64,000 nt of DNA from Candidatus Oscillochloris fontis (GTDB lineage Bacteria > Chloroflexota > Chloroflexia > Chloroflexales > Chloroflexaceae), in NCBI RefSeq assembly GCF_004138135.1, contig NZ_RYFD01000022.1:1-64000 (forward strand), in the 5' to 3' direction. Position numbers and translations under genes: made by a program. This document shows positions 1-64,000 of the stretch, one piece after another; position 1 is the first letter of the stretch; every line of letters starts with the position of its first letter. The notes beneath the pieces were generated by a model. It did not search any database, had not been told where the DNA came from, and saw only the letters and a list, made by a program, of their open reading frames with translations.

Positions 1-161
1 CCCGTTGCGGGCGTTCAAGGTGAGCGGGTGGGTAGTGCTATGTCGCAAAAAGACCTGGAAACTTAATTTACGGACTATTTAACTCTCCCTATTTTGAAGA
101 CTCGTACTTCACACGTACCCAACCTCCTCTTTCGCGGTATGTTATTGGGATCGGGCGACGA

Positions 162-1175
162 TTGGGCGGGCTTGAGTGGTCAGAAATCAATACTCCCTGG
201 AATTGGAGTTTCGATCTGCGTAGGAATGAGCAAAATGGAGCCAAGCCCTCGAATAGTCTTCTTTGGTGGTCGCGGCTTCCGATGGTGGTGTTAGCTATTG
301 GTTCGTGGACGATCCTCTTTGGCTTGATTCACAAAGCCACTAGTCCACTAGCCGGGTATATTTGGCTGCTCTTTGGTATCATCAGCCCCTATTTCCACCT
401 GCATCTCAGTCGTGCGATGGCCGATTCGGTCTTGCTCTTTTGTTGTGTGCTGGTTATTCTAACCAGTTATTTCACGCTCTTGCATCTCCGCCAACCCCAA
501 CCTACATCCCGCTGGAAGTGGCACCTCTGGCTCCTCACAATAAGCGTGGGGATCTGTGTGGGTGCTACGGGTGCCGCCAAACTGAATGGTCTGGCGCTCG
601 CTCCGGTTGGGCTACTTATAGGTGCTGGTGTGATCCATCGCTATCCCGCTACGCTGCGCCAACGTTGGTTGATGGCTGGCGCAAGTGTGTTGGTTGTCGG
701 TGTGTGTAGTCTTCTGATATTCGTGGCGCTTAATCCCTATCTCTGGCCCAATCCAATTATGCGCACGAAAATTATGCTTGATCAACGTACCTTCGAGATG
801 ACTGATCAGCAACGTTTCTTTGCAGAACAGGGTATTAATTCGCTTAGTAAGCGTATGACTATTGTTCCCTTGCGAATCTTTTCAAACTATGCACCTATAC
901 TCCCCAATAAAGCGTTGCCTATCAATCTTGCTCTCTTCATTCTAGGGCTGTATGTAATCATTAAACGTATACGTGTGGAAACCTTCCTGCAACCGAGGAG
1001 TCTAGCACTTCTGTCCGTCATGGTGCCAGGTTTCTTTGTCTCGTTTCCGTCGCTGCTGACACTTCTAGACTGGGAACGCTATTACCTCTTCCCGATCTTT
1101 TTTGTTACGATAACGATTGCGATTGGGCTGGCCGAGGTGATCGAGCGCGGCTATGCGCTGTTGCGGCCCAACTAG
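162..1175 (+). CDS. Membrane glycosyltransferase-like protein (PMT_2/ArnT-like), 5' end damaged or incomplete
   Basis: Polytopic membrane protein with about eight hydrophobic segments, resembling the C-terminal part of lipid-linked-sugar glycosyltransferases of the PMT/ArnT superfamily. The only available start is TTG at 162. The same frame is open back to a TAG at 33-35, and that untranslated stretch reads as family-like protein (SPYFEDSYFTRTQPPLSRY, codons just upstream of 162) with no ATG, GTG or TTG in it. The usual first membrane helix and acidic DE motif are absent. The gene is therefore either 5'-truncated, frameshifted near position 35, or begins outside the window in another frame. 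The hydrophobic profile is seen directly; the family assignment is moderate. Confidence 0.5.
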   Translation: MGGLEWSEINTPWNWSFDLRRNEQNGAKPSNSLLWWSRLPMVVLAIGSWTILFGLIHKATSPLAGYIWLLFGIISPYFHLHLSRAMADSVLLFCCVLVILTSYFTLLHLRQPQPTSRWKWHLWLLTISVGICVGATGAAKLNGLALAPVGLLIGAGVIHRYPATLRQRWLMAGASVLVVGVCSLLIFVALNPYLWPNPIMRTKIMLDQRTFEMTDQQRFFAEQGINSLSKRMTIVPLRIFSNYAPILPNKALPINLALFILGLYVIIKRIRVETFLQPRSLALLSVMVPGFFVSFPSLLTLLDWERYYLFPIFFVTITIAIGLAEVIERGYALLRPN

Positions 1176-1864
1176 GTCGGGATGGTGCCATGTGAGGCCA
1201 AGTTGTGCGCGTAGCGCGTCGTTTCGGGTAGCCGGTAGCGGGTCGTACACGCCAGTACTAGATCCGCCGCCTGTTCGATGCCCACCCGGTGCCCCGGTGA
1301 GATATACACCGGCTTGACTCGTGGCCGGGTGCGTAGCACCATCCCCACCGCTTCGCCCCGATCCACCAGCAGCACCCGGCCCCCCCGCACATCCGGTACC
1401 GCCGCGTGTTCCCCGATCAGTAACGTCTTGGCACAACCAATGCTGGGGATACCAGTCAGTATCCCCAGGTGGCTGGCAATCCCAAAGCGACGCGGATGCG
1501 CAATCCCCTGCCCGTCACAGATCAGCAGGTCGGGTGGGGTCTCAAGTTGCTCCAGCGCAGCCAGAATCGCCGGTGCCTCGCGGAAGGAGAGCAACCCGGG
1601 GATGTAGGGCAGCGGCGCAGGATGGCGTGCCACCGCATGGGCGATGGGAACCAGATCGGGAAAGCGCAGTACCACCACGGCAGCCCGCGCTACCCGGCCA
1701 TCCTCCTCGAACCCGGCATCCACTCCGGCGACAGTACGCAAGGGAAACTGCGTGGCCCCCATGATCACCTGGCCCCGCAGTTCCTCCTGAATCGCTCGCC
1801 GCTTCGGTTGTGGTTGGCCACATAGGTTACTCCGCGTAACGCTCTTCTTTCCACGGATCGGCAT
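1172..1864 (-). CDS. nfi: Endonuclease V
   Basis: Deoxyinosine 3'-endonuclease that nicks DNA next to hypoxanthine and other deaminated bases. The family core is clear: VAGVDAGF (metal-binding Asp), YIPGLLSFREAP (catalytic Glu) and LLICDGQGIAHPRRFG (second Asp), followed by GIPSIGCAKTLL. I chose ATG at 1864, giving 230 aa, the normal family length; this overlaps the end of the upstream molybdoenzyme gene by 38 nt in another frame. Starts further upstream add residues read from the neighbour's frame. The stop overlaps the last codon of the opposing glycosyltransferase-like gene. Probably translated with the molybdoenzyme as a two-gene unit. Confidence 0.88.
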   Translation of the reverse strand: MPIRGKKSVTRSNLCGQPQPKRRAIQEELRGQVIMGATQFPLRTVAGVDAGFEEDGRVARAAVVVLRFPDLVPIAHAVARHPAPLPYIPGLLSFREAPAILAALEQLETPPDLLICDGQGIAHPRRFGIASHLGILTGIPSIGCAKTLLIGEHAAVPDVRGGRVLLVDRGEAVGMVLRTRPRVKPVYISPGHRVGIEQAADLVLACTTRYRLPETTRYAHNLASHGTIPT

Positions 1865-2441
1865 GGTTGCTATAGCCGTAGCGCTCCCAAAAGCCCATCT
1901 TGTCCTGTGACAAGAACTCGAGGCCGCGTAACCACTTCGCGCTCTTCCAAAAATATTTACTCGGTACCAAGAGCCGGAGTGGGAAGCCATGATCGGGGGT
2001 TAACTCCGCGCCATCGTATTTGTAGGCCAGAAGGACGTTCTCATCCATCAAGACATCAAGCGGTATATTAGCTGTGAAGCCCAGATCGCAATGCGCGAGC
2101 ACAAAGGCAGCCTCAGGTTTGAGCGGCGGGATATGCCGCAAAAACTCCTTGAATTGCACCCCCTCCCAATCGGTGTCGAGTTTGCTCCAACGGGTAACGC
2201 AGTGGATGTCGGTGGTGATGCGCATGGTGGGCAGGCTGCGAAATTGGTTGAAATCGAACCGCGCTGGAGCTTCAAGTTCGCCCCACACCCGCAGATCCCA
2301 GGTCTTCTCTAGATCGCTGTAGTGCGGCACATTTCCATAATGAAGCACGGGAAACTTCTCGGTGACGTACTGACCCGGTGGTACCCGGCCTTCCTGGTCG
2401 GGTGTACTCCGGTTGAGGCGGCGCTTCAGATTATCAAACAT
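1827..2441 (-). CDS. Molybdopterin-dependent oxidoreductase, sulfite-oxidase fold
   Basis: 204-aa protein consisting only of the sulfite-oxidase-type Moco domain (SUOX/YedY class). The cysteine expected to coordinate molybdenum lies in DIHCVTRWSKLD (middle of the protein), and the C-terminal part holds HGFPLRLLVPSKYFWKSAKW, typical of the domain. No Tat signal peptide and no dimerisation domain are visible, so a cytosolic enzyme is inferred; the substrate is unknown. The start is ATG 2441, preceded by a strong GGAGGGG ribosome-binding site. It is the first gene of a pair with endonuclease V, which starts inside its 3' end. Confidence 0.85.
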   Translation of the reverse strand: MFDNLKRRLNRSTPDQEGRVPPGQYVTEKFPVLHYGNVPHYSDLEKTWDLRVWGELEAPARFDFNQFRSLPTMRITTDIHCVTRWSKLDTDWEGVQFKEFLRHIPPLKPEAAFVLAHCDLGFTANIPLDVLMDENVLLAYKYDGAELTPDHGFPLRLLVPSKYFWKSAKWLRGLEFLSQDKMGFWERYGYSNHADPWKEERYAE

Positions 2442-2460
2442 AACCCCTCCCTATAGGTGA

Positions 2461-4950
2461 TTATTCGGTTGTTTCAAGCAGGTAAATCCCACCATCAAAG
2501 GTGCTCACCGCAATCTGCTTTCCATCAGGACGGAAGGCTATTGCTAACACGCTTCCGGTCGTAAGGCTGATGCCGCCTAAACGGGTACCACTCTGGGCAT
2601 CCCAAAACTCGACCGTCCCGATCAGACTCCCTGTGACGAGGAGGGTTGCGTTGGGCGAGAGGGCGAGGCTACTAAACCAGCGTTCGGTGGTGGGGGCGTT
2701 GATGGTGCGCACTTCCGAGCCATCAGCGGTGCGCCAGAAGGTGAGCGTACCATTACTGCTCGCACTTACGAGCATATCACCATTAGCCGTGAGATCCATC
2801 GCAGTGATCTGGGTCTGTGGGTTGGTAATGACGATCTGCTCAGCACCAGTACGCGCATTCCAGACATGGATCGCGCCGCTGCTATCCTGGTTGGTCGCAG
2901 CCGCAAGCCGCGTCGCATCACGGTTGAAGGTGAGCAGCAAGGCTGGCCCATTCAACCCATGGAGCGTGCGAGTCGGTTTGAAGGTCTGGGCATCCCAGAT
3001 CACCACCTGACCCGTATCGCTCCCGGCGGCAATCAGGCTACGATCCCGACTCACCACCACGCTCATCGCTATACCCTCAAGCCCCTGGAGTTCGTGGTTG
3101 CGATACTGCCCCGATAGATCAATGATCACCACCTCGCCTGCATCACTGATCGCCACCAATTCGCGATCACTTAGGAAGGCGATATACTGATTAGTCGGCA
3201 ACCCGCCGTTAATACTCACTTGGCGTTCATCGGAGAAGCTGTGGATACGCACGGTTCCGCTCGCGCCGCCCGTCCCCAACACCGTCCCACTATCCGAGTA
3301 GGCCAGTGCCGTCACAACGCCCTGCGCCAACAGGATGGTGCGTTCAATCGTGCGGGTTTGGGTATTCCAGAGCGTCAACGAACCGCCGGTATCGCTCGCC
3401 GTCACGAGGCGTTGGCTATCGGTGGCCCAACTGAGGCCGAGCAGCCGCATACTATGCTCGGTCAATACCGCCCGCTCGGTGCCGGTCAGCGGGTTCCAGA
3501 GGCGTAGGGTGCCATCGGTACTGGCGCTGGCCAGGGTGTGGCCATCGGGGCTGTAGCTTAAGCCGCGAATAACCACCCAATCGGTGTGTCCACGCAGTTC
3601 ATGCAGAAGTTGGCCACTGGTAGCATCGAGAATATAGATACTGTTGCTCACCGAGCCAACGGCAATGTTCGTACCATCCGGGCTGTAGGCGATTCCGGTC
3701 AGCCAATAGGGCACATTAGTAGCCGGATTGATCGGGGCCGTAAACGCAAAGCTCGCTACAGGCAATTGGCTCGCCACATCCCACAAGCGCACCGTGCCAT
3801 CGCGGGCTGCCGAAGCCAAGCGGCTGCCGTCGGGCGCGAAGGCGATATTTCCCAGATAATCGGTATGGCCCCGCAAGACACCCAAAACCTGCCCACTGGC
3901 CACATCCCACAAGCGCACGCTGGTATCGGTACTCCCCGATGCCAGGATCGTGCCGTCGGGTGAGAAGGCTAAGCTGCGCACCCAGCCAGTATGCCCCTCA
4001 AGGCGCATGCGCTCCTGTGCTGTAGCGACATCCCAGACGATCACTAGCTGTTCATCCTGGGCTGACGAGGCCAGCAAACGACTATCGGGCGAGAAGGCCA
4101 GCGCACTCACCGTACTGTGGTGCCCCACCAGACTTGGCCCCGCATCGAGGGTTTCGCCCAGACGTAACTGAACAGTCTGCCCGACCCCGACCGCGATCAT
4201 CTGGCCATTAGGCGCATAGACCACTGGCCCAACATCGGCCTCCTCGATCTGACGCACTATCGTGTAGGCGGCACTGGTGCTCGCTACCCCACCGAGGGTC
4301 GGCGCAGGTGGATTGGAGAGAGCCATACCGGGAGCAACCGAGCCACCCACCGCCACCCGCCCCATGACGGGCAGGTTGATGCCAGAGAAGCTGCGATAGC
4401 TGATCAGGACACCCACAAAGCAGATCACAGCAACGCTGATCGTCAATCCAGCCCCTAGGCCAATCAGATACACGGAGTTACTGCGGGGTAGGCTGAAGTG
4501 TGAGGCGACAACTGAATGTGCCGGAGCCATGAGCGGCCGGGCAGCATAGGTGCCAGGAGCCGGCTGGGCATAGGGTGAGGCAGGCGGCGGTGGCCCGTAG
4601 AGTGAGGGTGTAAAGGCTGGGCACACTGGTCTCTGCGAGCGCTGATCATGCAGCGCAACCATGCGTTCTATCTCGCGCACCAATCCGTGCTGCTCGTGAC
4701 CACCAGGATCAGCGATCACCAGATAGAAGGTGCTTCCATGCGCAAAATAGTCGTGCCATGCCAAGCGGGCCGATTCATCCTGAACTGCCAGATCACCTAA
4801 AATCGTCTCAGCATCCTGGGGTAATTCAGCAATCAACACCCATACTGAAATGCGCAGATCAACCGCTCGATAGATCACACAGTCAGGGTGTTGATCAATG
4901 ATGGAGGTAATCCGATAGTGATCCTGAAGGGTGGACTCAGGTGCCAGCAT
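2461..4950 (-). CDS. Membrane-anchored WD40 repeat protein with kinase-like N-terminal remnant
   Basis: 829-aa protein. Residues 1 to about 90 look like a shrunken Ser/Thr kinase N-lobe (HYRITSIIDQHPDCVIYRAVD, then FYLVIADPGGHE in place of the hinge), but no HRD or DFG catalytic motif follows. A proline/alanine-rich linker leads to one transmembrane helix near residues 165-190 (LIGLGAGLTISVAVICFVGV). The rest is a long run of WD40 repeats (for example LASGSTDTSVRLWDVASG), enough for one or two beta-propellers, predicted to sit outside the membrane. I prefer ATG 4950 over TTG 4977 because a GAGG lies just upstream. It is probably a scaffold or sensor; the ligand is unknown. Confidence 0.82.
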   Translation of the reverse strand: MLAPESTLQDHYRITSIIDQHPDCVIYRAVDLRISVWVLIAELPQDAETILGDLAVQDESARLAWHDYFAHGSTFYLVIADPGGHEQHGLVREIERMVALHDQRSQRPVCPAFTPSLYGPPPPASPYAQPAPGTYAARPLMAPAHSVVASHFSLPRSNSVYLIGLGAGLTISVAVICFVGVLISYRSFSGINLPVMGRVAVGGSVAPGMALSNPPAPTLGGVASTSAAYTIVRQIEEADVGPVVYAPNGQMIAVGVGQTVQLRLGETLDAGPSLVGHHSTVSALAFSPDSRLLASSAQDEQLVIVWDVATAQERMRLEGHTGWVRSLAFSPDGTILASGSTDTSVRLWDVASGQVLGVLRGHTDYLGNIAFAPDGSRLASAARDGTVRLWDVASQLPVASFAFTAPINPATNVPYWLTGIAYSPDGTNIAVGSVSNSIYILDATSGQLLHELRGHTDWVVIRGLSYSPDGHTLASASTDGTLRLWNPLTGTERAVLTEHSMRLLGLSWATDSQRLVTASDTGGSLTLWNTQTRTIERTILLAQGVVTALAYSDSGTVLGTGGASGTVRIHSFSDERQVSINGGLPTNQYIAFLSDRELVAISDAGEVVIIDLSGQYRNHELQGLEGIAMSVVVSRDRSLIAAGSDTGQVVIWDAQTFKPTRTLHGLNGPALLLTFNRDATRLAAATNQDSSGAIHVWNARTGAEQIVITNPQTQITAMDLTANGDMLVSASSNGTLTFWRTADGSEVRTINAPTTERWFSSLALSPNATLLVTGSLIGTVEFWDAQSGTRLGGISLTTGSVLAIAFRPDGKQIAVSTFDGGIYLLETTE

Positions 4951-5318
4951 TCTCGACCTCAGGGACAAGCAAACCAATCAGGTAATAGCGCCGCATGCGA
5001 CGATTATTTTGTATTGTAGCAGGTCTCATTGCTGCGCATGGCTGCTCGGCACGAATACTCATTGAGTCCTCATCCTTGGGTAGGGGTTCGGGGGCGGCTA
5101 CGCCCATTGATATGAAGTTTAGGGCTATCGCCCTAAAATCCACGCTTGGGGCTGCACCCCAGACTCGCTTTTTTCTCTGATGTTGGCGGCTCTGCCGCCA
5201 ACATCAGAGAAAAAAAGTTCTTCGGGGGCGGCGAAGCCGCCCCCGAACCCCCGCCGGGAGACTTAACATCTTGTATAATCAACAACGTCTGAGTATGCCA
5301 CGGAAGGGAGTGCTACCT
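4951..5318. other. Palindrome-rich divergent intergenic region
   Basis: 368 bp without a gene, between the divergent WD40 and aminotransferase genes. It holds a series of short hairpins: one with TTTAGGGC/GCCCTAAA arms, one with GGGG/CCCC arms, the 5169-5216 palindrome and a GGGGGCGGC/GCCGCCCCC hairpin at about 5223-5248. A TATAAT -10 box lies at 5274-5279, upstream of the chosen aminotransferase start at 5319. No coding signal is seen. Confidence 0.7.
5169..5216. repeat. Palindrome copy P1 of the TTGGCGGC-N3-GCCGCCAA family
   Basis: Near-perfect inverted repeat with arms of about 22 bp, a T-run at its left edge and an A-run at its right edge, around the core GGCGGC-TCT-GCCGCC. It lies between divergent genes, where a terminator of either neighbour would not be expected. 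It belongs to a family with nine other copies in this window. Confidence 0.85.
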
Positions 5319-6530
5319 ATGTCCGCCCCAAGAACCTATCGTCTGGCCAAACGCCTCGCCCAACTTGAGCCATCTGCGACGGCTGCGATGACTGGACGAG
5401 TCGCCCAGATGCGTGCCGCCGGGATCAATGTGATCTCCTTCAGTGTCGGTGAACCCGACTTCGATACCCCCGCCCCGATCAAAGCGGCGGGTATCGCGGC
5501 GATCAACCAGAACTATACCCACTACACCCCCGCCGGTGGTATTGCGGAACTGCGTAAGGCAGTCGCCCAGCGTGCCAGTAGCGATAGTGGGGTCACCTAT
5601 GGTATCAACCAAGTGACGACGACCGCCGGTGCTAAAGAGGCGCTCTACCTAGCCTTCCAGGCACTCTGTGATGACGGCGATGAGGCGATCATCCCCGCTC
5701 CCTACTGGGTGAGCTATATCGAACAGGCCAAACTGGCCGGGGCAACCCCGATCACGCCGATGGCCAGCGATGCCAGTGGGTTCAAGCTCACGCCAGAGCA
5801 ACTGGCCGCCAGCCTTAGCCCGCGCACCCGTATTGTGGTGCTCAACTCGCCCAGCAACCCCACCGGTGCCGTCTATACTGCCGCCGAGTTGCGCGCCCTC
5901 GCCGATGTGCTCCGCGATAGCGAGGCTATCGTGATCAGTGACGAGATCTACGACGCTATCAGTTACGTCGAATATGCTCGCTGGCTGAAGGTCGCCCCCG
6001 AAATGGCCGACCGCACCCTGATCGTCAATGGGGCTGCCAAAGCCTACGCGATGACCGGCTGGCGCGTCGGGTATGTGGCTGGCCCGCAGCCGATCATCAC
6101 CGCGATCAAGGACATCCAGAGCCATACCAGCACCCACACGGCCTCGATCTCGCAGTATGCCGCGCTGGCGGCCTATACGCCGAGTGACGAGATTGAGGCT
6201 ACCGTGGCCGAGATGAGCACCCAGTTCCATAAGCGCCGCGATCTCATCCTGGGGCTGTTGGCTGAGATCCCAGAGATCACCTGCAACGTGCCCGACGGGG
6301 CCTTCTACGTCTTTCCGAATGTCACCGGGCTGCTCAACCGGCCCCTGCGTGACGGGCGGGTCTGCACGACTAGCGACGATCTGACCAACTATCTGCTCGA
6401 TGCGGCGCATATCGCTGCCGTATCAGGCGAATCGTTTGGTGCCCCCGGCTATATCCGCTTCTCCTACGCCACCAGCGAGGAGCAGATCGTTGAGGGCATG
6501 CGCCGCTTTATCGCCGCCGTGAAGGGGTAG
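5319..6530 (+). CDS. aspC: Pyridoxal-phosphate aminotransferase, aspartate aminotransferase type
   Basis: Class I/II aminotransferase of 403 aa, probably moving amino groups between aspartate and 2-oxoglutarate; the exact substrate cannot be read from sequence. It shows the substrate-loop SVGEPDFDTP near residue 45, SPSNPTGAVY in the middle and AKAYAMTGWRVGY, in which Lys241 should form the PLP Schiff base. The start is ATG 5319, with GGAAGGGAG just upstream; a longer TTG start at 5271 falls inside the TATAAT at 5274-5279 and is unlikely to be transcribed. A strong hairpin begins 2 nt after the stop. The next gene, a sugar kinase, is read in the same direction. Confidence 0.9.
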   Translation: MSAPRTYRLAKRLAQLEPSATAAMTGRVAQMRAAGINVISFSVGEPDFDTPAPIKAAGIAAINQNYTHYTPAGGIAELRKAVAQRASSDSGVTYGINQVTTTAGAKEALYLAFQALCDDGDEAIIPAPYWVSYIEQAKLAGATPITPMASDASGFKLTPEQLAASLSPRTRIVVLNSPSNPTGAVYTAAELRALADVLRDSEAIVISDEIYDAISYVEYARWLKVAPEMADRTLIVNGAAKAYAMTGWRVGYVAGPQPIITAIKDIQSHTSTHTASISQYAALAAYTPSDEIEATVAEMSTQFHKRRDLILGLLAEIPEITCNVPDGAFYVFPNVTGLLNRPLRDGRVCTTSDDLTNYLLDAAHIAAVSGESFGAPGYIRFSYATSEEQIVEGMRRFIAAVKG

Positions 6531-6531
6531 A

Positions 6532-6577
6532 TTTTTTAGTCTGGTGTGGTGGCGAAGCCACCACACCAGACTAAAAA
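6532..6577. terminator. Palindrome copy P3, likely terminator after aspC
   Basis: Inverted repeat starting 2 nt after the aminotransferase stop: a T-rich left arm containing AGTCTGGTGTGGTGGC, loop GAA, and the complementary right arm ending in an A-run. On either strand the hairpin is followed by a U-tract in RNA, as in an intrinsic bidirectional terminator. Confidence 0.75.
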
Positions 6578-6595
6578 CTGGGGTTTTGCACATCC

Positions 6596-7579
6596 ATGCC
6601 CGCTCGCCTTGCCACCCTCATCCCGCGCCTCGCCGGACAACGCATCCTGGTTGTCGGCGATGTGTCGTTGGATGAATATCTCTTCGGGCGCGCCACGCGC
6701 CTCTCGCGGGAAGCCCCCATCCCGGTATTAGAGCTACAGCGCCGCGAGATCATTCTCGGTGGCGCAGCCAACCCGGCGCGCAATGTCGTCGCCCTCGGCA
6801 GCCATGCATCCCAGATTAGTATCGTCGGCGATGACCTCGAAGGCCAGCAACTGCGCGATCTGCTGCGGCACGCCGGAATTGATGACCGTGGCCTCGTCAT
6901 CTCACCCCAGCGCCCCACCACCCGCAAGACGCGCATCCTTGCCGATGAGTCGCCCCGGCTGCCCCAACAGGTCGCACGGCTGGATCGCTTGGAGCGCGGG
7001 GCGCTTGCACCCGATGAGGAAGCCCTGGTGATCCGCGCCCTCCACGCACAGATTCGCGGAGCCAACGCGCTGATCTGCTCGGACTACCAACTGGGCCTGA
7101 TGACTCCGGCGGTGATCCAGGCTGCCCGCGACTGTTGCCAGCAGCATGGTGTCTGCTTCACCGTGGATGCGCAGGGCAACTCGCATGCCTACCATGGGGC
7201 CAACCTCTTCCGCTGCAACAACCAAGAAGCCGCCGCCGCACTTGGCCGCCGCCTAGAGAACGAAGCTGATTTTATCGCTGGCCTCACCGATCTGCGCGAC
7301 GAACTCAATGCCCAGTTGGTGATTGTCACCCGTGGCCCGCATGGACTCTCGATCATCGGCCAGGATCTCGTCTATCAGCACCTACCCGCTGTGCAAGTGA
7401 GCGAGGTGTATGACACCATCGGAGCCGGGGATACCTTCATCGCCGTGGCGACCTTGGGCCTCGCGGCGGGATTGGCTCCGCTGGATGCCGCGCAGATCGC
7501 CAACACCGCAGCGGCACTGGTGGTACGCCGGGTGGGTAACGCCGTCGTCAGCCCCACAGAACTGGCCCAGAATCTGTAA
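6596..7579 (+). CDS. PfkB-family kinase related to heptose-7-phosphate kinase (RfaE/HldE domain I)
   Basis: 327-aa ribokinase-fold sugar kinase. The N-terminus ILVVGDVSLDEYLFGRATRLS and the GGAANPARNVVALG motif are those of the RfaE/HldE kinase domain, which phosphorylates D-glycero-D-manno-heptose 7-phosphate. TIGAGDTFIAVATLGL near residue 275-290 carries the catalytic Asp and anion hole. There is no fused nucleotidyltransferase domain, so it matches the split HldA form. The start is ATG 6596, shortly after the P3 hairpin, with no strong ribosome-binding site. No heptose-pathway partner is nearby, so the true sugar is uncertain. Confidence 0.8.
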   Translation: MPARLATLIPRLAGQRILVVGDVSLDEYLFGRATRLSREAPIPVLELQRREIILGGAANPARNVVALGSHASQISIVGDDLEGQQLRDLLRHAGIDDRGLVISPQRPTTRKTRILADESPRLPQQVARLDRLERGALAPDEEALVIRALHAQIRGANALICSDYQLGLMTPAVIQAARDCCQQHGVCFTVDAQGNSHAYHGANLFRCNNQEAAAALGRRLENEADFIAGLTDLRDELNAQLVIVTRGPHGLSIIGQDLVYQHLPAVQVSEVYDTIGAGDTFIAVATLGLAAGLAPLDAAQIANTAAALVVRRVGNAVVSPTELAQNL

Positions 7580-7786
7580 GGGCGCGTCGTGACGCGCCCT
7601 AGAGAACGCAAGCTACGCCCGTAGCGGGGGTGTGGGGGCCGCAGGCGCCCACCAAAAAGCGTGTTTTGCTGGTATGGTTGGCCGCGAAGCGGCCAACCAT
7701 ACCAGCAAAACGATGGGTCTGGGGCGTAGCCCCAAGAAGAAATCTTCTTAGCTTGAAATCTCTAGGGGCGCGTCACGACGCGCCCC
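7580..7786. repeat. 207-bp element with palindromic terminal inverted repeats
   Basis: Fills the space between the convergent kinase and STAS genes. The ends (7580-7605 and 7759-7786) are inverted copies of each other (TCTCTAGGG(G)CGCGTCACGA...) and each end is itself a palindrome around GCGTCGTGACGC or GCGTCACGACGC. Inside lie a GGGGC/GCCCC hairpin and the long palindrome at 7663-7711. There is no coding capacity. The structure is MITE-like; target-site duplications are not evident. Confidence 0.6.
7663..7711. terminator. Palindrome copy P4, between convergent genes
   Basis: Perfect inverted repeat with arms of 23 bp (GTTTTGCTGGTATGGTTGG then CCGC) around a GAA loop. The outer arm differs from all other copies but is fully complementary to its own partner. 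It is well placed to end transcription from both the kinase and the STAS operon. Confidence 0.7.
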
Positions 7787-7794
7787 TGATCAAT

Positions 7795-8157
7795 TCAGCC
7801 CCTAAAGCGATCAAACCCGCTTAGTGCCTCCTCCTCAGTCTGATAAATATCCGCATATTGCGCCAAGCCTACCATGCGGAAGATCTTCTGAAAGTGCTGT
7901 GAGAGGCCACTCACCGCCAACTTCTGGTTATTACGATTCACCTCGGTGACAATGCCGATCAAGATCGCAATTCCCGCACTATTGATATAGTCATTCTGAC
8001 GGAAATTCAACAATACAAACCGCGCTCCCGTGTTGGTCACTTCACGATACGCATTGTTGATCTTATCCTCAGCGAAGGTCGTAACATCACCGACCAAATC
8101 GATGATCGCTACCCCGTCCTGATCGCGGGTCGTCACCGTCAGATCGTCTTCCAACAT
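7795..8157 (-). CDS. STAS-domain anti-sigma factor antagonist (RsbV/SpoIIAA-like)
   Basis: 120-aa protein consisting of one STAS domain. In partner-switching systems the unphosphorylated antagonist binds the kinase/anti-sigma factor and frees the sigma factor. The phosphorylatable serine is expected in NDYINSAGIAILIG. The start is ATG 8157, since GGAGG lies 8 nt upstream; a further upstream start at 8181 lacks this. It lies 81 nt downstream of two genes for HATPase anti-sigma factors on the same strand, so the three form one regulatory module. The target sigma factor is not in the window. Confidence 0.87.
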   Translation of the reverse strand: MLEDDLTVTTRDQDGVAIIDLVGDVTTFAEDKINNAYREVTNTGARFVLLNFRQNDYINSAGIAILIGIVTEVNRNNQKLAVSGLSQHFQKIFRMVGLAQYADIYQTEEEALSGFDRFRG

Positions 8158-8238
8158 TATGCGCTCCTCCAAGCGTATCACCTAGTCGTCTAAAACGACC
8201 GCATGCAATCTTCACCCAGGCTTCAGGCTCCCAAGAGC

Positions 8239-8700
8239 CTACCGACAGACATGCGCCGCTCCCGAGCGCTGAAAGGTAAAGCGAAAACAGTTTCCGGCCT
8301 CATCACGCGGTACAAAACCCGACTCATCAGAGAGTTGGCTGATCAACAAGAGGCCCATCCCGCGTAAACTGCCCATACCAGTGAGTTTATCAACAATACT
8401 TAGTGGCGTAGGTGGAGGAACAAATGGACGAAGCCCCTGATCATACACCTCTATCACAAAGCGGTCGTCGTCAACATGACAAAGAATCTGCACCCGCAGA
8501 TTAGGATTGAGTAAATTCCCATGCTCCATCGCATTAATGCATGCTTCACAGAGAGCGGTCTTCATATCATCAATACGATCCATGGGCATCCCTAAACGTC
8601 GGGCAAAGGCCGCAATCGTATCGCGGGCAATCAACTCATAGCCAAGCTGATTGGGCAGAGTCAATTCCATAGACATAGTTGTTGTAGGGGAAGCTGTCAT
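8239..8700 (-). CDS. ATP-binding anti-sigma regulatory factor (RsbW/SpoIIAB-like), copy 2
   Basis: 153-aa HATPase_c-fold protein of the GHKL serine-kinase type. The N-box is visible in CEACINAMEHGNLLNP and the nucleotide lid in GMGSLRGMGLLLISQ. Its start overlaps the stop of the preceding anti-sigma gene (ATGA at 8697-8700), indicating translational coupling. It aligns along its length with that gene (LPNQLGYELIARDTIAAFA against LPSKLGYERVAMDTASSLA), so the pair arose by tandem duplication. It likely phosphorylates the STAS protein encoded downstream. Confidence 0.87.
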   Translation of the reverse strand: MTASPTTTMSMELTLPNQLGYELIARDTIAAFARRLGMPMDRIDDMKTALCEACINAMEHGNLLNPNLRVQILCHVDDDRFVIEVYDQGLRPFVPPPTPLSIVDKLTGMGSLRGMGLLLISQLSDESGFVPRDEAGNCFRFTFQRSGAAHVCR

Positions 8701-9158
8701 GGTTCGAGATGAATAACCATACGTACCTGATTACCACCGCTTGGCGCGGTGGTAAACTCAACTTCATCCATCAATTCACGAATCAGCCAGATACCCCATC
8801 CTCCCTTATCTGAACGTTCCAAGACATCAGCAATCTGCGGGCTAGGAGTTGTATGCTCTTGCGGTAGAATTTTTTGGCCTTGGTCGGCAACACTAATCAC
8901 CAAGCCATCATCACGTGCCGTAAGAAGTACCACGACCTTCATTGCCTCATCATGCTGATTCCCATGTTCGATCGCATTGGTCACGGCCTCACTGAGTGCC
9001 GTCTTAAGGGATTCGATTCGATCAGGATGAAAGCCCATCCGGCGTGCCAACGACGATGCCGTATCCATCGCCACCCGCTCATAACCAAGTTTGCTTGGCA
9101 GTCGTAGTTCGATGACCTTATCAAGAGGTTCTTGTGCCGGATCGTCGCTGATAGCCAT
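8697..9158 (-). CDS. ATP-binding anti-sigma regulatory factor (RsbW/SpoIIAB-like), copy 1
   Basis: First gene of the partner-switching module; 153 aa from ATG 9158, or 172 aa from ATG 9215. Neither start has a convincing ribosome-binding site; I chose the shorter because it matches the length of its paralogue. GHKL features are EAVTNAIEHGNQHD (N-box) and GGWGIWLIRELMDEVEF (G2 region). It ends in a 4-nt overlap with copy 2. Two kinases for one visible antagonist suggests either two sigma targets or a kinase/anti-sigma division of labour. Confidence 0.85.
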   Translation of the reverse strand: MAISDDPAQEPLDKVIELRLPSKLGYERVAMDTASSLARRMGFHPDRIESLKTALSEAVTNAIEHGNQHDEAMKVVVLLTARDDGLVISVADQGQKILPQEHTTPSPQIADVLERSDKGGWGIWLIRELMDEVEFTTAPSGGNQVRMVIHLEP

Positions 9159-9456
9159 AGCGTGTGTGCATTGGTCGCTAGTTTGTGCGACACAATGTAA
9201 CAAAGAATTAACCATAAATACGTAGTATGTAACAACCTATAATCATCATAACACAGAGGTATCCTTGGTTGCAATAGGCATAAGGTATGAACCCGTATCC
9301 TTGTGTGCAACCTTTTGAACGCAACCCCGTATAAGATATTGTGGAAGCGCACAGCACATGCTAGAATGAACAACGCGACATGCTGCTCGCCTGCTCCACA
9401 CCTACCGTACAGTGTTGTCGGATGCGAGTCAATCGCTCTTTAAGGAGGAATCGACC

Positions 9457-10119
9457 ATGTCTATTCTGGGCCGGATCAAAGATCTCGTCAGCGCCAATGT
9501 TAACTCGATGCTCGACAAGGCCGAAGACCCTGAGAAGATGGCCAATGAGTACCTGCGCCAGCTCACCAATGAGGTGTATGAGGTACGCACGAGTGTTGCG
9601 GCGGCAATGGCCGATGAGACCAAGCTGGAACAACGGCGTATTTCAAGCCAGAATGAGGTTGATCAGTGGCAAATGAAGGCTGAGGCTGCTCTCCGCGCTG
9701 GCGATGAGGAACTGGCCAAGGCAGCCCTCGCACGCAAGGTACAGACGCAGAAACTGGCCGAGCAGTACCTCTCCCAGGAGCAGGCCCAAGAGGAGCAGGT
9801 CGCCGCCCTTCAGGATGCCCTCGTCAACCTGGAGACGCGCATTGCCGAGGTGAAGGCGAAGAAGGAACTAATCATCGCCAAGAAGAATCGCGCTGCTACC
9901 CAGGAGGCACTCCAGCGCACCGCTGCCAGCATGGGCCGGATTACGGCGATTGATAAGCTCGATCAGCTTGAGGAGAAGGTTGATGACCGCCTAGCCAAGG
10001 CCGATGCAATGGCCAAGCTGGAGCAGGGTTCATTGGAATCCAAGTTCCGCGATCTGGAGAAAGACCAGGAGATTGACTCGGAACTGGCTGAACTCAAGCG
10101 CCGTATGGGGATGAGCTAG
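9457..10119 (+). CDS. pspA: PspA/IM30 family membrane-stress protein
   Basis: 220-aa, almost fully alpha-helical, heptad-rich protein. It begins with SILGRIKDLVSANVNSMLDK, the amphipathic helix by which PspA/Vipp1 proteins bind stressed membranes, followed by long coiled coils (QMKAEAALRAGDEELAKAAL and onward). The family is ESCRT-III-like and forms rods that stabilise membranes. The start is ATG 9457, behind a strong AAGGAGG; upstream in-frame codons are noncoding leader. It is transcribed alone, divergently from the anti-sigma module, so a stress link between the two is possible but unproven. Confidence 0.92.
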   Translation: MSILGRIKDLVSANVNSMLDKAEDPEKMANEYLRQLTNEVYEVRTSVAAAMADETKLEQRRISSQNEVDQWQMKAEAALRAGDEELAKAALARKVQTQKLAEQYLSQEQAQEEQVAALQDALVNLETRIAEVKAKKELIIAKKNRAATQEALQRTAASMGRITAIDKLDQLEEKVDDRLAKADAMAKLEQGSLESKFRDLEKDQEIDSELAELKRRMGMS

Positions 10120-10168
10120 GCTTCATCAGCGTGGGGTTCGGGGGAGGCACAGCCTCCCCCGAAGATTT

Positions 10169-10211
10169 TTTTGGTATTGCTTGGCGGCGAAGCCGCCAAG
10201 CAATACCAAAA
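10169..10211. terminator. Palindrome copy P5, between convergent pspA and tdk
   Basis: Perfect inverted repeat with arms of 20 bp (TTTTGGTATTGCTTGGCGGC) and a GAA loop. It is flanked by a second hairpin at about 10139-10163 (TCGGGGGAGG/CCTCCCCCGA) and a third (GGGGCTGGG/CCCAGCCCC) just downstream. It lies between genes that converge, so it is a likely bidirectional terminator. Confidence 0.75.
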
Positions 10212-10276
10212 TGAGGGGCTGGGGCACAGCCCAGCCCCAAAGAATCTATCCATGCCTTGGCAAGCTTGACGCTAAT

Positions 10277-10858
10277 TTAGACGGCTGCCTCATAACACGC
10301 CCGGCAGCGCGCTTCGTAGAGATCGAGGTCACCAACGACAATCGTTGGTGCATTGGCAGGAGCCGCACGCCCGTCAATCAGACGTTGCGAACGGGTAGCA
10401 TACGCACCGCATCGCACACAGATCGCATACAGCTTATCTACCTGCTCGGCTAGTGCCATGAGTTGGGCTATCGCTGGGAATGGCTCAGCGCGGTAGTTCT
10501 GGTCAAGCCCGGCCACCAGAACCCGCAACCCACGATCTGCAAGATCTTGGCAGCCCGCCACGATCTCCTCTGGACGATCCTCAAGAAAGTGTAACTCGTC
10601 AATCGCAATCACCTGTAAGCCTTCCGCCCCGGCAATCACCTCCTTGATCGAACTCACCGGCACCGCCTCAAGCCGTCTTCCACTATGACTTGCCACATGG
10701 CTACTGCTGTAGCGTGTGTCCAAGCGCGGCGTAAAGACCCGACAACTCTGACGGGCAATCTGTACCTGGCGCATGCGCCGAATCAACTCCTCCGTCTTGC
10801 CACTGAACATACATCCACAGATCACTTCGATCCGTCCGCCCGCGCTTGGCCGTGTCAC
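10277..10858 (-). CDS. tdk: Thymidine kinase (TK1 type)
   Basis: 193-aa type II thymidine kinase of the pyrimidine salvage pathway (thymidine + ATP to dTMP). Walker A is [15 protein letters not shown] near residues 15-30 and Walker B plus the catalytic Glu are [10 protein letters not shown] near residue 90. The structural zinc site is formed by CVRCG and the C-terminal CRACYE. The start is ATG 10858, with AGGAGG upstream on the minus strand. It is divergent from the LOG-family gene, from which it is separated by 61 bp. Confidence 0.95.
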
Positions 10859-10919
10859 CGCGATTCCTCCTGGTACAATAGAAGAGCCATTGTAATCTCA
10901 CGAAACAAAGAAGCAACCT

Positions 10920-11636
10920 ATGAAACGACTCACAGATGATGAACGCCTCTTTCTGCACGATCCCCATCGGCAGATGAAGCGTGATTTTACCCACACCGAC
11001 CCCTGGCGGGTGCTGCGGATTATGGGCGAGTTTGTGGAGGGTTTTGATACCCTCGCTGGCATTGGCCCCGCTGTTACCATCTTCGGTTCAGCCCGCGTCC
11101 AAGCCGATGCACCCGATTACCACGCGGCGATTGAGACCGCCAAGCGGTTGGCTGAGGCCGGGTTTGCGATCATCACTGGGGGTGGCCCCGGTATTATGGA
11201 AGCCGCCAACCGGGGTGCCCGTGAGGCGAATGGTTTCTCGATTGGCTGTACGATTGAGTTGCCCTTTGAAGCCGGGGCTAATTCGTATGTCGATCTCGAA
11301 ATCCGCTTTCGCTACTTCTTCGTGCGTAAGACGATGTTTGTGAAGTATGCCTCGGCGTTTGTTATCTTCCCTGGGGGCTTTGGTACTCTTGATGAACTCT
11401 TTGAGGCGCTCACGCTTATCCAGACCAGCCGCATCCACAATTTCCCGGTGATTCTGTATGATTCGGCCTATTGGAGCGGTTTGATCACATGGATCAAAGA
11501 GAAGATGCTCAGTGAAGGCAAGGTTAATGCCAACGATCTGAATCTGATTACGCTCTGCGATGATCCATCTGAGGTGTGTGCGCTGATCACCACCTCGCAT
11601 GCCGAGCGGCAGATCATGGCCGAAAGAGAGCAGTAG
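10920..11636 (+). CDS. LOG-family (TIGR00730) phosphoribohydrolase-like protein
   Basis: 238-aa Rossmann-fold protein of the lysine-decarboxylase-like/LOG family, whose characterised members release cytokinin-type bases or degrade purine nucleoside monophosphates. The signatures GGGPGIMEAANRGA and PGGFGTLDELFEALT hold the nucleotide-binding and catalytic residues. About 55 N-terminal residues precede the core. The stop codon TAG is supplied by the terminal repeat of the 11633-11705 element. It converges on purE. Confidence 0.88.
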   Translation: MKRLTDDERLFLHDPHRQMKRDFTHTDPWRVLRIMGEFVEGFDTLAGIGPAVTIFGSARVQADAPDYHAAIETAKRLAEAGFAIITGGGPGIMEAANRGAREANGFSIGCTIELPFEAGANSYVDLEIRFRYFFVRKTMFVKYASAFVIFPGGFGTLDELFEALTLIQTSRIHNFPVILYDSAYWSGLITWIKEKMLSEGKVNANDLNLITLCDDPSEVCALITTSHAERQIMAEREQ

Positions 11637-11705
11637 GGGCGAAGCATCGCCCGCCATGGAACAGGGGACCCCGAACGAGTTTGGCGGGCGATGCTTCGCC
11701 CCTAC
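11633..11705. repeat. GAAGCATCGCCC inverted-repeat element, copy A
   Basis: 73-bp palindromic element with ends GTAGGGGCGAAGCATCGCCC and their inverted copy, around a spacer containing GGGGACCCC. It lies exactly between two convergent genes: the TAG in its left end is the stop codon of the LOG-family gene, and the TAG in its right end (minus strand) is the stop codon of purE. It probably also acts as a terminator. Related copies lie at 13401-13976 and 47567-47638. Confidence 0.85.
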
Positions 11706-12184
11706 GGGATGTGCGCCAAGCCTTCATTCTTGGCCCGCGACTGTTCGGCCAAGCCCTGCTTGTAGGCGATCATCTTGGCCTGAAGTTCGAGATCTGAGGT
11801 GGCCAGGATCTGCACTGCCAATAAGCCCGCATTACGCCCGCCACCAATCGTGACGGTGGCTACCGGCACCCCAGCCGGCATCTGCACAATCGAGAGCAGT
11901 GAGTCGAGGCCGTTGAGCGCCTTGCTCTGCACCGGAACCCCGATCACGGGCAGGGGCGAGTAGGCCGCCAGCATACCAGGCAGGTGGGCTGCCCCGCCTG
12001 CCCCGGCAATGATCACCCGGATGCCACGGGTGTGGGCGCTGGTGCCGTAGTCGGCCATGTCTTGGGGGGTGCGGTGCGCCGAGACGACCCGCAGTTCATA
12101 GGTCACCCCAAACTCACGACACACATCCGCCGCACCCTGCATGGTGGGCAGGTCGCTATCGCTGCCCATAACTATCCCGATCAT
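11702..12184 (-). CDS. purE: N5-carboxyaminoimidazole ribonucleotide mutase PurE
   Basis: 160-aa class I PurE, which moves the carboxylate of N5-CAIR to give CAIR in purine synthesis. The N-terminal [16 protein letters not shown] phosphate-binding loop and [11 protein letters not shown], with the catalytic His, are intact. It follows purK by 18 nt on the same strand, the usual purK-purE operon. Its TAG stop lies within the inverted-repeat element at 11633-11705. Confidence 0.97.
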
Positions 12185-12202
12185 GATGTTCTTCCTCCCC
12201 GC

Positions 12203-13333
12203 TCAGACATCCACCAGATCAGCCGCCTGCAACGCCAACGCTTCGGCCTCGGCCAGACTCGCCCCCAAGACGGTGATATGGCCCATCTTGCGCCCCACCC
12301 GTGCCTCGCGTTTGCCATACAGGTGGATGTGGGCACCCGGAATGGTCAGAGCCGCCCGAAGCGCATCACGGCCCACCGAGCCATTGCGCCGACCAAGCAG
12401 ATTGACCATGACCGCCGCTGGGGTGCGCAGTGCGGTAGGGGCGAGCGGCCAGCCGAGCACTGCCCGCAGGTGGTTCTCAAACTGCGAAGCGACACACGCC
12501 TCAATCGTGTAGTGGCCAGAGTTGTGCGGGCGCGGAGCCAGTTCATTCACGAGCATATGGCCATCGGCGAGCGCAAACAGTTCTACCCCAAAGATACCCA
12601 CCCCCTGCACCGCCTCAACCGCCGCCACCGCCAGCGCGGTCGCTTCTGCTGCCTCATCAGCACTAATCGCAGCGGGCGCACGCACAATATGACAGATATG
12701 GTGGTGCTGCACCGTCTCCACCACCGGATAGGCGCGGGTATCTCCATCACGCCCGCGCACCACCATGACGGCAAGTTCACGCACAAACGGCACGAACGCC
12801 TCGACAAGCAGTGGGCTACCGCCACGGGTCAGGCGTTCCCATGCCGGGGCAATATCATCTGGGCTACGCAGCGTCACATTCCCATAGCCATCATAGCCAT
12901 TGCGGCGCGCCTTGAGCAGCAAGGGGAAACCCAACTCCTGCGCCGCCGTTTGCACCGCCTCCGGGGTATCAACCCGGCGGAAGGTAGGCACCCGCAACCC
13001 CGCCGCGCACAGACACTCCTTCTGCAAGAGTTTATCCTGCACCAGCGCCAATGTCGCAGATGAAGGAAAGACCGGCATCCCCTGAACTTCGAGGTGCGCC
13101 AGCAGAGCCGCATCAACAAACTCATTCTCCAACGTGATCAGATCTGATTGCTGGGCAAAGGCAGCCAGCAACGCAGCATCCTCCCACGCTCCCACCAATT
13201 CGGCCCGCGTCAAGCGGCCCGCCGGACTATCGGCGCTGCGCTCGAAGATCACCGTCTCCACTCCGAGCGAGATGGCAGCTTGGGTCAGCATTTGGGCGAG
13301 TTGACCGCCCCCAAAAATACCTAGTCGAGTCAT
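12203..13333 (-). CDS. purK: N5-carboxyaminoimidazole ribonucleotide synthase PurK
   Basis: 376-aa ATP-grasp enzyme that makes N5-CAIR from AIR, bicarbonate and ATP. The N-terminus RLGIFGGGQLAQML is the family dinucleotide-like loop, and VNELAPRPHNSGHYTIEACV is the PurK signature. It is first in the purK-purE pair. A promoter-like TTGCGC-N17-TATCAT (minus strand, 13370 to 13342) would start RNA almost at the ATG, so the mRNA may be nearly leaderless. Upstream lies the repeat island. Confidence 0.96.
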   Translation of the reverse strand: MTRLGIFGGGQLAQMLTQAAISLGVETVIFERSADSPAGRLTRAELVGAWEDAALLAAFAQQSDLITLENEFVDAALLAHLEVQGMPVFPSSATLALVQDKLLQKECLCAAGLRVPTFRRVDTPEAVQTAAQELGFPLLLKARRNGYDGYGNVTLRSPDDIAPAWERLTRGGSPLLVEAFVPFVRELAVMVVRGRDGDTRAYPVVETVQHHHICHIVRAPAAISADEAAEATALAVAAVEAVQGVGIFGVELFALADGHMLVNELAPRPHNSGHYTIEACVASQFENHLRAVLGWPLAPTALRTPAAVMVNLLGRRNGSVGRDALRAALTIPGAHIHLYGKREARVGRKMGHITVLGASLAEAEALALQAADLVDV

Positions 13334-14084
13334 AGGGCGTTATGATAGCGGTAGTTGGCAGGCTGCGCAAGCGGAAAACCTCTGGTGGAGGAACATTTAT
13401 GGAGGGGCGAAGCATCGCCCCCTAACATGGGTAGGGTTTCCCCAATGTGGGGCATGGCGCGGCACGGCACGGCGAGGCGCGGGGGTGCATGTAGGGGCGA
13501 AGCATCGCCCCCCAACATGGTTGGGGTTTCCCCGGCCATCTGGCGGGCGATGCTTCGCCCTTACGGAAATGTGGGGCATGGCGGGGCACCCGTGGCATGG
13601 TGGGGCACCCGTGGCATGGCGGGGCACCCGTGGCGGCACGGCGCGGCGAACCCGTGGCATGCACGGGGCATGGCGGGGCACCCGTGGCATGCGCGGGGCA
13701 CCCGTGGCATGCGCGGGGCATGGTGGGGGTGCATGTAGGGGCGAAGCATCGCCCCCCAACATGGTTGGGATTTCCCCGGCCATCTGGCGGGCGATGCTTC
13801 GCCCCTACGGAAATGTGGGGCATGGCGCGGCACCCGTGGCGGCACCCGTGGCGGCACGGCGCGGCGAACCCGTGGCATGCACGGGGCATGGTGGGGGTGC
13901 ATGTAGGGGCGAAGCATCGCCCCCCAACATGGTTGGGGTTTCCCCGGCCATCTGGCGGGCGATGCTTCGCCCTTACGGAAATGTGGGGCATGGCGGGGCA
14001 CCCGTGGCATGGTGGGGCACCCGTGGCGGCTTTGGAGATGGTATAATGCCGCACGTTCAGGTTCAGATACCAGGAGAAACGATC
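13334..14084. repeat. Repeat island: MITE-like copies in a GC-rich tandem array
   Basis: 750 bp without a gene. It contains one half copy (13401-13450) and three full copies (13491-13564, 13735-13808, 13903-13976) of the GAAGCATCGCCC element. Between them is a degenerate tandem array built on a unit of about 19 bp, GGCATGGCGGGGCACCCGT. The element plus its flanks (GGGGGTGCAT before, GGAAATGTGGGGCATGGCG after) recurs as a larger unit three times, so the island grew by duplication of the combined block. Several reading frames stay open across it only because the repeats lack stops. Confidence 0.85.
14042..14047 (+). promoter_or_regulatory. TATAAT -10 box for the 62-aa gene and WYL regulator
   Basis: Consensus TATAAT 38 nt upstream of the start at 14085, at the very edge of the repeat island. 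No good -35 hexamer is seen at the right distance. Confidence 0.5.
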
Positions 14085-14273
14085 ATGTCCACCCCGCGTA
14101 GCCAGCGCCGCCGCCAGCCCGTTCGCACCCAGCAGCGCCGCACCCCCGCCCGCCAGGTTGAGCCACCCGACTATAGCCGCGATTATGCCTATGTCAAGCA
14201 GGATCTGCGTATGATCTCGCTCTGGGGCGGGCTGCTCTTTGTGGCGATGATTGCCGCCTCATTTGTCCTCTAG
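14085..14273 (+). CDS. Small basic single-pass membrane protein
   Basis: 62-aa protein of unknown function. Residues 1-26 are rich in Arg and Gln (SQRRRQPVRTQQRRTPARQ), followed by DYSRDYAYVKQDLR and one transmembrane helix at about residues 43-62 (ISLWGGLLFVAMIAASFVL) that ends the protein. By the positive-inside rule the basic tail should be cytoplasmic. The start is ATG 14085, with AGGAG 8 nt upstream. The WYL regulator begins 5 nt after its stop, so the two are probably co-transcribed. Confidence 0.75.
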   Translation: MSTPRSQRRRQPVRTQQRRTPARQVEPPDYSRDYAYVKQDLRMISLWGGLLFVAMIAASFVL

Positions 14274-14278
14274 CCGCA

Positions 14279-15247
14279 GTGAACGACGCGCACGACCGTA
14301 TTCGTAGCAAAGCCGCCCGCCTCCGGCGGATCGAGCATCGTCTCTACAACACCCCGGCAGGCATGCGGGTGATCGATCTGGCCGCCGAGTGTGGCGTTGA
14401 TCGCCGCACGATCTACCGCGACTTGGCGGCGCTTGATGAGATGGGACTCCCGGTCTGGGAGTTGCATGGTCGTTTTGGTATTGACCGCGCCAGCTACCTC
14501 TCCACGGTGCGGCTCAACCTGAATGAGGCCATCGCACTCTACTTCGCGGCGCGTCTGCTGACCCACCACAGCGACGAGCATAACCCGCACATTGTCGCTG
14601 CGCTAGACAAACTGGCGGCTGGGTTGCCCGATCAGACCATCTCCAGTGCAATTGCCCAGGCCGCCAATGTGGTACGAGCGCGCCCGATGCGCTCCGACTA
14701 CATCCGCATCCTCGAAACCCTCACACGGGCTTGGGCCGACCGGCGTATAGTGCAACTGCGCTACCGTGCCCTCAATCGGGAGACGACCGAGCGCGAGGTT
14801 GCGCCCTACTTCATCGAAGTCTCACGTAGCACCCCCGCCGCCTACGTCATCGGCTATGACCGGCTACGAGGTGCGATTCGCACCTTCAAGATCGAGCGCA
14901 TCGAACGCGCCATGCTGCTCGACGAATCCTACAGCATCCCTCCCGATTTCGATCCATCCACCTTCTTGTCCAACGCCTGGGGTGTGATGGATGAAGTTGA
15001 GACCCACATCCACCTGCGTTTCAATGCCCAAACCGCGCCGCGCATCCACGAGAGTGTTTGGCACCACAGCCAGGAGATCGAAGATCGTGCTGATGGTGGT
15101 TGTGACCTCCGCATGACAATTGGTGGGATTCGTGAGGTATTACCCTGGGTGCTGGGCTGGGGGGCCGATGTGGAGGTGTTAGCGCCCGATGAATTGCGCA
15201 GGGAAGTCGCAACCCAGGCACAGCGCATGCTTGCGATCTATACATAA
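14279..15247 (+). CDS. WYL-domain transcriptional regulator
   Basis: 322-aa regulator starting at GTG 14279. The N-terminal winged helix (residues 10-70) includes MRVIDLAAECGVDRRTIYRD, the recognition-helix region of the HTH_11 family. The middle WYL domain, which in this family senses ligands or nucleic acid, spans roughly residues 140-220 (RIVQLRYRALNRETTEREV, then YVIGYDRLRGAIRTFKIER). A C-terminal WCX-like extension follows. It is separated from the 62-aa membrane gene by 5 nt; the regulated genes are unknown. Confidence 0.88.
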   Translation: MNDAHDRIRSKAARLRRIEHRLYNTPAGMRVIDLAAECGVDRRTIYRDLAALDEMGLPVWELHGRFGIDRASYLSTVRLNLNEAIALYFAARLLTHHSDEHNPHIVAALDKLAAGLPDQTISSAIAQAANVVRARPMRSDYIRILETLTRAWADRRIVQLRYRALNRETTEREVAPYFIEVSRSTPAAYVIGYDRLRGAIRTFKIERIERAMLLDESYSIPPDFDPSTFLSNAWGVMDEVETHIHLRFNAQTAPRIHESVWHHSQEIEDRADGGCDLRMTIGGIREVLPWVLGWGADVEVLAPDELRREVATQAQRMLAIYT

Positions 15248-15259
15248 TGGCGAATAGTT

Positions 15260-15319
15260 TGTCACGCTGAGCGCAGTGCGGAATCCCGACCGGGACACAT
15301 CACTGCGCTCAGCATGACA
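15260..15319. repeat. TGTCACGCTGAGCG-type inverted repeat, copy 1
   Basis: About 60-bp imperfect inverted repeat with ends TGTCACGCTGAGCGCAGTG and CACTGCGCTCAGCATGACA, lying between the convergent WYL and rpmE genes. A related element occurs at 35139-35236. Confidence 0.7.
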
Positions 15320-15331
15320 AGTGCTCGCCAT

Positions 15332-15367
15332 AAAAACAGAACCGGAGGCCCACAAGAGCCTCCGGTT
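15332..15367 (-). terminator. Intrinsic terminator after rpmE
   Basis: On the minus strand the stem AACCGGAGGC/GCCTCCGGTT with an 8-nt loop is followed by a T-run (AAAAA at 15332-15336 on the plus strand), 21 nt downstream of the rpmE stop. Confidence 0.85.
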
Positions 15368-15388
15368 ACGAGTCTGTGTGCGACCAGC

Positions 15389-15688
15389 CTACGCTTCTTC
15401 GCCGTAGAGTTCCTTGAGCAAGCTCTTCTTGGGGGCTGGCTCATTACGGGCGCTGCGCTGCTTCTCGATAGTGGCTTGGCGATCCTGAGCCGCACTCAGA
15501 CGGCGCATAAACCGATCAACCTGGCCAGCGGTATCAACAATGCGCTGCTCACCGGTATAGAAGGGGTGGCAATTGGAGCAGATTTCGACGCGCATATTGG
15601 GGCGAGTCGAGCCAATCTTCCAATTGGTACCGCAGGTCGTACAAACGATCCCTTCGGTATGATACTTAGGATGAAGACCGTCTTTCAC
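15389..15688 (-). CDS. rpmE: 50S ribosomal protein L31
   Basis: 99-aa L31 of the zinc-binding type: cysteines in CTTC and CSNC, after the conserved MKDGLHPKY start. The C-terminal 25 residues form a basic tail (KQRSARNEPAPKKSLLKEL) longer than in E. coli L31. It lies 78 nt downstream of rpmA on the same strand and is followed by a good terminator, so it ends the L21-L27-L31 unit. Confidence 0.96.
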   Translation of the reverse strand: MKDGLHPKYHTEGIVCTTCGTNWKIGSTRPNMRVEICSNCHPFYTGEQRIVDTAGQVDRFMRRLSAAQDRQATIEKQRSARNEPAPKKSLLKELYGEEA

Positions 15689-15766
15689 CAGAGTGCTCCA
15701 ATTCTGGGAGGGGCCGACGCAAGGCCGGGTTTCCTGCCCGATTCAGTTGTTGAAGGTAGGGATCGC

Positions 15767-16048
15767 TTAATCAGCCGCTGTAGCAACCGGCTGATCGACG
15801 GGAATAACGCTAACCATCTTCTGATCCCGCGAGATATACGAGAACTTGACGTGGCCTTCCACCAGCGCGAAGATCGTATAGTCACGGCCCAGACCGACGT
15901 TCTTACCCGGCTTAATCTTGGTGCCACACTGGCGCACAATGATGTTACCCGGTATGACCAACTGACCACCGTAGCGCTTCACGCCACGCATTTTTGGTTT
16001 GCTATCGCGACCGTTGCGCGAGCTACCCATTCCCTTTTTATGTGCCAT
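15767..16048 (-). CDS. rpmA: 50S ribosomal protein L27
   Basis: 93-aa L27, starting directly with [19 protein letters not shown], so no N-terminal cleavage extension of the Firmicutes kind. The core [20 protein letters not shown] is typical. The N-terminus reaches the peptidyl-transferase centre of the ribosome. It lies 50 nt after rplU. Confidence 0.98.
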
Positions 16049-16098
16049 GATCGTTTCTCCCGCAGCTTACTCGCTTGGCGTGGCCGTGCTAGGGTAGC

Positions 16099-16410
16099 CT
16101 ACGCAACAATATCGCTGATCTTAATCTCGGTGTAGCGCTGGCGATGGCCAGTGCGGCGGCGATAGCGCTTCTTGTTGCGGTAACGGAAGACGATGATCTT
16201 CTCACCCTTCTTCATCCCCAACACTTCAGCCTTCACCATCGCACCGCTTACCAGCGGAGCACCTACCCGCACCGTATCGCCGTTGCCGACCAGCAGCACT
16301 TCGCCAAGCTCGATCTGGCTACCCGGCTCAACGTCTAGCAGGTCAATGTTAATAACCTGGCCCTTCTCAACGCGGTATTGCATACCACGGTCTCGGATAA
16401 TCGCGTACAC
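16099..16410 (-). CDS. rplU: 50S ribosomal protein L21
   Basis: 103-aa L21. I assign the start to GTG 16410, not ATG 16416: the AAGGAG ribosome-binding site at 16418-16423 is 7 nt from the GTG but only 1 nt from the ATG, and the resulting N-terminus MYAIIRDRGMQYRVEKG and length match the family. The C-terminal part GEKIIVFRYRNKKRYRRRTG is the typical rRNA-binding segment. It is first in the rplU-rpmA-rpmE unit behind a consensus promoter and a leader of about 125 nt. Confidence 0.95.
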   Translation of the reverse strand: MYAIIRDRGMQYRVEKGQVINIDLLDVEPGSQIELGEVLLVGNGDTVRVGAPLVSGAMVKAEVLGMKKGEKIIVFRYRNKKRYRRRTGHRQRYTEIKISDIVA

Positions 16411-16537
16411 GTCCATGCTCCTTGGGGCAGCGGTGCAACAGAGCACGTTACGGCTGCGCCAACCGTCACGCCGGTGCTGCTACATCTGAAGATTTTTTAC
16501 AACAAGAAAATAGAGCGGCTGAACCGCCCTTGAGCCT
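16411..16537 (-). promoter_or_regulatory. 5' leader of the rplU-rpmA-rpmE mRNA
   Basis: The untranslated leader of about 125 nt contains a small hairpin (GGGCGG/CCGCT around a TTCAG loop) followed by a T-rich stretch, and a second GC-rich foldable segment before the ribosome-binding site. L21 operons in other bacteria have regulatory leaders; whether this one is homologous cannot be judged by eye. Confidence 0.4.
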
Positions 16538-16542
16538 TGTGC

Positions 16543-16571
16543 ATTATACCAAAATCGGGGGGGGGTGTCAA
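16543..16571 (-). promoter_or_regulatory. Consensus promoter of the ribosomal-protein operon
   Basis: Minus strand TTGACA (16571 to 16566), 17-bp spacer, TATAAT (16548 to 16543): a perfect match to the housekeeping sigma consensus. The -35 box overlaps the TGA stop codon of the upstream response-regulator gene. Confidence 0.88.
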
Positions 16572-17563
16572 ACACGTTCACGGCCATGCACAATGCGCAT
16601 GATCTCATCGCAGGCGCGCATCAGCGTGATCCTGGCCCAACCGAGTGAGGCTTGTGGTCCAATGGCGATAACGAGGATAAGATCCTCGATGGTGGCCATA
16701 ATGATGCTCAGATCCTGGCCCTCGTGGATCGTCAGGCGGCCCGGCTGACGCTGGCCCAGGTTGCGGCTAATCTCAGCCATGGCCAGGGTGTTGCCCGCAG
16801 CTAAAGCGGCCACGACTGTCACATTGATGCCCCGTTGACGGCTCCAGTGCGTAAGCACCAACCCGCTGATGTCTGCCAACACCGCGCAGACTACGTCTGG
16901 TTCGAGTGCCAGATCTTTGAGCGCCAGACGCATCTGCTCGATCTGGACATCGGAGTAGGAGCGCCCGATTGCCCCTGAGTAGCTCGGTGTCAAGCGTAAG
17001 GCCACCGGAGCCTCGGTGAGCGGCGCAGTGCCCTTCTTGGCGCGTGCCGCCGAGAGGCGTTGGCCAAGTGGCCCCGTGGAGAGACTCTTGGGCGCTTGGT
17101 TCATGCTCTTGGCCGGGGTAGCCGGTAGCGGTGACGCTGGTGGTTGATCGGTGGGTGTCTGCTCCTGAGCCTGTGAGGGGCGGGGTGGAATCTGGCGATC
17201 AGGGTTGAGAAGCGTATCCACCACTTGGCGTAGTTTGTCAGGTTCGACCGGTTTGGCCAAGAGGCAATCAACCTTCAACTCCGCAGCCCGCTGGGGAGGC
17301 AATTCCTCTGGACTGACGGTAAAAACGACCACAGCGGTATTGGGGTCGAGTTCATGCACTTGGCGCACGAGATCTAAGCCACTCATCCCCGGCATTCTGA
17401 TGTCGGTGAAGAGCAGATCAACCGGATGCCGACTAATATGCAACAGGGCTGCCTCCGCTGAAGAGACCGCTTGAATAGTGTAGGGTGAATCATCGCTGAG
17501 GGCGAGCAGGACAATCCGGCGGATGTCGGGGTCGTCATCAACAACGAGAATGCGCTTGTTCAT
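16568..17563 (-). CDS. Response regulator with C-terminal roadblock/LC7-like domain
   Basis: 331-aa protein from ATG 17563 with GGGAG upstream; longer starts run back through a palindrome and are rejected. Residues 1-120 form a receiver domain with VVDDD, phospho-acceptor Asp54 (LLFTDIRMPGMSG) and Lys104 (LLAKPVEPD). A Pro/Gln-rich linker (about 120-210) leads to a roadblock/LC7-like domain (about 210-331; VCAVLADISGLVLTHWSRQ, VAALAAGNTLAMAEISRNLG). Such domains usually regulate small GTPases, so phosphorylation may control a MglA-type switch; no GTPase gene is adjacent. Confidence 0.82.
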   Translation of the reverse strand: MNKRILVVDDDPDIRRIVLLALSDDSPYTIQAVSSAEAALLHISRHPVDLLFTDIRMPGMSGLDLVRQVHELDPNTAVVVFTVSPEELPPQRAAELKVDCLLAKPVEPDKLRQVVDTLLNPDRQIPPRPSQAQEQTPTDQPPASPLPATPAKSMNQAPKSLSTGPLGQRLSAARAKKGTAPLTEAPVALRLTPSYSGAIGRSYSDVQIEQMRLALKDLALEPDVVCAVLADISGLVLTHWSRQRGINVTVVAALAAGNTLAMAEISRNLGQRQPGRLTIHEGQDLSIIMATIEDLILVIAIGPQASLGWARITLMRACDEIMRIVHGRERV

Positions 17564-17725
17564 CGCGGCGATCTCCCTGCGCTGTTGCCATACCCAATGG
17601 TACAACGCGGACATGTACGGGCAAGGATAGTTTCTCTTGAGTATAACGCATCGAGAACCGAAATATAAGCGCGACGGCTCACTATTTCCCCACAAAAAAG
17701 CCCGCCTGCGGCGGCGGGGAAGAAC

Positions 17726-17770
17726 TTTTTTGGTGGTGGTTGGCGGCGAAGCCGCCAACCATCACCAAAA
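17726..17770. terminator. Palindrome copy P6, downstream of aspS
   Basis: Inverted repeat TTTTTTGGTGGTGGTTGGCGGC, loop GAA, complementary right arm ending in AAAAA, with one G-U type imperfection. A GC hairpin (GCCCGCC/GGCGGGG) lies just upstream and GGGGC/GCCCC just downstream. It is positioned to terminate aspS on the minus strand. Confidence 0.7.
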
Positions 17771-17803
17771 ACTGGGGTTTGGGGCTACGCCCCGAAATCC
17801 CCC

Positions 17804-19564
17804 CTAGCGCAACGTGATGTGTAACTCCTTGAGTTGGCGCTCGTCCACCTCTGAGGGTGCGTTGGTCATCAGATCGGCGGCCTGTTGGGTCTTGGGGAAG
17901 GCCATGACCTCGCGGATGGTGCTCTCGTCGGCCAGCAACATGACGATGCGATCAATCCCTGGCGCGATGCCGCCATGGGGTGGGGCACCATACTCGAAGG
18001 CTTCGAGCATGTGGCCAAACTGGGATTGCGCGGTCTCTTCGCTAATCCCCAGTAGCTCGAAGATGCGCTGCTGCACGTCGCGGCGGTGGATGCGGATGCT
18101 GCCACCACCCACCTCATATCCGTTGAGCACCAGGTCATACGCCTGGGCACGTACCTTGGCTGGGTTGCTGGCCAAGAGTGGTAGATCCTCGGCGTGGGGT
18201 GCGGTGAAGGGGTGGTGGACGGCGTCCCAGCGGTTCTCGTCGGGGTTCCAGTCGAGCAACGGGAAGTCGAGCACCCAACTAAAGTGGAGCAGATCGGGAT
18301 CGGCGAGGTTGAGGCGCTCGGCAAAGAGCCGCCGCAATTTGTCGAGGGCGGTGGCCACGCTGCTGGCCTTGTCGGCGACGATGAGCAGCAGATCGCCGGG
18401 TTGGGCCTGCATGCGCTCGATGATCGCGGCCATTTCGCCGGGAGCCAGCAGCTTGCCGAAGGAGGAACGCACATCGCCACCATCGGCGGGCAGTGCGGCC
18501 CAGGCCAGACCCTTGCCGCCACTCCCGCGTACCATCTCGATCAGTTCGTCCAACTGCTTGCGGGTGTAGTTGCCACAGCCAGGGATGCGCAGCCCCTTCA
18601 CCTGACCACCCTGCTCTAACGCGCCCTTAAAGACGTTGAAGGGCGTAGCGGTGAGCAAATCGCTCAGGTTGATCAGTTCCAGCCCATAACGTAGATCGGG
18701 CTTGTCGCTGCCGTAACGCTCCATCGCCTCGACATAACTCAGGCGCGGGAAGGGCGTCAGTACGCGCTTGTGGGGTACCACCGCCGCACAGAGTTGAATG
18801 AAGAGGCGTTCGATCAGCGTGATCACATCTTCTTGCTCGACAAAGCTCATTTCCATGTCGAGTTGGGTAAACTCCGGCTGACGATCCGCCCGCTGGTCTT
18901 CGTCGCGGAAGCAGCGCGCCACCTGGAAGTACTTGTCATATCCGGCGACCATGAGCAACTGTTTGAGTTGCTGCGGGCTTTGGGGCAGGGCGTAGAAGCT
19001 GCCTGGATGCACCCGCGAGGGAACCAGATAGTCACGCGCCCCTTCGGGGGTAGACTTGATCAGGATGGGGGTCTCGATCTCCAAGAAGCCTTCGGCATCG
19101 AGGAAATCGCGCATGAACTTGATCACGCGGTGGCGCAGGATCATGTTGCGCTGCATACGCTCGCGGCGCAGATCGAGGTAGCGATACTTGAGGCGCAACG
19201 CCTCATCTTCGCCGCCCTCTTTGGCGATATAGAGCGGGGTGGTACGGGCAGGATTGAGAACCGTAGCGGATGTGGCCGTGACCTCAATATCGCCGGTGGC
19301 CAGTTCGGGGTTATGCGCCTCGGGCGGGCGACTGCGCACAAGACCACGCACCTGGAGCACAAACTCCGAGCGCGACTCCTCGGCAATCGCATGCACCTCT
19401 GGACTCTGGCTATCAAAAACGACCTGGGTGATCCCGTAACGGTCGCGGAGATCGACAAAGATGAGCGGGCCATGGTCACGACGGCGATGCACCCAGCCCG
19501 CCAGCGTCACCTCCTGGCCGACATGCTCTTGGCGCAGCTCGCCACAGGTGTGCGAGCGGTACAT
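17804..19564 (-). CDS. aspS: Aspartyl-tRNA synthetase
   Basis: 586-aa bacterial-type AspRS. Domains in order: OB-fold anticodon-binding (residues 1-105, [19 protein letters not shown] onward), class II catalytic core with [20 protein letters not shown] and [18 protein letters not shown] (motif 2), an inserted GAD domain, and motif 3 near [16 protein letters not shown]. The start is ATG 19564 with GGAG upstream; 20 further in-frame codons are noncoding leader. Whether it also charges tRNA-Asn cannot be read from the sequence. The TATAAT at 19628 to 19623 (minus) is its likely -10 box. Confidence 0.97.
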
Positions 19565-19622
19565 AGGCTCTCCTACAATATGTGATGCGTGAAGTGTATG
19601 GGCAATGCCCATGACCGCGCCC

Positions 19623-19664
19623 ATTATAGCACGTCACTCCATAAAGCCGGTTCTACGCTATAAT
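19623..19664. promoter_or_regulatory. Divergent -10 boxes for aspS and the WecB-type gene
   Basis: TATAAT on the minus strand at 19628-19623 faces aspS, and TATAAT on the plus strand at 19659-19664 faces the glycosyltransferase. The two boxes are 30 bp apart, so the two polymerases would compete. Neither has a clear -35. The plus-strand box ends only 5 nt before the ATG at 19670, implying a leaderless mRNA. Confidence 0.55.
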
Positions 19665-19669
19665 GCGTG

Positions 19670-20506
19670 ATGATTATGCTGTCGCTTGTATCTTCGAGAC
19701 GCATCATTGTGGCGGTGAAGCCGACAAACGCTAGTTCCCAGACTCTGACCGCAGCACAGCGGCGAATTGCCATTCTCGGTGTCGGTATTGACGACGTGAC
19801 CGAGGCGGAGGTGTTGGCGCGTCTTGATGATTTGCTGAGGAGTGGCCGCCCGCATCACCTTGTGACGATCAACCCGGAGTTTGTGGTTGAGGCGCAGGTG
19901 AACCCGGCCTTCCGTACTATGCTGGCACGTGCTGATCTGTCCACTGCCGACGGCTTCGGGATTCTGTTGGCGGCGCGTTACTTGGGGACGCCGCTGCGTG
20001 GCCGGGTGACGGGGGTGGATCTGACGTGGCACCTCGCCGCATTGTGCGCAGATCGCGGCTATCGGATGTTCTTGCTGGGAGCTGCGCCGGGTGTGGCTGA
20101 GGCTACGGCAAACGTGTTGCAGGCTCGCTACCCCCAATTGGTGATCGCCGGAACCTATGCCGGCTCGCCCCAGCCACGCCACGAGCCATTCTTGCGTCAA
20201 ATGATCCATGCCGCCCACCCCGATGTGCTCTTGGTCGCCTATGGGCATCCACACCAGGATCTCTGGATCGCTCGCAACCAACCACTCCTTCAGGTACCCC
20301 TCGCCGTTGGTGTCGGGGGCACCTTCGACTATATCTCAGGCCGGGTGCCGCGTGCCCCGGCTGCCATCCGCCGCGTGGGGATGGAGTGGGCCTATCGGCT
20401 CGTCCGTCAGCCGCAACGCTGGCGGCGGATCATCAATGCGGTGCCGCGCTTTGTCTGGCTGGTGCTCAGATATGGTCGGCATGCGGCATCGCCAACTTTA
20501 TACTGA
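19670..20506 (+). CDS. WecB/TagA/CpsF family glycosyltransferase
   Basis: 278-aa GT26-family enzyme, which transfers UDP-N-acetylmannosamine-type sugars to lipid-linked acceptors in cell-wall or capsule synthesis. The family core is present: ILGVGIDDVTEAEVL, VTINPEFVVEAQVNPAF and RADLSTADGFGILLAARY, then FLLGAAPGVAEATA and VGVGGTFDYISGRVPRAP. The C-terminus (WAYRLVRQPQRWRRI) is the membrane-associated tail. The first 25 residues are poorly conserved and the exact start is uncertain (GTG 19667, ATG 19670 or 19676). Confidence 0.88.
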   Translation: MIMLSLVSSRRIIVAVKPTNASSQTLTAAQRRIAILGVGIDDVTEAEVLARLDDLLRSGRPHHLVTINPEFVVEAQVNPAFRTMLARADLSTADGFGILLAARYLGTPLRGRVTGVDLTWHLAALCADRGYRMFLLGAAPGVAEATANVLQARYPQLVIAGTYAGSPQPRHEPFLRQMIHAAHPDVLLVAYGHPHQDLWIARNQPLLQVPLAVGVGGTFDYISGRVPRAPAAIRRVGMEWAYRLVRQPQRWRRIINAVPRFVWLVLRYGRHAASPTLY

Positions 20507-20545
20507 TCGTGGTCACCGCTTGTCTATGCAGTAAGGATCGTCATT

Positions 20546-22099
20546 ATGTCCCATACCACCGCCGGGAAGATCGAAGAGTTGCGCCGTCGTCGGGCGCAGG
20601 CGCTGCATAACGACAGCGCCGCCGTGGCCCGTCAGCACGAGCGGGGTAAATTGACCGCCCGCGAACGGATTGATGCGTTGGTTGACCCCGGTTCGTTTGT
20701 GGAGCTTGATGCCTTCTCGGTACACCGTACCTCTGCGTTCGGTATGGAGAAGCGTAAACCGCTCGGTGATGGCGTGATTACCGGGCATGCCACGATTGAT
20801 GGCCGCCCGGTGTGTCTCTTCGCCCAGGACTTTACCGTCTTTGGTGGTTCGCTGGGCGAGGTCTTTGCAGAGAAGATCTGCAAGGTGATGGATCTGGCGG
20901 TGCGCATGGGGGTGCCCTGTATTGGCATCAACGACAGTGGTGGTGCGCGTATCCAAGAGGGCGTGGTCAGCCTGGGTGGCTATGCCGAGATCTTCTACCG
21001 CAACGTGTTGAGTAGCGGGGTGGTACCGCAACTCTCGGTGATTGCCGGGCCATGTGCGGGGGGCGCGGTCTATTCGCCCGCCATGACTGACTTCATCCTG
21101 ATGGTCAAGGGCAGTAGCCAGATGTTCATCACTGGCCCCGATGTGATCAAGACGGTGACGGGTGAAGAGGTGGGGTTTGAGGAACTTGGCGGTGCGATGA
21201 CCCACAACACGCGCAGTGGCGTGGCCCACTTTGCCGCCGATGATGAGCCGCACTCCTTCGAGCAACTGCGCACGCTGCTCTCCTTCCTCCCCTCCAACAA
21301 TATGGACGACCCGCCCTACGTGGCACCTGAGGACGACCCGGAGCGGATGGATGAATCGCTCCAGACGCTCATCCCCGACAATCCGCGCAAGGCGTACAAC
21401 ATGGTGACGGTGATCGAGGCGATTGTTGACGATGGCTTCTTCTTTGAAGTCCAGCCCTTCTGGGCACGCAACATCGTGATCGGGTTTGCACGCCTCGATG
21501 GCCATGTGGTCGGTATTGTGGCCAACCAACCTGCCCACATGGCCGGGACGCTGGATATTGACAGTTCGGCCAAGGCGGCGCGTTTCGTGCGCTTCTGCGA
21601 TGCCTTCAATATTCCACTGGTCACGTTTGTGGATGTCCCCGGCTTTATGCCCGGCACCCAGCAGGAATATGGTGGCATCATCCGTCACGGAGCCAAGCTG
21701 CTCTACGCCTACTGCGAGGCCACCGTACCCAAGTTGACCGTGATTACGCGCAAAGCCTACGGTGGTGCCTACGATGTGATGTCCTCCAAGCACATCCGAT
21801 CCGACTTCAACTTTGCCTGGCCGACCGCCGAGATTGCAGTGATGGGGGTGGATGCAGCGGTGCGGATCATTTTCCGCAAGGAACTGGCCGAAGCCCAAAA
21901 CCCGGTGGAGCGCATGGCGGAGCTTGTCGAGGACTACCAGAATCGTTTCGCCAACCCGTATGTGGCGGCTGAGCGTGGCTATATCGACTCGGTGATCGAG
22001 CCAAAGGAGACCCGCCCGGCGCTGATCAAGGCGCTGCGCCTCGCCCGCACCAAGCGCCAGAGCATGCCGCCGCGTAAGCACGGCAATATCCCATTGTAG
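20546..22099 (+). CDS. pccB: Acyl-CoA carboxylase carboxyltransferase (beta) subunit
   Basis: 517-aa biotin-dependent carboxyltransferase of the propionyl-CoA/acetyl-CoA carboxylase or methylmalonyl-CoA decarboxylase type. Two crotonase-fold halves are seen: the N-terminal half ([38 protein letters not shown]) and the C-terminal half ([37 protein letters not shown]). No biotin or biotin-carboxylase domain is fused. In Chloroflexales such subunits serve the 3-hydroxypropionate bicycle or propionate assimilation. The next genes encode a corrinoid protein, and B12 chemistry often lies near methylmalonyl-CoA metabolism, but a hairpin separates the two units. Confidence 0.92.
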
Positions 22100-22100
22100 G

Positions 22101-22151
22101 GATCTATTGTTGTTGTTTGGCGGCGAAGCCGCCAAACAACAACAATAGATC
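22101..22151. terminator. Palindrome copy P7, after the carboxyltransferase gene
   Basis: Perfect inverted repeat with arms of 24 bp (GATCTATTGTTGTTGTTTGG plus CGGC) and a GAA loop, beginning 2 nt after the stop. A second imperfect hairpin (TCGGGGTCGGC/GCCGCTCCGA) follows. It separates the carboxylase gene from the corrinoid locus. Confidence 0.75.
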
Positions 22152-22247
22152 TTCGGGGTCGGCATTGCCGCTCCGAACACCCACCATCGGGATAGATTGT
22201 GCTATCATGATCCTAAGCAGTGCGCCAATAAATACCAAGGCCGGATT

Positions 22248-22901
22248 ATGAGCAGCGACCAGAGCTTCTCCCCACAGGCGACTGACGAATTCCTGCAAGC
22301 CCTGCTCGCCAGTGATCGCTTCGCTGTTCGTAGAATTATCACCCGCTTCGCCGATCTGAGCGGCCCCTTCTCGGTCATTGAGCAGATGATCGTACCCAGT
22401 CTCGAAGAGATCGGCCATGCATGGGATAGCGGCGAGATCTCACTCGCCCAGGTCTATATGAGTGGGCGTATCTGTGAGGAGATGGTTGATACCCTCTTGC
22501 CTCCCGCGAGTAACCAGCGCATTAACCAACCCCCGATAGCGATTGCCGTCCTTGACGATTATCACATGTTGGGGAAGCGTATGATCGCCTCAGCACTACG
22601 GGCGAGTGGCTACGAGATCCACGACTATGGTCGAGTTGATGTGGATCGCTTGATCAAACATGTGATCAACGATAAGATCGCCATCTTGCTGATTTCGGTG
22701 CTCATGTTACCCTCAGCGCTGGAGGTTATCCAGATCCGTCAACGCCTAGATCGGGTCGGGCTGCGCCCGCAGATCATCGTCGGTGGGGCACCCTTCCGTT
22801 TTGATGCACAACTGTGGCAAGAGGTTGGTGCTGATGCCATGGGCCGTTCGGCGATTGATGCTGTGACCATCGTAGCCAAGCTGCTGGAGGATCTCTCATG
22901 A
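22248..22901 (+). CDS. Corrinoid (B12-binding) protein, methyltransferase-carrier type
   Basis: 217-aa protein made of a helical cap (residues 10-90) and a Rossmann B12-binding domain (about 95-217), the layout of MtaC/MtbC-type methyl carriers. The B12 signature D-x-H-x-x-G is present in LDDYHMLGK with His106 as the lower cobalt ligand. It is followed by the expected S-x-L (ISVLML) and GG (IIVGGAPF) elements. The start is ATG 22248. It is followed with a 4-nt ATGA overlap by a UroD/MtaA-like protein, so the two are translationally coupled and likely act as a pair. Confidence 0.88.
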   Translation: MSSDQSFSPQATDEFLQALLASDRFAVRRIITRFADLSGPFSVIEQMIVPSLEEIGHAWDSGEISLAQVYMSGRICEEMVDTLLPPASNQRINQPPIAIAVLDDYHMLGKRMIASALRASGYEIHDYGRVDVDRLIKHVINDKIAILLISVLMLPSALEVIQIRQRLDRVGLRPQIIVGGAPFRFDAQLWQEVGADAMGRSAIDAVTIVAKLLEDLS

Positions 22902-23956
22902 GCATGCCAGCAACCAGTTCACTCCAACGGGTTCTGACCACGCTGAGTCACCAAGAGCCAGATCGGGTGCCGCTCTTTCTGCTGTTGACGATGCATGGGG
23001 CTAGGGAGTTGAATCTCTCGATCAAGGAGTATTTCTCCCACGCTGAGCATATGGTTGCGGGGCAGTTGCGTATGGCCGAGAAGTATCGGAATGACTGCTT
23101 CTACGCCTTCTCCTATGCTGCTGTTGAAGTTGAAGCGTGGGGCGGCGAGGTGATCTTCCGCGATGACGGGCCACCCAATGCGGGCGAGCCGTTCATCCGT
23201 AAGGCGGAGCAGATTCTCAGCCTTGAGGTGCCGACTATTACCGACATTCCCGCCTTACGGCGGATGTTGGAGACGATCAGCCAACTGCATGCCCACAACC
23301 AAGGCCAACGCCCGATCATCGCGGTGGTGATGGCCCCCTTCTCATTGCCCGTCATGCAGATGGGCTTCGAGGGCTACCTGGATCTGATGTACGAGCGCCC
23401 CGATCTGCTCCAGCGTCTGCTGGAGATCAATACCGAGTTTTGTGTGGCCTGGGCCAATGCCCAGCTTGCAGCCGGAGCGACGGCGATCTGCTACTTTAAC
23501 CCGTTGGCCTCGACCACGATGGTGACTCCCGCCATGTTCCGGCAGTTTGATGTTCCGTTCTCGCAACAGGTATGCCGCCGAGTCAATGGGCCAATAGCCA
23601 TGCACTTTGCATCCGGGCGCTGCTTGCCGCTCATGGATGATCTCGCCGAGTTGGGGGTTGCAGTGGTTGGGGTGAGTATAGATGAAGATTTGCGCACCCT
23701 CAAACGTGCAGCAAGCGGCAAATTCAGCCTGCTCGGCAATCTGAACGGGATTGCGATGCGCAACTGGAACCCCAGCCAAGCCGAAGCCGAGGTCAAGGCC
23801 GCCATTGCCGCCGCTGGCCCCGGCGGTGGGTTCATCTTATCCGACAATCACGGTGAGATTCCCTTTCAAGTACCCGATGAAACCCTCCTCGCAATCAGTG
23901 CATCTGTCCAGGAATGGGGGGGCTACCCGCTCCAGTGGGCCACACAAGAGCCATGA
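22898..23956 (+). CDS. UroD/MtaA-superfamily protein, zinc cysteines replaced
   Basis: 352-aa TIM-barrel protein of the uroporphyrinogen decarboxylase superfamily, closest in context to corrinoid methyltransferases (MtaA/MtbA/CmuA). It is not HemE: the N-terminal RxMRQAGR signature is missing. In zinc methyltransferases the ligands are H-x-C and a later Cys in a GCG turn. Here the first site reads AMHFASGRC (His236 kept, Ala238 instead of Cys) and the second reads LSDNHGEIP (His318 in the Cys position). The metal site is therefore lost or rebuilt. It overlaps the corrinoid gene by 4 nt, and the next ORF starts inside its 3' end. Confidence 0.85.
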   Translation: MSMPATSSLQRVLTTLSHQEPDRVPLFLLLTMHGARELNLSIKEYFSHAEHMVAGQLRMAEKYRNDCFYAFSYAAVEVEAWGGEVIFRDDGPPNAGEPFIRKAEQILSLEVPTITDIPALRRMLETISQLHAHNQGQRPIIAVVMAPFSLPVMQMGFEGYLDLMYERPDLLQRLLEINTEFCVAWANAQLAAGATAICYFNPLASTTMVTPAMFRQFDVPFSQQVCRRVNGPIAMHFASGRCLPLMDDLAELGVAVVGVSIDEDLRTLKRAASGKFSLLGNLNGIAMRNWNPSQAEAEVKAAIAAAGPGGGFILSDNHGEIPFQVPDETLLAISASVQEWGGYPLQWATQEP

Positions 23957-26000
23957 GATCTTTCTGTATGTCTGCCGCCACTACCACACCGAGGTCGCTC
24001 GCGCTCTGAGCGAGTTAGGCTTCACTGAAGTACAAGTCGCAGCATACCACTTCCCATGTAGTCAGCCCTATGGTTCGGTGCAACCCGCCACGCCACCTAT
24101 GATCGCCCCACCCGCAGGGAGTGAGGTGATCTTTTTGGGTGCCTGTTCGGTGCGCCCGCAGGCTGACACGCTACCGGGGCAGGTCATTGCGCTCGATCAC
24201 TGCATCATCATGCTGATCGGGCCAGAGCGCTGGAAGCATGCCACGCGCAGTGGGAGCTACCTGCTTACGCCGGGGTGGCTACACACATGGCGCGAACAGA
24301 TCGAAGCGTGGGGCTTTCAGAAGGAGGTCGCCCGCGAGTTCTTCCAAGAGACGACCAAGGAGTTGGTGCTGCTCGATACGGGGGTTGATCCCGATGCGGC
24401 AACCAACCTAGCCGAATTGGCCGCCTTTGTGGATTGTCCGAGCCGCGTTGAGCCGATTGGGCTGGATTATCTCAAACTCTTTTTGCGCGATCTGGTGCTC
24501 ACACGGCGCATGGAACAGATCGAAACCCAGCAGCGCCACGTCATGAAGGAAGCGAACCGCAAGATTGCCGAATATGCGATGGCGTTCGATCTGTTGATCC
24601 AGCTCTCCTCGATCCAATCCGAAGAGGCGACGATTCACGCCATCCGCGATCTCTTCGCCATGCTCTTCGGCTGCTCCAATCCAACCTACGCCCAAGTGCG
24701 CGGCGGTCAGATGATGCAGTTCTTCCCCAGCCCACCGACGTTTATGGTACGCAGCATCTTTGAGCAACTTCTGGGGAACCCCGCAGATGACTACCGGCTC
24801 ACAGATGAACCAGCGGGCTTCTATCTGCGCATCCAGTACCAGCAAGAGACACTCGGCCTCATTGCGATCAGTAGTATCGCCTTCCCGCACTACCGCGACC
24901 AGTACATCAGCCTCGCATTGGCGATCACCAACCTGTGCGGGCTGGCGCTGGCGAATGCGCGCACCTTCACGATGCTTCAGGAAGCTGAACAGGCGCTACG
25001 CTACGAGCGTGAGATTACCGATCATTTGCGCCAGACCATGAGCGATCTGACCACCGAACTCGACCAGGAGCAGATGTTGCAGAAGGTGATGGAACAGATT
25101 GAACAGCTTATTCCCAGTCAGATCGCCCTGATTCTGCTGCATGAAGGGGTTATGCTACGGGTCGCTTCAGCCCAGAATCTGATCAACGATACCCGCTTGA
25201 TCGGTACGTACTTCGCGGCTAACCAGCAACCGTTTGCGGCAGTGATTCAGCGCCAAAAAGCGATCATCCTGAATCATGACCAACTCGCCTACCTGCCGAC
25301 ACTCGAACCAGCACTCACCCACCATATTCGTACCTGGATGGGGATTCCACTGCTCCAACAAGAAGGCGTGATTGGGTTACTCATTGTTGCGAGTAACCAA
25401 CCTAATGCCTACAATGCCAACCATGTGATGATCGCCCAAGTGCTGGCCCACGAAGTTGTTATTGCACTCCAAAATGTTCATATGTTCCAAGAAATGCACA
25501 TGCTTGCAGGCACCGATCCCCTGACCAAACTCTACAACCGTCGTCGGCTGACCGAGTTGGCCGAAGCGGCCTTCCGCCACGCGCATAACACCAGTGGCCA
25601 CTTTGCCGCGATCTTCATTGATATTGATCATTTTAAGGATGTGAACGACACCTTTGGGCATGCGGTCGGTGATAAGGTGCTTGAACATCTGGCTACCTCG
25701 TTACGCCAAGTACGCAGTTCAGATATCGTGGCTCGCTATGGTGGTGAGGAGTTTGTGATCATCTCCATCGGCCATTCACCACAGCATGTGCGCTTGTTTG
25801 CCGAACGGCTACGCCAGGAAGTGGCCCAGCAGCCGGTAAATTTGCCCGAAGGGCAGATTGCGATCACCATCAGTTTGGGGGTAGCAAGCCTGACACCGCA
25901 GATTGAAAGCCTCACCGAATTGCTTCAGTATGCGGATCAGGCGCTCTACAAGGCCAAAACATCGGGACGCAATCGGGTCTGTGTGTGGGGGGAGCAGTAG
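23877..26000 (+). CDS. DUF1638-GAF-GGDEF diguanylate cyclase
   Basis: Up to 707 aa. Residues about 30-230 resemble DUF1638 (IALDHCIIMLIGPERW, SGSYLLTPGWLHTW, LVLLDTGVD), a domain I associate with corrinoid methyltransferase clusters. A coiled coil, one degenerate and one clear GAF domain (about 270-540) follow, then a GGDEF domain with active-site GGEEF at 622-626 and an intact RxxD inhibitory site (RSSD, 613-616), so an active, product-inhibited cyclase is expected. No start codon occurs at the end of the UroD-like gene. In-frame starts are ATG 23877 or GTG 23898, both inside that gene, so the first 25 or so residues are doubtful. Confidence 0.83.
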   Translation: MKPSSQSVHLSRNGGATRSSGPHKSHEIFLYVCRHYHTEVARALSELGFTEVQVAAYHFPCSQPYGSVQPATPPMIAPPAGSEVIFLGACSVRPQADTLPGQVIALDHCIIMLIGPERWKHATRSGSYLLTPGWLHTWREQIEAWGFQKEVAREFFQETTKELVLLDTGVDPDAATNLAELAAFVDCPSRVEPIGLDYLKLFLRDLVLTRRMEQIETQQRHVMKEANRKIAEYAMAFDLLIQLSSIQSEEATIHAIRDLFAMLFGCSNPTYAQVRGGQMMQFFPSPPTFMVRSIFEQLLGNPADDYRLTDEPAGFYLRIQYQQETLGLIAISSIAFPHYRDQYISLALAITNLCGLALANARTFTMLQEAEQALRYEREITDHLRQTMSDLTTELDQEQMLQKVMEQIEQLIPSQIALILLHEGVMLRVASAQNLINDTRLIGTYFAANQQPFAAVIQRQKAIILNHDQLAYLPTLEPALTHHIRTWMGIPLLQQEGVIGLLIVASNQPNAYNANHVMIAQVLAHEVVIALQNVHMFQEMHMLAGTDPLTKLYNRRRLTELAEAAFRHAHNTSGHFAAIFIDIDHFKDVNDTFGHAVGDKVLEHLATSLRQVRSSDIVARYGGEEFVIISIGHSPQHVRLFAERLRQEVAQQPVNLPEGQIAITISLGVASLTPQIESLTELLQYADQALYKAKTSGRNRVCVWGEQ

Positions 26001-26030
26001 GATTTTAGGAGTCTGCGCAGGCTTTTCTAC

Positions 26031-26792
26031 TCACGCGAAGGAACGCCGCACCACAAAAAACTCGTAGGCGTAGAAGTCCGCATAACGTCGGTGCATGGCT
26101 GGTTCGGCGGCGAGTTGATCGAGGATTGCTAACGCCTCTGCATCGCCGATGTAGGTTGGGCGCAACTCGGTGATGCGCCGCTCCATAGGGGTGTAGAAAT
26201 CATCCCACCATGCCGCATCGGGCAGGGTGAAGTGTACGATCAACTCAAAGCCACTCGCGTCTAGCGCTGCGATGTCGTCCGCCAGCCAGCCCATCTCCGG
26301 GTAGTCCATCTCAAAGCTGGCGCGAACTTCGGGCGGTGGGTTCTCCTTCCGCCAGATCGCATCGGTGAAGGCGAGGTAGCCGTTGGGCCGTAATAGGTGG
26401 CGGCAGATCCCCAGGGCGTTGCGCAGCCCGATGTTGTAGAGTGCCCCTTCCGACCAGATCAGATCGAAACTTGCGGCGGGTTGCTCTGGGTGGCCCATAT
26501 TGCCCACACTGGCATTGATGCGTCCACTCAGCCCCCGTTCTTCAATCTTCGCTTGGAGCCGCGCAATACTGGGGGCATGGCTATCAATGGCGGTGATCGT
26601 TGCCGAGGGCAGCAGGTCGGCCAGGTACAGGGTTTGCCCACCCACGCCACACCCCAGATCAAGGACACGTGGTGCATCTGGAAGGGTCGCACAGAGGCTG
26701 AGCGCTTGGGCGGCGCATGCACGGTTGCCTGGCCCCTGCCGGGGTAGGTCTTCGTAGACGTGGAAGAAGATCTCCCAGAAGCGTTGGTTCAT
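26031..26792 (-). CDS. SAM-dependent methyltransferase (class I)
   Basis: 253-aa Rossmann-fold methyltransferase. Motif I is [19 protein letters not shown] (residues 42-60), motif II has AIDSHAPSI, and the SEGALYNIG motif follows FDLIW. It resembles methyltransferases annotated as UbiE/phosphoethanolamine-like; the substrate is unknown. Its ATG overlaps the hisF stop by 4 nt, so it is co-translated with hisF, but nothing suggests a role in histidine synthesis. Confidence 0.87.
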
Positions 26793-27568
26793 ACGGCGCG
26801 CACCGCGACCCCTCTCTGGGCCATGTAGCGCTTCACATCGCCGATACTATACTCACCAAAGTGGAAGATTGACGCGGCCAGAACAGCATCGGCGCGCCCA
26901 TCGGTGACGCCCCGGTACATATCTTCGGGTGATCCAACACCGCCGGAGGCGATCACTGGCACGGCGACCGCATCTGATACGGCTTGGAGCAGTTCAATGT
27001 CGTAGCCGCTCTTCTGTCCATCTGCGTCCATACTGTTGATGCAGATCTCACCGGCCCCTAGATCAACCCCGTGGCGAATCCACTCGATAGCATCGAGGCC
27101 AGTGGGGCGTGGGTTGGCCCCCGTGTGGGTGAAGACCGCCCAGCGCGGGGCTTCGCCGGGGGCGTTGATGCGGCGTGCATCCACCGAGAGCATAATACAC
27201 TGGCTACCGAAGCGATGCGCACCCTCGGCGATCAATTGCGGGTTGAGCACGGCTGCGGTGTTGATCGAGACCTTCTCGGCTCCGGCGCGCAACATGCGGT
27301 ACATGTCGTCCACTGTGCGCAACCCGCCCCCCACCGTCAGCGGGATGAAGATCTCGGCAGCGGTGCGCTCAACTACATCGAGCATAATCGCCCGCTCATC
27401 GCTCGATGCGGTAATATCATAAAAGACCAACTCGTCGGCGCCGGCCTCGTTATATGCCGCCGCTAATGCCACGGGATCGCCTGCGTCGCGGTGATTGACA
27501 AACGAGATCCCCTTGACCACGCGGCCGGCCTTAACATCGAGACATGGGATAATGCGTCGTGTGAGCAT
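26789..27568 (-). CDS. hisF: Imidazole glycerol phosphate synthase cyclase subunit HisF
   Basis: 259-aa (beta/alpha)8 enzyme that, with HisH, closes the imidazole ring to give IGP and AICAR. The start [20 protein letters not shown] contains the catalytic Asp, and the second phosphate site is [17 protein letters not shown] chose ATG 27568 over 27580, because the family starts at MLxxRIIPCLD and GGAAG lies upstream. No other his gene is in the window, so the pathway is scattered. A TATAAT on the minus strand at 27612-27607 is a likely -10 box. Confidence 0.97.
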
Positions 27569-27644
27569 AGTTGCTTCCATCGGACATGAGAATAGCCGTT
27601 GATTCTATTATACACCACTAGGATTTTGGCCTGATTCGAGCCGC

Positions 27645-30600
27645 TTAGGTAAACAGTACCGCCACATCATCGCGGGTCAGCGACTTGAAGACGCTGCCTT
27701 CGGTGGCAATCAGTTGCTCAACGAGGGCGCGCTTCTGCTCTTGCAAGAGCAGAATCTTCTCCTCCACCGTCTCGCGGGTGATCAGTTTATACACAAAGAC
27801 CGGGCGGGTTTGGCCAATGCGGTGGGTGCGGTCGGTGGCCTGCATCTCAATCGCCGGGTTCCACCATGGGTCAACGTGGATGACATAATCAGCGGCGGTG
27901 AGGTTAAGGCCCACGCCACCCGCCTTGAGGCTGATCAGGAAGAAGGGCAGATCGGGGTCATTCTGGAAGGTGTCCACCACCTCATGGCGCTTGCGCGTCG
28001 ATCCATCGAGGTAGGCGTAGGGGATCTTGCGCGCATCGAGCGCCTCGCGGATGATCGTCAACATCTGCACGAACTGCGAGAAGATCAGCGCCTTGTGGCC
28101 CTCGGCGCGTAAGGTTTCGAGCGTCTCGATCAGCAACTCGAACTTGCCCGATGTCCCCCGGAACTTCTCGTCCATCAGCCGGGGGTGGTTGCAGATCTGG
28201 CGCAGGCGCAAGAGACCCTCCAGGATCTTCATGCGCGCATCGGCAATTCCCTCTTGCTCGATCATACCGAGCAGCAACGAGCGGTAGTGGTCGCGGGTCT
28301 TGATATAGAGCTTGCGTTGGGCGGGTTCCATCTCCACCACCAGCAACTCTTCGCTGCGTGGCGGCAGATCGAGCGCCACCTGCTCCTTGGTGCGGCGCAG
28401 AATAAACGGGTAGACCATCTTGCGCAGGAAGAGGGCGCTATCGCCATCCTGCTTGCGCTCGATGGGGTTGACGAACTCCTCGCGGTAGTAGTCGAGGTTG
28501 CCCAGCAAGCCAGGGTTGAGGAAGGCAAACTGTGACCAGAGTTCGAGGGCGCTATTCTCCACCGGCGTGCCAGTGAGCGCAAAGCGCCGCTCGGCATTGA
28601 TCGTGCGTGCCACCCGCGAGGTCTCGCCCACCGGATTTTTGATCGCCTGCGACTCATCCAGAATTGCACAGTCGAAGTGGTACTGGCGCAGTAGTTCAAT
28701 ATCGCGCAGCAGAATGCCGTAGGTCGTCAGCACCAGATCGTACTTGGCAAACTCAGCCGGATCTTTACTGCGGCTCTGTTCGGCATGAACATAGACGCGC
28801 AGATTGGGCGCAAACTGGTTTGCTTCGCGTTCCCAGTTGAAGAGCAACGAGCGCGGCATGACGATCAGATTGGCCGGGCGATCCGGCTGGCGTTCGCGCA
28901 GCGATTGGAGAAAGGCGAGCGTTACCACCGTCTTGCCCATACCCATGTCATCGGCCAGACAGCCACCGAAGCCGTAGGTGTAGAGGAAGTGCAACCAATC
29001 GTAGGCTGCCTTCTGGTAGGGGCGTAGCGTGCCGGTGAAGTGCTGCGGCAAGGGTTGGGCCTCGATCTCCTCAAAGTTGCGTAGCCGGTCGCGGCGGGCG
29101 TGGAACTCGGCATCGGTCTGGGCGCGGTCGGCATCGGCGAGCACCTGGTCAATCAGGCCGACGTGGTGTTCCGAAAGGCGCAGCCCGCCCTCGTGCTCTT
29201 CGGCCATCGCGAACATATGGCGGTAGCGCTCGATCCACTCTTCGGGAATCGCGCCCACTGAGCCATCGGCAAGCTTAATAAACTTCTCGCGCTTACGAAT
29301 CGCCCGGCGCAGATCCTTCATGGCAACCTCTTGGTCGCCAAAACGAACGACTGCCTCCACATCAAACCAGTCAATCCCTGAACTGACACGGAAGGAGATA
29401 CTCGGCTTACTGCGATTAACCCGTGCTACCGTCAGGCCATCCTCGCCATAGATCGTAAACCCAGCCGTAATCAGCTTAGGCACCTCGCGCACCAGAAAGT
29501 CAATCGGCTGGAGGTTGCGGCGTAAGACAAACTCGTGGGGTGGATCGCTGCGCTTAAGACCAAAGCTGCTCAACTCCTGCCAACTCTGCTGTTCAAGTTC
29601 AGGCTGACGGGCAATCCGGGCGAGGGTGGTTGAATCGGTGATGCGCCGGGTTGAGGCGGGCGGCAGATGCTTCTCGTAGGGCAATTCATATTCTGCGTAG
29701 CCAAAACGTAACTCGGCAATCAGTTGGCGGTCACGCTCACTCAGATAGATGCGCCGTTCGAGCGGGGCGACCACCTCGTGCCAATCCAATACATCGCCAC
29801 GCACGGGGATACTCTCGGCCAATGGCAACAGATAGCGCTCGATAAATTCGCTCTGATCCTGGTTCGGGATACGTAGGCGCGGGTAGTTGATCAATGTCTC
29901 AGCCGCGACCGGAATATCGGCCACCTGAATTAAGCGATCCTCAATCCACATCCAGAGCGGATCACGTTCAATGATCTGCACATGGCCAGGGCGCAGTCCG
30001 ATATGCTCCTCGCCCATGGTGATGCGGAAATTGACAATCAGATCCTCGCCATTGCGATCCAGTTGCATCTCGATTCGCCCCGGTTGGGGCATGACCCGGA
30101 TGCGCTCATGGATGGGATCTTGCTCATCGCCAACATAGAGCAACCCCTTGTGCAACATCCCAAAGACCGCCGTGAGTGCCTTGTGGTTGGTGTACCAGTA
30201 GCCGTAGGTGGACCCCGATGCAATTGCGGTGTTGGCCGCCGCCAGTACCTCAACCGGCATATGCTGGTAGACATCTTGGCTAATCTGATTGCGCAGGTGT
30301 TTGATCTGCGGGCGCAGGTTGTATTTCTCGATTGCCTCAGCCAGAATATTGGGGTCGCCATGATGATCCAGCGGGAGGTACTTCCCCGCGATGGTATAGG
30401 GCAAGATTGACCAGATTGATCCGCGTTGTTGCAGGCTAAAGATCACCGCAGCCCCCACGTTTGTCGCACTACTGTTGTTGCGGCGGGCCGTGGGTTGGAT
30501 GGCTTGGTTGAGCACTGCCCGCCACAAACTGGGCGGATTCTGGCGTAGGTAGTCGCGGAGTTGCAGCAGTGCCGCGACGCGGTGCTGGCACAGCCCCCAT

Positions 30601-30839
30601 GCGTAGCCGTAGCGACAGCTACAGGTGACAATCACCTGATTGCCATTCAAGCGCACTGCACATTGCGCAGGCGCACCGGGTGCCTCCTCAACGCTGATAA
30701 TGGCATTGGTCGGTTCACAGTGGGAAACCTTGGCCATTCCCTTCGTATAGAGATCCCGTCCTTGCTGAAGGATGGATTGTTGGGTACTATTCAGCAGTTG
30801 ATCAACCGGCAGGGTCTCTGCCGTTAAGAGGTACAGCAT
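27645..30839 (-). CDS. SNF2-family helicase with N-terminal SWIM zinc finger
   Basis: 1064-aa ATPase. A SWIM finger lies near residues 70-90 (VTCSCRYGYAWGLCQH, C-x-C-xn-C-x-H), followed by a long domain of about 500 residues known from bacterial SNF2 proteins. The SNF2 N core begins with Walker A in ADDMGMGKTVVTLAFLQ and has DESQ in place of DEAH (AILDESQAIKNP). The helicase C domain ends with QATDRTHRIGQTRPVFVYKL. Family members translocate on DNA and remodel DNA-protein complexes. It is transcribed alone, divergent from the peptide-binding lipoprotein gene. Confidence 0.93.
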   Translation of the reverse strand: MLYLLTAETLPVDQLLNSTQQSILQQGRDLYTKGMAKVSHCEPTNAIISVEEAPGAPAQCAVRLNGNQVIVTCSCRYGYAWGLCQHRVAALLQLRDYLRQNPPSLWRAVLNQAIQPTARRNNSSATNVGAAVIFSLQQRGSIWSILPYTIAGKYLPLDHHGDPNILAEAIEKYNLRPQIKHLRNQISQDVYQHMPVEVLAAANTAIASGSTYGYWYTNHKALTAVFGMLHKGLLYVGDEQDPIHERIRVMPQPGRIEMQLDRNGEDLIVNFRITMGEEHIGLRPGHVQIIERDPLWMWIEDRLIQVADIPVAAETLINYPRLRIPNQDQSEFIERYLLPLAESIPVRGDVLDWHEVVAPLERRIYLSERDRQLIAELRFGYAEYELPYEKHLPPASTRRITDSTTLARIARQPELEQQSWQELSSFGLKRSDPPHEFVLRRNLQPIDFLVREVPKLITAGFTIYGEDGLTVARVNRSKPSISFRVSSGIDWFDVEAVVRFGDQEVAMKDLRRAIRKREKFIKLADGSVGAIPEEWIERYRHMFAMAEEHEGGLRLSEHHVGLIDQVLADADRAQTDAEFHARRDRLRNFEEIEAQPLPQHFTGTLRPYQKAAYDWLHFLYTYGFGGCLADDMGMGKTVVTLAFLQSLRERQPDRPANLIVMPRSLLFNWEREANQFAPNLRVYVHAEQSRSKDPAEFAKYDLVLTTYGILLRDIELLRQYHFDCAILDESQAIKNPVGETSRVARTINAERRFALTGTPVENSALELWSQFAFLNPGLLGNLDYYREEFVNPIERKQDGDSALFLRKMVYPFILRRTKEQVALDLPPRSEELLVVEMEPAQRKLYIKTRDHYRSLLLGMIEQEGIADARMKILEGLLRLRQICNHPRLMDEKFRGTSGKFELLIETLETLRAEGHKALIFSQFVQMLTIIREALDARKIPYAYLDGSTRKRHEVVDTFQNDPDLPFFLISLKAGGVGLNLTAADYVIHVDPWWNPAIEMQATDRTHRIGQTRPVFVYKLITRETVEEKILLLQEQKRALVEQLIATEGSVFKSLTRDDVAVLFT

Positions 30840-30931
30840 CCTGGTAACCTGATTTATACTGAGTTGTGGTATTCGGCACGTTCATGTAGTATACCGGGGA
30901 GAGCCACCTCGGTCAAACATAGGATCTCGTT

Positions 30932-32740
30932 ATGTACTCATCATTGCGTCATATTTTTCTCGTGGCCTTGATTCTTCTCCTCAGCGCTTGCCAACTAGAG
31001 GGAGGTGTGGTGCGTCCAACCGTTTCTAGTGCTGCAACAGCTACAGGTGTGGAGATGGCATTGACAGGGGCCGCCCCAGAGGCTAGTTCACTGCCAGTCA
31101 CGCCCGCCGATGGTAGTCTGCGGTTGGGTCTCACTGCTGAACCAAGCGATCTCCTGCCTTATCATAATGATAGCGCTGACGAACGGATTACCGCCCCGAT
31201 CAGCCAGCTACTCTTCCCCGCGCCGCTACTGGCGCTCAACTACACCTATACGACCACCGGCATTCTGGAGCGCGTGCCGAGTGTTGAGAATGGCGATGTG
31301 CAGGTCAAGACGTTTGATGTCTTTCTCGATTCGGCGGGTTTCATCACGACTACCGAAACGAGTGTGATTACTCAGGTGCAGCAACTCAGTGTCACGTATC
31401 ACTGGAACCCCAAACTCACTTGGTCGGATGGGACACTAGTCACCGCCGATGACTCGATCTTCGCCTACCAGTTGGCCCGTCAGATTGATCTGGGCCAAGA
31501 GGCTAATAGCCGTCTCGCGCTACTCGAACGCTACGAGAAGGTGGATGCGCACACCACACGCGCCGTTTTGCGCCCCGATTTCACCGATCCGGCCTATATT
31601 ACGACATACTGGACACCGTTGCCTAAACATCTGCTCGAAGCGGTTGATCCGGCGACGTTTGCGACGAGTCAGTATGCGCTCTTGCCGGTGGGCTATGGAC
31701 CATATATGATCGAACGCCGCGATCAGGGCAGTATGCGGCTGGTGCGCAATTCTTACTGGGAGGCTCCGAATGCACCAGCGGCATTGAGTATTATCTTCCG
31801 CGATAGTGTTGATCTGTTACGTGGCGCGGTGGTGGGTGGGAGCCTGGATGTGGCCGGTTTTGAACTCCCCGAAGCGACGCTGGCGCAGTCCATCCAGAAT
31901 GATGCCAACGGTGGTATGCTCAATCTGGCTACCGCACCTAGCCCGATTTGGGAGCACCTCGACTTTAATCTCGACATCCCCATGTTGCAGGATATTCGCT
32001 TGCGGCGTGCGATTGCCCAGGCCATCAACCGCCAAGCGATGGTAGATACACTTCTCCTGGGCTATAGCAGCGTGCTTGAGAGTTGGGTCGTACCTGGTCA
32101 GTCGGTTGCGGCTCCGCTTGATCAGATCACCCGCTACCCCTACAACCCCGACGAATCCCGCCGCCTGCTCGACGAGATCGGCTATACCGATAGTGATGGT
32201 GATGGGCTGCGTGAGTTCAATGGCGAACCACTGACGATCAGCCTTGTCACTACGGTTGCCTCGCCCTTGCGGCAGGCCATCGCGGCCCAAATCTATGCTG
32301 ATCTCGCAGCCGTGGGGATTCGCCTAGAGATTGACACCATCTCGGCGGCTGATCTCTACCGCCAGGATGGCCCACTCTATCGGCGCAATTTTGAGTTGGC
32401 GCTCTTTGCCTGGATCGCTGGCCCTGATCCGCGTGGTTGGGAGCGCTGGAGTTGTGCCGGGGTGCCCAATGAGGCCAATCAGTGGACCGGCAATAACTTT
32501 TCGGGTTGGTGCTTCTTCGAGGCCGATAAGGCGATCCGTACTGCCACCACGACGATTGATCCAACGGCGCGTCAGGCAGCCTACTTACGCCAGCAGCAAC
32601 TCTTTACCCAGGAGTTGCCGGTGTTGCCGCTCTTCCAGCGGGTTGATGTGGTGGTGAGCGCCCCCACCATTCGTGGCCCCCAACCCGACTCAACCGCGCC
32701 ATGGACATGGAATCTGACCAGTTGGGTCCGTGAGCCGTAG
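30932..32740 (+). CDS. ABC transporter solute-binding lipoprotein, family 5 (peptide/nickel type)
   Basis: 602-aa extracytoplasmic binding protein. A lipoprotein signal peptide ends at LLLSACQLEGG (Cys20). The body carries the SBP_bac_5 pattern: YHWNPKLTWSDGTLVTADD, QDIRLRRAIAQAINRQAMV and a long C-terminal lobe. Family 5 proteins bind oligopeptides, nickel or sugars. No permease or ATPase gene is adjacent, so it is an orphan receptor or uses a transporter elsewhere. It is divergent from the helicase gene. Confidence 0.9.
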   Translation: MYSSLRHIFLVALILLLSACQLEGGVVRPTVSSAATATGVEMALTGAAPEASSLPVTPADGSLRLGLTAEPSDLLPYHNDSADERITAPISQLLFPAPLLALNYTYTTTGILERVPSVENGDVQVKTFDVFLDSAGFITTTETSVITQVQQLSVTYHWNPKLTWSDGTLVTADDSIFAYQLARQIDLGQEANSRLALLERYEKVDAHTTRAVLRPDFTDPAYITTYWTPLPKHLLEAVDPATFATSQYALLPVGYGPYMIERRDQGSMRLVRNSYWEAPNAPAALSIIFRDSVDLLRGAVVGGSLDVAGFELPEATLAQSIQNDANGGMLNLATAPSPIWEHLDFNLDIPMLQDIRLRRAIAQAINRQAMVDTLLLGYSSVLESWVVPGQSVAAPLDQITRYPYNPDESRRLLDEIGYTDSDGDGLREFNGEPLTISLVTTVASPLRQAIAAQIYADLAAVGIRLEIDTISAADLYRQDGPLYRRNFELALFAWIAGPDPRGWERWSCAGVPNEANQWTGNNFSGWCFFEADKAIRTATTTIDPTARQAAYLRQQQLFTQELPVLPLFQRVDVVVSAPTIRGPQPDSTAPWTWNLTSWVREP

Positions 32741-32836
32741 GGGGTAGAGAAACCCCTCACAATGGTGATTGCTCGCATCCCCATGATCTCGTGTACAATT
32801 CAGAGGCACACTGGTTCAGGATGAGGAGCTACTTCC

Positions 32837-33541
32837 GTGAGCGATACGGCACAGCGTGACGCGCTCAAGCGTCTGGCTGCCGAGCAGGCAGTCACTCTGG
32901 TTCAGTCGGGAATGGTCGTTGGGCTTGGGGTTGGCAGTACCGCGATCTTTGCGATTCGCCGCATCGCCGAACTGCTGGCGAGCGGTGAACTCCACGATAT
33001 TGTGGGCATTCCCTGTGCGCTGCGGGTTGAAGAAGAGGCGCGGCGCTTGGGTATTCCCCTGACTACGCTTGAAGAACGTGCCCAGGTGGATGTCACCATT
33101 GATGGGGCCGATGAGGTTGATCCGCAACTCAATCTGATCAAGGGCGGTGGGGCAGCGTTGCTACGCGAGAAGATCGTGGCTCAATCCAGCCTGCGCGAAG
33201 TGATTGTGGTGGATGAGGCCAAACTCTCCCCTGTACTCGGCACTCAGTGGGCTATTCCGGTCGAGGTGGTGCGCTTTGGCTGGGGTGCCCAGGCGCGCTG
33301 GATTACCAGTTTGGGGGCCGAAGTGACCCTGCGCCGCCAGCCCGATGGGGAACCACTCACCACCGACCAGGGTAACTACATCCTCGATTGTAACTTTGGC
33401 CCGATTGCGGATCTGACTAGCGTGGCTACCCAACTTTCGCTGCGCACCGGGATTGTGGACCACGGCCTCTTCTTGGGCCTTGCCACCGACCTGATCGTCG
33501 CCGGAGCCGATGGTATCCGCCATATCCAGCGCCCCGCCTAA
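32837..33541 (+). CDS. rpiA: Ribose-5-phosphate isomerase A
   Basis: 234-aa enzyme that interconverts ribose 5-phosphate and ribulose 5-phosphate. Family motifs are [12 protein letters not shown] (phosphate loop), [23 protein letters not shown] (Asp and Glu/Lys active site) and [13 protein letters not shown]. The start is GTG 32837 behind GAGGAG. Followed after 40 nt by rpe, it forms a pentose-phosphate pair. Confidence 0.96.
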
Positions 33542-33581
33542 GTGGTGGGTGCGCGGATCATTGTCTCATAAAGAGGACCCC

Positions 33582-34250
33582 ATGCATATTGCCCCGTCTA
33601 TTCTCACCGCTGATTTTGCCCATATGGGCGACGAACTGACTGCGATCTTCGAGGCGGGTATTCGTTGGCTGCACCTTGATGTGATGGATGGCCGTTTTGT
33701 GCCCAACATCAGCTTCGGCCCGATGCTGATTCGCTCGCTGCGCCCGATTGCCGAGCAGTATGGGGTGGTGCTCGATGCCCACCTGATGATCGCCGACCCG
33801 GATCGCTACGTGGAGGATTTTGCCGCCGCTGGCTGCGAGTACATCACCGTCCATGCCGAGGCGTGTACCCACCTCCATCGCACCATCCAGCACATCCGCG
33901 CTCTGGGCAAGAAGCCCGGCGTGGCGCTCAACCCGGCTACGCCACTCAGCGCGATTGAAGAGGTACTGCCCGATCTCTCACTGGCACTGATCATGAGCGT
34001 CAACCCCGGCTTTGGTGGCCAGCGCTTCATTCCCGCCAGCCTCGACAAGATCCGCCGCCTGCGCGCCATGCTCGACGAGCGTGGCCTGAATGACGTCGTG
34101 CTCCAGATTGACGGCGGGGTCAACAAGGATCTCATCGCCACCGTGCGCGATGCCGGGGCCACCTGCGCCGTCACGGGTTCTGCCGTCTACGCCCCTGGCC
34201 GCAACCGCGCCGAGACAGTGGCGGAATTGCGCCAGGCGTTGGGGGAGTAG
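33582..34250 (+). CDS. rpe: Ribulose-phosphate 3-epimerase
   Basis: 222-aa TIM-barrel metalloenzyme converting ribulose 5-phosphate to xylulose 5-phosphate. It begins MHIAPSILTADFAHMGDE and has HLDVMDGRFVPNISFGP, LDAHLMIADPDRYV, MSVNPGFGGQRFIP and QIDGGVNKDL, covering the metal ligands and both catalytic Asp residues. The start is ATG 33582, with AGAGGA upstream. A long hairpin terminator lies 10 nt after the stop, just before the regulator's promoter. Confidence 0.97.
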   Translation: MHIAPSILTADFAHMGDELTAIFEAGIRWLHLDVMDGRFVPNISFGPMLIRSLRPIAEQYGVVLDAHLMIADPDRYVEDFAAAGCEYITVHAEACTHLHRTIQHIRALGKKPGVALNPATPLSAIEEVLPDLSLALIMSVNPGFGGQRFIPASLDKIRRLRAMLDERGLNDVVLQIDGGVNKDLIATVRDAGATCAVTGSAVYAPGRNRAETVAELRQALGE

Positions 34251-34259
34251 GGGCGTATC

Positions 34260-34297
34260 AAGCAGTAGCGGCGCAAAACCTTGCGCCGCTACTGCTT
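34260..34297 (+). terminator. Hairpin after rpe
   Basis: Perfect 17-bp stem (AAGCAGTAGCGGCGCAA) with an AACC loop. No long T-run follows, because the last two bases are already part of the TTGACA -35 box of the next gene. Confidence 0.7.
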
Positions 34298-34324
34298 GAC
34301 AAGATCCCCCTTACGCTCTAAAAT
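34296..34324 (+). promoter_or_regulatory. Promoter of the Nudix/wHTH regulator gene
   Basis: TTGACA at 34296-34301, 17-bp spacer, TAAAAT at 34319-34324: a near-consensus housekeeping promoter 36 nt upstream of the start at 34360. Confidence 0.85.
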
Positions 34325-34345
34325 AGTGTAAATCTTACACTATTT
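34321..34345. promoter_or_regulatory. Palindromic operator overlapping the -10 box
   Basis: Perfect inverted repeat AAATAGTGTAA-ATC-TTACACTATTT. It starts inside the -10 hexamer and covers the expected transcription start. A dimeric repressor bound here would block RNA polymerase; the obvious candidate is the regulator encoded 15 nt downstream, giving autoregulation. Confidence 0.85.
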
Positions 34346-34359
34346 GAAGGAGCATTTCG

Positions 34360-35091
34360 ATGGAGCATCACGAGGAGACGGCGGCAACCTATGACGCCTC
34401 GCGCTATGAGCGTCCGTCCGTAACAGTAGATGTTGTCATCTTCACGTTGATTGAGCGTGAACTGCACGTCCTACTCGTGCAGCGCCGCCACTGGCCCTAT
34501 GATGGGTTCTGGGCCATTCCGGGGGGCTTCATCAATATGGATGAGTCGCTCGAACAAGCGGCGCGCCGCGAGTTGGAAGAAGAGACCGGCGTGCGCGATC
34601 TCTATATCGAGCAGCTCTTCACCTTTGGGGATGTTGGGCGTGATCCGCGCATGCGCGTGATTAGTGTCGCCTATATCGCACTGGTACGTTTTGATGCCCA
34701 GAAATTGCGCGTTAGTGAAGAGAGCCACGATGTGCGTTGGTTCCCGGTGAGTGATCTGCCGCATGACCTCGCCTTTGATCATGAGCAGATTCTGGCCTAT
34801 GCGATCTCGCGGCTGCGCTCGAAGTTGGAGTATACCACGCTCGCCTTCCAACTGTTGCCCGAACTCTTCTCGATCCTCGAATTGAAGCATATCTACGAGC
34901 AGATTTTGGGCGAGAAGTTGGACAAAGGCAACTTCTATCGTAAAATCAAAGAGGCCGGTCTGCTTGAAGAGACCAACCAGATGCGTGAGGGGCGTGGCCG
35001 CCCGACGCGGCTCTGGCGCTTTAAGCGGGATCGCGCCGGGGATAAGCAGTTTGTCTTTCGCTGGCGTGAGGATCGTGGGGATCGGGCCTGA
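34360..35091 (+). CDS. NrtR-type transcriptional regulator (Nudix + winged helix)
   Basis: 243-aa protein with an N-terminal Nudix domain and a C-terminal winged-helix domain (from about residue 160, LPELFSILELKHIYEQILG onward), the layout of NrtR-family regulators. Known members sense ADP-ribose and control NAD or pentose genes. The Nudix box is complete: G-x5-E-x7-RELEEETGV, starting GFINMDESLEQ. Many NrtR proteins have a degenerate box, so this one may also hydrolyse its ligand. GAAGGAG precedes ATG 34360. A perfect operator covers its promoter. It lies next to rpiA-rpe, which hints at pentose control. Confidence 0.87.
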   Translation: MEHHEETAATYDASRYERPSVTVDVVIFTLIERELHVLLVQRRHWPYDGFWAIPGGFINMDESLEQAARRELEEETGVRDLYIEQLFTFGDVGRDPRMRVISVAYIALVRFDAQKLRVSEESHDVRWFPVSDLPHDLAFDHEQILAYAISRLRSKLEYTTLAFQLLPELFSILELKHIYEQILGEKLDKGNFYRKIKEAGLLEETNQMREGRGRPTRLWRFKRDRAGDKQFVFRWREDRGDRA

Positions 35092-35138
35092 TCTGCTGAT
35101 ATACCTGTTTATACTTCTCCTACGGAAGCCCGTTGTTC

Positions 35139-35236
35139 TGTCACGCTGAGCGTATGATCCGAAGTTAGCGAAGGTGTGATGCCCAATTCCTGACCGGGGT
35201 CTTTCGCTTCGCCTTGCGGCTCCGCTCAGGGTGACA
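35139..35236. repeat. TGTCACGCTGAGCG-type inverted repeat, copy 2
   Basis: About 98-bp element with ends TGTCACGCTGAGCG and CCGCTCAGGGTGACA, the same terminal sequence as at 15260-15319 but a different middle. It lies between the regulator and the lytic transglycosylase gene. Confidence 0.65.
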
Positions 35237-35265
35237 ACGTCCTTTACCCCAGTTTGTGAGGTTGA

Positions 35266-37665
35266 ATGACCATACACGGTATGCCATATCGCACCGCTTG
35301 GGTGTTGCTGGTTTGGTTTCTTCTGTTAGCGCTCTCCGGTTGTGAGGTGGTATCTGCTCCACCCCCTGACACCACCACCACTTCGGTTGTACTGGGCGTT
35401 ACCCCCTCACCCCCATCCCCCACGGACGTACCCGCTCCACCTCCGGCTCCTGTCCTCTTGAGTCGGGCGTTGGCCGCTCGCCAGATCGGTGCCGATCTGG
35501 ATGCGGCGCAGGATCTGAGTGCGCTGCTCAATGCCTACCCGAATGATCCCGAAGCCCCTCAGGCGCGCTTCTTTTTGGCCGAGAGTATGGCTCGCCGGGG
35601 TCTCTGGAGTGCCGCCGCGCAACTCTTCCGACCCTTTGCCGATGGCCCCACGGATGATCCGCTGCATGCTCCGGCGCTCTTTTGGTTGGCGCGTTGCACC
35701 GAAGAGGCTGGTGATCATGCCACTGCGGTCGATCTCTACCAGCGTTACCGCGATCTCGCGACGCCGCTTGAACCCTATGCTGCCATGCGTCAAGCCGCTC
35801 AACTCGTCGCCTTGGGGCGTCAGGCTGATGCCGCCGCTGCCTATACGCATGTGGCGCGCCTCGATATTGTGCGCGGTGAGCGTGCCGGGAGTTATGAGCG
35901 GGCGATTGAACTGCATATTCAGTTGGGTGATCCGGCGGTTGCGCTCGATCTCTATACCGAATTGCTCGATTTTGCGCAGACCCCAACCTACCGTGCCCGT
36001 ATCCTCTTTGATGCCGCGAGTTTGGCCCAGCAATTGGGTCAGGCTGAACAGGCGGCGGCCTGGTTGCGCCAACTCATTGCCGATGCTCCGGCAACCTCGC
36101 AGGCTCAGATCGCTGTTGATCAGTTGCTCGCAGCCGGTGATACTGCCCTCAGCCCAGCGGCGGCAGCCCAGGTCTTGATGCAGGCCGAGCGCTGGCCGGA
36201 GGCGTTGACGCAGTTTGATCTGGCGCTTGCCCAAGCCGCTGATCTCGAAGTGGCGACGGAGTTGCGCCGTCTGCGCGGCATGACGCTGCGTTTCCAGGGC
36301 GATTTTCCGGCGGCGCTGGCGGCTTTGTCTGAGGCCGGCGCGATGAGTCCCAATAGCGAAGCCGGGCGGCAGGCCCAACTGGATTGGATTCAGACCCTCG
36401 GCCAGAGTGGCGAGGTGGAACGGGCGAGTGTCGCCTACCAGGAGTATGCGGCGAATTACCCCGATGATCCGCGTGCGCCCGATGCGCTGGATCGCGCCGC
36501 GCAGTTGCGCGAGCGTTTGGGGGATCGTGAAGGAACGTTGGCTATCCAGCGCTCGCTAGGTGAACGCTACCCCCAGAGTTCCCAGGCTGCGAGTGTGTTG
36601 CACCGGGCGGCCATGGCGCTCTTCCGCAGTGGCGATTATGCGCAGGCGCGAGCGTTCTGGCAGATCTTGGCCGAGCAGGCACGCGGTGAGGTGCAGGCTC
36701 AGGCGGCCTTCTGGGCGGCCCGTAGTGCGGTGGCCCAGAGCGATCCTGCCGCTGCCAGCGCGTTGTTCCGCGTTGCCTTGGACGCCGCGCCGAGTAGCTA
36801 TTATACTGCGCGTGCCAGTGAGGAGTTGGGGCTGGAACTTCAGGGTAGTGTGCCGCTCGATGCGCCGCTGAACGAGAGTGATTGGGCGACTCTGCGTGCC
36901 TGGGTGCGTAGTTGGCCCGATCAGGCTGCGGCACCCACCCCGGAAGAGCTTGGGCTTGAAGCCGATGGTTCTGTGCGCCGCGCCACCCTGCTTGTTGAGG
37001 TGGGGCTAGGAACCGAGGCGCGCAATGAGTGGCTGGCGGCCATAGAGCGTTGGACCGACGATCCGCCGCGTTTGGCCGAACTGGCGCGCCTTGCGCATTC
37101 CCAAGGCTCGGCCTATGTCGCGCTGCGTAGCGCGGCCCGTCTGGCGCGCCTCGCCCCCAGCGATTCGCCCCAACCACTGGTGCTCGAACGGCTCCTCTAT
37201 CCGGCCCCCTACCCCGCGTTGCTCATCCAACAATCTGCCGAACGTGGGCTGGACCCGCGCCTGCTCTACGCGCTGCTGCGCCAGGAGAGCCTCTTCGACC
37301 CCCTGGCGACCTCGTGGGTGGGCGCACGCGGTATGGCCCAGGTGATGCCCGCTACCGGCGAGGGGATCGCCCACAATCTGGGGCTCGCCGACTTTACGCT
37401 CGATGATCTCTACCGCCCGGTGGTGAGTGTGAACTTTGGAGCCTACTACCTGAGCGCTCGCATGGCCGACATGCAGGGGAGTATCCAGGGGGGCTTGGCC
37501 TCCTACAACGGTGGCCTGGGGAATGCCCAACGCTGGGCGGGGGGCAGTTTTATCAGCGATCCCGATCTCTTTACCGAAGGGGTGGATTTCGCCGAGACCC
37601 GTGGCTATATCAAGGCCGTGTATGGGTTTTATGCGGTTTACCAGCGTATTTACACTCAGCCGTAG
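35266..37665 (+). CDS. Lipoprotein lytic transglycosylase with TPR-type repeats (Slt-like)
   Basis: 799-aa envelope protein. The lipobox LALSGC near residues 22-27 predicts an exported lipoprotein, then a Pro/Thr-rich linker. Residues 65-640 are a superhelix of TPR-like Ala/Leu repeats, as in Slt70. The C-terminal SLT domain (from about 655) has the catalytic Glu in LLRQESLFDP, then ARGMAQVMPATGEG and ASYNGGLGNAQRW. It cleaves peptidoglycan glycan strands to 1,6-anhydro products. The start at ATG 35266 has GAGG 4 nt away; ATG 35281 is also possible. It converges on the hybrid kinase gene 3 nt away. Confidence 0.92.
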   Translation: MTIHGMPYRTAWVLLVWFLLLALSGCEVVSAPPPDTTTTSVVLGVTPSPPSPTDVPAPPPAPVLLSRALAARQIGADLDAAQDLSALLNAYPNDPEAPQARFFLAESMARRGLWSAAAQLFRPFADGPTDDPLHAPALFWLARCTEEAGDHATAVDLYQRYRDLATPLEPYAAMRQAAQLVALGRQADAAAAYTHVARLDIVRGERAGSYERAIELHIQLGDPAVALDLYTELLDFAQTPTYRARILFDAASLAQQLGQAEQAAAWLRQLIADAPATSQAQIAVDQLLAAGDTALSPAAAAQVLMQAERWPEALTQFDLALAQAADLEVATELRRLRGMTLRFQGDFPAALAALSEAGAMSPNSEAGRQAQLDWIQTLGQSGEVERASVAYQEYAANYPDDPRAPDALDRAAQLRERLGDREGTLAIQRSLGERYPQSSQAASVLHRAAMALFRSGDYAQARAFWQILAEQARGEVQAQAAFWAARSAVAQSDPAAASALFRVALDAAPSSYYTARASEELGLELQGSVPLDAPLNESDWATLRAWVRSWPDQAAAPTPEELGLEADGSVRRATLLVEVGLGTEARNEWLAAIERWTDDPPRLAELARLAHSQGSAYVALRSAARLARLAPSDSPQPLVLERLLYPAPYPALLIQQSAERGLDPRLLYALLRQESLFDPLATSWVGARGMAQVMPATGEGIAHNLGLADFTLDDLYRPVVSVNFGAYYLSARMADMQGSIQGGLASYNGGLGNAQRWAGGSFISDPDLFTEGVDFAETRGYIKAVYGFYAVYQRIYTQP

Positions 37666-37668
37666 GGG

Positions 37669-38859
37669 TTACCCCCGCACCACCGCCGCCCGTGGCAACA
37701 CCACCGTAAACATACTTCCTTGCCCTGGGGTGCTGCGTACCGTGATGTGCCCACCATGCGCATTCAGCACATGTTGAACGATGGCTAACCCCAAGCCACT
37801 GCCGGCATGCCCACTGGCGAGCGAGCTATCTACGCGGTAGAAGGGCAAGAAGATCTTCTCGTGGCATTCGGGAGGGATACCGATCCCACTATCTTCCACC
37901 CGGATGATCAGCCGTGATGGCTCATCCTGAAAGACCACTCGCACCCATCCACCAGCCGGGGTAAACTTGATCGCATTATCAATCAGGTTGCGCACCAGTT
38001 GTTCGATTCCACTGGTATCGGCGAATAGGGGCGCAACCTCAGTCCCCTGTACATCAAAACGAATACCCGCCTGCTTCGCTCGATCATGGAAGAGTAAGAG
38101 GCTCTGTTGGAGCAGATCGCGCAGGTTGATCCGGCGTAGGTGAAAGCTACGCGAACGCAGTTCTTGGAAGTAGAGTAGGTTGTTGAGTTGTTGTGAAAGA
38201 ATCGTACAACTGCGCCGCATCACTCCCATCGCCTCGCTCTGTGGGGGGCTGAGCGTGCCAAGCATACCGCGATCAAAGAGTTCGATATAGCCGATCAGCG
38301 CGGTCAGGGGAGTGCGTAGTTCGTGCGAGAGGGTGGCCAGAAATTGGCTCTTGAGCGTGTCAAGTTCTTGGAGGGCAGTATTGGCTGCGCTGAGTTCGCG
38401 GACTTGCTGTTCAAGCCGCTCCACCAACTTCTGGTTATAGCTGCGCAGCAGACTGCGTTCATCGCTCTCGGCAGAGATCTGTTCGCGGCGCCCACCCAGA
38501 AATTCGGCGATCTGGTGGGGGAGTTGGCGCGTATCAATTGGCTTGGTCAGGTACCCATCACATCCCGCCACCAACGCCTGTTCGCGTGCCCCGGATGAAC
38601 TATCGGCGGTTAAGGCGATGATCGGAATCCCCACGAGGTGGGGCAGACTACGCAGCCGGGTAGTTGTTTCGTAGCCATCCAGCCCCGGCAAGCCCAGATC
38701 AACCAAGATCAAGACCGGAAGAGACTCGCGTGCTAGTGAGATTCCACTTGGCCCATCCTCCGCAATGAGGACGTGGTATCCGCGTGCGCCCAATACTCGT
38801 TCCACGAGGCGTTGATTGTCGCGGTTATCTTCAATGTAGAGGATTTTGGGAGTGTTCAT
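37669..38859 (-). CDS. Receiver-histidine kinase hybrid
   Basis: 396-aa soluble protein: receiver domain at residues 1-125 with YIEDN and phospho-acceptor Asp54 (LILVDLGLPGLDG), a coiled coil (135-165), HisKA with His179 in LSHELRTPLTALIGY, and HATPase_c (about 275-390; LVRNLIDNAIKFTPAGGW, SGLGLAIVQHVLNAHGG). The receiver at the N-terminus suggests its kinase is controlled by phosphorylation from another kinase. It lies 40 nt downstream of the large dCache kinase on the same strand, which is the natural upstream partner. Confidence 0.93.
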   Translation of the reverse strand: MNTPKILYIEDNRDNQRLVERVLGARGYHVLIAEDGPSGISLARESLPVLILVDLGLPGLDGYETTTRLRSLPHLVGIPIIALTADSSSGAREQALVAGCDGYLTKPIDTRQLPHQIAEFLGGRREQISAESDERSLLRSYNQKLVERLEQQVRELSAANTALQELDTLKSQFLATLSHELRTPLTALIGYIELFDRGMLGTLSPPQSEAMGVMRRSCTILSQQLNNLLYFQELRSRSFHLRRINLRDLLQQSLLLFHDRAKQAGIRFDVQGTEVAPLFADTSGIEQLVRNLIDNAIKFTPAGGWVRVVFQDEPSRLIIRVEDSGIGIPPECHEKIFLPFYRVDSSLASGHAGSGLGLAIVQHVLNAHGGHITVRSTPGQGSMFTVVLPRAAVVRG

Positions 38860-38899
38860 GGATGTATCTGCTTCTGCTTCTGCACCCTGATCCTACCTC

Positions 38900-41485
38900 C
38901 TACGTTGCTATCGGTAGGCTTACACTAAAAGTACTGCCCTCATTGGGGCTACTCTCAACCCAGATGCGCCCTTGGTGGGCCTCGACCAGCCGTCGCACAA
39001 TGGCTAACCCCAGCCCAGTACCGCGCCGTCGTAGCCGCTTGTCGTGTACCTGGACAAACTCCTCGAAGATCTCATGCTGGCGGTTGGCTGGAATACCGAT
39101 TCCAGTATCGCGGATGCTCATTACCACCACGGGTTGGGAGGTACCATCGAGTCGTAGTTCATCACTGCGGTAGGCACTGACAGTAATCGTTCCGCGCTCA
39201 GTGAATTTTACCGCATTTGAGAGCAGATTGAATAGGATCTGTCGTATGCGATCTGCATCGGCATAGATGGGTGGCAGATCTGAAGGTAGGTTCTGGTTGA
39301 GGCTCACCTGGCCTTCGCGCAACAAGCCCTGCATGGTGTCTATCACTTCACTTACCACCGGGGCCAGCGCAACCTGCCCCAGATCAAGATCGAGGTGTCC
39401 GGCTTCAATCCGCGCCAGATCGAGCAGTTCGTTGATTAGATGCAGCAAGAAGCGCCCATTGCGGTTAATGCTCTGGGCATCTTCACGTTGCGTTGGTGAG
39501 AGTGGTCCATCAAGTTCATCAATCAGAACGGTCGAGAAGCCGATAATCGCATTCAGGGGCGTGCGTAGCTCATGCGAGATGCCGGTGAGGAAATCGCTTT
39601 TGCGCCGATCTGCCAATTGGGCCTGTTCCAGTGCGGCGCGCAACTCCTCGGTGCGCTGGGCGACTTGATGTTCGAGGTTGTGGTAGAGTTGCACGTTCTG
39701 AATCGTTAGGCCGACCATACTGGCGAACATGAGTAATTGGCTGGCATCCTGTGGCTGAATGTTGCGCTGACTCAGGTGGTAGTCGGCAGCGAGGACACCA
39801 ATGACTTGCTCTTCGCGGCCAAAGATCGGTACTTGGACATACGAGTGGCCGCCCGAAATCACCTGCTTGCGCCGGTCTACCCGTGGGTGGTTCCAGGGGT
39901 CATCAACAATCACCGCCTTACCGCTGCGTACCACATCGGCTTCGACGGTGCCCCCATCGAGGCGCAATGGTTCAACATTGACGACCTGGACAAAGTGGGC
40001 GGCTTGGTGTTCGTTGCCGCTGCCGAACGAAGCGCTGGCTGCCTTCAGGTACTTGCCTTCGACCAGATAGAGTACCGCTCGATCAAAACCGAAACGCTCA
40101 CACACCGCATCAGGGATGCGCTCAAGCAGCGCTTCGAGATCGAGGATGCCCTTTAGTTCATTGGAGACGTTATTGAGGTTGGCGAGTTGCTGCGCGTGCA
40201 TCTCCAGTTCGGCCACTTTGCTCTGGAGGGCGGTGGTCATGGTGTTGAAGGCGTCCACCAGTTCGCCAATCTCATCCGCGCCAGCCTGCGGTAAGCGTTC
40301 ATCGAGCTTGCCACTGGCTACGGCACGCACGCCATATTGCAGCGCACGGATGGGCCGCGTGAAGGAGAGTGACATAAAGACACTCCCCACGCCAATCGCC
40401 GATGCCACTACCACGAGCAACAGGGTGAGTTGATGTCGCAGACGATCCTGGCTCTCCCCAATCCGCTGGCCGGTGTTAAGGGCGGGTTGAATGATCGCAT
40501 CGGCAGGTACCACCATCCCCACACTCCAGCCGGAGGCGCTGATCGGGGCGTAGCTGATATAGCTTGGTTGATCCTCGTACTCGATCTGTTCGATGCCGGT
40601 CTGGTGATCGAGCATCTTCTCTACCAGAATGCGCAGTTCTTCGCTCGGTGAGTCGTGCAGATTCTCGCTCTGGAATGGCTCATCCCAGTTGGTATTGGCG
40701 GCGCTCAGGTTAGGGCGCACAATCACATCGCCCACGGTATTGAGCATGAAGGCGTAGCCTCCCTGGCCAATATCAACCGTGAGCAGATCCTGTTGGATGG
40801 TGCTGAGGAGGAGATCGAAGGCCACCACACCGATCAACTGGCCCTGCGAACCATACACGGGTGTCGCGCAGGTGGTTGCTAAGGCTCCGGTGTTGGCATC
40901 CACATACGCATCTGTCCAAATTGTCTTCCCAGCCTCGCGGGCCTGGATGTACCATGGCCGCTGACGTGGGTCAAAGGGCTGGATTGTCAGCAGTTTGTCA
41001 ATGACGGATGTATCGTTAAAGGCAATGATTCCGCCCTGATCAAGCGCGATATAGCCAATACTGAAGAGGCTGTTGTGATCAATCACCGACTGGAGTAGCG
41101 GAATCATCTGCTGCGCATAGGCTACCTGGGGGGTATAGCTCGCTAACAGTTCAGGACTGGGCGCAGGCGCAATCCAGACCCGGTCGGCAGTCCGATTTGG
41201 AACGGGTTCGGTGGCTTGATGGGCGGCATAGCTGGCAACCCCCTCTACCTGTTGCTGGATGGCAGTGAGGGTGACATTATAGAACTGGGCGCGTTCGCGG
41301 GCGCGTTGGGCTAGTGTCTCTTCGGCTTGGTTGCGTAGGGCATTGGTGCCCTCTTCGACCGCAGTATCATGGGCGCGGGCGAGGCCCGTCAGCCCTAACC
41401 AGCCCACAAAAATCAGGGGAGGGAGCGAGAGAGTTAAGAGTAAAAACAGGATCTTCTGCTGGATGCGCGAACGAAAACGATGCAT
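38900..41485 (-). CDS. dCache-HAMP-GAF sensor histidine kinase
   Basis: 861-aa membrane sensor. TM1 is near residues 12-35, an extracytoplasmic double-Cache-type domain follows (GYIALDQGGIIAFNDTSVID, RQRPWYIQAREAGKTIWTDA), then TM2 and HAMP near 350-425 (SFTRPIRALQYGVRAVASGK), a GAF domain (about 460-610), HisKA with His638 (GISHELRTPLNAIIGF) and HATPase_c (LFNLLSNAVKFTERG, GTGLGLAIVRRLVEAH). Small organic ligands such as amino or carboxylic acids are typical for dCache. ATG 41485 is preferred to TTG 41563, as it places the membrane helix at the N-terminus; neither has a good ribosome-binding site. Confidence 0.9.
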   Translation of the reverse strand: MHRFRSRIQQKILFLLLTLSLPPLIFVGWLGLTGLARAHDTAVEEGTNALRNQAEETLAQRARERAQFYNVTLTAIQQQVEGVASYAAHQATEPVPNRTADRVWIAPAPSPELLASYTPQVAYAQQMIPLLQSVIDHNSLFSIGYIALDQGGIIAFNDTSVIDKLLTIQPFDPRQRPWYIQAREAGKTIWTDAYVDANTGALATTCATPVYGSQGQLIGVVAFDLLLSTIQQDLLTVDIGQGGYAFMLNTVGDVIVRPNLSAANTNWDEPFQSENLHDSPSEELRILVEKMLDHQTGIEQIEYEDQPSYISYAPISASGWSVGMVVPADAIIQPALNTGQRIGESQDRLRHQLTLLLVVVASAIGVGSVFMSLSFTRPIRALQYGVRAVASGKLDERLPQAGADEIGELVDAFNTMTTALQSKVAELEMHAQQLANLNNVSNELKGILDLEALLERIPDAVCERFGFDRAVLYLVEGKYLKAASASFGSGNEHQAAHFVQVVNVEPLRLDGGTVEADVVRSGKAVIVDDPWNHPRVDRRKQVISGGHSYVQVPIFGREEQVIGVLAADYHLSQRNIQPQDASQLLMFASMVGLTIQNVQLYHNLEHQVAQRTEELRAALEQAQLADRRKSDFLTGISHELRTPLNAIIGFSTVLIDELDGPLSPTQREDAQSINRNGRFLLHLINELLDLARIEAGHLDLDLGQVALAPVVSEVIDTMQGLLREGQVSLNQNLPSDLPPIYADADRIRQILFNLLSNAVKFTERGTITVSAYRSDELRLDGTSQPVVVMSIRDTGIGIPANRQHEIFEEFVQVHDKRLRRRGTGLGLAIVRRLVEAHQGRIWVESSPNEGSTFSVSLPIAT

Positions 41486-41656
41486 GGACGACGCGCTTTC
41501 GTTTAGGTTGGAATCTGGTTCATACGCATCGTACCAGGAGTTGCGTGCTGATGCAATCGGCAAACATTAAGAGAGGTTTACGGATTTGCGTCCCCCCGTG
41601 AAGGGTCTTATACTGGCAAGCACTGTCTCTATCTTTGCGGATACTAGGGAATTCCC

Positions 41657-43378
41657 ATGAAATATACGCTTGAACGCTTTACCGATGAGGTGCGCTCGGT
41701 CATCGCCGCTACGGGGCGGGTCGCGCCGGAGTTGATCGAGACCGCCACACCCAAATCGAATATTCCAGCCGATCTGGCCTTCCCGGCCTTTCGCGCCGCA
41801 AAGGCGTTGGGTCTTCCGCCGCCCCAGTTGGCCAGCGAGTTGGCTGCCAGCATCACACTGGCTCCCGATTCGCTGATTGGTGCGGTGAGTGCCACCGGGC
41901 CGTTCCTCAACTTCAGTCTGCATCCGCAGCGTTTGGCCGAGGCGGTGCTGGCCGAGGTTGCTCAGATGGGCGCGGCCTATGGTACCCATACCGATGGTGC
42001 CGACCAGATGATCGTGGTGGATTATTCGGCCCCCAATATCGCCAAGCGCATGCACGTTGGTCATATCCGCAGCACGATTATTGGCCAGAGTTTGGTCAAT
42101 ATCTTCCGTGCCCTGGGCTATACGGTGGTGGGCGATAACCACCTGGGTGATTGGGGTAAGCAGTTTGGGGTGGTGCTGGCGGCAATTGAGTTGTATGGTC
42201 GCCCCGACGCTGTGGGCGAGGCCGCCCTGGAGGCGCTTGAGGCGCAGTATGCGCGCTATGCCGCTGCGGCCAAGGATCAGCCGCAGCTTGATGAGGCGGC
42301 TCGCCACTGGTCGTTGCGTCTCGAACAGGGTGATGCCCAGGCACGTGATCTGTGGCAGTGGTGTGTTGATCTGACTATGCACGCCGCCCAGCGCAACTAT
42401 GATCGCTTAGGGGTGCATATTGACCACGCTTATGGCGAGAGTTTCTATGAGCACATGCTGCCTGATGTGATCGCGGAGGCGCTCGATAAGGGCGTGGCTC
42501 AGCGTGAAGAGGGCGGCGCGGTGGTGATTACCGACCTTGAGAAGTTGCCCACCTTCCTCCTTCAGCGTAGTGATGGCGGGACGCTCTACATGACCCGCGA
42601 TTTGGCGACGGTGCTCTTCCGCCTTACCGAGTTCAAGCCGACGCGCATCGTTTATGTGGTGGGTGAACCCCAGGCGCTCCACTTGCGCCAGCTCTTCGCC
42701 CTGACCCATGCGATGGGCCATGCACTTGCTACTGATCTGGTTCATATCGCCTTCGGCACGGTCTTTGATGCCAGTGGCCAGCCGCTCTCGACCCGGCGCG
42801 GCAATATGGTCTACCTAGAGAGCCTGCTCGATGAGGCGGTGGCGCGTGCCTTGGCGGTGGTCGAACAGAAGAGTCCCGATCTGCCTGCCGAGGAGAAGCA
42901 GGCAGTGGCCGAGGCGGTCGGGGTCGGTGCGGTGGTCTATAACGATCTCTACCAGGATACCAAGCGCAATATCACCCTCGATTGGGATCGGATGTTGGCC
43001 ACCGAAGGCAATAGTGCTACCTATCTGCAATATTCGCACGCCCGTTGTTGCTCGATTCTGCGGCGTGCCGAGGCGGATGGGAGTGACATCACGCATGCGG
43101 CGCTGCTCATCCACCCCGCCGAAGTGAGCTTGATCAAGCATCTGGCGCGCCTGCCCGCTGCGCTGCGTGAGGCTGGCGAGCGCTACGCCCCCTTTGTCAT
43201 CGCCGATTGGTGCTACACCACTGCCCGTGAATTTGGGGTCTTCTTTGAGCAGTGTCCAGTGTTGAAGGCCGAGCAATCGGCATTGCGCAGCGCTCGGCTG
43301 GCGCTCGTGGCGGCTACGGCCCACGCGCTCAGGGTTGGCTTGGGGTTATTAGGAATCCAAGCCCCGGAACGGATGTAG
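41657..43378 (+). CDS. argS: Arginyl-tRNA synthetase
   Basis: 573-aa class Ia synthetase. An N-terminal Add-1-like domain is followed by the catalytic core with the HIGH-equivalent HVGH in APNIAKRMHVGHIRST, DNHLGDWGKQFG, and the STRRGNMVYL segment. The DALR anticodon-binding domain ends the protein. The start is ATG 41657. It leads a tightly packed unit with the HAD phosphatase gene (1 nt later), a membrane protein, mscL, tyrS and an SDR. Confidence 0.97.
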   Translation: MKYTLERFTDEVRSVIAATGRVAPELIETATPKSNIPADLAFPAFRAAKALGLPPPQLASELAASITLAPDSLIGAVSATGPFLNFSLHPQRLAEAVLAEVAQMGAAYGTHTDGADQMIVVDYSAPNIAKRMHVGHIRSTIIGQSLVNIFRALGYTVVGDNHLGDWGKQFGVVLAAIELYGRPDAVGEAALEALEAQYARYAAAAKDQPQLDEAARHWSLRLEQGDAQARDLWQWCVDLTMHAAQRNYDRLGVHIDHAYGESFYEHMLPDVIAEALDKGVAQREEGGAVVITDLEKLPTFLLQRSDGGTLYMTRDLATVLFRLTEFKPTRIVYVVGEPQALHLRQLFALTHAMGHALATDLVHIAFGTVFDASGQPLSTRRGNMVYLESLLDEAVARALAVVEQKSPDLPAEEKQAVAEAVGVGAVVYNDLYQDTKRNITLDWDRMLATEGNSATYLQYSHARCCSILRRAEADGSDITHAALLIHPAEVSLIKHLARLPAALREAGERYAPFVIADWCYTTAREFGVFFEQCPVLKAEQSALRSARLALVAATAHALRVGLGLLGIQAPERM

Positions 43379-43379
43379 T

Positions 43380-44177
43380 ATGCTGAATCTGGCAACCATA
43401 CGCGGCGTGCTCTTCGATATGGATGGTGTGCTCTACCGTGGTCGGCAGGTCTTGGCGGGGGTGTCCGAGGTATTAGCCTTCCTCGATTCCCAGCGCATCG
43501 CATATGCCTGTATCACCAATAACGCCTCGATGACCCCCGCGCAGTACGAGGAGAAGTTGCAGGCGATGGGTATCGCCATCCCCTCGGATCGCGTGGTCAC
43601 CTCGGCGCTGATCACCGGGCGCTATTTGCGCACCACCTACCCCGCTGGGACACGGGTGCTCATCGTGGGGATGCGCGGGTTGCGCGAGATTGTCTTGGGT
43701 GATGGCTATTTTGTTGAGGATCGCCTCACTCCCGATCTGGTGATCCAGGGCGTGGACTTTGAAACCACCTACGCTAAACTAAAGGAGGCGACTCTCGCTA
43801 TTCGGCGTGGGGCGCGCTATATCGTCACCAACCCGGATCGCTCCTTTCCTTCTGAGGAGGGCTTGATCCCCGGTTCGGGGGCGATTATGGCCGCGTTGGT
43901 GGCCGCGACCGATGCGACCCCGTTGGTGATCGGCAAGCCCGCACCGACTATGTTCCTGGTTGCGGCGCAGATGTTGGGGCTTGACCCCGCACAGACGCTG
44001 ATGGTTGGAGATCGTCTGGATACCGACATTGCCGGTGCCCACGCAGCGGGCATGCCCGCTGCCCTCGTCCTCACCGGGGTGACCCGCCGCGAGGAGCTTG
44101 GCACCGACCTTATGCCCGATCTGGTGGTGGAAGATCTGCCTGCACTACTCGCCCACTGGCGCGAGGCTCGCCTATGA
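43380..44177 (+). CDS. HAD-superfamily IIA hydrolase (NagD/PGP-like)
   Basis: 265-aa phosphatase. Motif I, with both catalytic Asp residues, is GVLFDMDGVLYRGR near residue 12. Motif II is in YACITNNASMTP, and the C2 cap has IVTNPDRSFPSEEGLIPGSG. Motif IV is LMVGDRLDTDIAGAHAAG. Relatives dephosphorylate p-nitrophenyl phosphate, 2-phosphoglycolate or UMP; the substrate is not predictable. It starts 1 nt after argS and its end overlaps the next start (ATGA). Confidence 0.92.
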   Translation: MLNLATIRGVLFDMDGVLYRGRQVLAGVSEVLAFLDSQRIAYACITNNASMTPAQYEEKLQAMGIAIPSDRVVTSALITGRYLRTTYPAGTRVLIVGMRGLREIVLGDGYFVEDRLTPDLVIQGVDFETTYAKLKEATLAIRRGARYIVTNPDRSFPSEEGLIPGSGAIMAALVAATDATPLVIGKPAPTMFLVAAQMLGLDPAQTLMVGDRLDTDIAGAHAAGMPAALVLTGVTRREELGTDLMPDLVVEDLPALLAHWREARL

Positions 44178-45055
44178 GTACGTTTACTCCCGACCAACCG
44201 CTCCTGGTTGCCTATGATCGCACGCGGGTGCGTGAGTTGTTGCGTAATACCACCGCCCAGGGGCTTCACGATGCGTTGCGCAATGGTACCTTCGGGGCCA
44301 ACTTGGCTCCCGCAGAACGTACCGAGTTGGATGCCTTGCTCACCGCCTGGATGCAGCGCGCTCTGGGCTATGTCTTTCTGCGCGATGCGCTCTTGGTGGA
44401 TGGTCAGCGCGGCCCGCGTGTCTTTAGCCTGATCTGTGCCGAAATGACGAGTGAGCAGATCGTATTGAACTCCGATCTGGCCGCCGCACTGCGCGGGCGT
44501 GATCTGAGTCGCTTGATGCCTACCGATCTGGCCGCGCTCCATGTTCATGATGCGGCGGTTATGCGCCTCGCCGACATGGCCCAGCGGCAGGGGCTGAGTC
44601 TGGTGCTGCTCGAAACAGCGAGTTCCTATCCGCTCCCCACGGATCTTGAGCGCTTATTGCCTAGTATCCCCCTCCATCTGCCCCACGCCAATGACTATTT
44701 TGTGCCACCGACGGGCTTGCGGCGACTGGTGGCGGTGACATTGGCGGTGACGGGTATTCTCTTGTTGCTTATCCCTATTCTGAGTGGTACGATTCCTAAG
44801 CATCCAGCCGGTTTGCCCCTCGCCCTGATCACCCTGGCCTTGATGGTGGGGGTCAAGGCGGGTTGGGCGGGCTATAGTGGGGCTTTGTGCCTCTGGTTGG
44901 TGCCCAATTTACCCGGTTTTCGCTCTGATCGCAGCCTGACTGAACTTCTACCCTACCTCCCACTCCTGCTTGGTGGTGTCGCCTTGCTGATCTATGACCG
45001 CCGTATGCGTGCCCTTTGGGCATGGTTGCGGGGCCAATTCGGCTTAGGCTTGTAG
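44174..45055 (+). CDS. Membrane protein of unknown function
   Basis: 293 aa, not recognised. Residues 1-185 are soluble, with a weak resemblance to regulatory alpha/beta domains (DLARLMPTDLAALHVHD-like helix pattern; actual text SRLMPTDLAALHVHDAAV). Residues 190-280 hold three or four hydrophobic segments (VAVTLAVTGILLLLIPILSG; LALITLALMVGVKAG; LPYLPLLLGGVALLIYD) and a short basic tail. Its start overlaps the HAD gene stop, and mscL follows after 21 nt, so it is expressed with them. Confidence 0.7.
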   Translation: MSTFTPDQPLLVAYDRTRVRELLRNTTAQGLHDALRNGTFGANLAPAERTELDALLTAWMQRALGYVFLRDALLVDGQRGPRVFSLICAEMTSEQIVLNSDLAAALRGRDLSRLMPTDLAALHVHDAAVMRLADMAQRQGLSLVLLETASSYPLPTDLERLLPSIPLHLPHANDYFVPPTGLRRLVAVTLAVTGILLLLIPILSGTIPKHPAGLPLALITLALMVGVKAGWAGYSGALCLWLVPNLPGFRSDRSLTELLPYLPLLLGGVALLIYDRRMRALWAWLRGQFGLGL

Positions 45056-45076
45056 ATGTCTAATGGAGGTGTTGCG

Positions 45077-45475
45077 ATGTTCAAGGGATTTCGTGACTTC
45101 GTTCTGCGCGGGAACGTGCTCGATCTGGCGATTGGTGTGATTATTGGTATTGCGTTTGGGGCCATCATTAACTCGCTTTCGGCAGATGTGCTGATGCCCG
45201 TCGTGGGCCTCATCTTTGGTCAACCCGATTTCTCGGCGATTGTGCTTGGCCCGCTCAAGATCGGTAATCTACTCAATGCCATGCTCAGTTTCCTGATGAC
45301 TGCCTTTGCGCTCTACTTCTTTGTGGTTGCACCGATGAATATGATTAATGAGCGTCAGAAGTCCAAGCAACCACCCGTGCCACCTGCAACCCGCACCTGC
45401 CCAGAGTGCCTGAGTGAAGTGCCTATCGGGGCGCGTCGTTGCGCTTTTTGTACCAGTGAATTGCCCAAGAGCTAG
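45077..45475 (+). CDS. mscL: Large-conductance mechanosensitive channel MscL with C-terminal zinc ribbon
   Basis: 132-aa channel that opens under membrane tension to release solutes in osmotic downshock. The N-terminus MFKGFRDFVLRGNVLDLAIG is the conserved amphipathic helix and pore-lining TM1, and TM2 is LNAMLSFLMTAFALYFFVV. In place of the usual charged C-terminal helix the protein ends with a four-cysteine zinc ribbon, CPECLSEVPIGARRCAFC. The start is ATG 45077, with GGAGG upstream. It lies 24 nt upstream of tyrS. Confidence 0.94.
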   Translation: MFKGFRDFVLRGNVLDLAIGVIIGIAFGAIINSLSADVLMPVVGLIFGQPDFSAIVLGPLKIGNLLNAMLSFLMTAFALYFFVVAPMNMINERQKSKQPPVPPATRTCPECLSEVPIGARRCAFCTSELPKS

Positions 45476-45499
45476 TCTTTGCACCAAATGGAGTTATCT

Positions 45500-46675
45500 G
45501 TGAGTGACATCAATGAGTTGCTGACCCGTGGCGTTGCGGAAGTGATTATTGAAGCCGAGTTGCGGCAGCGTCTCGCTGCGGGTCAGCCGTTGCGCCTCAA
45601 GCAGGGCTTTGATCCGACCAAGCCCGATATGCACATTGGCCATGCGGTGGGCCTGCGTAAGTTGCGCAAATTTCAGGAGGCTGGCCACCAGGTGGTGCTG
45701 ATTGTGGGTGACTGGACGGCTCAGATTGGTGATCCGAGTGGCCGCGATGAGACCCGCCCGCGCCTTGATGCGGCGACGGTGCGCCGCAACGCCGAAACCT
45801 ACATGGAGCAGTTCTTCCGCGTGGTGGATCGCGATTCTACCGAGGTGCGCTGGCAGAGTGAGTGGTTTGGTGAGTTTAAGCTCGAACAAGCCCTCGATCT
45901 GGCCGGGCGCTTCACACTGGGCCAGATGTTGGCCCACGAGACCTTCCGCCGCCGCTATGAGGAGGGTGCGAAACTGACCATCCTCGAACTCATGTACCCC
46001 ATGCTCCAGGGCTATGACTCGGTAGCTATTCAGTCTGATGTCGAGTTTGGTGGCACCGACCAGAAGTTTAACAACCTCGCGGGCCGTGAACTGATGAGCC
46101 AACTCGGTATGCGCCCGCAACACGTCCTACTGGTGCCGCTCATCCCCGGTACCGATGGGCGCAAGATGGGTAAGACCTTCAACAACACCGTGGACATCAC
46201 GCTCTCTCCGACGGACATGTTGGGCAAGATCATGTCTATGAGTGATGAGGTGCTGCCGCTCTACTTCGAGGTGCTGACCGATGTGCCGCTGGCCGAATTG
46301 GCCGAGATCCGTGCGGCGATGGAGGCCGGTACGGTCAACCCGCGTAATCTCAAGATGCGCCTTGCCCGTGAGGTGGTGAGCCAGTTCCACAGCCCCACCG
46401 ACGCGATTGCGGCGGAAGAAGCCTTTGTGCGTCAGTTTGTGCAGCGCGAGTTGCCCACCGATATTCCTGAGTATGTGTTGAGTGCGCCCGCGACGATCAT
46501 TGATCTGATGGTGGCGGCCAAGCTTGCGGCCTCCAAGGGTGAGGCGCGCCGCCTGATTGATGGCGGGGGGGTGCGCGTGGCCGGTGAACGGGTCGAGGGC
46601 TATGAGATGAGCCTCGATCCAGGTGTCGGAGTGGTGGTGCAGGTCGGGCGCAGGAAGTTTGTACGGGTTATGTGA
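45500..46675 (+). CDS. tyrS: Tyrosyl-tRNA synthetase
   Basis: 391-aa class Ic synthetase. The HIGH motif is in PDMHIGHAVGLRKL, the KMSKS equivalent is GRKMGKTFNN, and an S4 RNA-binding domain forms the C-terminus (SKGEARRLIDGGGVRVAGE). I chose GTG 45500 because GGAG is 6 nt upstream of it; the ATG at 45488 would overlap that site. Part of the argS-to-SDR gene cluster, so two synthetases share one transcription unit. Confidence 0.95.
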   Translation: MSDINELLTRGVAEVIIEAELRQRLAAGQPLRLKQGFDPTKPDMHIGHAVGLRKLRKFQEAGHQVVLIVGDWTAQIGDPSGRDETRPRLDAATVRRNAETYMEQFFRVVDRDSTEVRWQSEWFGEFKLEQALDLAGRFTLGQMLAHETFRRRYEEGAKLTILELMYPMLQGYDSVAIQSDVEFGGTDQKFNNLAGRELMSQLGMRPQHVLLVPLIPGTDGRKMGKTFNNTVDITLSPTDMLGKIMSMSDEVLPLYFEVLTDVPLAELAEIRAAMEAGTVNPRNLKMRLAREVVSQFHSPTDAIAAEEAFVRQFVQRELPTDIPEYVLSAPATIIDLMVAAKLAASKGEARRLIDGGGVRVAGERVEGYEMSLDPGVGVVVQVGRRKFVRVM

Positions 46676-46682
46676 CGATGAT

Positions 46683-47543
46683 ATGACAACCGAACCCAAA
46701 ACTATCCTTCTCACCGGGGCCACCAGCGGCATTGGGCGTGAGATGGCACAGAGCCTAGCCCAGCAGGGTGCGAACCTCGTGCTGGCCTGCCGCAACCCGG
46801 CCAAGGCCGAGGCGTTGTGTGCTGAGTTGCGTAGCACTACAGGCAACCCGCATATCGCTACTATGAGCCTCGATCTGGCCTCGCTCGCTGCGATCCGCAC
46901 CTTTTGTAGCGAGTTTCGTACTCGCTACACCCAGGTGCATGTCTTGATCAACAATGCCGGAGCCTTTAGCTTGGATCGCCGCGAGACGGTTGATGGCTTC
47001 GAGTTGACGATGGGCACCAACTTCTTTGGCCCCTTCCTGCTGACGTGCGAACTGGCTCCGCTGCTCGCGGCAACGCCGGGGGCCAGAATCGTCAATGTGG
47101 GCTCGGCGGCGTATCGCTATGGGAAGATCGATCTCAACGATCTCCAACTAACCCACACCTACGACAGCTTCCCGGCCTATGCCGCCTCCAAATTGGCGGT
47201 GCAGTTTTGGACACAGGAACTGGCCGCTCGTCTCGCTCCAGCGGGTGTGACGGCGAATGTCGCCCATCCTGGCCACGTCAAGACCGCGATCTGGGATCTG
47301 TGGCCCCAGCCTACGTGGTATCAGCGTCTCTTCTTGAATCTGCACGCCACCTTCATGATCAGTGCCGAGGCCGGTGCGCAGACCCCGCTCTACCTTGCGA
47401 CTTCGCCCGCTGTGGCCGGGGTTACGGGTGGCTATTTCGCGAAACAACAGCAACGCCCGGTTGCTACGTTGGCCCAGAATCTTGTTCTTCAGCGTGCCTT
47501 GTGGGCGTTGGCCCAACGGCTCACCGGGGCGCGCTGGGGGTAA
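46683..47543 (+). CDS. Short-chain dehydrogenase/reductase (retinol-dehydrogenase/protochlorophyllide-reductase-like)
   Basis: 286-aa SDR. The NADP-binding TGATSGIGREMAQSLAQQG opens the protein, NNAG follows in VLINNAGAFSLDRR, and the catalytic Ser-Tyr-Lys is represented by VNVGSAAYR and FPAYAASKLA (Tyr and Lys in YAASK). NADP preference is inferred from CRNPAKAE. The substrate is unknown; the family includes retinol dehydrogenases. It starts 7 nt after tyrS. Confidence 0.9.
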   Translation: MTTEPKTILLTGATSGIGREMAQSLAQQGANLVLACRNPAKAEALCAELRSTTGNPHIATMSLDLASLAAIRTFCSEFRTRYTQVHVLINNAGAFSLDRRETVDGFELTMGTNFFGPFLLTCELAPLLAATPGARIVNVGSAAYRYGKIDLNDLQLTHTYDSFPAYAASKLAVQFWTQELAARLAPAGVTANVAHPGHVKTAIWDLWPQPTWYQRLFLNLHATFMISAEAGAQTPLYLATSPAVAGVTGGYFAKQQQRPVATLAQNLVLQRALWALAQRLTGARWG

Positions 47544-47566
47544 CTGCTCACATCACACTTCTCCTA

Positions 47567-47638
47567 GTAGGGTGAAGCATCGCCCTCCAACCTCGTTCGG
47601 GTTCACCGACCACATGGAGGGCGATGCTTCGCCCCTAC
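47567..47638. repeat. GAAGCATCGCCC inverted-repeat element, copy F
   Basis: 72-bp copy with a degraded left end (GTAGGGTGAAGCATCGCCCT) and an intact right end. The middle (CGTTCGGGTTCACC) is diverged from the copies near 13.5 kb. It lies between the SDR gene and the next methyltransferase gene, all on the same strand. Confidence 0.8.
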
Positions 47639-47658
47639 AATTGGGGAGGGAAAAAGCT

Positions 47659-48258
47659 ATGGACCCGCAAACGCTCGCCGCCTACGAGAACCAGGCTGCC
47701 CAAATCGCCGCTCGCCACCGCTCGGTCTTTCCGCAGCGTACCCATGCCCTGATCCAGCGCTTCTTCCAACCCGGTCAGCTTACCGCCGATCTCGGCTGTG
47801 GGAGTGGCCGCGATGCTGATTGGCTCAGTCAGCGTGGCTATAATGTGATTGGCTATGATGCCTCGCCCGCGATGCTGGCTGAGGCGCAACGCGCCTACCC
47901 CCACATTCCGTTTATCGTGGCCAATTTGCCCGATCTAGCTGAAATTCCTGCCGAAACCTATGCCAATATTCTGTGTAACGCGGTGCTGATGCACCTGCCC
48001 ACCGCAAGTCTGCCCGCTGCAACCCAGGCAATTGCGCGTATCCTTGTGCCGGGTGGGCGACTCGTCTTGAGCTACCGGGGCAGTATTACCGGTGATGAAC
48101 GCGAAGCGGATGGCCGTCTCTTTACGTCCATCCTGCCCGCCGATCTGATTCAACTCTTTGGATTGTCCGGGTTGGATTGTATCACGCACGAAGCCCAGCC
48201 CGATGAACAGCGCCCTACTGTGGTGTGGCAGATGATGGTGATCGAACGCCCCACATGA
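47659..48258 (+). CDS. SAM-dependent methyltransferase, small class I
   Basis: 199-aa protein. Motif I is LTADLGCGSGRDADWLSQRG and the acidic loop is IGYDASPAMLAEAQRAYP. Post-motif residues CNAVLMHLP and ARILVPGGRLVLSYRG are typical of the Methyltransf_11/25 group. The start is ATG 47659, after GGAGGG with 8-nt spacing. The substrate is not predictable. It begins 20 nt after the inverted-repeat element. Confidence 0.9.
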   Translation: MDPQTLAAYENQAAQIAARHRSVFPQRTHALIQRFFQPGQLTADLGCGSGRDADWLSQRGYNVIGYDASPAMLAEAQRAYPHIPFIVANLPDLAEIPAETYANILCNAVLMHLPTASLPAATQAIARILVPGGRLVLSYRGSITGDEREADGRLFTSILPADLIQLFGLSGLDCITHEAQPDEQRPTVVWQMMVIERPT

Positions 48259-48266
48259 GAAAACGA

Positions 48267-48298
48267 ACGGCGTGACTCCTGAAGTGGAGCCACGCCGT
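48267..48298 (-). terminator. Hairpin between convergent genes
   Basis: Stem ACGGCGTG with CTCC extension paired to GGAG and CACGCCGT around a short loop. On the minus strand it is followed by TCGTTTTCT, so it most likely terminates the 45-aa gene. Confidence 0.7.
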
Positions 48299-48355
48299 GG
48301 GGGTTCTGACTATCTTGAGCTGCGTAGACCAAAGAGGTTGGCCGAAGGCGTCTGC

Positions 48356-48493
48356 TCAGCGGCGGTACCGACGGCGTAGACGCTCAACATCATCAATGCG
48401 TACAGGAACACGCGCTGGTTCGAAATTGAGGAGTGATGCAACGACCATAGCGGCCAGTAATAGGATAAACGCGATAGCGATGATGAGGATCAT
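48356..48493 (-). CDS. Small single-pass membrane protein
   Basis: 45-aa protein of unknown function: one transmembrane helix at the N-terminus (MILIIAIAFILLLAAMVVAS) and a basic tail (VERLRRRYRR). ATG 48493 has AAAGGAA 7 nt upstream. An upstream extension to 48595 in the same frame looks noncoding. It is isolated between a methyltransferase gene and the divergent purL. Confidence 0.65.
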   Translation of the reverse strand: MILIIAIAFILLLAAMVVASLLNFEPARVPVRIDDVERLRRRYRR

Positions 48494-48613
48494 AGCGGGT
48501 TCCTTTCCGCAGGTGGGGCCTACGCTTGGCTCGACATGGTAGGTCGGTAATAATCTTATAGATACAGTATAACGAAAAAGAGGGGCCGCGTCCATAGCAT
48601 TTTAGTCACATGT

Positions 48614-48642
48614 TGACGCTATCCCCCCTATCGGCTACAATC
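48614..48642 (+). promoter_or_regulatory. Promoter of purL
   Basis: TTGACG at 48614-48619, 17-bp spacer, TACAAT at 48637-48642. It predicts a leader of about 30 nt and rules out an in-frame start at 48610. Confidence 0.82.
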
Positions 48643-48678
48643 GAAATCCCGGAAGCCCACCACCATCCTGGATGTGCT

Positions 48679-51612
48679 ATGTCCCACTTTCTTGTCACTG
48701 TTACCCCCCGCGAACTGCCCACGACGGGGGAGTCTGTCCATACGCTCTATCTTCTCTCTGGTGCCGAACTTGCCCCCGCCGATGTGGCTCGTATGACGGC
48801 TGAGTTGTTGCACGACCCGGTTGTTCAGCAGGCGCATTGGTGTGAGTTGTCGCAGGCGGCGCTCGATGCTGAGGATCTGGAGTTGCACGCCGCTAGTCTG
48901 TTGGAGATCGCCTACCGCCCTGGGGTCACCGATAACCCCGGTGAGAGTGCCGCTGAGGGTGCGCGTCGCCTGGGGATCACTACGGTGGAGCAGGCGCGTG
49001 CGTTGAGCCGCTACCTGCTCCCGGCGGGGGTTGATGCGCAGCAGCGCGCCCGCGAGTTGGCGATTGATCTGGTGCAGACGACGCTGATCTCTCACCCCGG
49101 TGCGGATCAGGCCCAGCGTCTGGCCTTCTACCACATGCTCGTCGCGCCGCCCCCACCGGCAACCCCGGTCATCACCCGCGTGCCGCTGCGCGCCGCCGAT
49201 GATGCGGAGCTGTTGCGGATTAGCCGCGCTGGGGTCTTGGCGCTCGATCTGGACGAGATGCGCACCGTGCGCGACTACTTCGCGCAGTTGGGCCGCGATC
49301 CGAGTGACGGTGAGTTGGAGACGATTGCCCAGACCTGGAGCGAGCATTGTAGTCATAAGACCTTTAAGGCGAAGGTGCGCTATCGCCAGCAGGCTGGTTC
49401 TTCCCTGCCCGCTGATGCCGATCTCTATCCGATGCTGCATCTGCTCGAACGCGGCCAGTCTGAGGTGGTTGAGATTGATAGCATGATCAAGACCTTCCTC
49501 ATGCACGCCACCCAGAAGGTTTTGGCGGATCGCGACGAGGCGGATTGGGTGCTCTCGGCGTTTGTGGATAATGCCGGTATCATTGCCTTCGGCCCCGATC
49601 ACGAGGTCTCGTTTAAGGTTGAAACCCACAACCACCCCAGTGCGCTGGAGCCGTTTGGCGGCGCGAATACGGGTGTGGGCGGCGTCATCCGTGATGTGCT
49701 GGGGGTCTCGGCGCGCCCGATTGCCAACACCGACATTCTCTGTTTCGGTATGCCCGATGGCAGCGCCCCCGCTGGCGTCCTGGCTCCCCAGCGTATCGCC
49801 ACTGGGGTGGTGGCGGGTGTGCGCGACTACGGCAATAAACTGGGTATCCCCACCGTGAATGGCGCGGTGCTCTTTGACCCCGGCTACACCGCGAACCCGC
49901 TGGTCTACTGCGGGACGTTGGGGATTGCCCCGCGTGGCTCCAACCCGCACAACATCCAGCCCGGTGATGCGGTGGTGGTCTTGGGTGGGCGCACCGGGCG
50001 CGATGGTATCCACGGCGCGACCTTTAGTAGTATTGAATTGACCCACAGTACCGCCGCTGAGGTGGGCAGCGCTGTCCAGATCGGTGATCCGATCACCGAG
50101 AAGAAGCTGCTCGATGTGCTGCTCCAGGCACGCGACATGGGCCTCTACAGCGCGATCACCGACTGTGGCGCGGGCGGTCTCTCTTCCGCCGTGGGCGAGA
50201 TGGGGGCCGAAATCGGGGCGGCGGTGGAACTTGAGCAGGTACCGCTCAAGTATGCCGGCCTACAGCCCTGGGAAGTGTGGCTCTCCGAGGCTCAGGAGCG
50301 CATGGTGCTGGCCGTACCACCCGCCAACCTCGCCGCCTTCTTGGATCTGTGCGCCAGTGAAGATGTTGAAGCCTGCGCGATTGGCCACTTCAGCGACGAC
50401 AAACACCTGCGCGTCACCCATGGCGGGCAGACCCTGGTAGACATTGATATGGCCTTCCTGCACGATGGCCGCCCGCAGCGCGTCTTGGAGGCGCACTGGC
50501 AGCCCGGCCAGGTGGCGAGTGCAGCGACGTTGCCCGCTGCCACCCCCTCCGAGTTGTTGCTGCGCCTCATGGCGCACCCCAACATCGCCTCCAAGGAGCG
50601 CATCATCCGCAGCTACGACCACGAAATAGGCGGGGCAACGGTGGTCAAACCGCTGGTAGGCGTGAAGAGTGACGGGCCGGGCGATGCGGCGGTGCTCCAG
50701 CCCCTGCCGCGCAGCAGCGAGGGCTTGGCGCTGGCATGTGGCATCAACCCGCGCTACGGCTTCGCCGACCCCTACTGGATGACGCTGGCCGCAGTGGATG
50801 AAGCGTTGCGCAACGTCGTGGCGGTCGGGGGCGACCCCAACCGCACCGTGATCCTCGACAACTTCTGCTGGGGCGACCCGCGCCAGCCGGATCGCATGGC
50901 GGGGCTAGTACGTTCGGGCGCGGCCTGCTACGATGCTGCGGTCGCCTTTGGCACGCCCTTCATCAGCGGCAAGGACAGCCTGAATAATGAATACCGCGAC
51001 GCCTCCGGGCAGCGCGTCGCCATCCCACCCACGCTACTCATCTCGGCACTCGCGCATGTCCCCGATGTGCGCCGCTGCGTCACTATGGATCTCAAGGCGG
51101 CGGGTAATCGGCTCTACCTGGTGGGGGCGACGGGTGAGGATCTTCAGGGTTCGCACCTCCAGGCGCTAGGGGTCGAGGTGGGCGCGAGCGATCTTCCCCG
51201 CGTGGATCTGGCCGTGGCCCGCGAGACCTTCGCCAAGCTCTACGCGGCAATCAGTGCCGGGACGGTACGGGCGTGCCACGATCTAAGCGAGGGCGGCCTC
51301 GCCGTCGCCGCCGCTGAAATGGCGCTCGCCGGTGGCTTCGGTCTGGAGTTGGATATTGCCGCCATCCCCGGCGGTGTCAGCCGCACGGCGCGGCTCTTCG
51401 GCGAAAGCCCCAGCCGCTTCTTGGTTGAGGTGGCCCCCGAACAGGCGGCCGCGTTCACCACGCAGATGATGGGCATCACCCTTACTGCTCTGGGCAGTGT
51501 CACCGACACGGGGCAGGTGGTGGTGCGCGATGGTGCAGAGCGCCTAGTAGATCTCGGTACTGCCGCATTGAAGGCCGCCTGGCAATCGGGATTGGCCCCA
51601 CTGAGCCTGTAG
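48679..51612 (+). CDS. purL: Phosphoribosylformylglycinamidine synthase, single-chain PurS-PurL form without glutaminase
   Basis: 977-aa enzyme of purine synthesis (FGAR to FGAM). About 200 extra N-terminal residues precede the usual small PurL; their start (SHFLVTVTPRELPTTGESV) is compatible with a fused PurS-like domain. The FGAM synthase core follows, with TWSEHCSHKTFKAKVRY, VETHNHPSALEPFGGANTG and DCGAGGLSSAVGEMGAE. No C-terminal glutaminase is present, so ammonia should come from a separate PurQ, not seen here. The start at ATG 48679 agrees with the promoter at 48614-48642. Transcribed alone. Confidence 0.95.
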   Translation: MSHFLVTVTPRELPTTGESVHTLYLLSGAELAPADVARMTAELLHDPVVQQAHWCELSQAALDAEDLELHAASLLEIAYRPGVTDNPGESAAEGARRLGITTVEQARALSRYLLPAGVDAQQRARELAIDLVQTTLISHPGADQAQRLAFYHMLVAPPPPATPVITRVPLRAADDAELLRISRAGVLALDLDEMRTVRDYFAQLGRDPSDGELETIAQTWSEHCSHKTFKAKVRYRQQAGSSLPADADLYPMLHLLERGQSEVVEIDSMIKTFLMHATQKVLADRDEADWVLSAFVDNAGIIAFGPDHEVSFKVETHNHPSALEPFGGANTGVGGVIRDVLGVSARPIANTDILCFGMPDGSAPAGVLAPQRIATGVVAGVRDYGNKLGIPTVNGAVLFDPGYTANPLVYCGTLGIAPRGSNPHNIQPGDAVVVLGGRTGRDGIHGATFSSIELTHSTAAEVGSAVQIGDPITEKKLLDVLLQARDMGLYSAITDCGAGGLSSAVGEMGAEIGAAVELEQVPLKYAGLQPWEVWLSEAQERMVLAVPPANLAAFLDLCASEDVEACAIGHFSDDKHLRVTHGGQTLVDIDMAFLHDGRPQRVLEAHWQPGQVASAATLPAATPSELLLRLMAHPNIASKERIIRSYDHEIGGATVVKPLVGVKSDGPGDAAVLQPLPRSSEGLALACGINPRYGFADPYWMTLAAVDEALRNVVAVGGDPNRTVILDNFCWGDPRQPDRMAGLVRSGAACYDAAVAFGTPFISGKDSLNNEYRDASGQRVAIPPTLLISALAHVPDVRRCVTMDLKAAGNRLYLVGATGEDLQGSHLQALGVEVGASDLPRVDLAVARETFAKLYAAISAGTVRACHDLSEGGLAVAAAEMALAGGFGLELDIAAIPGGVSRTARLFGESPSRFLVEVAPEQAAAFTTQMMGITLTALGSVTDTGQVVVRDGAERLVDLGTAALKAAWQSGLAPLSL

Positions 51613-51622
51613 TACTCCATAA

Positions 51623-51669
51623 TGGTTTGTTGGTGTTTGGCGGCTGCGCCGCCAAACACCAACAAACCA
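51623..51669. terminator. Palindrome copy P8, after purL
   Basis: Perfect inverted repeat with arms of 22 bp (TGGTTTGTTGGTGTTTGGCG plus GC), loop TGC, 11 nt after the purL stop. No T-run follows, so termination activity is less certain than for other copies. Confidence 0.65.
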
Positions 51670-51722
51670 AAGATCTTCCCCACCGGAGGTGACTTTGCCC
51701 ATGCCTTGGGAGTAGAGGAACT

Positions 51723-52421
51723 ATGCAAACTGCGGCGATTCTGCTCTTATTGATCTGCTACGGGGCCGCAGGCTACCTCGTCTGGCAGCAGCGCAACTTG
51801 ATCTACCTGCTCGTCATCCTCGCCGGACATGTCGGGGCGCTCCTCCTGCCACTCTGGCACCTGCTCTATGCCGGTGATTCCCGTTTGAGCCTCGCCACCT
51901 TTTGGGCTACGCTCAGCCAGCCACCCACCCTCACCAGCATCCTGATCGCAGGATGGCCACATGCCCTACCCGCGATCTTCGTTCTGCTACTCTACCTTAC
52001 CCGTTGGTGGTTCCCTGGCAGCCTCACCGGCGCAATGACCTATGTCGTCTTTCTGCTCTACCACCTGCTGATCGAACTGATCGGCCTTCAATCAGGCTTG
52101 TGGCCGTCACGGTATAGCCCATTACCATTTGGGGTGCCAGCCCCGCTCTTCTCAGCAATCATGGCGGCGCTCGTCTCCTATGCACTGCTCTATGTGCTGC
52201 TCTCGATCTATCGCTATGCCTGGACGAGTCTGATCCTGGCGCTGTTACCGACACTCCTGTTGCTCAGCCTGCTCGTGTATGGGTTACTGGGTGCTCCGCT
52301 CTGGATCGCACTGGCGCTGGATGGCGTACCCTGGGCGGTGGGCTTAGGCACCGCGAGTGCCTTGGCGCTGCTACTCTGGGCGGTACAGATTGTCACCGGG
52401 GGCATCCGCCGGGTCGAATAG
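51723..52421 (+). CDS. Polytopic membrane protein of unknown function
   Basis: 232 aa with about six to seven hydrophobic helices (for example ILLLLICYGAAGYLVWQ, LIYLLVILAGHVGALLLPLW, YALLYVLLSIYRYAW). It has few charged residues, no recognisable family motif and no signal for a transporter class. ATG 51723 follows the purL hairpin. aat begins 14 nt after the stop, so the two may be co-transcribed. Confidence 0.72.
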   Translation: MQTAAILLLLICYGAAGYLVWQQRNLIYLLVILAGHVGALLLPLWHLLYAGDSRLSLATFWATLSQPPTLTSILIAGWPHALPAIFVLLLYLTRWWFPGSLTGAMTYVVFLLYHLLIELIGLQSGLWPSRYSPLPFGVPAPLFSAIMAALVSYALLYVLLSIYRYAWTSLILALLPTLLLLSLLVYGLLGAPLWIALALDGVPWAVGLGTASALALLLWAVQIVTGGIRRVE

Positions 52422-52435
52422 GAGATCATCACAGT

Positions 52436-53035
52436 TTGGCTACCCCGCAGACTCTCACGCCAGCCATGCTGATTGCCGCCTATCGCAGTGGCATCTTCCC
52501 CATGGCCGACGAGGATGGTGCGCTTGGATGGTATGAACCGCGCATCCGGGCGATCATCCCCTTGGACGACGGATTCCATGTACCGAGCCGCTTGGCGCGC
52601 ACGGTGCGCAGCGGGCGTTTTGAGGTGCGCATGGTTAGTGCCTTTACCGAGGTGGTGCAGGCGTGTGCCGAGCCTGCTCCGGGGCGCGAGACGACCTGGA
52701 TTTCAGAGGAGATTGTGCGTGCCTACACCGAACTCTACCGCATGGGCTTGGCCCACAGCGTCGAGTGTTGGCGTGAAGGGCAACTCGTGGGGGGACTCTA
52801 TGGAGTTGCCCTGAATGGCCTGTTTGCCGGTGAGAGCATGTTCCACCGCGAACGCGATGCGAGTAAGGTCGCGTTGGTGCATCTGGTCGAGCGGCTCCGC
52901 CGGAGTGGGTTTGTGCTGCTCGACACGCAGTTCATCGTTGGGGCGCACATGCTCCAGTTCGGCACCATCGAGATCCCGCGTACCGAGTACCACCGCCGCT
53001 TAAAAGGAGCGTTGCAGACAGAGGCGCGGTGGTAG
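52436..53035 (+). CDS. aat: Leucyl/phenylalanyl-tRNA-protein transferase
   Basis: 199-aa enzyme that adds Leu or Phe to proteins with N-terminal Arg or Lys, marking them for ClpS/ClpAP degradation. Family signatures are AYRSGIFPMADEDGALGWYEP near residue 15, GLYGVALNGLFAGESMFH and DTQFIVGAHMLQFGTIEIPR. The start codon is TTG 52436, with AGGAG upstream. It is followed by a palindrome shared with a convergent gene. Confidence 0.95.
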   Translation: MATPQTLTPAMLIAAYRSGIFPMADEDGALGWYEPRIRAIIPLDDGFHVPSRLARTVRSGRFEVRMVSAFTEVVQACAEPAPGRETTWISEEIVRAYTELYRMGLAHSVECWREGQLVGGLYGVALNGLFAGESMFHRERDASKVALVHLVERLRRSGFVLLDTQFIVGAHMLQFGTIEIPRTEYHRRLKGALQTEARW

Positions 53036-53040
53036 ATCCA

Positions 53041-53085
53041 TGTTGGTTCTGGTTTGGCGGCGTAGCCGCCAAACCAGAACCAACA
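53041..53085. terminator. Palindrome copy P9, between convergent genes
   Basis: Perfect inverted repeat with arms of 21 bp (TGTTGGTTCTGGTTTGGCGG plus C) and a GTA loop, filling the 57-bp gap between the aat stop and the stop of the opposing membrane-protein gene. Confidence 0.72.
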
Positions 53086-53092
53086 GAAGATC

Positions 53093-53569
53093 CTACTTCT
53101 TCTTCTTGCGCTCGCGGCGCGCCTCGCGGCGGCTCGTTGTTGCCACTGGGCGTGGTGCAGGTGGCGGCTGATCGGCGGCAGCGACGGCGCGTTGCTGGGA
53201 TGCACGTACCGGGCGCTTGCCGACCTGGGCCTTCTCAAGCGCGGGCAGAATCTTGCGCATGTAGAAGGTCATATATCCGGCTGCGGCCAGATCAACCAGC
53301 AATAGAATCCAGAACCAGAGCCGCTGACTGATCACCGGGATACCAATGAGGCGTAAAATAGCCGCCAACAAGCCAACGCCACCCAGGATGAGCAGGGCAA
53401 TCCCTACCTGGCGAAAGAAGGTGTAGCGAGCCAGATTCCGTTCGGTATGGGCGTAGTAGAAATAGGCTCCCGCAACCACACCAGAGAGTTGGAGCAGAAA
53501 GAAGATCCAAGCGAGAGTGCCGAACCCAGCCGTAGGACTTGATGCCGTCATGTACTCGATGAAACCCAT
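53093..53569 (-). CDS. Membrane protein with lysine-rich tail, unknown function
   Basis: 158 aa with three or four transmembrane helices (LAWIFFLLQLSGVVAGAYFY, VGIALLILGGVGLLAAILRL, LWFWILLLVDLAAAGYMTFY) and a cytoplasmic tail rich in Arg, Ala and Pro that ends in RERKKKK. ATG 53569 is chosen because the promoter TTGACG-N17-TATAAT lies at 53644-53616 on the minus strand, which excludes longer in-frame starts. No family was recognised. Confidence 0.72.
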   Translation of the reverse strand: MGFIEYMTASSPTAGFGTLAWIFFLLQLSGVVAGAYFYYAHTERNLARYTFFRQVGIALLILGGVGLLAAILRLIGIPVISQRLWFWILLLVDLAAAGYMTFYMRKILPALEKAQVGKRPVRASQQRAVAAADQPPPAPRPVATTSRREARRERKKKK

Positions 53570-53615
53570 TGCGCAAAAGCCTCCCAATGATGGTGTGGAT
53601 GCTGAGACGGCGGCG

Positions 53616-53644
53616 ATTATAGCAGTCTGATCCAGCAGCGTCAA
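53616..53644 (-). promoter_or_regulatory. Promoter of the lysine-tailed membrane protein gene
   Basis: Minus strand TTGACG (53644 to 53639), 17-bp spacer, TATAAT (53621 to 53616). Confidence 0.82.
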
Positions 53645-53653
53645 CTTTTAGGA

Positions 53654-53681
53654 TGGACATTCGGTAAAAGAGGGGTAAAAT
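53654..53681 (+). promoter_or_regulatory. Probable promoter of the 1216-aa kinase gene
   Basis: TGGACA at 53654-53659, 16-bp spacer, TAAAAT at 53676-53681, about 35 nt upstream of the start at 53716. It is back to back with the minus-strand promoter at 53616-53644. Confidence 0.55.
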
Positions 53682-53715
53682 AGCCTTATGAGCTTCCCGG
53701 AAGCTGGGTATCCGT

Positions 53716-56700
53716 ATGCTTGACTCGCATGAACCCTTCCTGAGTGTGACACCGGCTATGAGCCAGATTCCACATACTTCCGATTCAACCGAGTCTCTAT
53801 GGCCACAACAGATGGCTGAAGTGGCCCATGTGCAAAGTCCGGCAGAGTTGGCACAACGTGTCGCTTTGGTAATGGAACATATCCTCCCCATGACCGATTA
53901 TGATCTGGTATGGGCGAGTGAATATGACCAGAGCCTTCTTGATGCCGAAGTACGGGCTAAGTTACTCGCTGGTACGCATGTTCCGGGCACTTCAGGCCGA
54001 CCAGGCTATATTCCCATCCACGCTGGGAAACAGTTGGTGGGTTGGTTGCGCCTGATGCCAGGCCACTGGAATGCATCTCAGGGGGCGGCACTCACGCTCT
54101 TAGCCTCCATCCTCGGCTTGCTCTCCGCTGATCTACGTGTCCTGATTGATGAATGTAGCCTGTGGCGTTACCAGTTGCGATCTGAGTTGCTCGCACTGCG
54201 TGATATACGCAACTTTGATCACCTCTTGGTTCAGATTGCCCAGATTGTGGAACAGACCTTTGACCACGTTAACTTTATGATTGCGCTGCGCTACCAGCAG
54301 AGCAGTTGGGTTGAGATGGTCTATTTTTCGATCAATGGGACACGCCTGGATCGCACTGTCTTCTGGGAGGATTATGCCGGCCTGAGTGGGTACATTCTCA
54401 AACATCATGAGCCGATCTCAACCGAGAACTACCTTGAGGAGTGTCGCCAACGGCATATTACGCCGCTCTATGTAACACCTGATGTGCGTTGGTATGCCTG
54501 GATCGGTGCCCCGTTGCGTGATGCTGATCAGGTCTTTGGGGTGATCAGTTGCTCTACACTTGGCCCGGATATTTGCTTCTCGCCAGATCAGTTTGAACGC
54601 TTGCTCATGTTGGCTGAGGAGTTGGCGCACCCGCTCCGCAATGCCCAGTTGTTGCGCCGAGCGGAGCAACAGGCCCAGCAGATGCAGGCACTTAACCAGA
54701 TTGCCCGTGTGATCACCTCAACGCTGGATCAAAATCGGGTGCCCGCGCTGATTATTGAACGCGCTCAGGCGCTCTTTAATGCCGAAGAAGGCTCGTTGTT
54801 ATTGCTGGATGAAGAGACCCGTGAGTTGGTCTTTAGCTATGCCGGTGGCCCGGCGGGCCATCAGTTGTTGGGGCAGCGCCTTCCCTCTGGTGCGGGCGTG
54901 GCGGGCCATGTAGTGACGAGTGCTCAACCGGCGGTGGTCAATAATGTGCGCAGCGATGGTCGTTTCTATAGCCTGCCCGATGGCGATACGGGCTTTGCAA
55001 CGCGCTCGTTGATCGCGGTGCCGCTGCGTGGGATTGATGGTGTCAAGGGTGTGATCGAGATCCTCAACCGCCGTGATAATGCGCCCTTCACCGATGAGGA
55101 TCGCCTCCTGCTCGAAGCAATTGCCGACCACGCCATGATCGCGTTAGAGAACGCCAATCGCTTTGCACAGGTTGATCAGACCTTGGCGCGGCGTGCCCAG
55201 GATCTGGATCGCAGTAATGATCGTCTGCGGCGTATTCTGCGAGTCTCCAATGCGCTGCGGGCTGAGCGTAACCGTGATGAGTTGCTGCAAAAAATTGTTC
55301 AATCTGTGGCTGAGAGTTCAGGCTTTCAGACCACGATGTTGGCGCTGGTGCAACCCAACGATAACGGTGACGCCCTGCTTCAGTATATGCTGGCAACAGG
55401 CCCAGGGGCGAGCTATTTCGAGCACCTCTCTACGGTGCGGGTGCCGGTCGCACACCTCAAGGCGATTCTGCGGCTCGAATTTCAGTACAGTGCCTCTACC
55501 TACCTGATTGACCGGCATTTCAGTGACTATGTTGATCTCTGGCAGGGTGCGCTGCGACGGCCTCCCTATGATGCTCGGCTCGTTCCGGCGGGTACGTGGC
55601 ATCCGTATGATGTCATCTTTAGCCTGCTACGTAATATGCACGGCGAGATCTTAGGGCTGATTGCGGTGAGTGATCCCGAAGATGGAATGCAGCCTGATCC
55701 GGATCAGATCCAGATTCTGGAGATCTTCGCTAATCAGGCTTCGGTTGCTCTTGAGAATGCGCAACTCTACCATGAACTCCAGCATAGCCTGCGGAGCCTG
55801 ACGGCGCTCAATGGCTTGGGGATGGCGCTCAATACCACGTTGCGCTCTTCCCAAGAGATTTATCAGATGACGGTGGCTGGTATGATGGCCCATGGGGATG
55901 CCCGTTGGGGAATGGCGCTGCTTGAACAGACGGACTCCGTCACGCTGCCGCTGAGTCTGGCGGCCCACGTCGGTGAACCGACCCAGGATCAGGCGGCGGT
56001 GGAAGCGCTGGCCCGTGAGGCGATCCGTCTGCGCCGCCCACAGATGATCCCGCCCGGCGCGAATGGGGCGGAGGCGGTGGTTGCGATCCCGCTGCGGGCG
56101 ACCCGTGGCGTCTTGGGGAGTATCTGTATCGGCTATGCGGGCGGTCTGCCGCGCTATACCGAGATCGAGAGGCTTAGCCTCTTTGCCGGGCAGGCGGCGG
56201 TGGCGGCTGAGAGCCTGCAACTCTTTACGGCGGTGCGCCAGGGCCGTGATCAACTCGCCTCGATTATGGCCTCGACCCGTGAGGGGATGTTGCTGGTTGA
56301 TGAGCATGGTCTTGTGCTGGTGGCTAATGATGCCTTCCGCGAGTTGGCCGATGTCTTTGCATGGCCAAGTATGTCGGAGCAGCCTGAATTGGCCGGCCAG
56401 ATGATCTATACCGTGTTGGCCAATTGGCAGGCAGCTAACTGCTATCCGCCAGGCGATTTGGATCACCTCTGTTCCTGTCTCGCTCAGGTTGCTGATGGTC
56501 GTCAGCGCTTTCTTAATGGCCAGTTGGTTCCTATTCTTGCCAATGCGATTGCCCTTGAGTGGGGCGTCTTGCCAGCGTTACCCGAAGGGAGCCATGATCA
56601 TGGCCACGAGCACTTGCAGACACGTTGGCCGATCTTGCTGACCTTCCGTGATATTACCGATGCGATCCAGGCCGAACGTCTGCGGCAGGATCTTACCAGT

Positions 56701-57366
56701 ATGATGGTGCATGATTTACGTAGCCCGCTGACGAGTATTATTACCTCGATTGATATGATCTTCCGTGGTACAGTTGGTGAGGCTACGTCGTTGCAGCGCG
56801 AAATCCTGAATATTGCCTATTCGAGTACCCAACATCTGCTCGATATGGTCAATCTGCTGCTTGATATTAGCCGTCTCGAAAGTCGTCAGATGCCACTCGA
56901 TTGTACGTCGGTGGATCTGTATGAGTTGGCTCAAGCGACAATCGAACGGATGACGATGATCGCCCAGAAACAGCATGTGACAATCACCTTGCAGTCAGAT
57001 AGGGAGCATCTCTACGCTCATGCTGATCGTGAATTGATTATGCGGGTGTTGCAGAATCTTCTCGATAATGCGATCAAGTTTAGCCCTGCGCATCAACAGG
57101 TACTTCTCTCGCTCCAATTGTTGCCACAACAGAATCGCGTGCGGGTTGCAGTGCGTGATGTTGGTGCCGGGATCAAAGCACTTGATAAAGAGAAGATCTT
57201 TACCAAGTTTGGTCAGATCGGGAACCGCCGTAGCAGTGGGAGTGGCTTGGGGTTGACATTCTGTAAGTTGGTGGTGGAGGCGCATGCCGGGGAGATTGAT
57301 GTCGAGAGTGCCCCCGGCCAAGGCAGTACCTTTTTCTTCACCCTGCCAGCCGCCACAGTGCCGTGA
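53716..57366 (+). CDS. Multi-GAF soluble sensor histidine kinase
   Basis: 1216-aa cytoplasmic kinase. It has about four GAF or GAF-like domains in a row (roughly 150-310, 330-485, 520-680, 690-840); the second is the clearest (VITSTLDQNRVPALIIERAQ, SLIAVPLRGIDGVKGVIEIL). A PAS-like segment follows near 860-980 (IMASTREGMLLVDEHGLVLV), then HisKA with His999 (VHDLRSPLTSIITSIDM) and HATPase_c (VLQNLLDNAIKFSPAHQQ, GSGLGLTFCKLVVEAHAG). No membrane helix or receiver domain is present. GAF domains may bind cyclic nucleotides, bilins or haem; none carries an obvious bilin Cys motif. ArsR and DUF507 genes follow closely. Confidence 0.93.
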   Translation: MLDSHEPFLSVTPAMSQIPHTSDSTESLWPQQMAEVAHVQSPAELAQRVALVMEHILPMTDYDLVWASEYDQSLLDAEVRAKLLAGTHVPGTSGRPGYIPIHAGKQLVGWLRLMPGHWNASQGAALTLLASILGLLSADLRVLIDECSLWRYQLRSELLALRDIRNFDHLLVQIAQIVEQTFDHVNFMIALRYQQSSWVEMVYFSINGTRLDRTVFWEDYAGLSGYILKHHEPISTENYLEECRQRHITPLYVTPDVRWYAWIGAPLRDADQVFGVISCSTLGPDICFSPDQFERLLMLAEELAHPLRNAQLLRRAEQQAQQMQALNQIARVITSTLDQNRVPALIIERAQALFNAEEGSLLLLDEETRELVFSYAGGPAGHQLLGQRLPSGAGVAGHVVTSAQPAVVNNVRSDGRFYSLPDGDTGFATRSLIAVPLRGIDGVKGVIEILNRRDNAPFTDEDRLLLEAIADHAMIALENANRFAQVDQTLARRAQDLDRSNDRLRRILRVSNALRAERNRDELLQKIVQSVAESSGFQTTMLALVQPNDNGDALLQYMLATGPGASYFEHLSTVRVPVAHLKAILRLEFQYSASTYLIDRHFSDYVDLWQGALRRPPYDARLVPAGTWHPYDVIFSLLRNMHGEILGLIAVSDPEDGMQPDPDQIQILEIFANQASVALENAQLYHELQHSLRSLTALNGLGMALNTTLRSSQEIYQMTVAGMMAHGDARWGMALLEQTDSVTLPLSLAAHVGEPTQDQAAVEALAREAIRLRRPQMIPPGANGAEAVVAIPLRATRGVLGSICIGYAGGLPRYTEIERLSLFAGQAAVAAESLQLFTAVRQGRDQLASIMASTREGMLLVDEHGLVLVANDAFRELADVFAWPSMSEQPELAGQMIYTVLANWQAANCYPPGDLDHLCSCLAQVADGRQRFLNGQLVPILANAIALEWGVLPALPEGSHDHGHEHLQTRWPILLTFRDITDAIQAERLRQDLTSMMVHDLRSPLTSIITSIDMIFRGTVGEATSLQREILNIAYSSTQHLLDMVNLLLDISRLESRQMPLDCTSVDLYELAQATIERMTMIAQKQHVTITLQSDREHLYAHADRELIMRVLQNLLDNAIKFSPAHQQVLLSLQLLPQQNRVRVAVRDVGAGIKALDKEKIFTKFGQIGNRRSSGSGLGLTFCKLVVEAHAGEIDVESAPGQGSTFFFTLPAATVP

Positions 57367-57398
57367 CGGATTGGTGGGGCTAGTGAGCGAGGCCGACA

Positions 57399-57698
57399 AT
57401 GACGACGGCACAGCCTGAATTGAACGACCAATCTATGGCACTACTCTGCAAGGCGTTGGGCAACCCGGTACGTATTCAGATACTGCGCTACATTCAGCAC
57501 CACCCCAATTGTATTGCCACCCAGATCTTGCTCCACATGCCCGATGGTGCGCCCCACGCGCAGAGTACGATTTCGCAACATTTGCGCGTGCTGCGCGATG
57601 CAGGCTTGGTTGAGGGGTATCATGAAGGTGCAGCGACCTGCTACCAGGTCAATGCCAATCAGTTGGGGTGGCTCGTGCAGCAATTGGAACAGATATAG
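57399..57698 (+). CDS. ArsR-family winged-helix regulator
   Basis: 99-aa HTH protein. The domain fills the whole length: LCKALGNPVRIQILRYIQHH, then STISQHLRVLRDAGLVEGYH (recognition helix and wing) and GAATCYQVN. No typical metal-binding ELCVCD motif is present, and the cysteines (CIATQ, TCYQ) do not form a known site, so the signal is unknown. It starts 32 nt after the kinase gene and ends 14 nt before the DUF507 gene. Confidence 0.88.
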   Translation: MTTAQPELNDQSMALLCKALGNPVRIQILRYIQHHPNCIATQILLHMPDGAPHAQSTISQHLRVLRDAGLVEGYHEGAATCYQVNANQLGWLVQQLEQI

Positions 57699-57712
57699 TT
57701 TGGGAGAAGTCT

Positions 57713-58012
57713 ATGCGTCTGAGTGAAGATAAGATCCGCCGGATCGCTGAACGCTTGCACGATGAGTTGGCGCAGCGGGGTCTCTTGATGTATAAGGATC
57801 AGCCCGGTGTGCGGGCGAGTGAGGGTCGGGTCGGGCGGGTTAAGGCATTGTATACCTTTGTTGTCGAAGATCTGCGACGTGAGGAGGAGATTGACGCCGA
57901 AGTGGAGAAGATCTTAGCGACGTATAGCCGCGAGATTAAGGGTACTGAGCGCGATATTCTCTTCCGTAAGCATAAAGAGGATATTGCGCGTAAGCGGGGG
58001 CATATTCTCTAA
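57713..58012 (+). CDS. DUF507 family protein
   Basis: 99-aa helical, highly charged protein of the DUF507 family (MRLSEDKIRRIAERLHDELA at the start, IDAEVEKILATYSREIKGTE, then KHKEDIARKRGHIL at the end). The family is found in thermophilic and deep-branching bacteria and has no assigned function. ATG 57713 has GGGAGA upstream. It is last in the kinase-ArsR-DUF507 run and is followed by a palindrome. Confidence 0.85.
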   Translation: MRLSEDKIRRIAERLHDELAQRGLLMYKDQPGVRASEGRVGRVKALYTFVVEDLRREEEIDAEVEKILATYSREIKGTERDILFRKHKEDIARKRGHIL

Positions 58013-58018
58013 GAAGAT

Positions 58019-58055
58019 GGTTGGTGTTTGGCGGCGCAGCCGCCAAACACCAACC
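58019..58055. terminator. Palindrome copy P10, between convergent genes
   Basis: Perfect inverted repeat with arms of 17 bp (GGTTGGTGTTTGGCGGC) and a GCA loop. It fills the 48-bp gap between the DUF507 stop and the opposing subtilase stop, a bidirectional-terminator position. Confidence 0.72.
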
Positions 58056-58060
58056 AAGGG

Positions 58061-59971
58061 TTATCGCCAGCCACGTGTGATGACGAGTTGATTCCCTAAT
58101 AACCCCAGCAACACCCGTCCCGCCCCATGATCCTCGAAGCGGGCGCGCTCGAACCACTGTACGGTAACGAAGACGCCCGGTTCTAGCTCCTCAACCTGGG
58201 GCGCTGAGAGTGGTAGCCCAAAGAGCGCAAGACTCTCGGCGAAGTCCTTGCTGGCCCGTCCGTCAAATTCGAGGCCGTTACTGCGCCAGTAGCTCAGGAA
58301 TGGCTCACAGATGGACTGATCGGTCTCGGCAAAGTAGAGACAACCCACCGCCTTGCCGCCCTTAGCGAAGGTGAACCAGTCGCGGCCTGATGCACGCAGG
58401 GTGTCATCACCGATGCGGGTGAGCAGCACATGATAGGGCGGGGCAAGTTCGGGGTGGAACTCGAAGCGATGGCGCTCGAAGTATTGCACCGTATAGTTTT
58501 GGCCATCACTGCCCACCTCAGTAAACTCCTCGCTGATCGGGAAGCCAAAGATCGAGAGACCGCCATTCACTTCCCAGTACTGTCGAAACCCTCCTCCCAG
58601 GCTATGGCTAGTTTCGGGGAAGTAGAGTCGATCCGCACCCACGCTTCCCGGCGGGATGGGGGCGAAGGCGGGAGGTGTTCCGCTGGGCGGTGGTGGGGTG
58701 GGGGTCGGATTGGGGTTGGGTGCGGGTGGGTTGAGCGGGCACCCGGTATAGTTCTGGGCCAGTTGCAGTGAGCGCAAGAGATTCAGACGCCCCCAGCCAT
58801 ACTCGTCATCTCGCCCCGGTGCGCCTTTATCATCGGCACCCGCCTCCAGGATGCAGCGAATATCGGCGATGGGCAGATCGGGGCGCACGCTAAAGGCGAG
58901 ACCCGCCGCCCCAGCCACGTAGGGGCTGGCGAAGGAGGTGCCGTTGGGGGTTCCATACTCATTTCCTGGCAGGGTGGTCCATAGGCCCACGCCCGGTGCC
59001 GCCAGATCAACATAGGGGCCAGTGTTGGAGAAGCCGGTGACGACATCGCTGTTGCCGGTTGCTCCTACGGCAATCACCGAGTCATAGGCGGCGGGGTAAC
59101 TGGGGAGATTACCTTCGCTGCGTTCATTGCCGGAGGCCGCGACCATCAGTACGCCACGCGAGGCGGCATAATCCACCGCGTCGCGCAGAGTCTGGCTCTC
59201 CTCGCTACCGCCAAGGCTCATGTTGATCACGCGGGCACCATTGTCTACCGCCCAGCGGATACCGGCAGCAACGCTGGCGTCATCACCACCGCCACGCGAA
59301 TCGAGTACCTTGACGGGGAGGATCTTACATCCCCAACAGATCCCCGCGATGCCCTCGCCATTGTTGGTGTTGGCGGCGATCAATCCGGCCACGGCGGTGC
59401 CATGACCATTGTCGTCGTTACTGTCGTTGCTGCCCGTAAAGGCGTTGAAGCCGCTCAGAATCTGGCCCTGAAGGTCATTATGCTTAGCATCAACTCCGGT
59501 ATCCAACACCGCGATCACAATCGCCGCCCCGGTGCTGATGTCCCATGCCTCGAAGGCTTGGATGTTGTGCAATCCCCACTGTTGGGGCAGCACTTTATCG
59601 TTGGGGGTGCGTAGCAATACGCGGCGGTAGTTGGGTTCTGCGTAGACGACGAGTGGATCGCGGGCCAGCCGGGTGGCCACAATGGCTGGGTTGATAGGCT
59701 GGCGGAACTTGATCCGATAGGTGTCACTGCCTATCCCGATGGGGCTGAAGTCATAGGCTTCGATCACCCGTAGTTCGCGGTTGAGAGTGCTGAGGTTGCT
59801 CGCTCCCAGGATCTCAACCTGTTGGGTGTTCAGCGCAACTTGGATTCCAGGCCGCAGACGAACTAAGAGTTCACCGCCAATAACCGACGATTCACTGGCC
59901 TGGGTTGCGTTTGGCGCAACGACGGCGAGGATGGCCAATAGCATGATCAGTACAAGGATAGGTTGTTTCAT
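58061..59971 (-). CDS. Secreted subtilisin-like serine protease with C-terminal repeat domain
   Basis: 636-aa S8 peptidase. A signal peptide (residues 1-25) and an inhibitor-type propeptide (about 30-120) precede the catalytic domain with Asp157 (IAVLDTGVDAKHN), His190 (DNGHGTAVAG) and Ser346 (NGTSFASPYVAGAAG). A Pro/Asn/Thr linker (about 415-440) leads to two copies of a 95-residue repeat (YFPETSHSLGGGFRQYWE, FGFPISEEF; then YFAETDQSICEPFLSYWR, FGLPLS) that I associate with Chloroflexota secreted proteins. The repeat function is unknown; cell-surface attachment is a guess. A TATAAT on the minus strand near 60021-60016 may be its -10 box. Confidence 0.93.
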   Translation of the reverse strand: MKQPILVLIMLLAILAVVAPNATQASESSVIGGELLVRLRPGIQVALNTQQVEILGASNLSTLNRELRVIEAYDFSPIGIGSDTYRIKFRQPINPAIVATRLARDPLVVYAEPNYRRVLLRTPNDKVLPQQWGLHNIQAFEAWDISTGAAIVIAVLDTGVDAKHNDLQGQILSGFNAFTGSNDSNDDNGHGTAVAGLIAANTNNGEGIAGICWGCKILPVKVLDSRGGGDDASVAAGIRWAVDNGARVINMSLGGSEESQTLRDAVDYAASRGVLMVAASGNERSEGNLPSYPAAYDSVIAVGATGNSDVVTGFSNTGPYVDLAAPGVGLWTTLPGNEYGTPNGTSFASPYVAGAAGLAFSVRPDLPIADIRCILEAGADDKGAPGRDDEYGWGRLNLLRSLQLAQNYTGCPLNPPAPNPNPTPTPPPPSGTPPAFAPIPPGSVGADRLYFPETSHSLGGGFRQYWEVNGGLSIFGFPISEEFTEVGSDGQNYTVQYFERHRFEFHPELAPPYHVLLTRIGDDTLRASGRDWFTFAKGGKAVGCLYFAETDQSICEPFLSYWRSNGLEFDGRASKDFAESLALFGLPLSAPQVEELEPGVFVTVQWFERARFEDHGAGRVLLGLLGNQLVITRGWR

Positions 59972-60097
59972 GGGATTCTTCTGGGTTAGGTGGGTTCTGG
60001 GGCCGCTTGAAGAGAATTATAGCAGTCTCTGTGCTCTTTTGCTTGATCCTATCTTCGTGTATACTGCTTGCGCTTCTCTACCCTATTTTGTGTGGTG

Positions 60098-61075
60098 ATG
60101 ATGCGAACGAGGCTGATCTTTAATCCTACGGCTGGAAATGCCGAGCAGTACGAAGCTGATTTGACGGCGGCTGCACTCGTGTGGCGTGAGCGGGGTTGGT
60201 CGGTGGAGTTGACGCCGACGCGCGCGCCGGGTGATGGGGTTCGTCTGGCGTATGAGGCGGCTCGCCAGGGCTATGATCTGGTGGTGGCGGCCGGTGGGGA
60301 TGGCACGATCAACGAGGTGATCAATGGCTTGGTTGGCTCTTCAACCGCCCTGGCGACGTTGCCTCTGGGGACGATGAATGTCTGGGCGCGTGAGTTGCGT
60401 CTGCCGCTCCAGCCACGTTTGGCTGCACAGGCTATGCTCAGTTGGAAGGTTCAACCGATTGATCTGGGCCGCGCCGGGGATCGCTACTTCTTGCTGATGG
60501 CGGGGATTGGCTTTGATGCGGCGATCACAGCCGGTGTGCGCGCCGATGAGAAGCGTCGCTTTGGGGCGCTGGCGTATGTGTTGCGGGGGATCGAGCAGGC
60601 GATCAATGTGCGCGGCGCACGCTCGCGGATCAAACTGGATGGGCGCACGATCTCTGGCCGGGTGTTGATGGTGGTGATCGGCAATAGCCAACTCTATGGC
60701 GGGGTGGTGAAGATTACCCACCGCGCGAGTATTGATGATGGTCTGCTGGATGTGTGTGTCATTCGGGGTGATAATGGCCTGAGTGCGCTGCGCCATCTCT
60801 TTGCTATTCTGCGCCGCCGCTATAGCCACGACCATGAGATCGAGTATTATCGTGCGCGCAGCATTCAGGTGACAACCACCCCGCGTCTGCCGGTGCAGGT
60901 TGATGGTGATGCGATTGGTCAGACGCCGATGCTCTTTACGGTGGCACCACGGGCGCTCTATGCGCTCATGCCCCCCGATCTACCCGATGACTTGACCCAG
61001 CAGAATCCCTCAGCCACGAATCGTCCTCGTCGCACGGTGCCGCGTCTGTTGCGCTGGTTGTTACGCCGGAGTTGA
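60098..61075 (+). CDS. Diacylglycerol kinase-like lipid kinase (YegS/DgkB family)
   Basis: 325-aa DAGK-catalytic protein. The N-terminus RTRLIFNPTAGNAEQY and the nucleotide loop VVAAGGDGTINEVINGLVG are the family signatures, and the C-terminal beta domain contains LPVQVDGDAIGQTPMLFTV. It likely phosphorylates diacylglycerol or a related lipid. The start is ATG 60098 or 60101; neither has a good ribosome-binding site. The C-terminus is basic (RPRRTVPRLLRWLLRRS), which may aid membrane contact. Confidence 0.9.
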   Translation: MMRTRLIFNPTAGNAEQYEADLTAAALVWRERGWSVELTPTRAPGDGVRLAYEAARQGYDLVVAAGGDGTINEVINGLVGSSTALATLPLGTMNVWARELRLPLQPRLAAQAMLSWKVQPIDLGRAGDRYFLLMAGIGFDAAITAGVRADEKRRFGALAYVLRGIEQAINVRGARSRIKLDGRTISGRVLMVVIGNSQLYGGVVKITHRASIDDGLLDVCVIRGDNGLSALRHLFAILRRRYSHDHEIEYYRARSIQVTTTPRLPVQVDGDAIGQTPMLFTVAPRALYALMPPDLPDDLTQQNPSATNRPRRTVPRLLRWLLRRS

Positions 61076-61248
61076 TGTGGAAAGCTTCGCTCGGTTCCGC
61101 CTACCCCATACGCTGTGGGCTTTGTTGGCCTGTGGTACATCCCTTCACCAGACAAACGTTCTGTCCGCCCTTAAACCAGGTGCAGGTGGGTGAATACTGA
61201 CTGAATTGGTGGGCGATGCATCGTTCCTGTGGGGGAACCCGATAACAT

Positions 61249-62253
61249 ATGCCAGTACGACTACGAATTTATTTCGCATTATTGCTCTTGGTGTTGGCTG
61301 GCTGTGGCGGTGCTGCTCCCGTTCCCCAGGCGGGGACGCCAGTGGACACCACAGCCAACCTGCCGGGGCGTTTGTTGGTGGTGCGTGATGGGGTGATTTG
61401 GCAGTGGCGCGGTACGCAGGCTCAGGCGTTATTCGGCGATGGCCATGCATGGCAGCCCGCGCTTGCGCCCGATGGGCGGCGGATTGCCTATGTGCGCCGT
61501 GATAATTCGTTTAGTGATGTGGTGCTGGCTGATGCTACGGGTGCGCCGTTGGGTCAACTTACGACGAATGGCTCGCGCCAGCCGCCGAATAGCCTCGCCC
61601 GTGTCTATGAGAGTACCTGGGCCTTCTATCCCACGTGGTCGCCCCAGGGGGATCGGCTCGCCTTTACGGGTCAAGCTGTGCCACCGAGTGGCGAGCCGCC
61701 GGTTGATGCCAATCTGGGCTTGTTTGAACTGTCACTGGCCGGTGGCTACCAGCCTTTGCTCTATGCTGAACCGTATGTGCAGTGTGGGCGTAGTCTCTAT
61801 CTGCCCGATGGCCAGACGCTGATCTTTGTCCACACGACTATTTCTGCCGATGGCCAGCAGCAACTCTACCAACTCGATCTGGCTTCGGGGGTGGCGACGC
61901 CCTTTGCGGCTGCGCCCACCCCCAGTTATGACCCGGCCATCTCACCCGATGGGCGCTGGCTTGCTTTTACGGCCCACGATGATGATGGCAGCGATCTCTT
62001 TGTGCTGCCACTGGCGGGTGGGGGCACGCCGTTGCGCTTGAGCGATATCGGCACCGCCCGTGCCCCGGCCTTCTCGCCCGATGGACGGCAGATTGCCTTC
62101 CTCGCCATTGCCCCCGGTGAGGGTGGTTTTGATCTCTGGGTGGCCGATCTAGTTGCGGAGTCGGGTGGTTTGCGCACCGGTACGCCGCGCCGCCTCACTA
62201 CCGCGTGGCATCTCGATGCCGATTCGGGCGTGGTGTGGGGGAGATCACCCTGA
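61249..62253 (+). CDS. TolB-like WD40/PD40 beta-propeller lipoprotein
   Basis: 334-aa exported protein. The lipobox LLVLAGC near residue 19 predicts lipid anchoring. The rest is built of PD40-type propeller blades with repeated P-x-(W/F)-SPDG-x-x-(L/I)-A-F motifs: APDGRRIAYVRRDN, YPTWSPQGDRLAFTG, PAISPDGRWLAFTAHDDDG and PAFSPDGRQIAFLAI. It probably binds a partner at the cell surface; no Tol or Pal gene is nearby. It converges on the permease gene, with a long inverted repeat between them. Confidence 0.87.
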   Translation: MPVRLRIYFALLLLVLAGCGGAAPVPQAGTPVDTTANLPGRLLVVRDGVIWQWRGTQAQALFGDGHAWQPALAPDGRRIAYVRRDNSFSDVVLADATGAPLGQLTTNGSRQPPNSLARVYESTWAFYPTWSPQGDRLAFTGQAVPPSGEPPVDANLGLFELSLAGGYQPLLYAEPYVQCGRSLYLPDGQTLIFVHTTISADGQQQLYQLDLASGVATPFAAAPTPSYDPAISPDGRWLAFTAHDDDGSDLFVLPLAGGGTPLRLSDIGTARAPAFSPDGRQIAFLAIAPGEGGFDLWVADLVAESGGLRTGTPRRLTTAWHLDADSGVVWGRSP

Positions 62254-62263
62254 CCGGCTCCTC

Positions 62264-62347
62264 TTTTTGACGCAAAGGCGCGAAGACGCAAAGGGTGTGA
62301 TTGACCATGCTATTTAAGACTTTGCGCCTTGGCGTCTTTGCGTCAAA
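62264..62347. repeat. GACGCAAAGGCGC inverted repeat, copy 1
   Basis: About 84-bp inverted repeat between convergent genes, with arms TTGACGCAAAGGCGCGAAG and the complementary CTTTGCGCC...GCGTCTTTGCGTCAA around a 30-nt AT-richer loop. The same element recurs at 63362-63453. Confidence 0.8.
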
Positions 62348-62362
62348 ACCTGGAGACAAGGT

Positions 62363-63349
62363 TTACGGGCGCTCGAAGGGTTGCCCCAGCGCGGTTGGAG
62401 CAGGCATCGCTAACCAGGCCACGATCCGCTCGGCGGGGCGGCGTACTGGTTCCGGCAGCCGGTTCAGGCGGCGGGCGGTGTTGGGGCTGGCCAGCAGGTT
62501 GACGAGCGCGAGTACCACGATCATCAATACGAAGGGCGCGACCTGAAAGACCTGGGTTGGTAGGCCCGGCATAACGCTCTGCGAGCGCGAGGCCATCATC
62601 TGTAGGGCGGCGAAGAGGTAGCAGCCGATGGCGACCCGCCAGGGTTGCCAGCCGCCGAAGATGACAATCGCCAGCGCGATCCAGCCGGTACCGAAGGTGT
62701 GACGGTAGCTCCAGCCCTGTTTCAGGTCGAGTGAGTAGGCGGCTCCGGCAATGCCGATCAATGCGCCGCCGAGCATCAGGTAGAGGTAGCGTAGCGGTAC
62801 CACCGGCACCCCGCGTGCATAGGCGGTCTGTGGGCGATCTCCTAGCGCACGCAACACTAGCCCGGCACGGGTTGAGAAGAGGAACCACCAGATTAGGGGC
62901 ACAAGCACGAAGCTGGTATAGATCAGCGGATCGTGGTTGAACAAGAGCGGCCCGATCAGCGGAATATCGCTCAGAATCGGGATGGGCGTGTGTGGAACGG
63001 CTGGCCCCGGCACCCGCACATAGCGCGCACCAAGGAACGAGGAGAGATCGGTGCAAAGCAGCGCCAACACAAACCCCACCGCCGTCTGCGACTGGCCCAG
63101 ACTTAGGCTGAGGCCACCCAGGATCAGCGCCACTAGTGCCCCGGTCATGGCGGCAGCGGCAAAGCCGACCAAGAGGCTACCCGTGGTGAGCGCCACGGCA
63201 AAGCCGATCATCGCCGCTAGTAGCATACTACCGTCGAGCGAGAGGTTGACTACCCCCGCCCGCTCACTGATCGTTTCGCCCATACAGGCAAAAATGAGCG
63301 GGGTGGCAGCGGCAAGGATGGCGGCGAGGTCAATGATCAACTGGTTCAT
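62363..63349 (-). CDS. ABC transporter permease, BMP/nucleoside-type (YufQ-like)
   Basis: 328-aa inner-membrane permease with eight or more helices. It begins MNQLIIDLAAILAAATPLIF, and GETISERAGVVNLSLDGSML is the signature of the BPD_transp_2 permeases of BMP-type simple-sugar/nucleoside importers (YufQ/NupQ). The start is ATG 63349; the 16 upstream in-frame codons are read from the GACGCAAAG repeat. It is preceded on the same strand by a second permease, so the two form the heterodimeric channel. Binding protein and ATPase genes should lie beyond the window end. Confidence 0.9.
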   Translation of the reverse strand: MNQLIIDLAAILAAATPLIFACMGETISERAGVVNLSLDGSMLLAAMIGFAVALTTGSLLVGFAAAAMTGALVALILGGLSLSLGQSQTAVGFVLALLCTDLSSFLGARYVRVPGPAVPHTPIPILSDIPLIGPLLFNHDPLIYTSFVLVPLIWWFLFSTRAGLVLRALGDRPQTAYARGVPVVPLRYLYLMLGGALIGIAGAAYSLDLKQGWSYRHTFGTGWIALAIVIFGGWQPWRVAIGCYLFAALQMMASRSQSVMPGLPTQVFQVAPFVLMIVVLALVNLLASPNTARRLNRLPEPVRRPAERIVAWLAMPAPTALGQPFERP

Positions 63350-63361
63350 GATCGAAGTCGC

Positions 63362-63453
63362 TTTTTGACGCAAAGGCGCGAAGACGCGAAGACGCAAAGG
63401 GTGCGATTGCTCACTCTGTTGAAGGCTTTGCGCCTTTGCGTCTTTGCGTCAAC
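63362..63453. repeat. GACGCAAAGGCGC inverted repeat, copy 2, inside an operon
   Basis: About 92-bp copy of the element at 62264-62347, with one arm lengthened by an extra GAAGACGC unit. It sits between two permease genes that belong to one operon and supplies the last dozen or so codons and the stop (63411) of the upstream gene. Confidence 0.8.
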
Positions 63454-64000
63454 ATCTGGATTCTAGGGGAAGTGTGAATAGTTACACTCAAGCCACGTCC
63501 TAGCAGCGCGAAGAGGACAATCGCCCCCTGGAGGACTCCGGCAATACTGCTATCGGCTCCCAGGGCGAGCGGCATTTGCAGGCTGCCCACGCTGAAGATC
63601 GCAAAGGCGGCTGCGACGGGGAGCACCCAGACCGGGTTGGCGCGCACGAGCAGCACGACCAGCAGCGCCAGCAGCCCAATCCCGCTGGAGATGCTGGGGA
63701 TGAGTTGGTGGAAGACGCCGAGTACCTGGATCGTTCCCGCCAGCCCGGCCATCGCGCCACAGGCGGCGAACGATTCGGCTAAGCGGCGGGTGGCGGGGAT
63801 GCCCATTCGCCCCGCTGCTTGCGGGTTCATCCCCACGGCGCGCAGTTCTAGCCCCCAGCGGGTATGGGTGACGGCGAACCAGATCGCTGCCAGCGCGAGC
63901 AGCGCGATGATCGGGGCGGCCGGGGCGAGGCGCAGTTTATCCAGTGTCGGGAGCCAGAGGTCGGTGGGCAGCGGCTGGGTACCGGAGGACGAGGCTTGCC
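63411..64000 (-). CDS. ABC transporter permease, BMP/nucleoside-type (YufP-like), 5' end beyond window
   Basis: C-terminal 196 residues of a second BPD_transp_2 permease. The frame is open to the window end; the visible part includes THTRWGLELRAVGMNPQAA, the conserved cytoplasmic loop that contacts the ATPase, then helices around SGIGLLALLVVLLVRANPV and VLPVAAAFAIFSVGSLQM. The final residues (TQRRKGAKPSTE) are encoded by the GACGCAAAG repeat, so the native C-terminus was probably replaced when the repeat inserted. It is upstream partner of the permease at 62363-63349. Confidence 0.88.
   Translation of the reverse strand, partial: QASSSGTQPLPTDLWLPTLDKLRLAPAAPIIALLALAAIWFAVTHTRWGLELRAVGMNPQAAGRMGIPATRRLAESFAACGAMAGLAGTIQVLGVFHQLIPSISSGIGLLALLVVLLVRANPVWVLPVAAAFAIFSVGSLQMPLALGADSSIAGVLQGAIVLFALLGRGLSVTIHTSPRIQMLTQRRKGAKPSTE

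Follow-up and report, generated by a model that had tools for sequence, protein, structure and literature searches.

A gene trio of corrinoid carrier, UroD-like protein and DUF1638-GAF signalling protein that looks like a widespread B12-based sensor

Pairs of corrinoid carriers and UroD-superfamily proteins are known from methyl transfer, and the corrinoid:thiol methyltransferases MtaA, MtbA and CmuA share a His-Cys-Cys zinc site (PMC10418091). In the mec cassette, a carrier and a CmuA/MtaA protein are encoded with a two-component system (PMC9768040). B12 domains also serve in photoreceptors: CarH and the photocobilins have a signature composed of GxxW, EH, GxxH and GxxxP (PMC11796333). A DUF1638 protein of Phaeobacter has a methionine-synthesis phenotype in common with a corrinoid protein and a RamA-like protein (PMC5764234). 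Here, we analyzed a locus in a 64,000-nucleotide stretch of DNA (the window) in which genes for a corrinoid carrier, a UroD-like protein and a DUF1638-GAF-GGDEF protein overlap in succession. No description of this gene combination was found in the open-access literature searched, an absence that is no proof in itself.

Table 1. Features of the trio locus, in positions of the window.
Feature	Position	Strand	Basis
Perfect inverted repeat, two 24-nt arms, 3-nt loop	22101..22151		read from sequence
Corrinoid carrier, 217 aa	22248..22901	+	PF02607 cap, PF02310 Rossmann domain; TIGR02370-like below cut-off; PDB profile matches
UroD/MtaA-like protein, 352 aa	22898..23956	+	PF01208 9.6e-59, 200 bits; PDB alignments; conservation
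DUF1638-GAF1-GAF2-GGDEF protein, 707 aa from ATG 23877, start uncertain	23877..26000	+	PF07796, PF13185, PF00990; orthologues
DUF1638 input domain, Cys33, Cys61, Cys90, Cys109 (numbering from ATG 23877)	23946..24491	+	AF2 model, Cys conservation
GAF1, family-specific	24534..25001	+	AF2 model, GAF fold match
GAF2	25059..25472	+	PF13185 1.1e-17; relatives' architectures
GGDEF diguanylate cyclase domain	25509..25976	+	PF00990 4.5e-44; motif check

The carrier has the B12-binding features of methyltransferase carriers: a helical cap, with G56xxW59 and V69-Y70 (alignment and conservation across 82 proteins), and a Rossmann domain with S150-x-L152, G179G180 and D104-x-H106-x-x-G109. The last of these is the intact D-x-H-x-x-G motif with His106 of the initial annotation, and it is present in all 81 relatives that cover the motif. 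The carrier scored 76 bits against the TIGR02370 subfamily, below the 215-bit cut-off, and its PDB profile matches place it nearer to methylamine carriers (MttC 7xcn, 8.5e-24) than to photocobilins (8j2y, 1.9e-9).

The PF01208 match of the second gene agrees with its earlier description as a methyltransferase-fold protein. Scores of 94 bits against the MtaA/CmuA family (TIGR01463, cut-off 235 bits) and 65 bits against HemE (TIGR01464, cut-off 303 bits) place it in neither, and the catalytic Asp of the HemE FSDIL motif aligns with Tyr73. A separate URO-D protein scoring 439 bits, presumably HemE, is encoded elsewhere in the same genome. The residues examined in the UroD-like protein were H236, A238, H318 and the DNHGEIP motif. 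The MtaA His is kept as His236 in 81 of the 82 proteins compared, the Cys of H-x-C is Ala in all 82, and the third zinc-ligand position is His318, as placed through the HemE LGHGI alignment (the 4ay7 match ended before that position). The His-Cys-Cys zinc site of the corrinoid:thiol methyltransferases is not retained. The active site is the best conserved part of the protein (median identity 62%), and strict conservation of the complete pocket across phyla suggests a specific ligand, not a scaffold. High active-site conservation also fits a real enzyme and in that respect counts against a receptor.

For the third gene, the initial annotation had listed DUF1638, GAF and GGDEF domains with GGEEF and RxxD intact; the domains and motifs stand, with GGEEF at residue 622 and the I-site RSSD at 613, but there are two GAF domains. 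The GGDEF domain is a predicted active diguanylate cyclase, with a score of 150 bits, which exceeds the PF00990 cut-off. GAF1 (about residues 220-375) lacks a Pfam match, yet its AF2 model has a GAF fold (Z 16.6 and rmsd 2.6 over 144 aligned residues); it is found in nearly every complete third gene, and GAF2 is missing in shorter GGDEF relatives. DUF1638 scored 49.9-52.7 bits against a PF07796 gathering score of 27, its AF2 model has a pLDDT of 92.9, and its four conserved Cys form a putative metal-binding site. No clear PDB relative of this domain emerged from the fold search, in which the top match (racemases) reached Z 5.6 and covered half the domain, the best Foldseek match (PrpR sensor domain, E 7e-3) is too weak to name a relative, and comparison with PDB sequences gave chance matches only; these weak fold matches are no proof of a new fold. 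The possibility that DUF1638 is a degenerate B12 domain was rejected, as hhalign gave it a probability of 1% against the alignment of carriers. Upstream of DUF1638, ATG 23877 is the sole standard start in frame and gives an 80-nt overlap with the UroD-like gene, whereas the third genes of relatives mostly begin about 10-15 nt or less from the UroD stop. An ATG at 23953 is out of frame with the third gene, so the start in the window may reflect a genuine frameshift or an error of one base in the assembly. The inverted repeat lies between a carboxyltransferase gene and the trio and is probably the terminator of that upstream gene, outside the system. An Rfam scan of the window matched no cobalamin riboswitch or other RNA, and sigma-70 promoter and terminator scans of the window gave matches at or below chance level.

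The trio was then surveyed across 84,980 genomes. We examined the 80 best of 337 matches, so more distant members may differ. The carrier gene lies directly upstream of the UroD-like gene in all 80 loci, usually with the 4-nt overlap seen in the window, and because all 80 repeat it, the arrangement is far beyond chance. The loci span at least 12 phyla of bacteria and archaea. In 75 of the 76 loci that no contig end truncates, the UroD-like gene is followed by one with GAF1 and/or DUF1638. The initial annotation had treated the three genes as one coupled locus, had called for a search for the three families in this order, and had named related genomes in which they are never neighbors as the outcome that would speak against it; what was found is strongly the opposite. 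Furthermore, the pairwise distances of the three proteins correlate (Mantel r 0.41-0.66, 0/2000 permutations), and the trio occurs in 11 family members with differing flanking genes, two of the copies being damaged. Fusions of two trio members were absent among the 80 loci. Most third genes have DUF1638; about one in six has GAF1 only, indicating that DUF1638 is not indispensable, and several of the genomes concerned encode a separate DUF1638 protein.

The output of the third gene is a histidine kinase in 33 loci, a GGDEF domain in 20 loci and the window, and a Cys-rich tail in 12. Output type has changed at least 10 times on the UroD tree, on which there are at least 27 changes of phylum. An apparent loss of GGDEF in Thiocapsa proved to be GGEEL in place of GGEEF. 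That the same input is joined to exchanged outputs supports the earlier assignment of DUF1638/GAF as the input part. Sensing is also favored over catabolism, as had been proposed. A sensing role for the trio is well supported by these comparative data.

Our preferred reading, held with somewhat better than even confidence, is that the trio would form a cytoplasmic three-protein signal-input module in which a carrier/UroD receptor pair is read by DUF1638-GAF1 and the reading is converted into an output. The two proteins would act jointly as receptor, the UroD barrel binding a small and probably methylated ligand against the carrier's corrinoid. DUF1638-GAF1 would read whether the carrier is methylated, in the Co(II) or Co(I) state, or docked, probably via the conserved four-Cys site, and the signal would pass along a long helix at the end of GAF1. 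With a GGDEF cyclase as output in the window, it would become c-di-GMP; in relatives, the same input would drive histidine kinases and phosphotransfer. In support of this reading, DUF1638 outside the trio accompanies corrinoid systems: relative G017 has an MttB-carrier-RamA-DUF1638 gene group, RACo-DUF1638 and carrier-DUF1638 pairs are found elsewhere, and in Dehalococcoides-like genomes, which have DUF1638-HK-RR next to reductive dehalogenases, the carrier homologue that precedes it is degenerate (hhalign E 1.9e-7). We infer the corrinoid state as the thing read, including its methyl state, as well as physical contact among the proteins, the ligand class and the direction of response.

An alternative that we consider improbable is a metabolic methyl-transfer system, a demethylase or a piece of an alternative methionine synthase, in which DUF1638 services the corrinoid and the regulatory output of the third protein is incidental. 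In its favor, corrinoid methyltransferases are served by standalone DUF1638 proteins, conservation of the UroD active site is high, and retention of the His with replacement of the Cys resembles UroD-superfamily O-methyltransferases (PMC10418091). However, the trio's neighbors are mostly two-component genes, with receiver domains in 26 of 74 downstream and 16 of 67 upstream neighbor genes and HATPase in 20 of 74 and 18 of 67, respectively. No corrinoid methyltransferase, pterin or RamA family is among the 25 commonest neighbor families, the loci contain no second methyltransferase, pterin enzyme or RamA, and the outputs found are signaling domains. The locus has one UroD-like gene, the genome has a separate 1197-aa MetH-sized B12 protein, and the earlier remark that no RamA-type activase is present holds for the whole genome, beyond the window. 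RamA is missing from 11 of 30 host genomes tested, several isolates among them; its presence in the other 19, like the dispensability of DUF1638, was counted against a receptor.

About equally doubtful is a sensor of redox state, oxygen or a gas, with the carrier cobalt or a DUF1638 metal cluster changing state without methyl chemistry and the UroD-like protein only holding the carrier. The four conserved Cys, the lack of thiol-activating zinc ligands and the many hosts from redoxclines or sediments would fit such a sensor, but the strict conservation of the UroD pocket, pointing to a specific ligand, argues against it. Least probable is a B12 photoreceptor whose adenosyl- or methylcobalamin is photolyzed and whose cyclase responds to light, as in photocobilin-diguanylate cyclase fusions (PMC10979010): the cap retains G56xxW59 and hosts include phototrophic groups (Chloroflexales, Thiocapsa, Rhabdochromatium, Heliophilum), but light, which the initial annotation had entertained and which is unlikely as a general signal, is weakened because EH is V/I/L-Tyr in essentially all family members, only 1 of about 81 carriers retains the Gly of GxxH, the carrier is closer to methylamine carriers than to photocobilins, and sulfate reducers, methanogens and other dark anaerobes are numerous among the hosts.

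Because the trio is found in at least 12 bacterial and archaeal phyla with interchangeable signaling outputs, it appears to be a B12-based sensor that is both widespread and undescribed. A broader proposal, advanced tentatively and rated somewhat below an even chance, is a new receptor class: a corrinoid methyl-transfer pair freed from catabolism would sense a methyl compound or cobalt state, be read by DUF1638-GAF and feed various outputs in both bacteria and archaea, and a degenerate branch of it would control reductive dehalogenases in Dehalococcoides-like bacteria. If so, anaerobes, phototrophs, sulfur bacteria and methanogens would widely use B12 chemistry beyond photolysis as a signal input; DUF1638, which has no assigned function as a family, would gain a testable role as reader of corrinoid proteins; and for the reductive-dehalogenase operons of Dehalococcoides-like bacteria, a plausible type of sensor would become testable. 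The idea is open to direct tests, since several named isolates (Thiocapsa, Heliophilum, Desulfonema) are among the hosts.

Among described systems, the MtaA/MtbA/CmuA systems and type 1 mlp gene clusters share the pair of corrinoid carrier and UroD-superfamily protein and are the closest named families by HMM; the trio scores below every family cut-off, does not keep the zinc His-Cys-Cys, and has a signaling gene in place of an activase or second methyltransferase. The mec cassette differs in its further methyltransferases and PocR-type kinase (PMC9768040). In Phaeobacter (PGA1_c13340) and Ruegeria (SPO2162), as in the trio, DUF1638 and a corrinoid protein system are encoded together or co-regulated (PMC5764234, PMC12478193). 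The standalone DUF1638 proteins found in our analysis are about 200-300 aa long and have His replacing one Cys, whereas DUF1638 of the trio is the N-terminal input domain of a signaling enzyme. CarH and AerR likewise use a cap and Rossmann domain for regulation and keep G-x-x-W; by contrast, the trio lacks a DNA-binding domain and the EH motif and has a UroD-like partner. Finally, the photocobilin-diguanylate cyclase fusion AbDPcob (PDB 8j2y) also links a His-ligated B12 domain to c-di-GMP synthesis. AbDPcob has EH and unites its B12 domain with a globin-like domain and the cyclase in one protein; in the trio, the carrier lacks EH and is encoded apart from the UroD-like protein and the cyclase, and the transducer would be DUF1638-GAF1.

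The best-supported interpretation of the trio, the genes for a corrinoid carrier, an MtaA-like UroD protein and a DUF1638-GAF1-GAF2-GGDEF protein, is that it would encode a corrinoid-based sensor built from three proteins, with outputs that can be swapped. In this model, the state of the carrier would be read by DUF1638 together with GAF1, the first and family-specific GAF domain, and relayed to the output domain, here GGDEF, such that the output in the window should be c-di-GMP. We consider sensing as such quite probable, and the joint claim of sensing with readout by DUF1638-GAF1 moderately so.

All three genes were present as the initial annotation described them. The B12 motif and cyclase motifs it called intact are DYHMLG from carrier residue 104 and GGEEF with an I-site RSSD. 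Where gene 3 starts is uncertain: ATG 23877 is the only in-frame standard start 5' of DUF1638, relatives of the gene mostly start about 10-15 nt or less from the UroD stop, and ATG 23953 overlaps that stop but lies in a different frame. Either an assembly error or a real frameshift within 23870-23970 may explain the missing in-frame start near the UroD stop.

Features of the window locus and of two copies in the window's family
Feature	Coordinates	Observation
Inverted repeat	22101-22151	perfect, 24 nt, 3-nt loop, no T-run; between carboxyltransferase gene and trio
Gene 1, corrinoid carrier, 217 aa	22248-22901	cap and Rossmann domains (domain search)
Gene 2, URO-D-family protein, 352 aa	22898-23956	4-nt overlap with gene 1
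Gene 3	end at 26000	DUF1638, GAF and GGDEF domains (domain search)
L041 copy	L041:6785-10640	carrier gene absent; DUF1638 in different frame
L042 copy	L042:2685-7397	UroD gene split over two frames; carrier on opposite strand

Scanning a UroD alignment against 84,980 genomes confirmed 337 relatives, and we kept the best 80, chosen by likeness to the window's UroD, such that more distant members may differ. The initial annotation had treated the three genes as one locus, and the families indeed recur in the same order: the carrier lies directly upstream of UroD in all of the best 80 loci, most commonly with a 4-nt overlap, and the third gene lies downstream in 75 of the 76 not cut by a contig end. 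In two loci (L118:2415-7478 and L119:5971-9214) the UroD-like gene is present in tandem copies, an additional one from the same subfamily lying upstream of the carrier and its UroD gene. Hosts of the best 80 include Chloroflexota, Pseudomonadota, Thermodesulfobacteriota, Nitrospirota, Myxococcota, Verrucomicrobiota, Bacteroidota, Spirochaetota, Actinomycetota, Bacillota, Riflebacteria and methanogenic archaea. Mapped onto the UroD tree, phylum label and output type show at least 27 and at least 10 changes, respectively, arguing that the module moves between lineages and exchanges its output. Pairwise distances of the three proteins are correlated, part of which is expected from shared ancestry alone.

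A search for gene 3 covering 60 relatives found full-length orthologues in 8 genomes; DUF1638 occurs in 11 of 61, counting the window's own. Genes 1 and 2 adjoin gene 3 in those 8 genomes and 3 more, except in the apparently damaged L041 and L042 copies. Of the window's other flanking genes, those tested are all missing from around the trio in the larger pieces of those 11 genomes, indicating that the three genes travel together. HisKA-HATPase-receiver replaces GGDEF in three of the 11; two of these three copies (L041 and L042) look damaged.

The alternative, a catabolic role, fits the neighbourhood poorly, in keeping with the earlier preference for sensing. Receiver, HATPase, HisKA, PAS and GAF domains dominate the neighbours (receivers in 26/74 downstream and 16/67 upstream genes), and no methyltransferase partner family is among the 25 commonest. 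The reported lack of a RamA-type activase extends to the whole genome (99.99% complete), where RamA/RACo was not found; nor was it in 11 of 30 host genomes, isolates of Thiocapsa and Rhabdochromatium among them. The module thus has no need of RamA.

GAF1 is the most constant part of the third gene; it has no Pfam match, and its model (pLDDT 91) is clearly GAF-like (Z 16.6). DUF1638 precedes it in most third genes. Outputs are GGDEF, with GG[DE]E[FL] kept in 20/20 relatives, a histidine kinase with or without receiver, or a short Cys-rich tail. The tail (PICSHCKKIR...FSHGIC in the 7 of 12 read) occurs in 12 loci lacking DUF1638, mainly of sulfate reducers (including L067:6984-7796 and L083:7037-7837); these GAF1 proteins end in LSG.IPIC.HCK.IRDD.GYW...FSHGIC..C, often with histidine kinases nearby. 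The DUF1638 model (pLDDT 93 for the domain alone) had no clear relative among solved structures. Its four conserved Cys (residues 33, 61, about 90 and 109) may form a metal site; a standalone DUF1638 (L043) has Cys, His, Cys and Cys there, and other standalones look alike.

DUF1638 accompanies corrinoid proteins in metabolic as well as signalling settings, our main reason for proposing the carrier as the protein that it reads or services. Methionine synthesis in Phaeobacter inhibens requires a DUF1638 gene of no assigned function that adjoins the corrinoid protein gene, as well as a RamA-like gene (PMC5764234), and a Ruegeria homologue reaches higher abundance on methylated N-osmolytes (PMC12478193). 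In G017, a relative of the same family, a single cluster combines MttB, carrier, RamA-like and standalone DUF1638 genes (L194:1868-4337, L043:1-2136); elsewhere in the Chloroflexota, DUF1638 is paired with a carrier or with RACo. A 1033-aa Desulfamplus protein (L189:3782-6880, minus strand) fuses DUF1638 to a Hydantoinase_A-type domain, a possible corrinoid reactivase, and Desulfotignum genomes have comparable open frames with DUF1638 (945-950 aa). In genomes with reductive dehalogenases, identified by us as Dehalococcoides-like partly from those enzymes, a ~206-aa degenerate carrier homologue (hhalign E 1.9e-7) precedes a DUF1638-PAS-histidine kinase gene adjoined by a response regulator and a reductive dehalogenase; these kinases are possibly organohalide sensors.

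Finally, we compared the receptor pair with known systems. Across about 80 carriers, D104, H106, G109, S150, L152 and GG179-180 are kept in nearly all, and W59 is kept too. Although W59 is shared with B12 photoreceptors (signature GxxW, EH, GxxH, GxxxP; PMC11796333), the carriers have V/I/L-Tyr in place of Glu-His, and residue 103, the Gly of GxxH, is Gly in only one protein. Light is unlikely as the module's general signal; it may serve in phototrophic hosts. In the UroD-like protein, His236 is kept and DNHGEIP is invariant, the latter partly circular because one of the two patterns searched with contained DNHGEI (neither contained Ala238 or His236). Tyr73 aligns with the catalytic Asp of HemE, and Ala238 replaces the zinc Cys of MtaA. 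Since S-methyltransferases of the superfamily have His-Cys-Cys zinc sites and O-methyltransferases replace the Cys (PMC10418091), a thiol acceptor is unlikely and an O- or N-methyl ligand possible.
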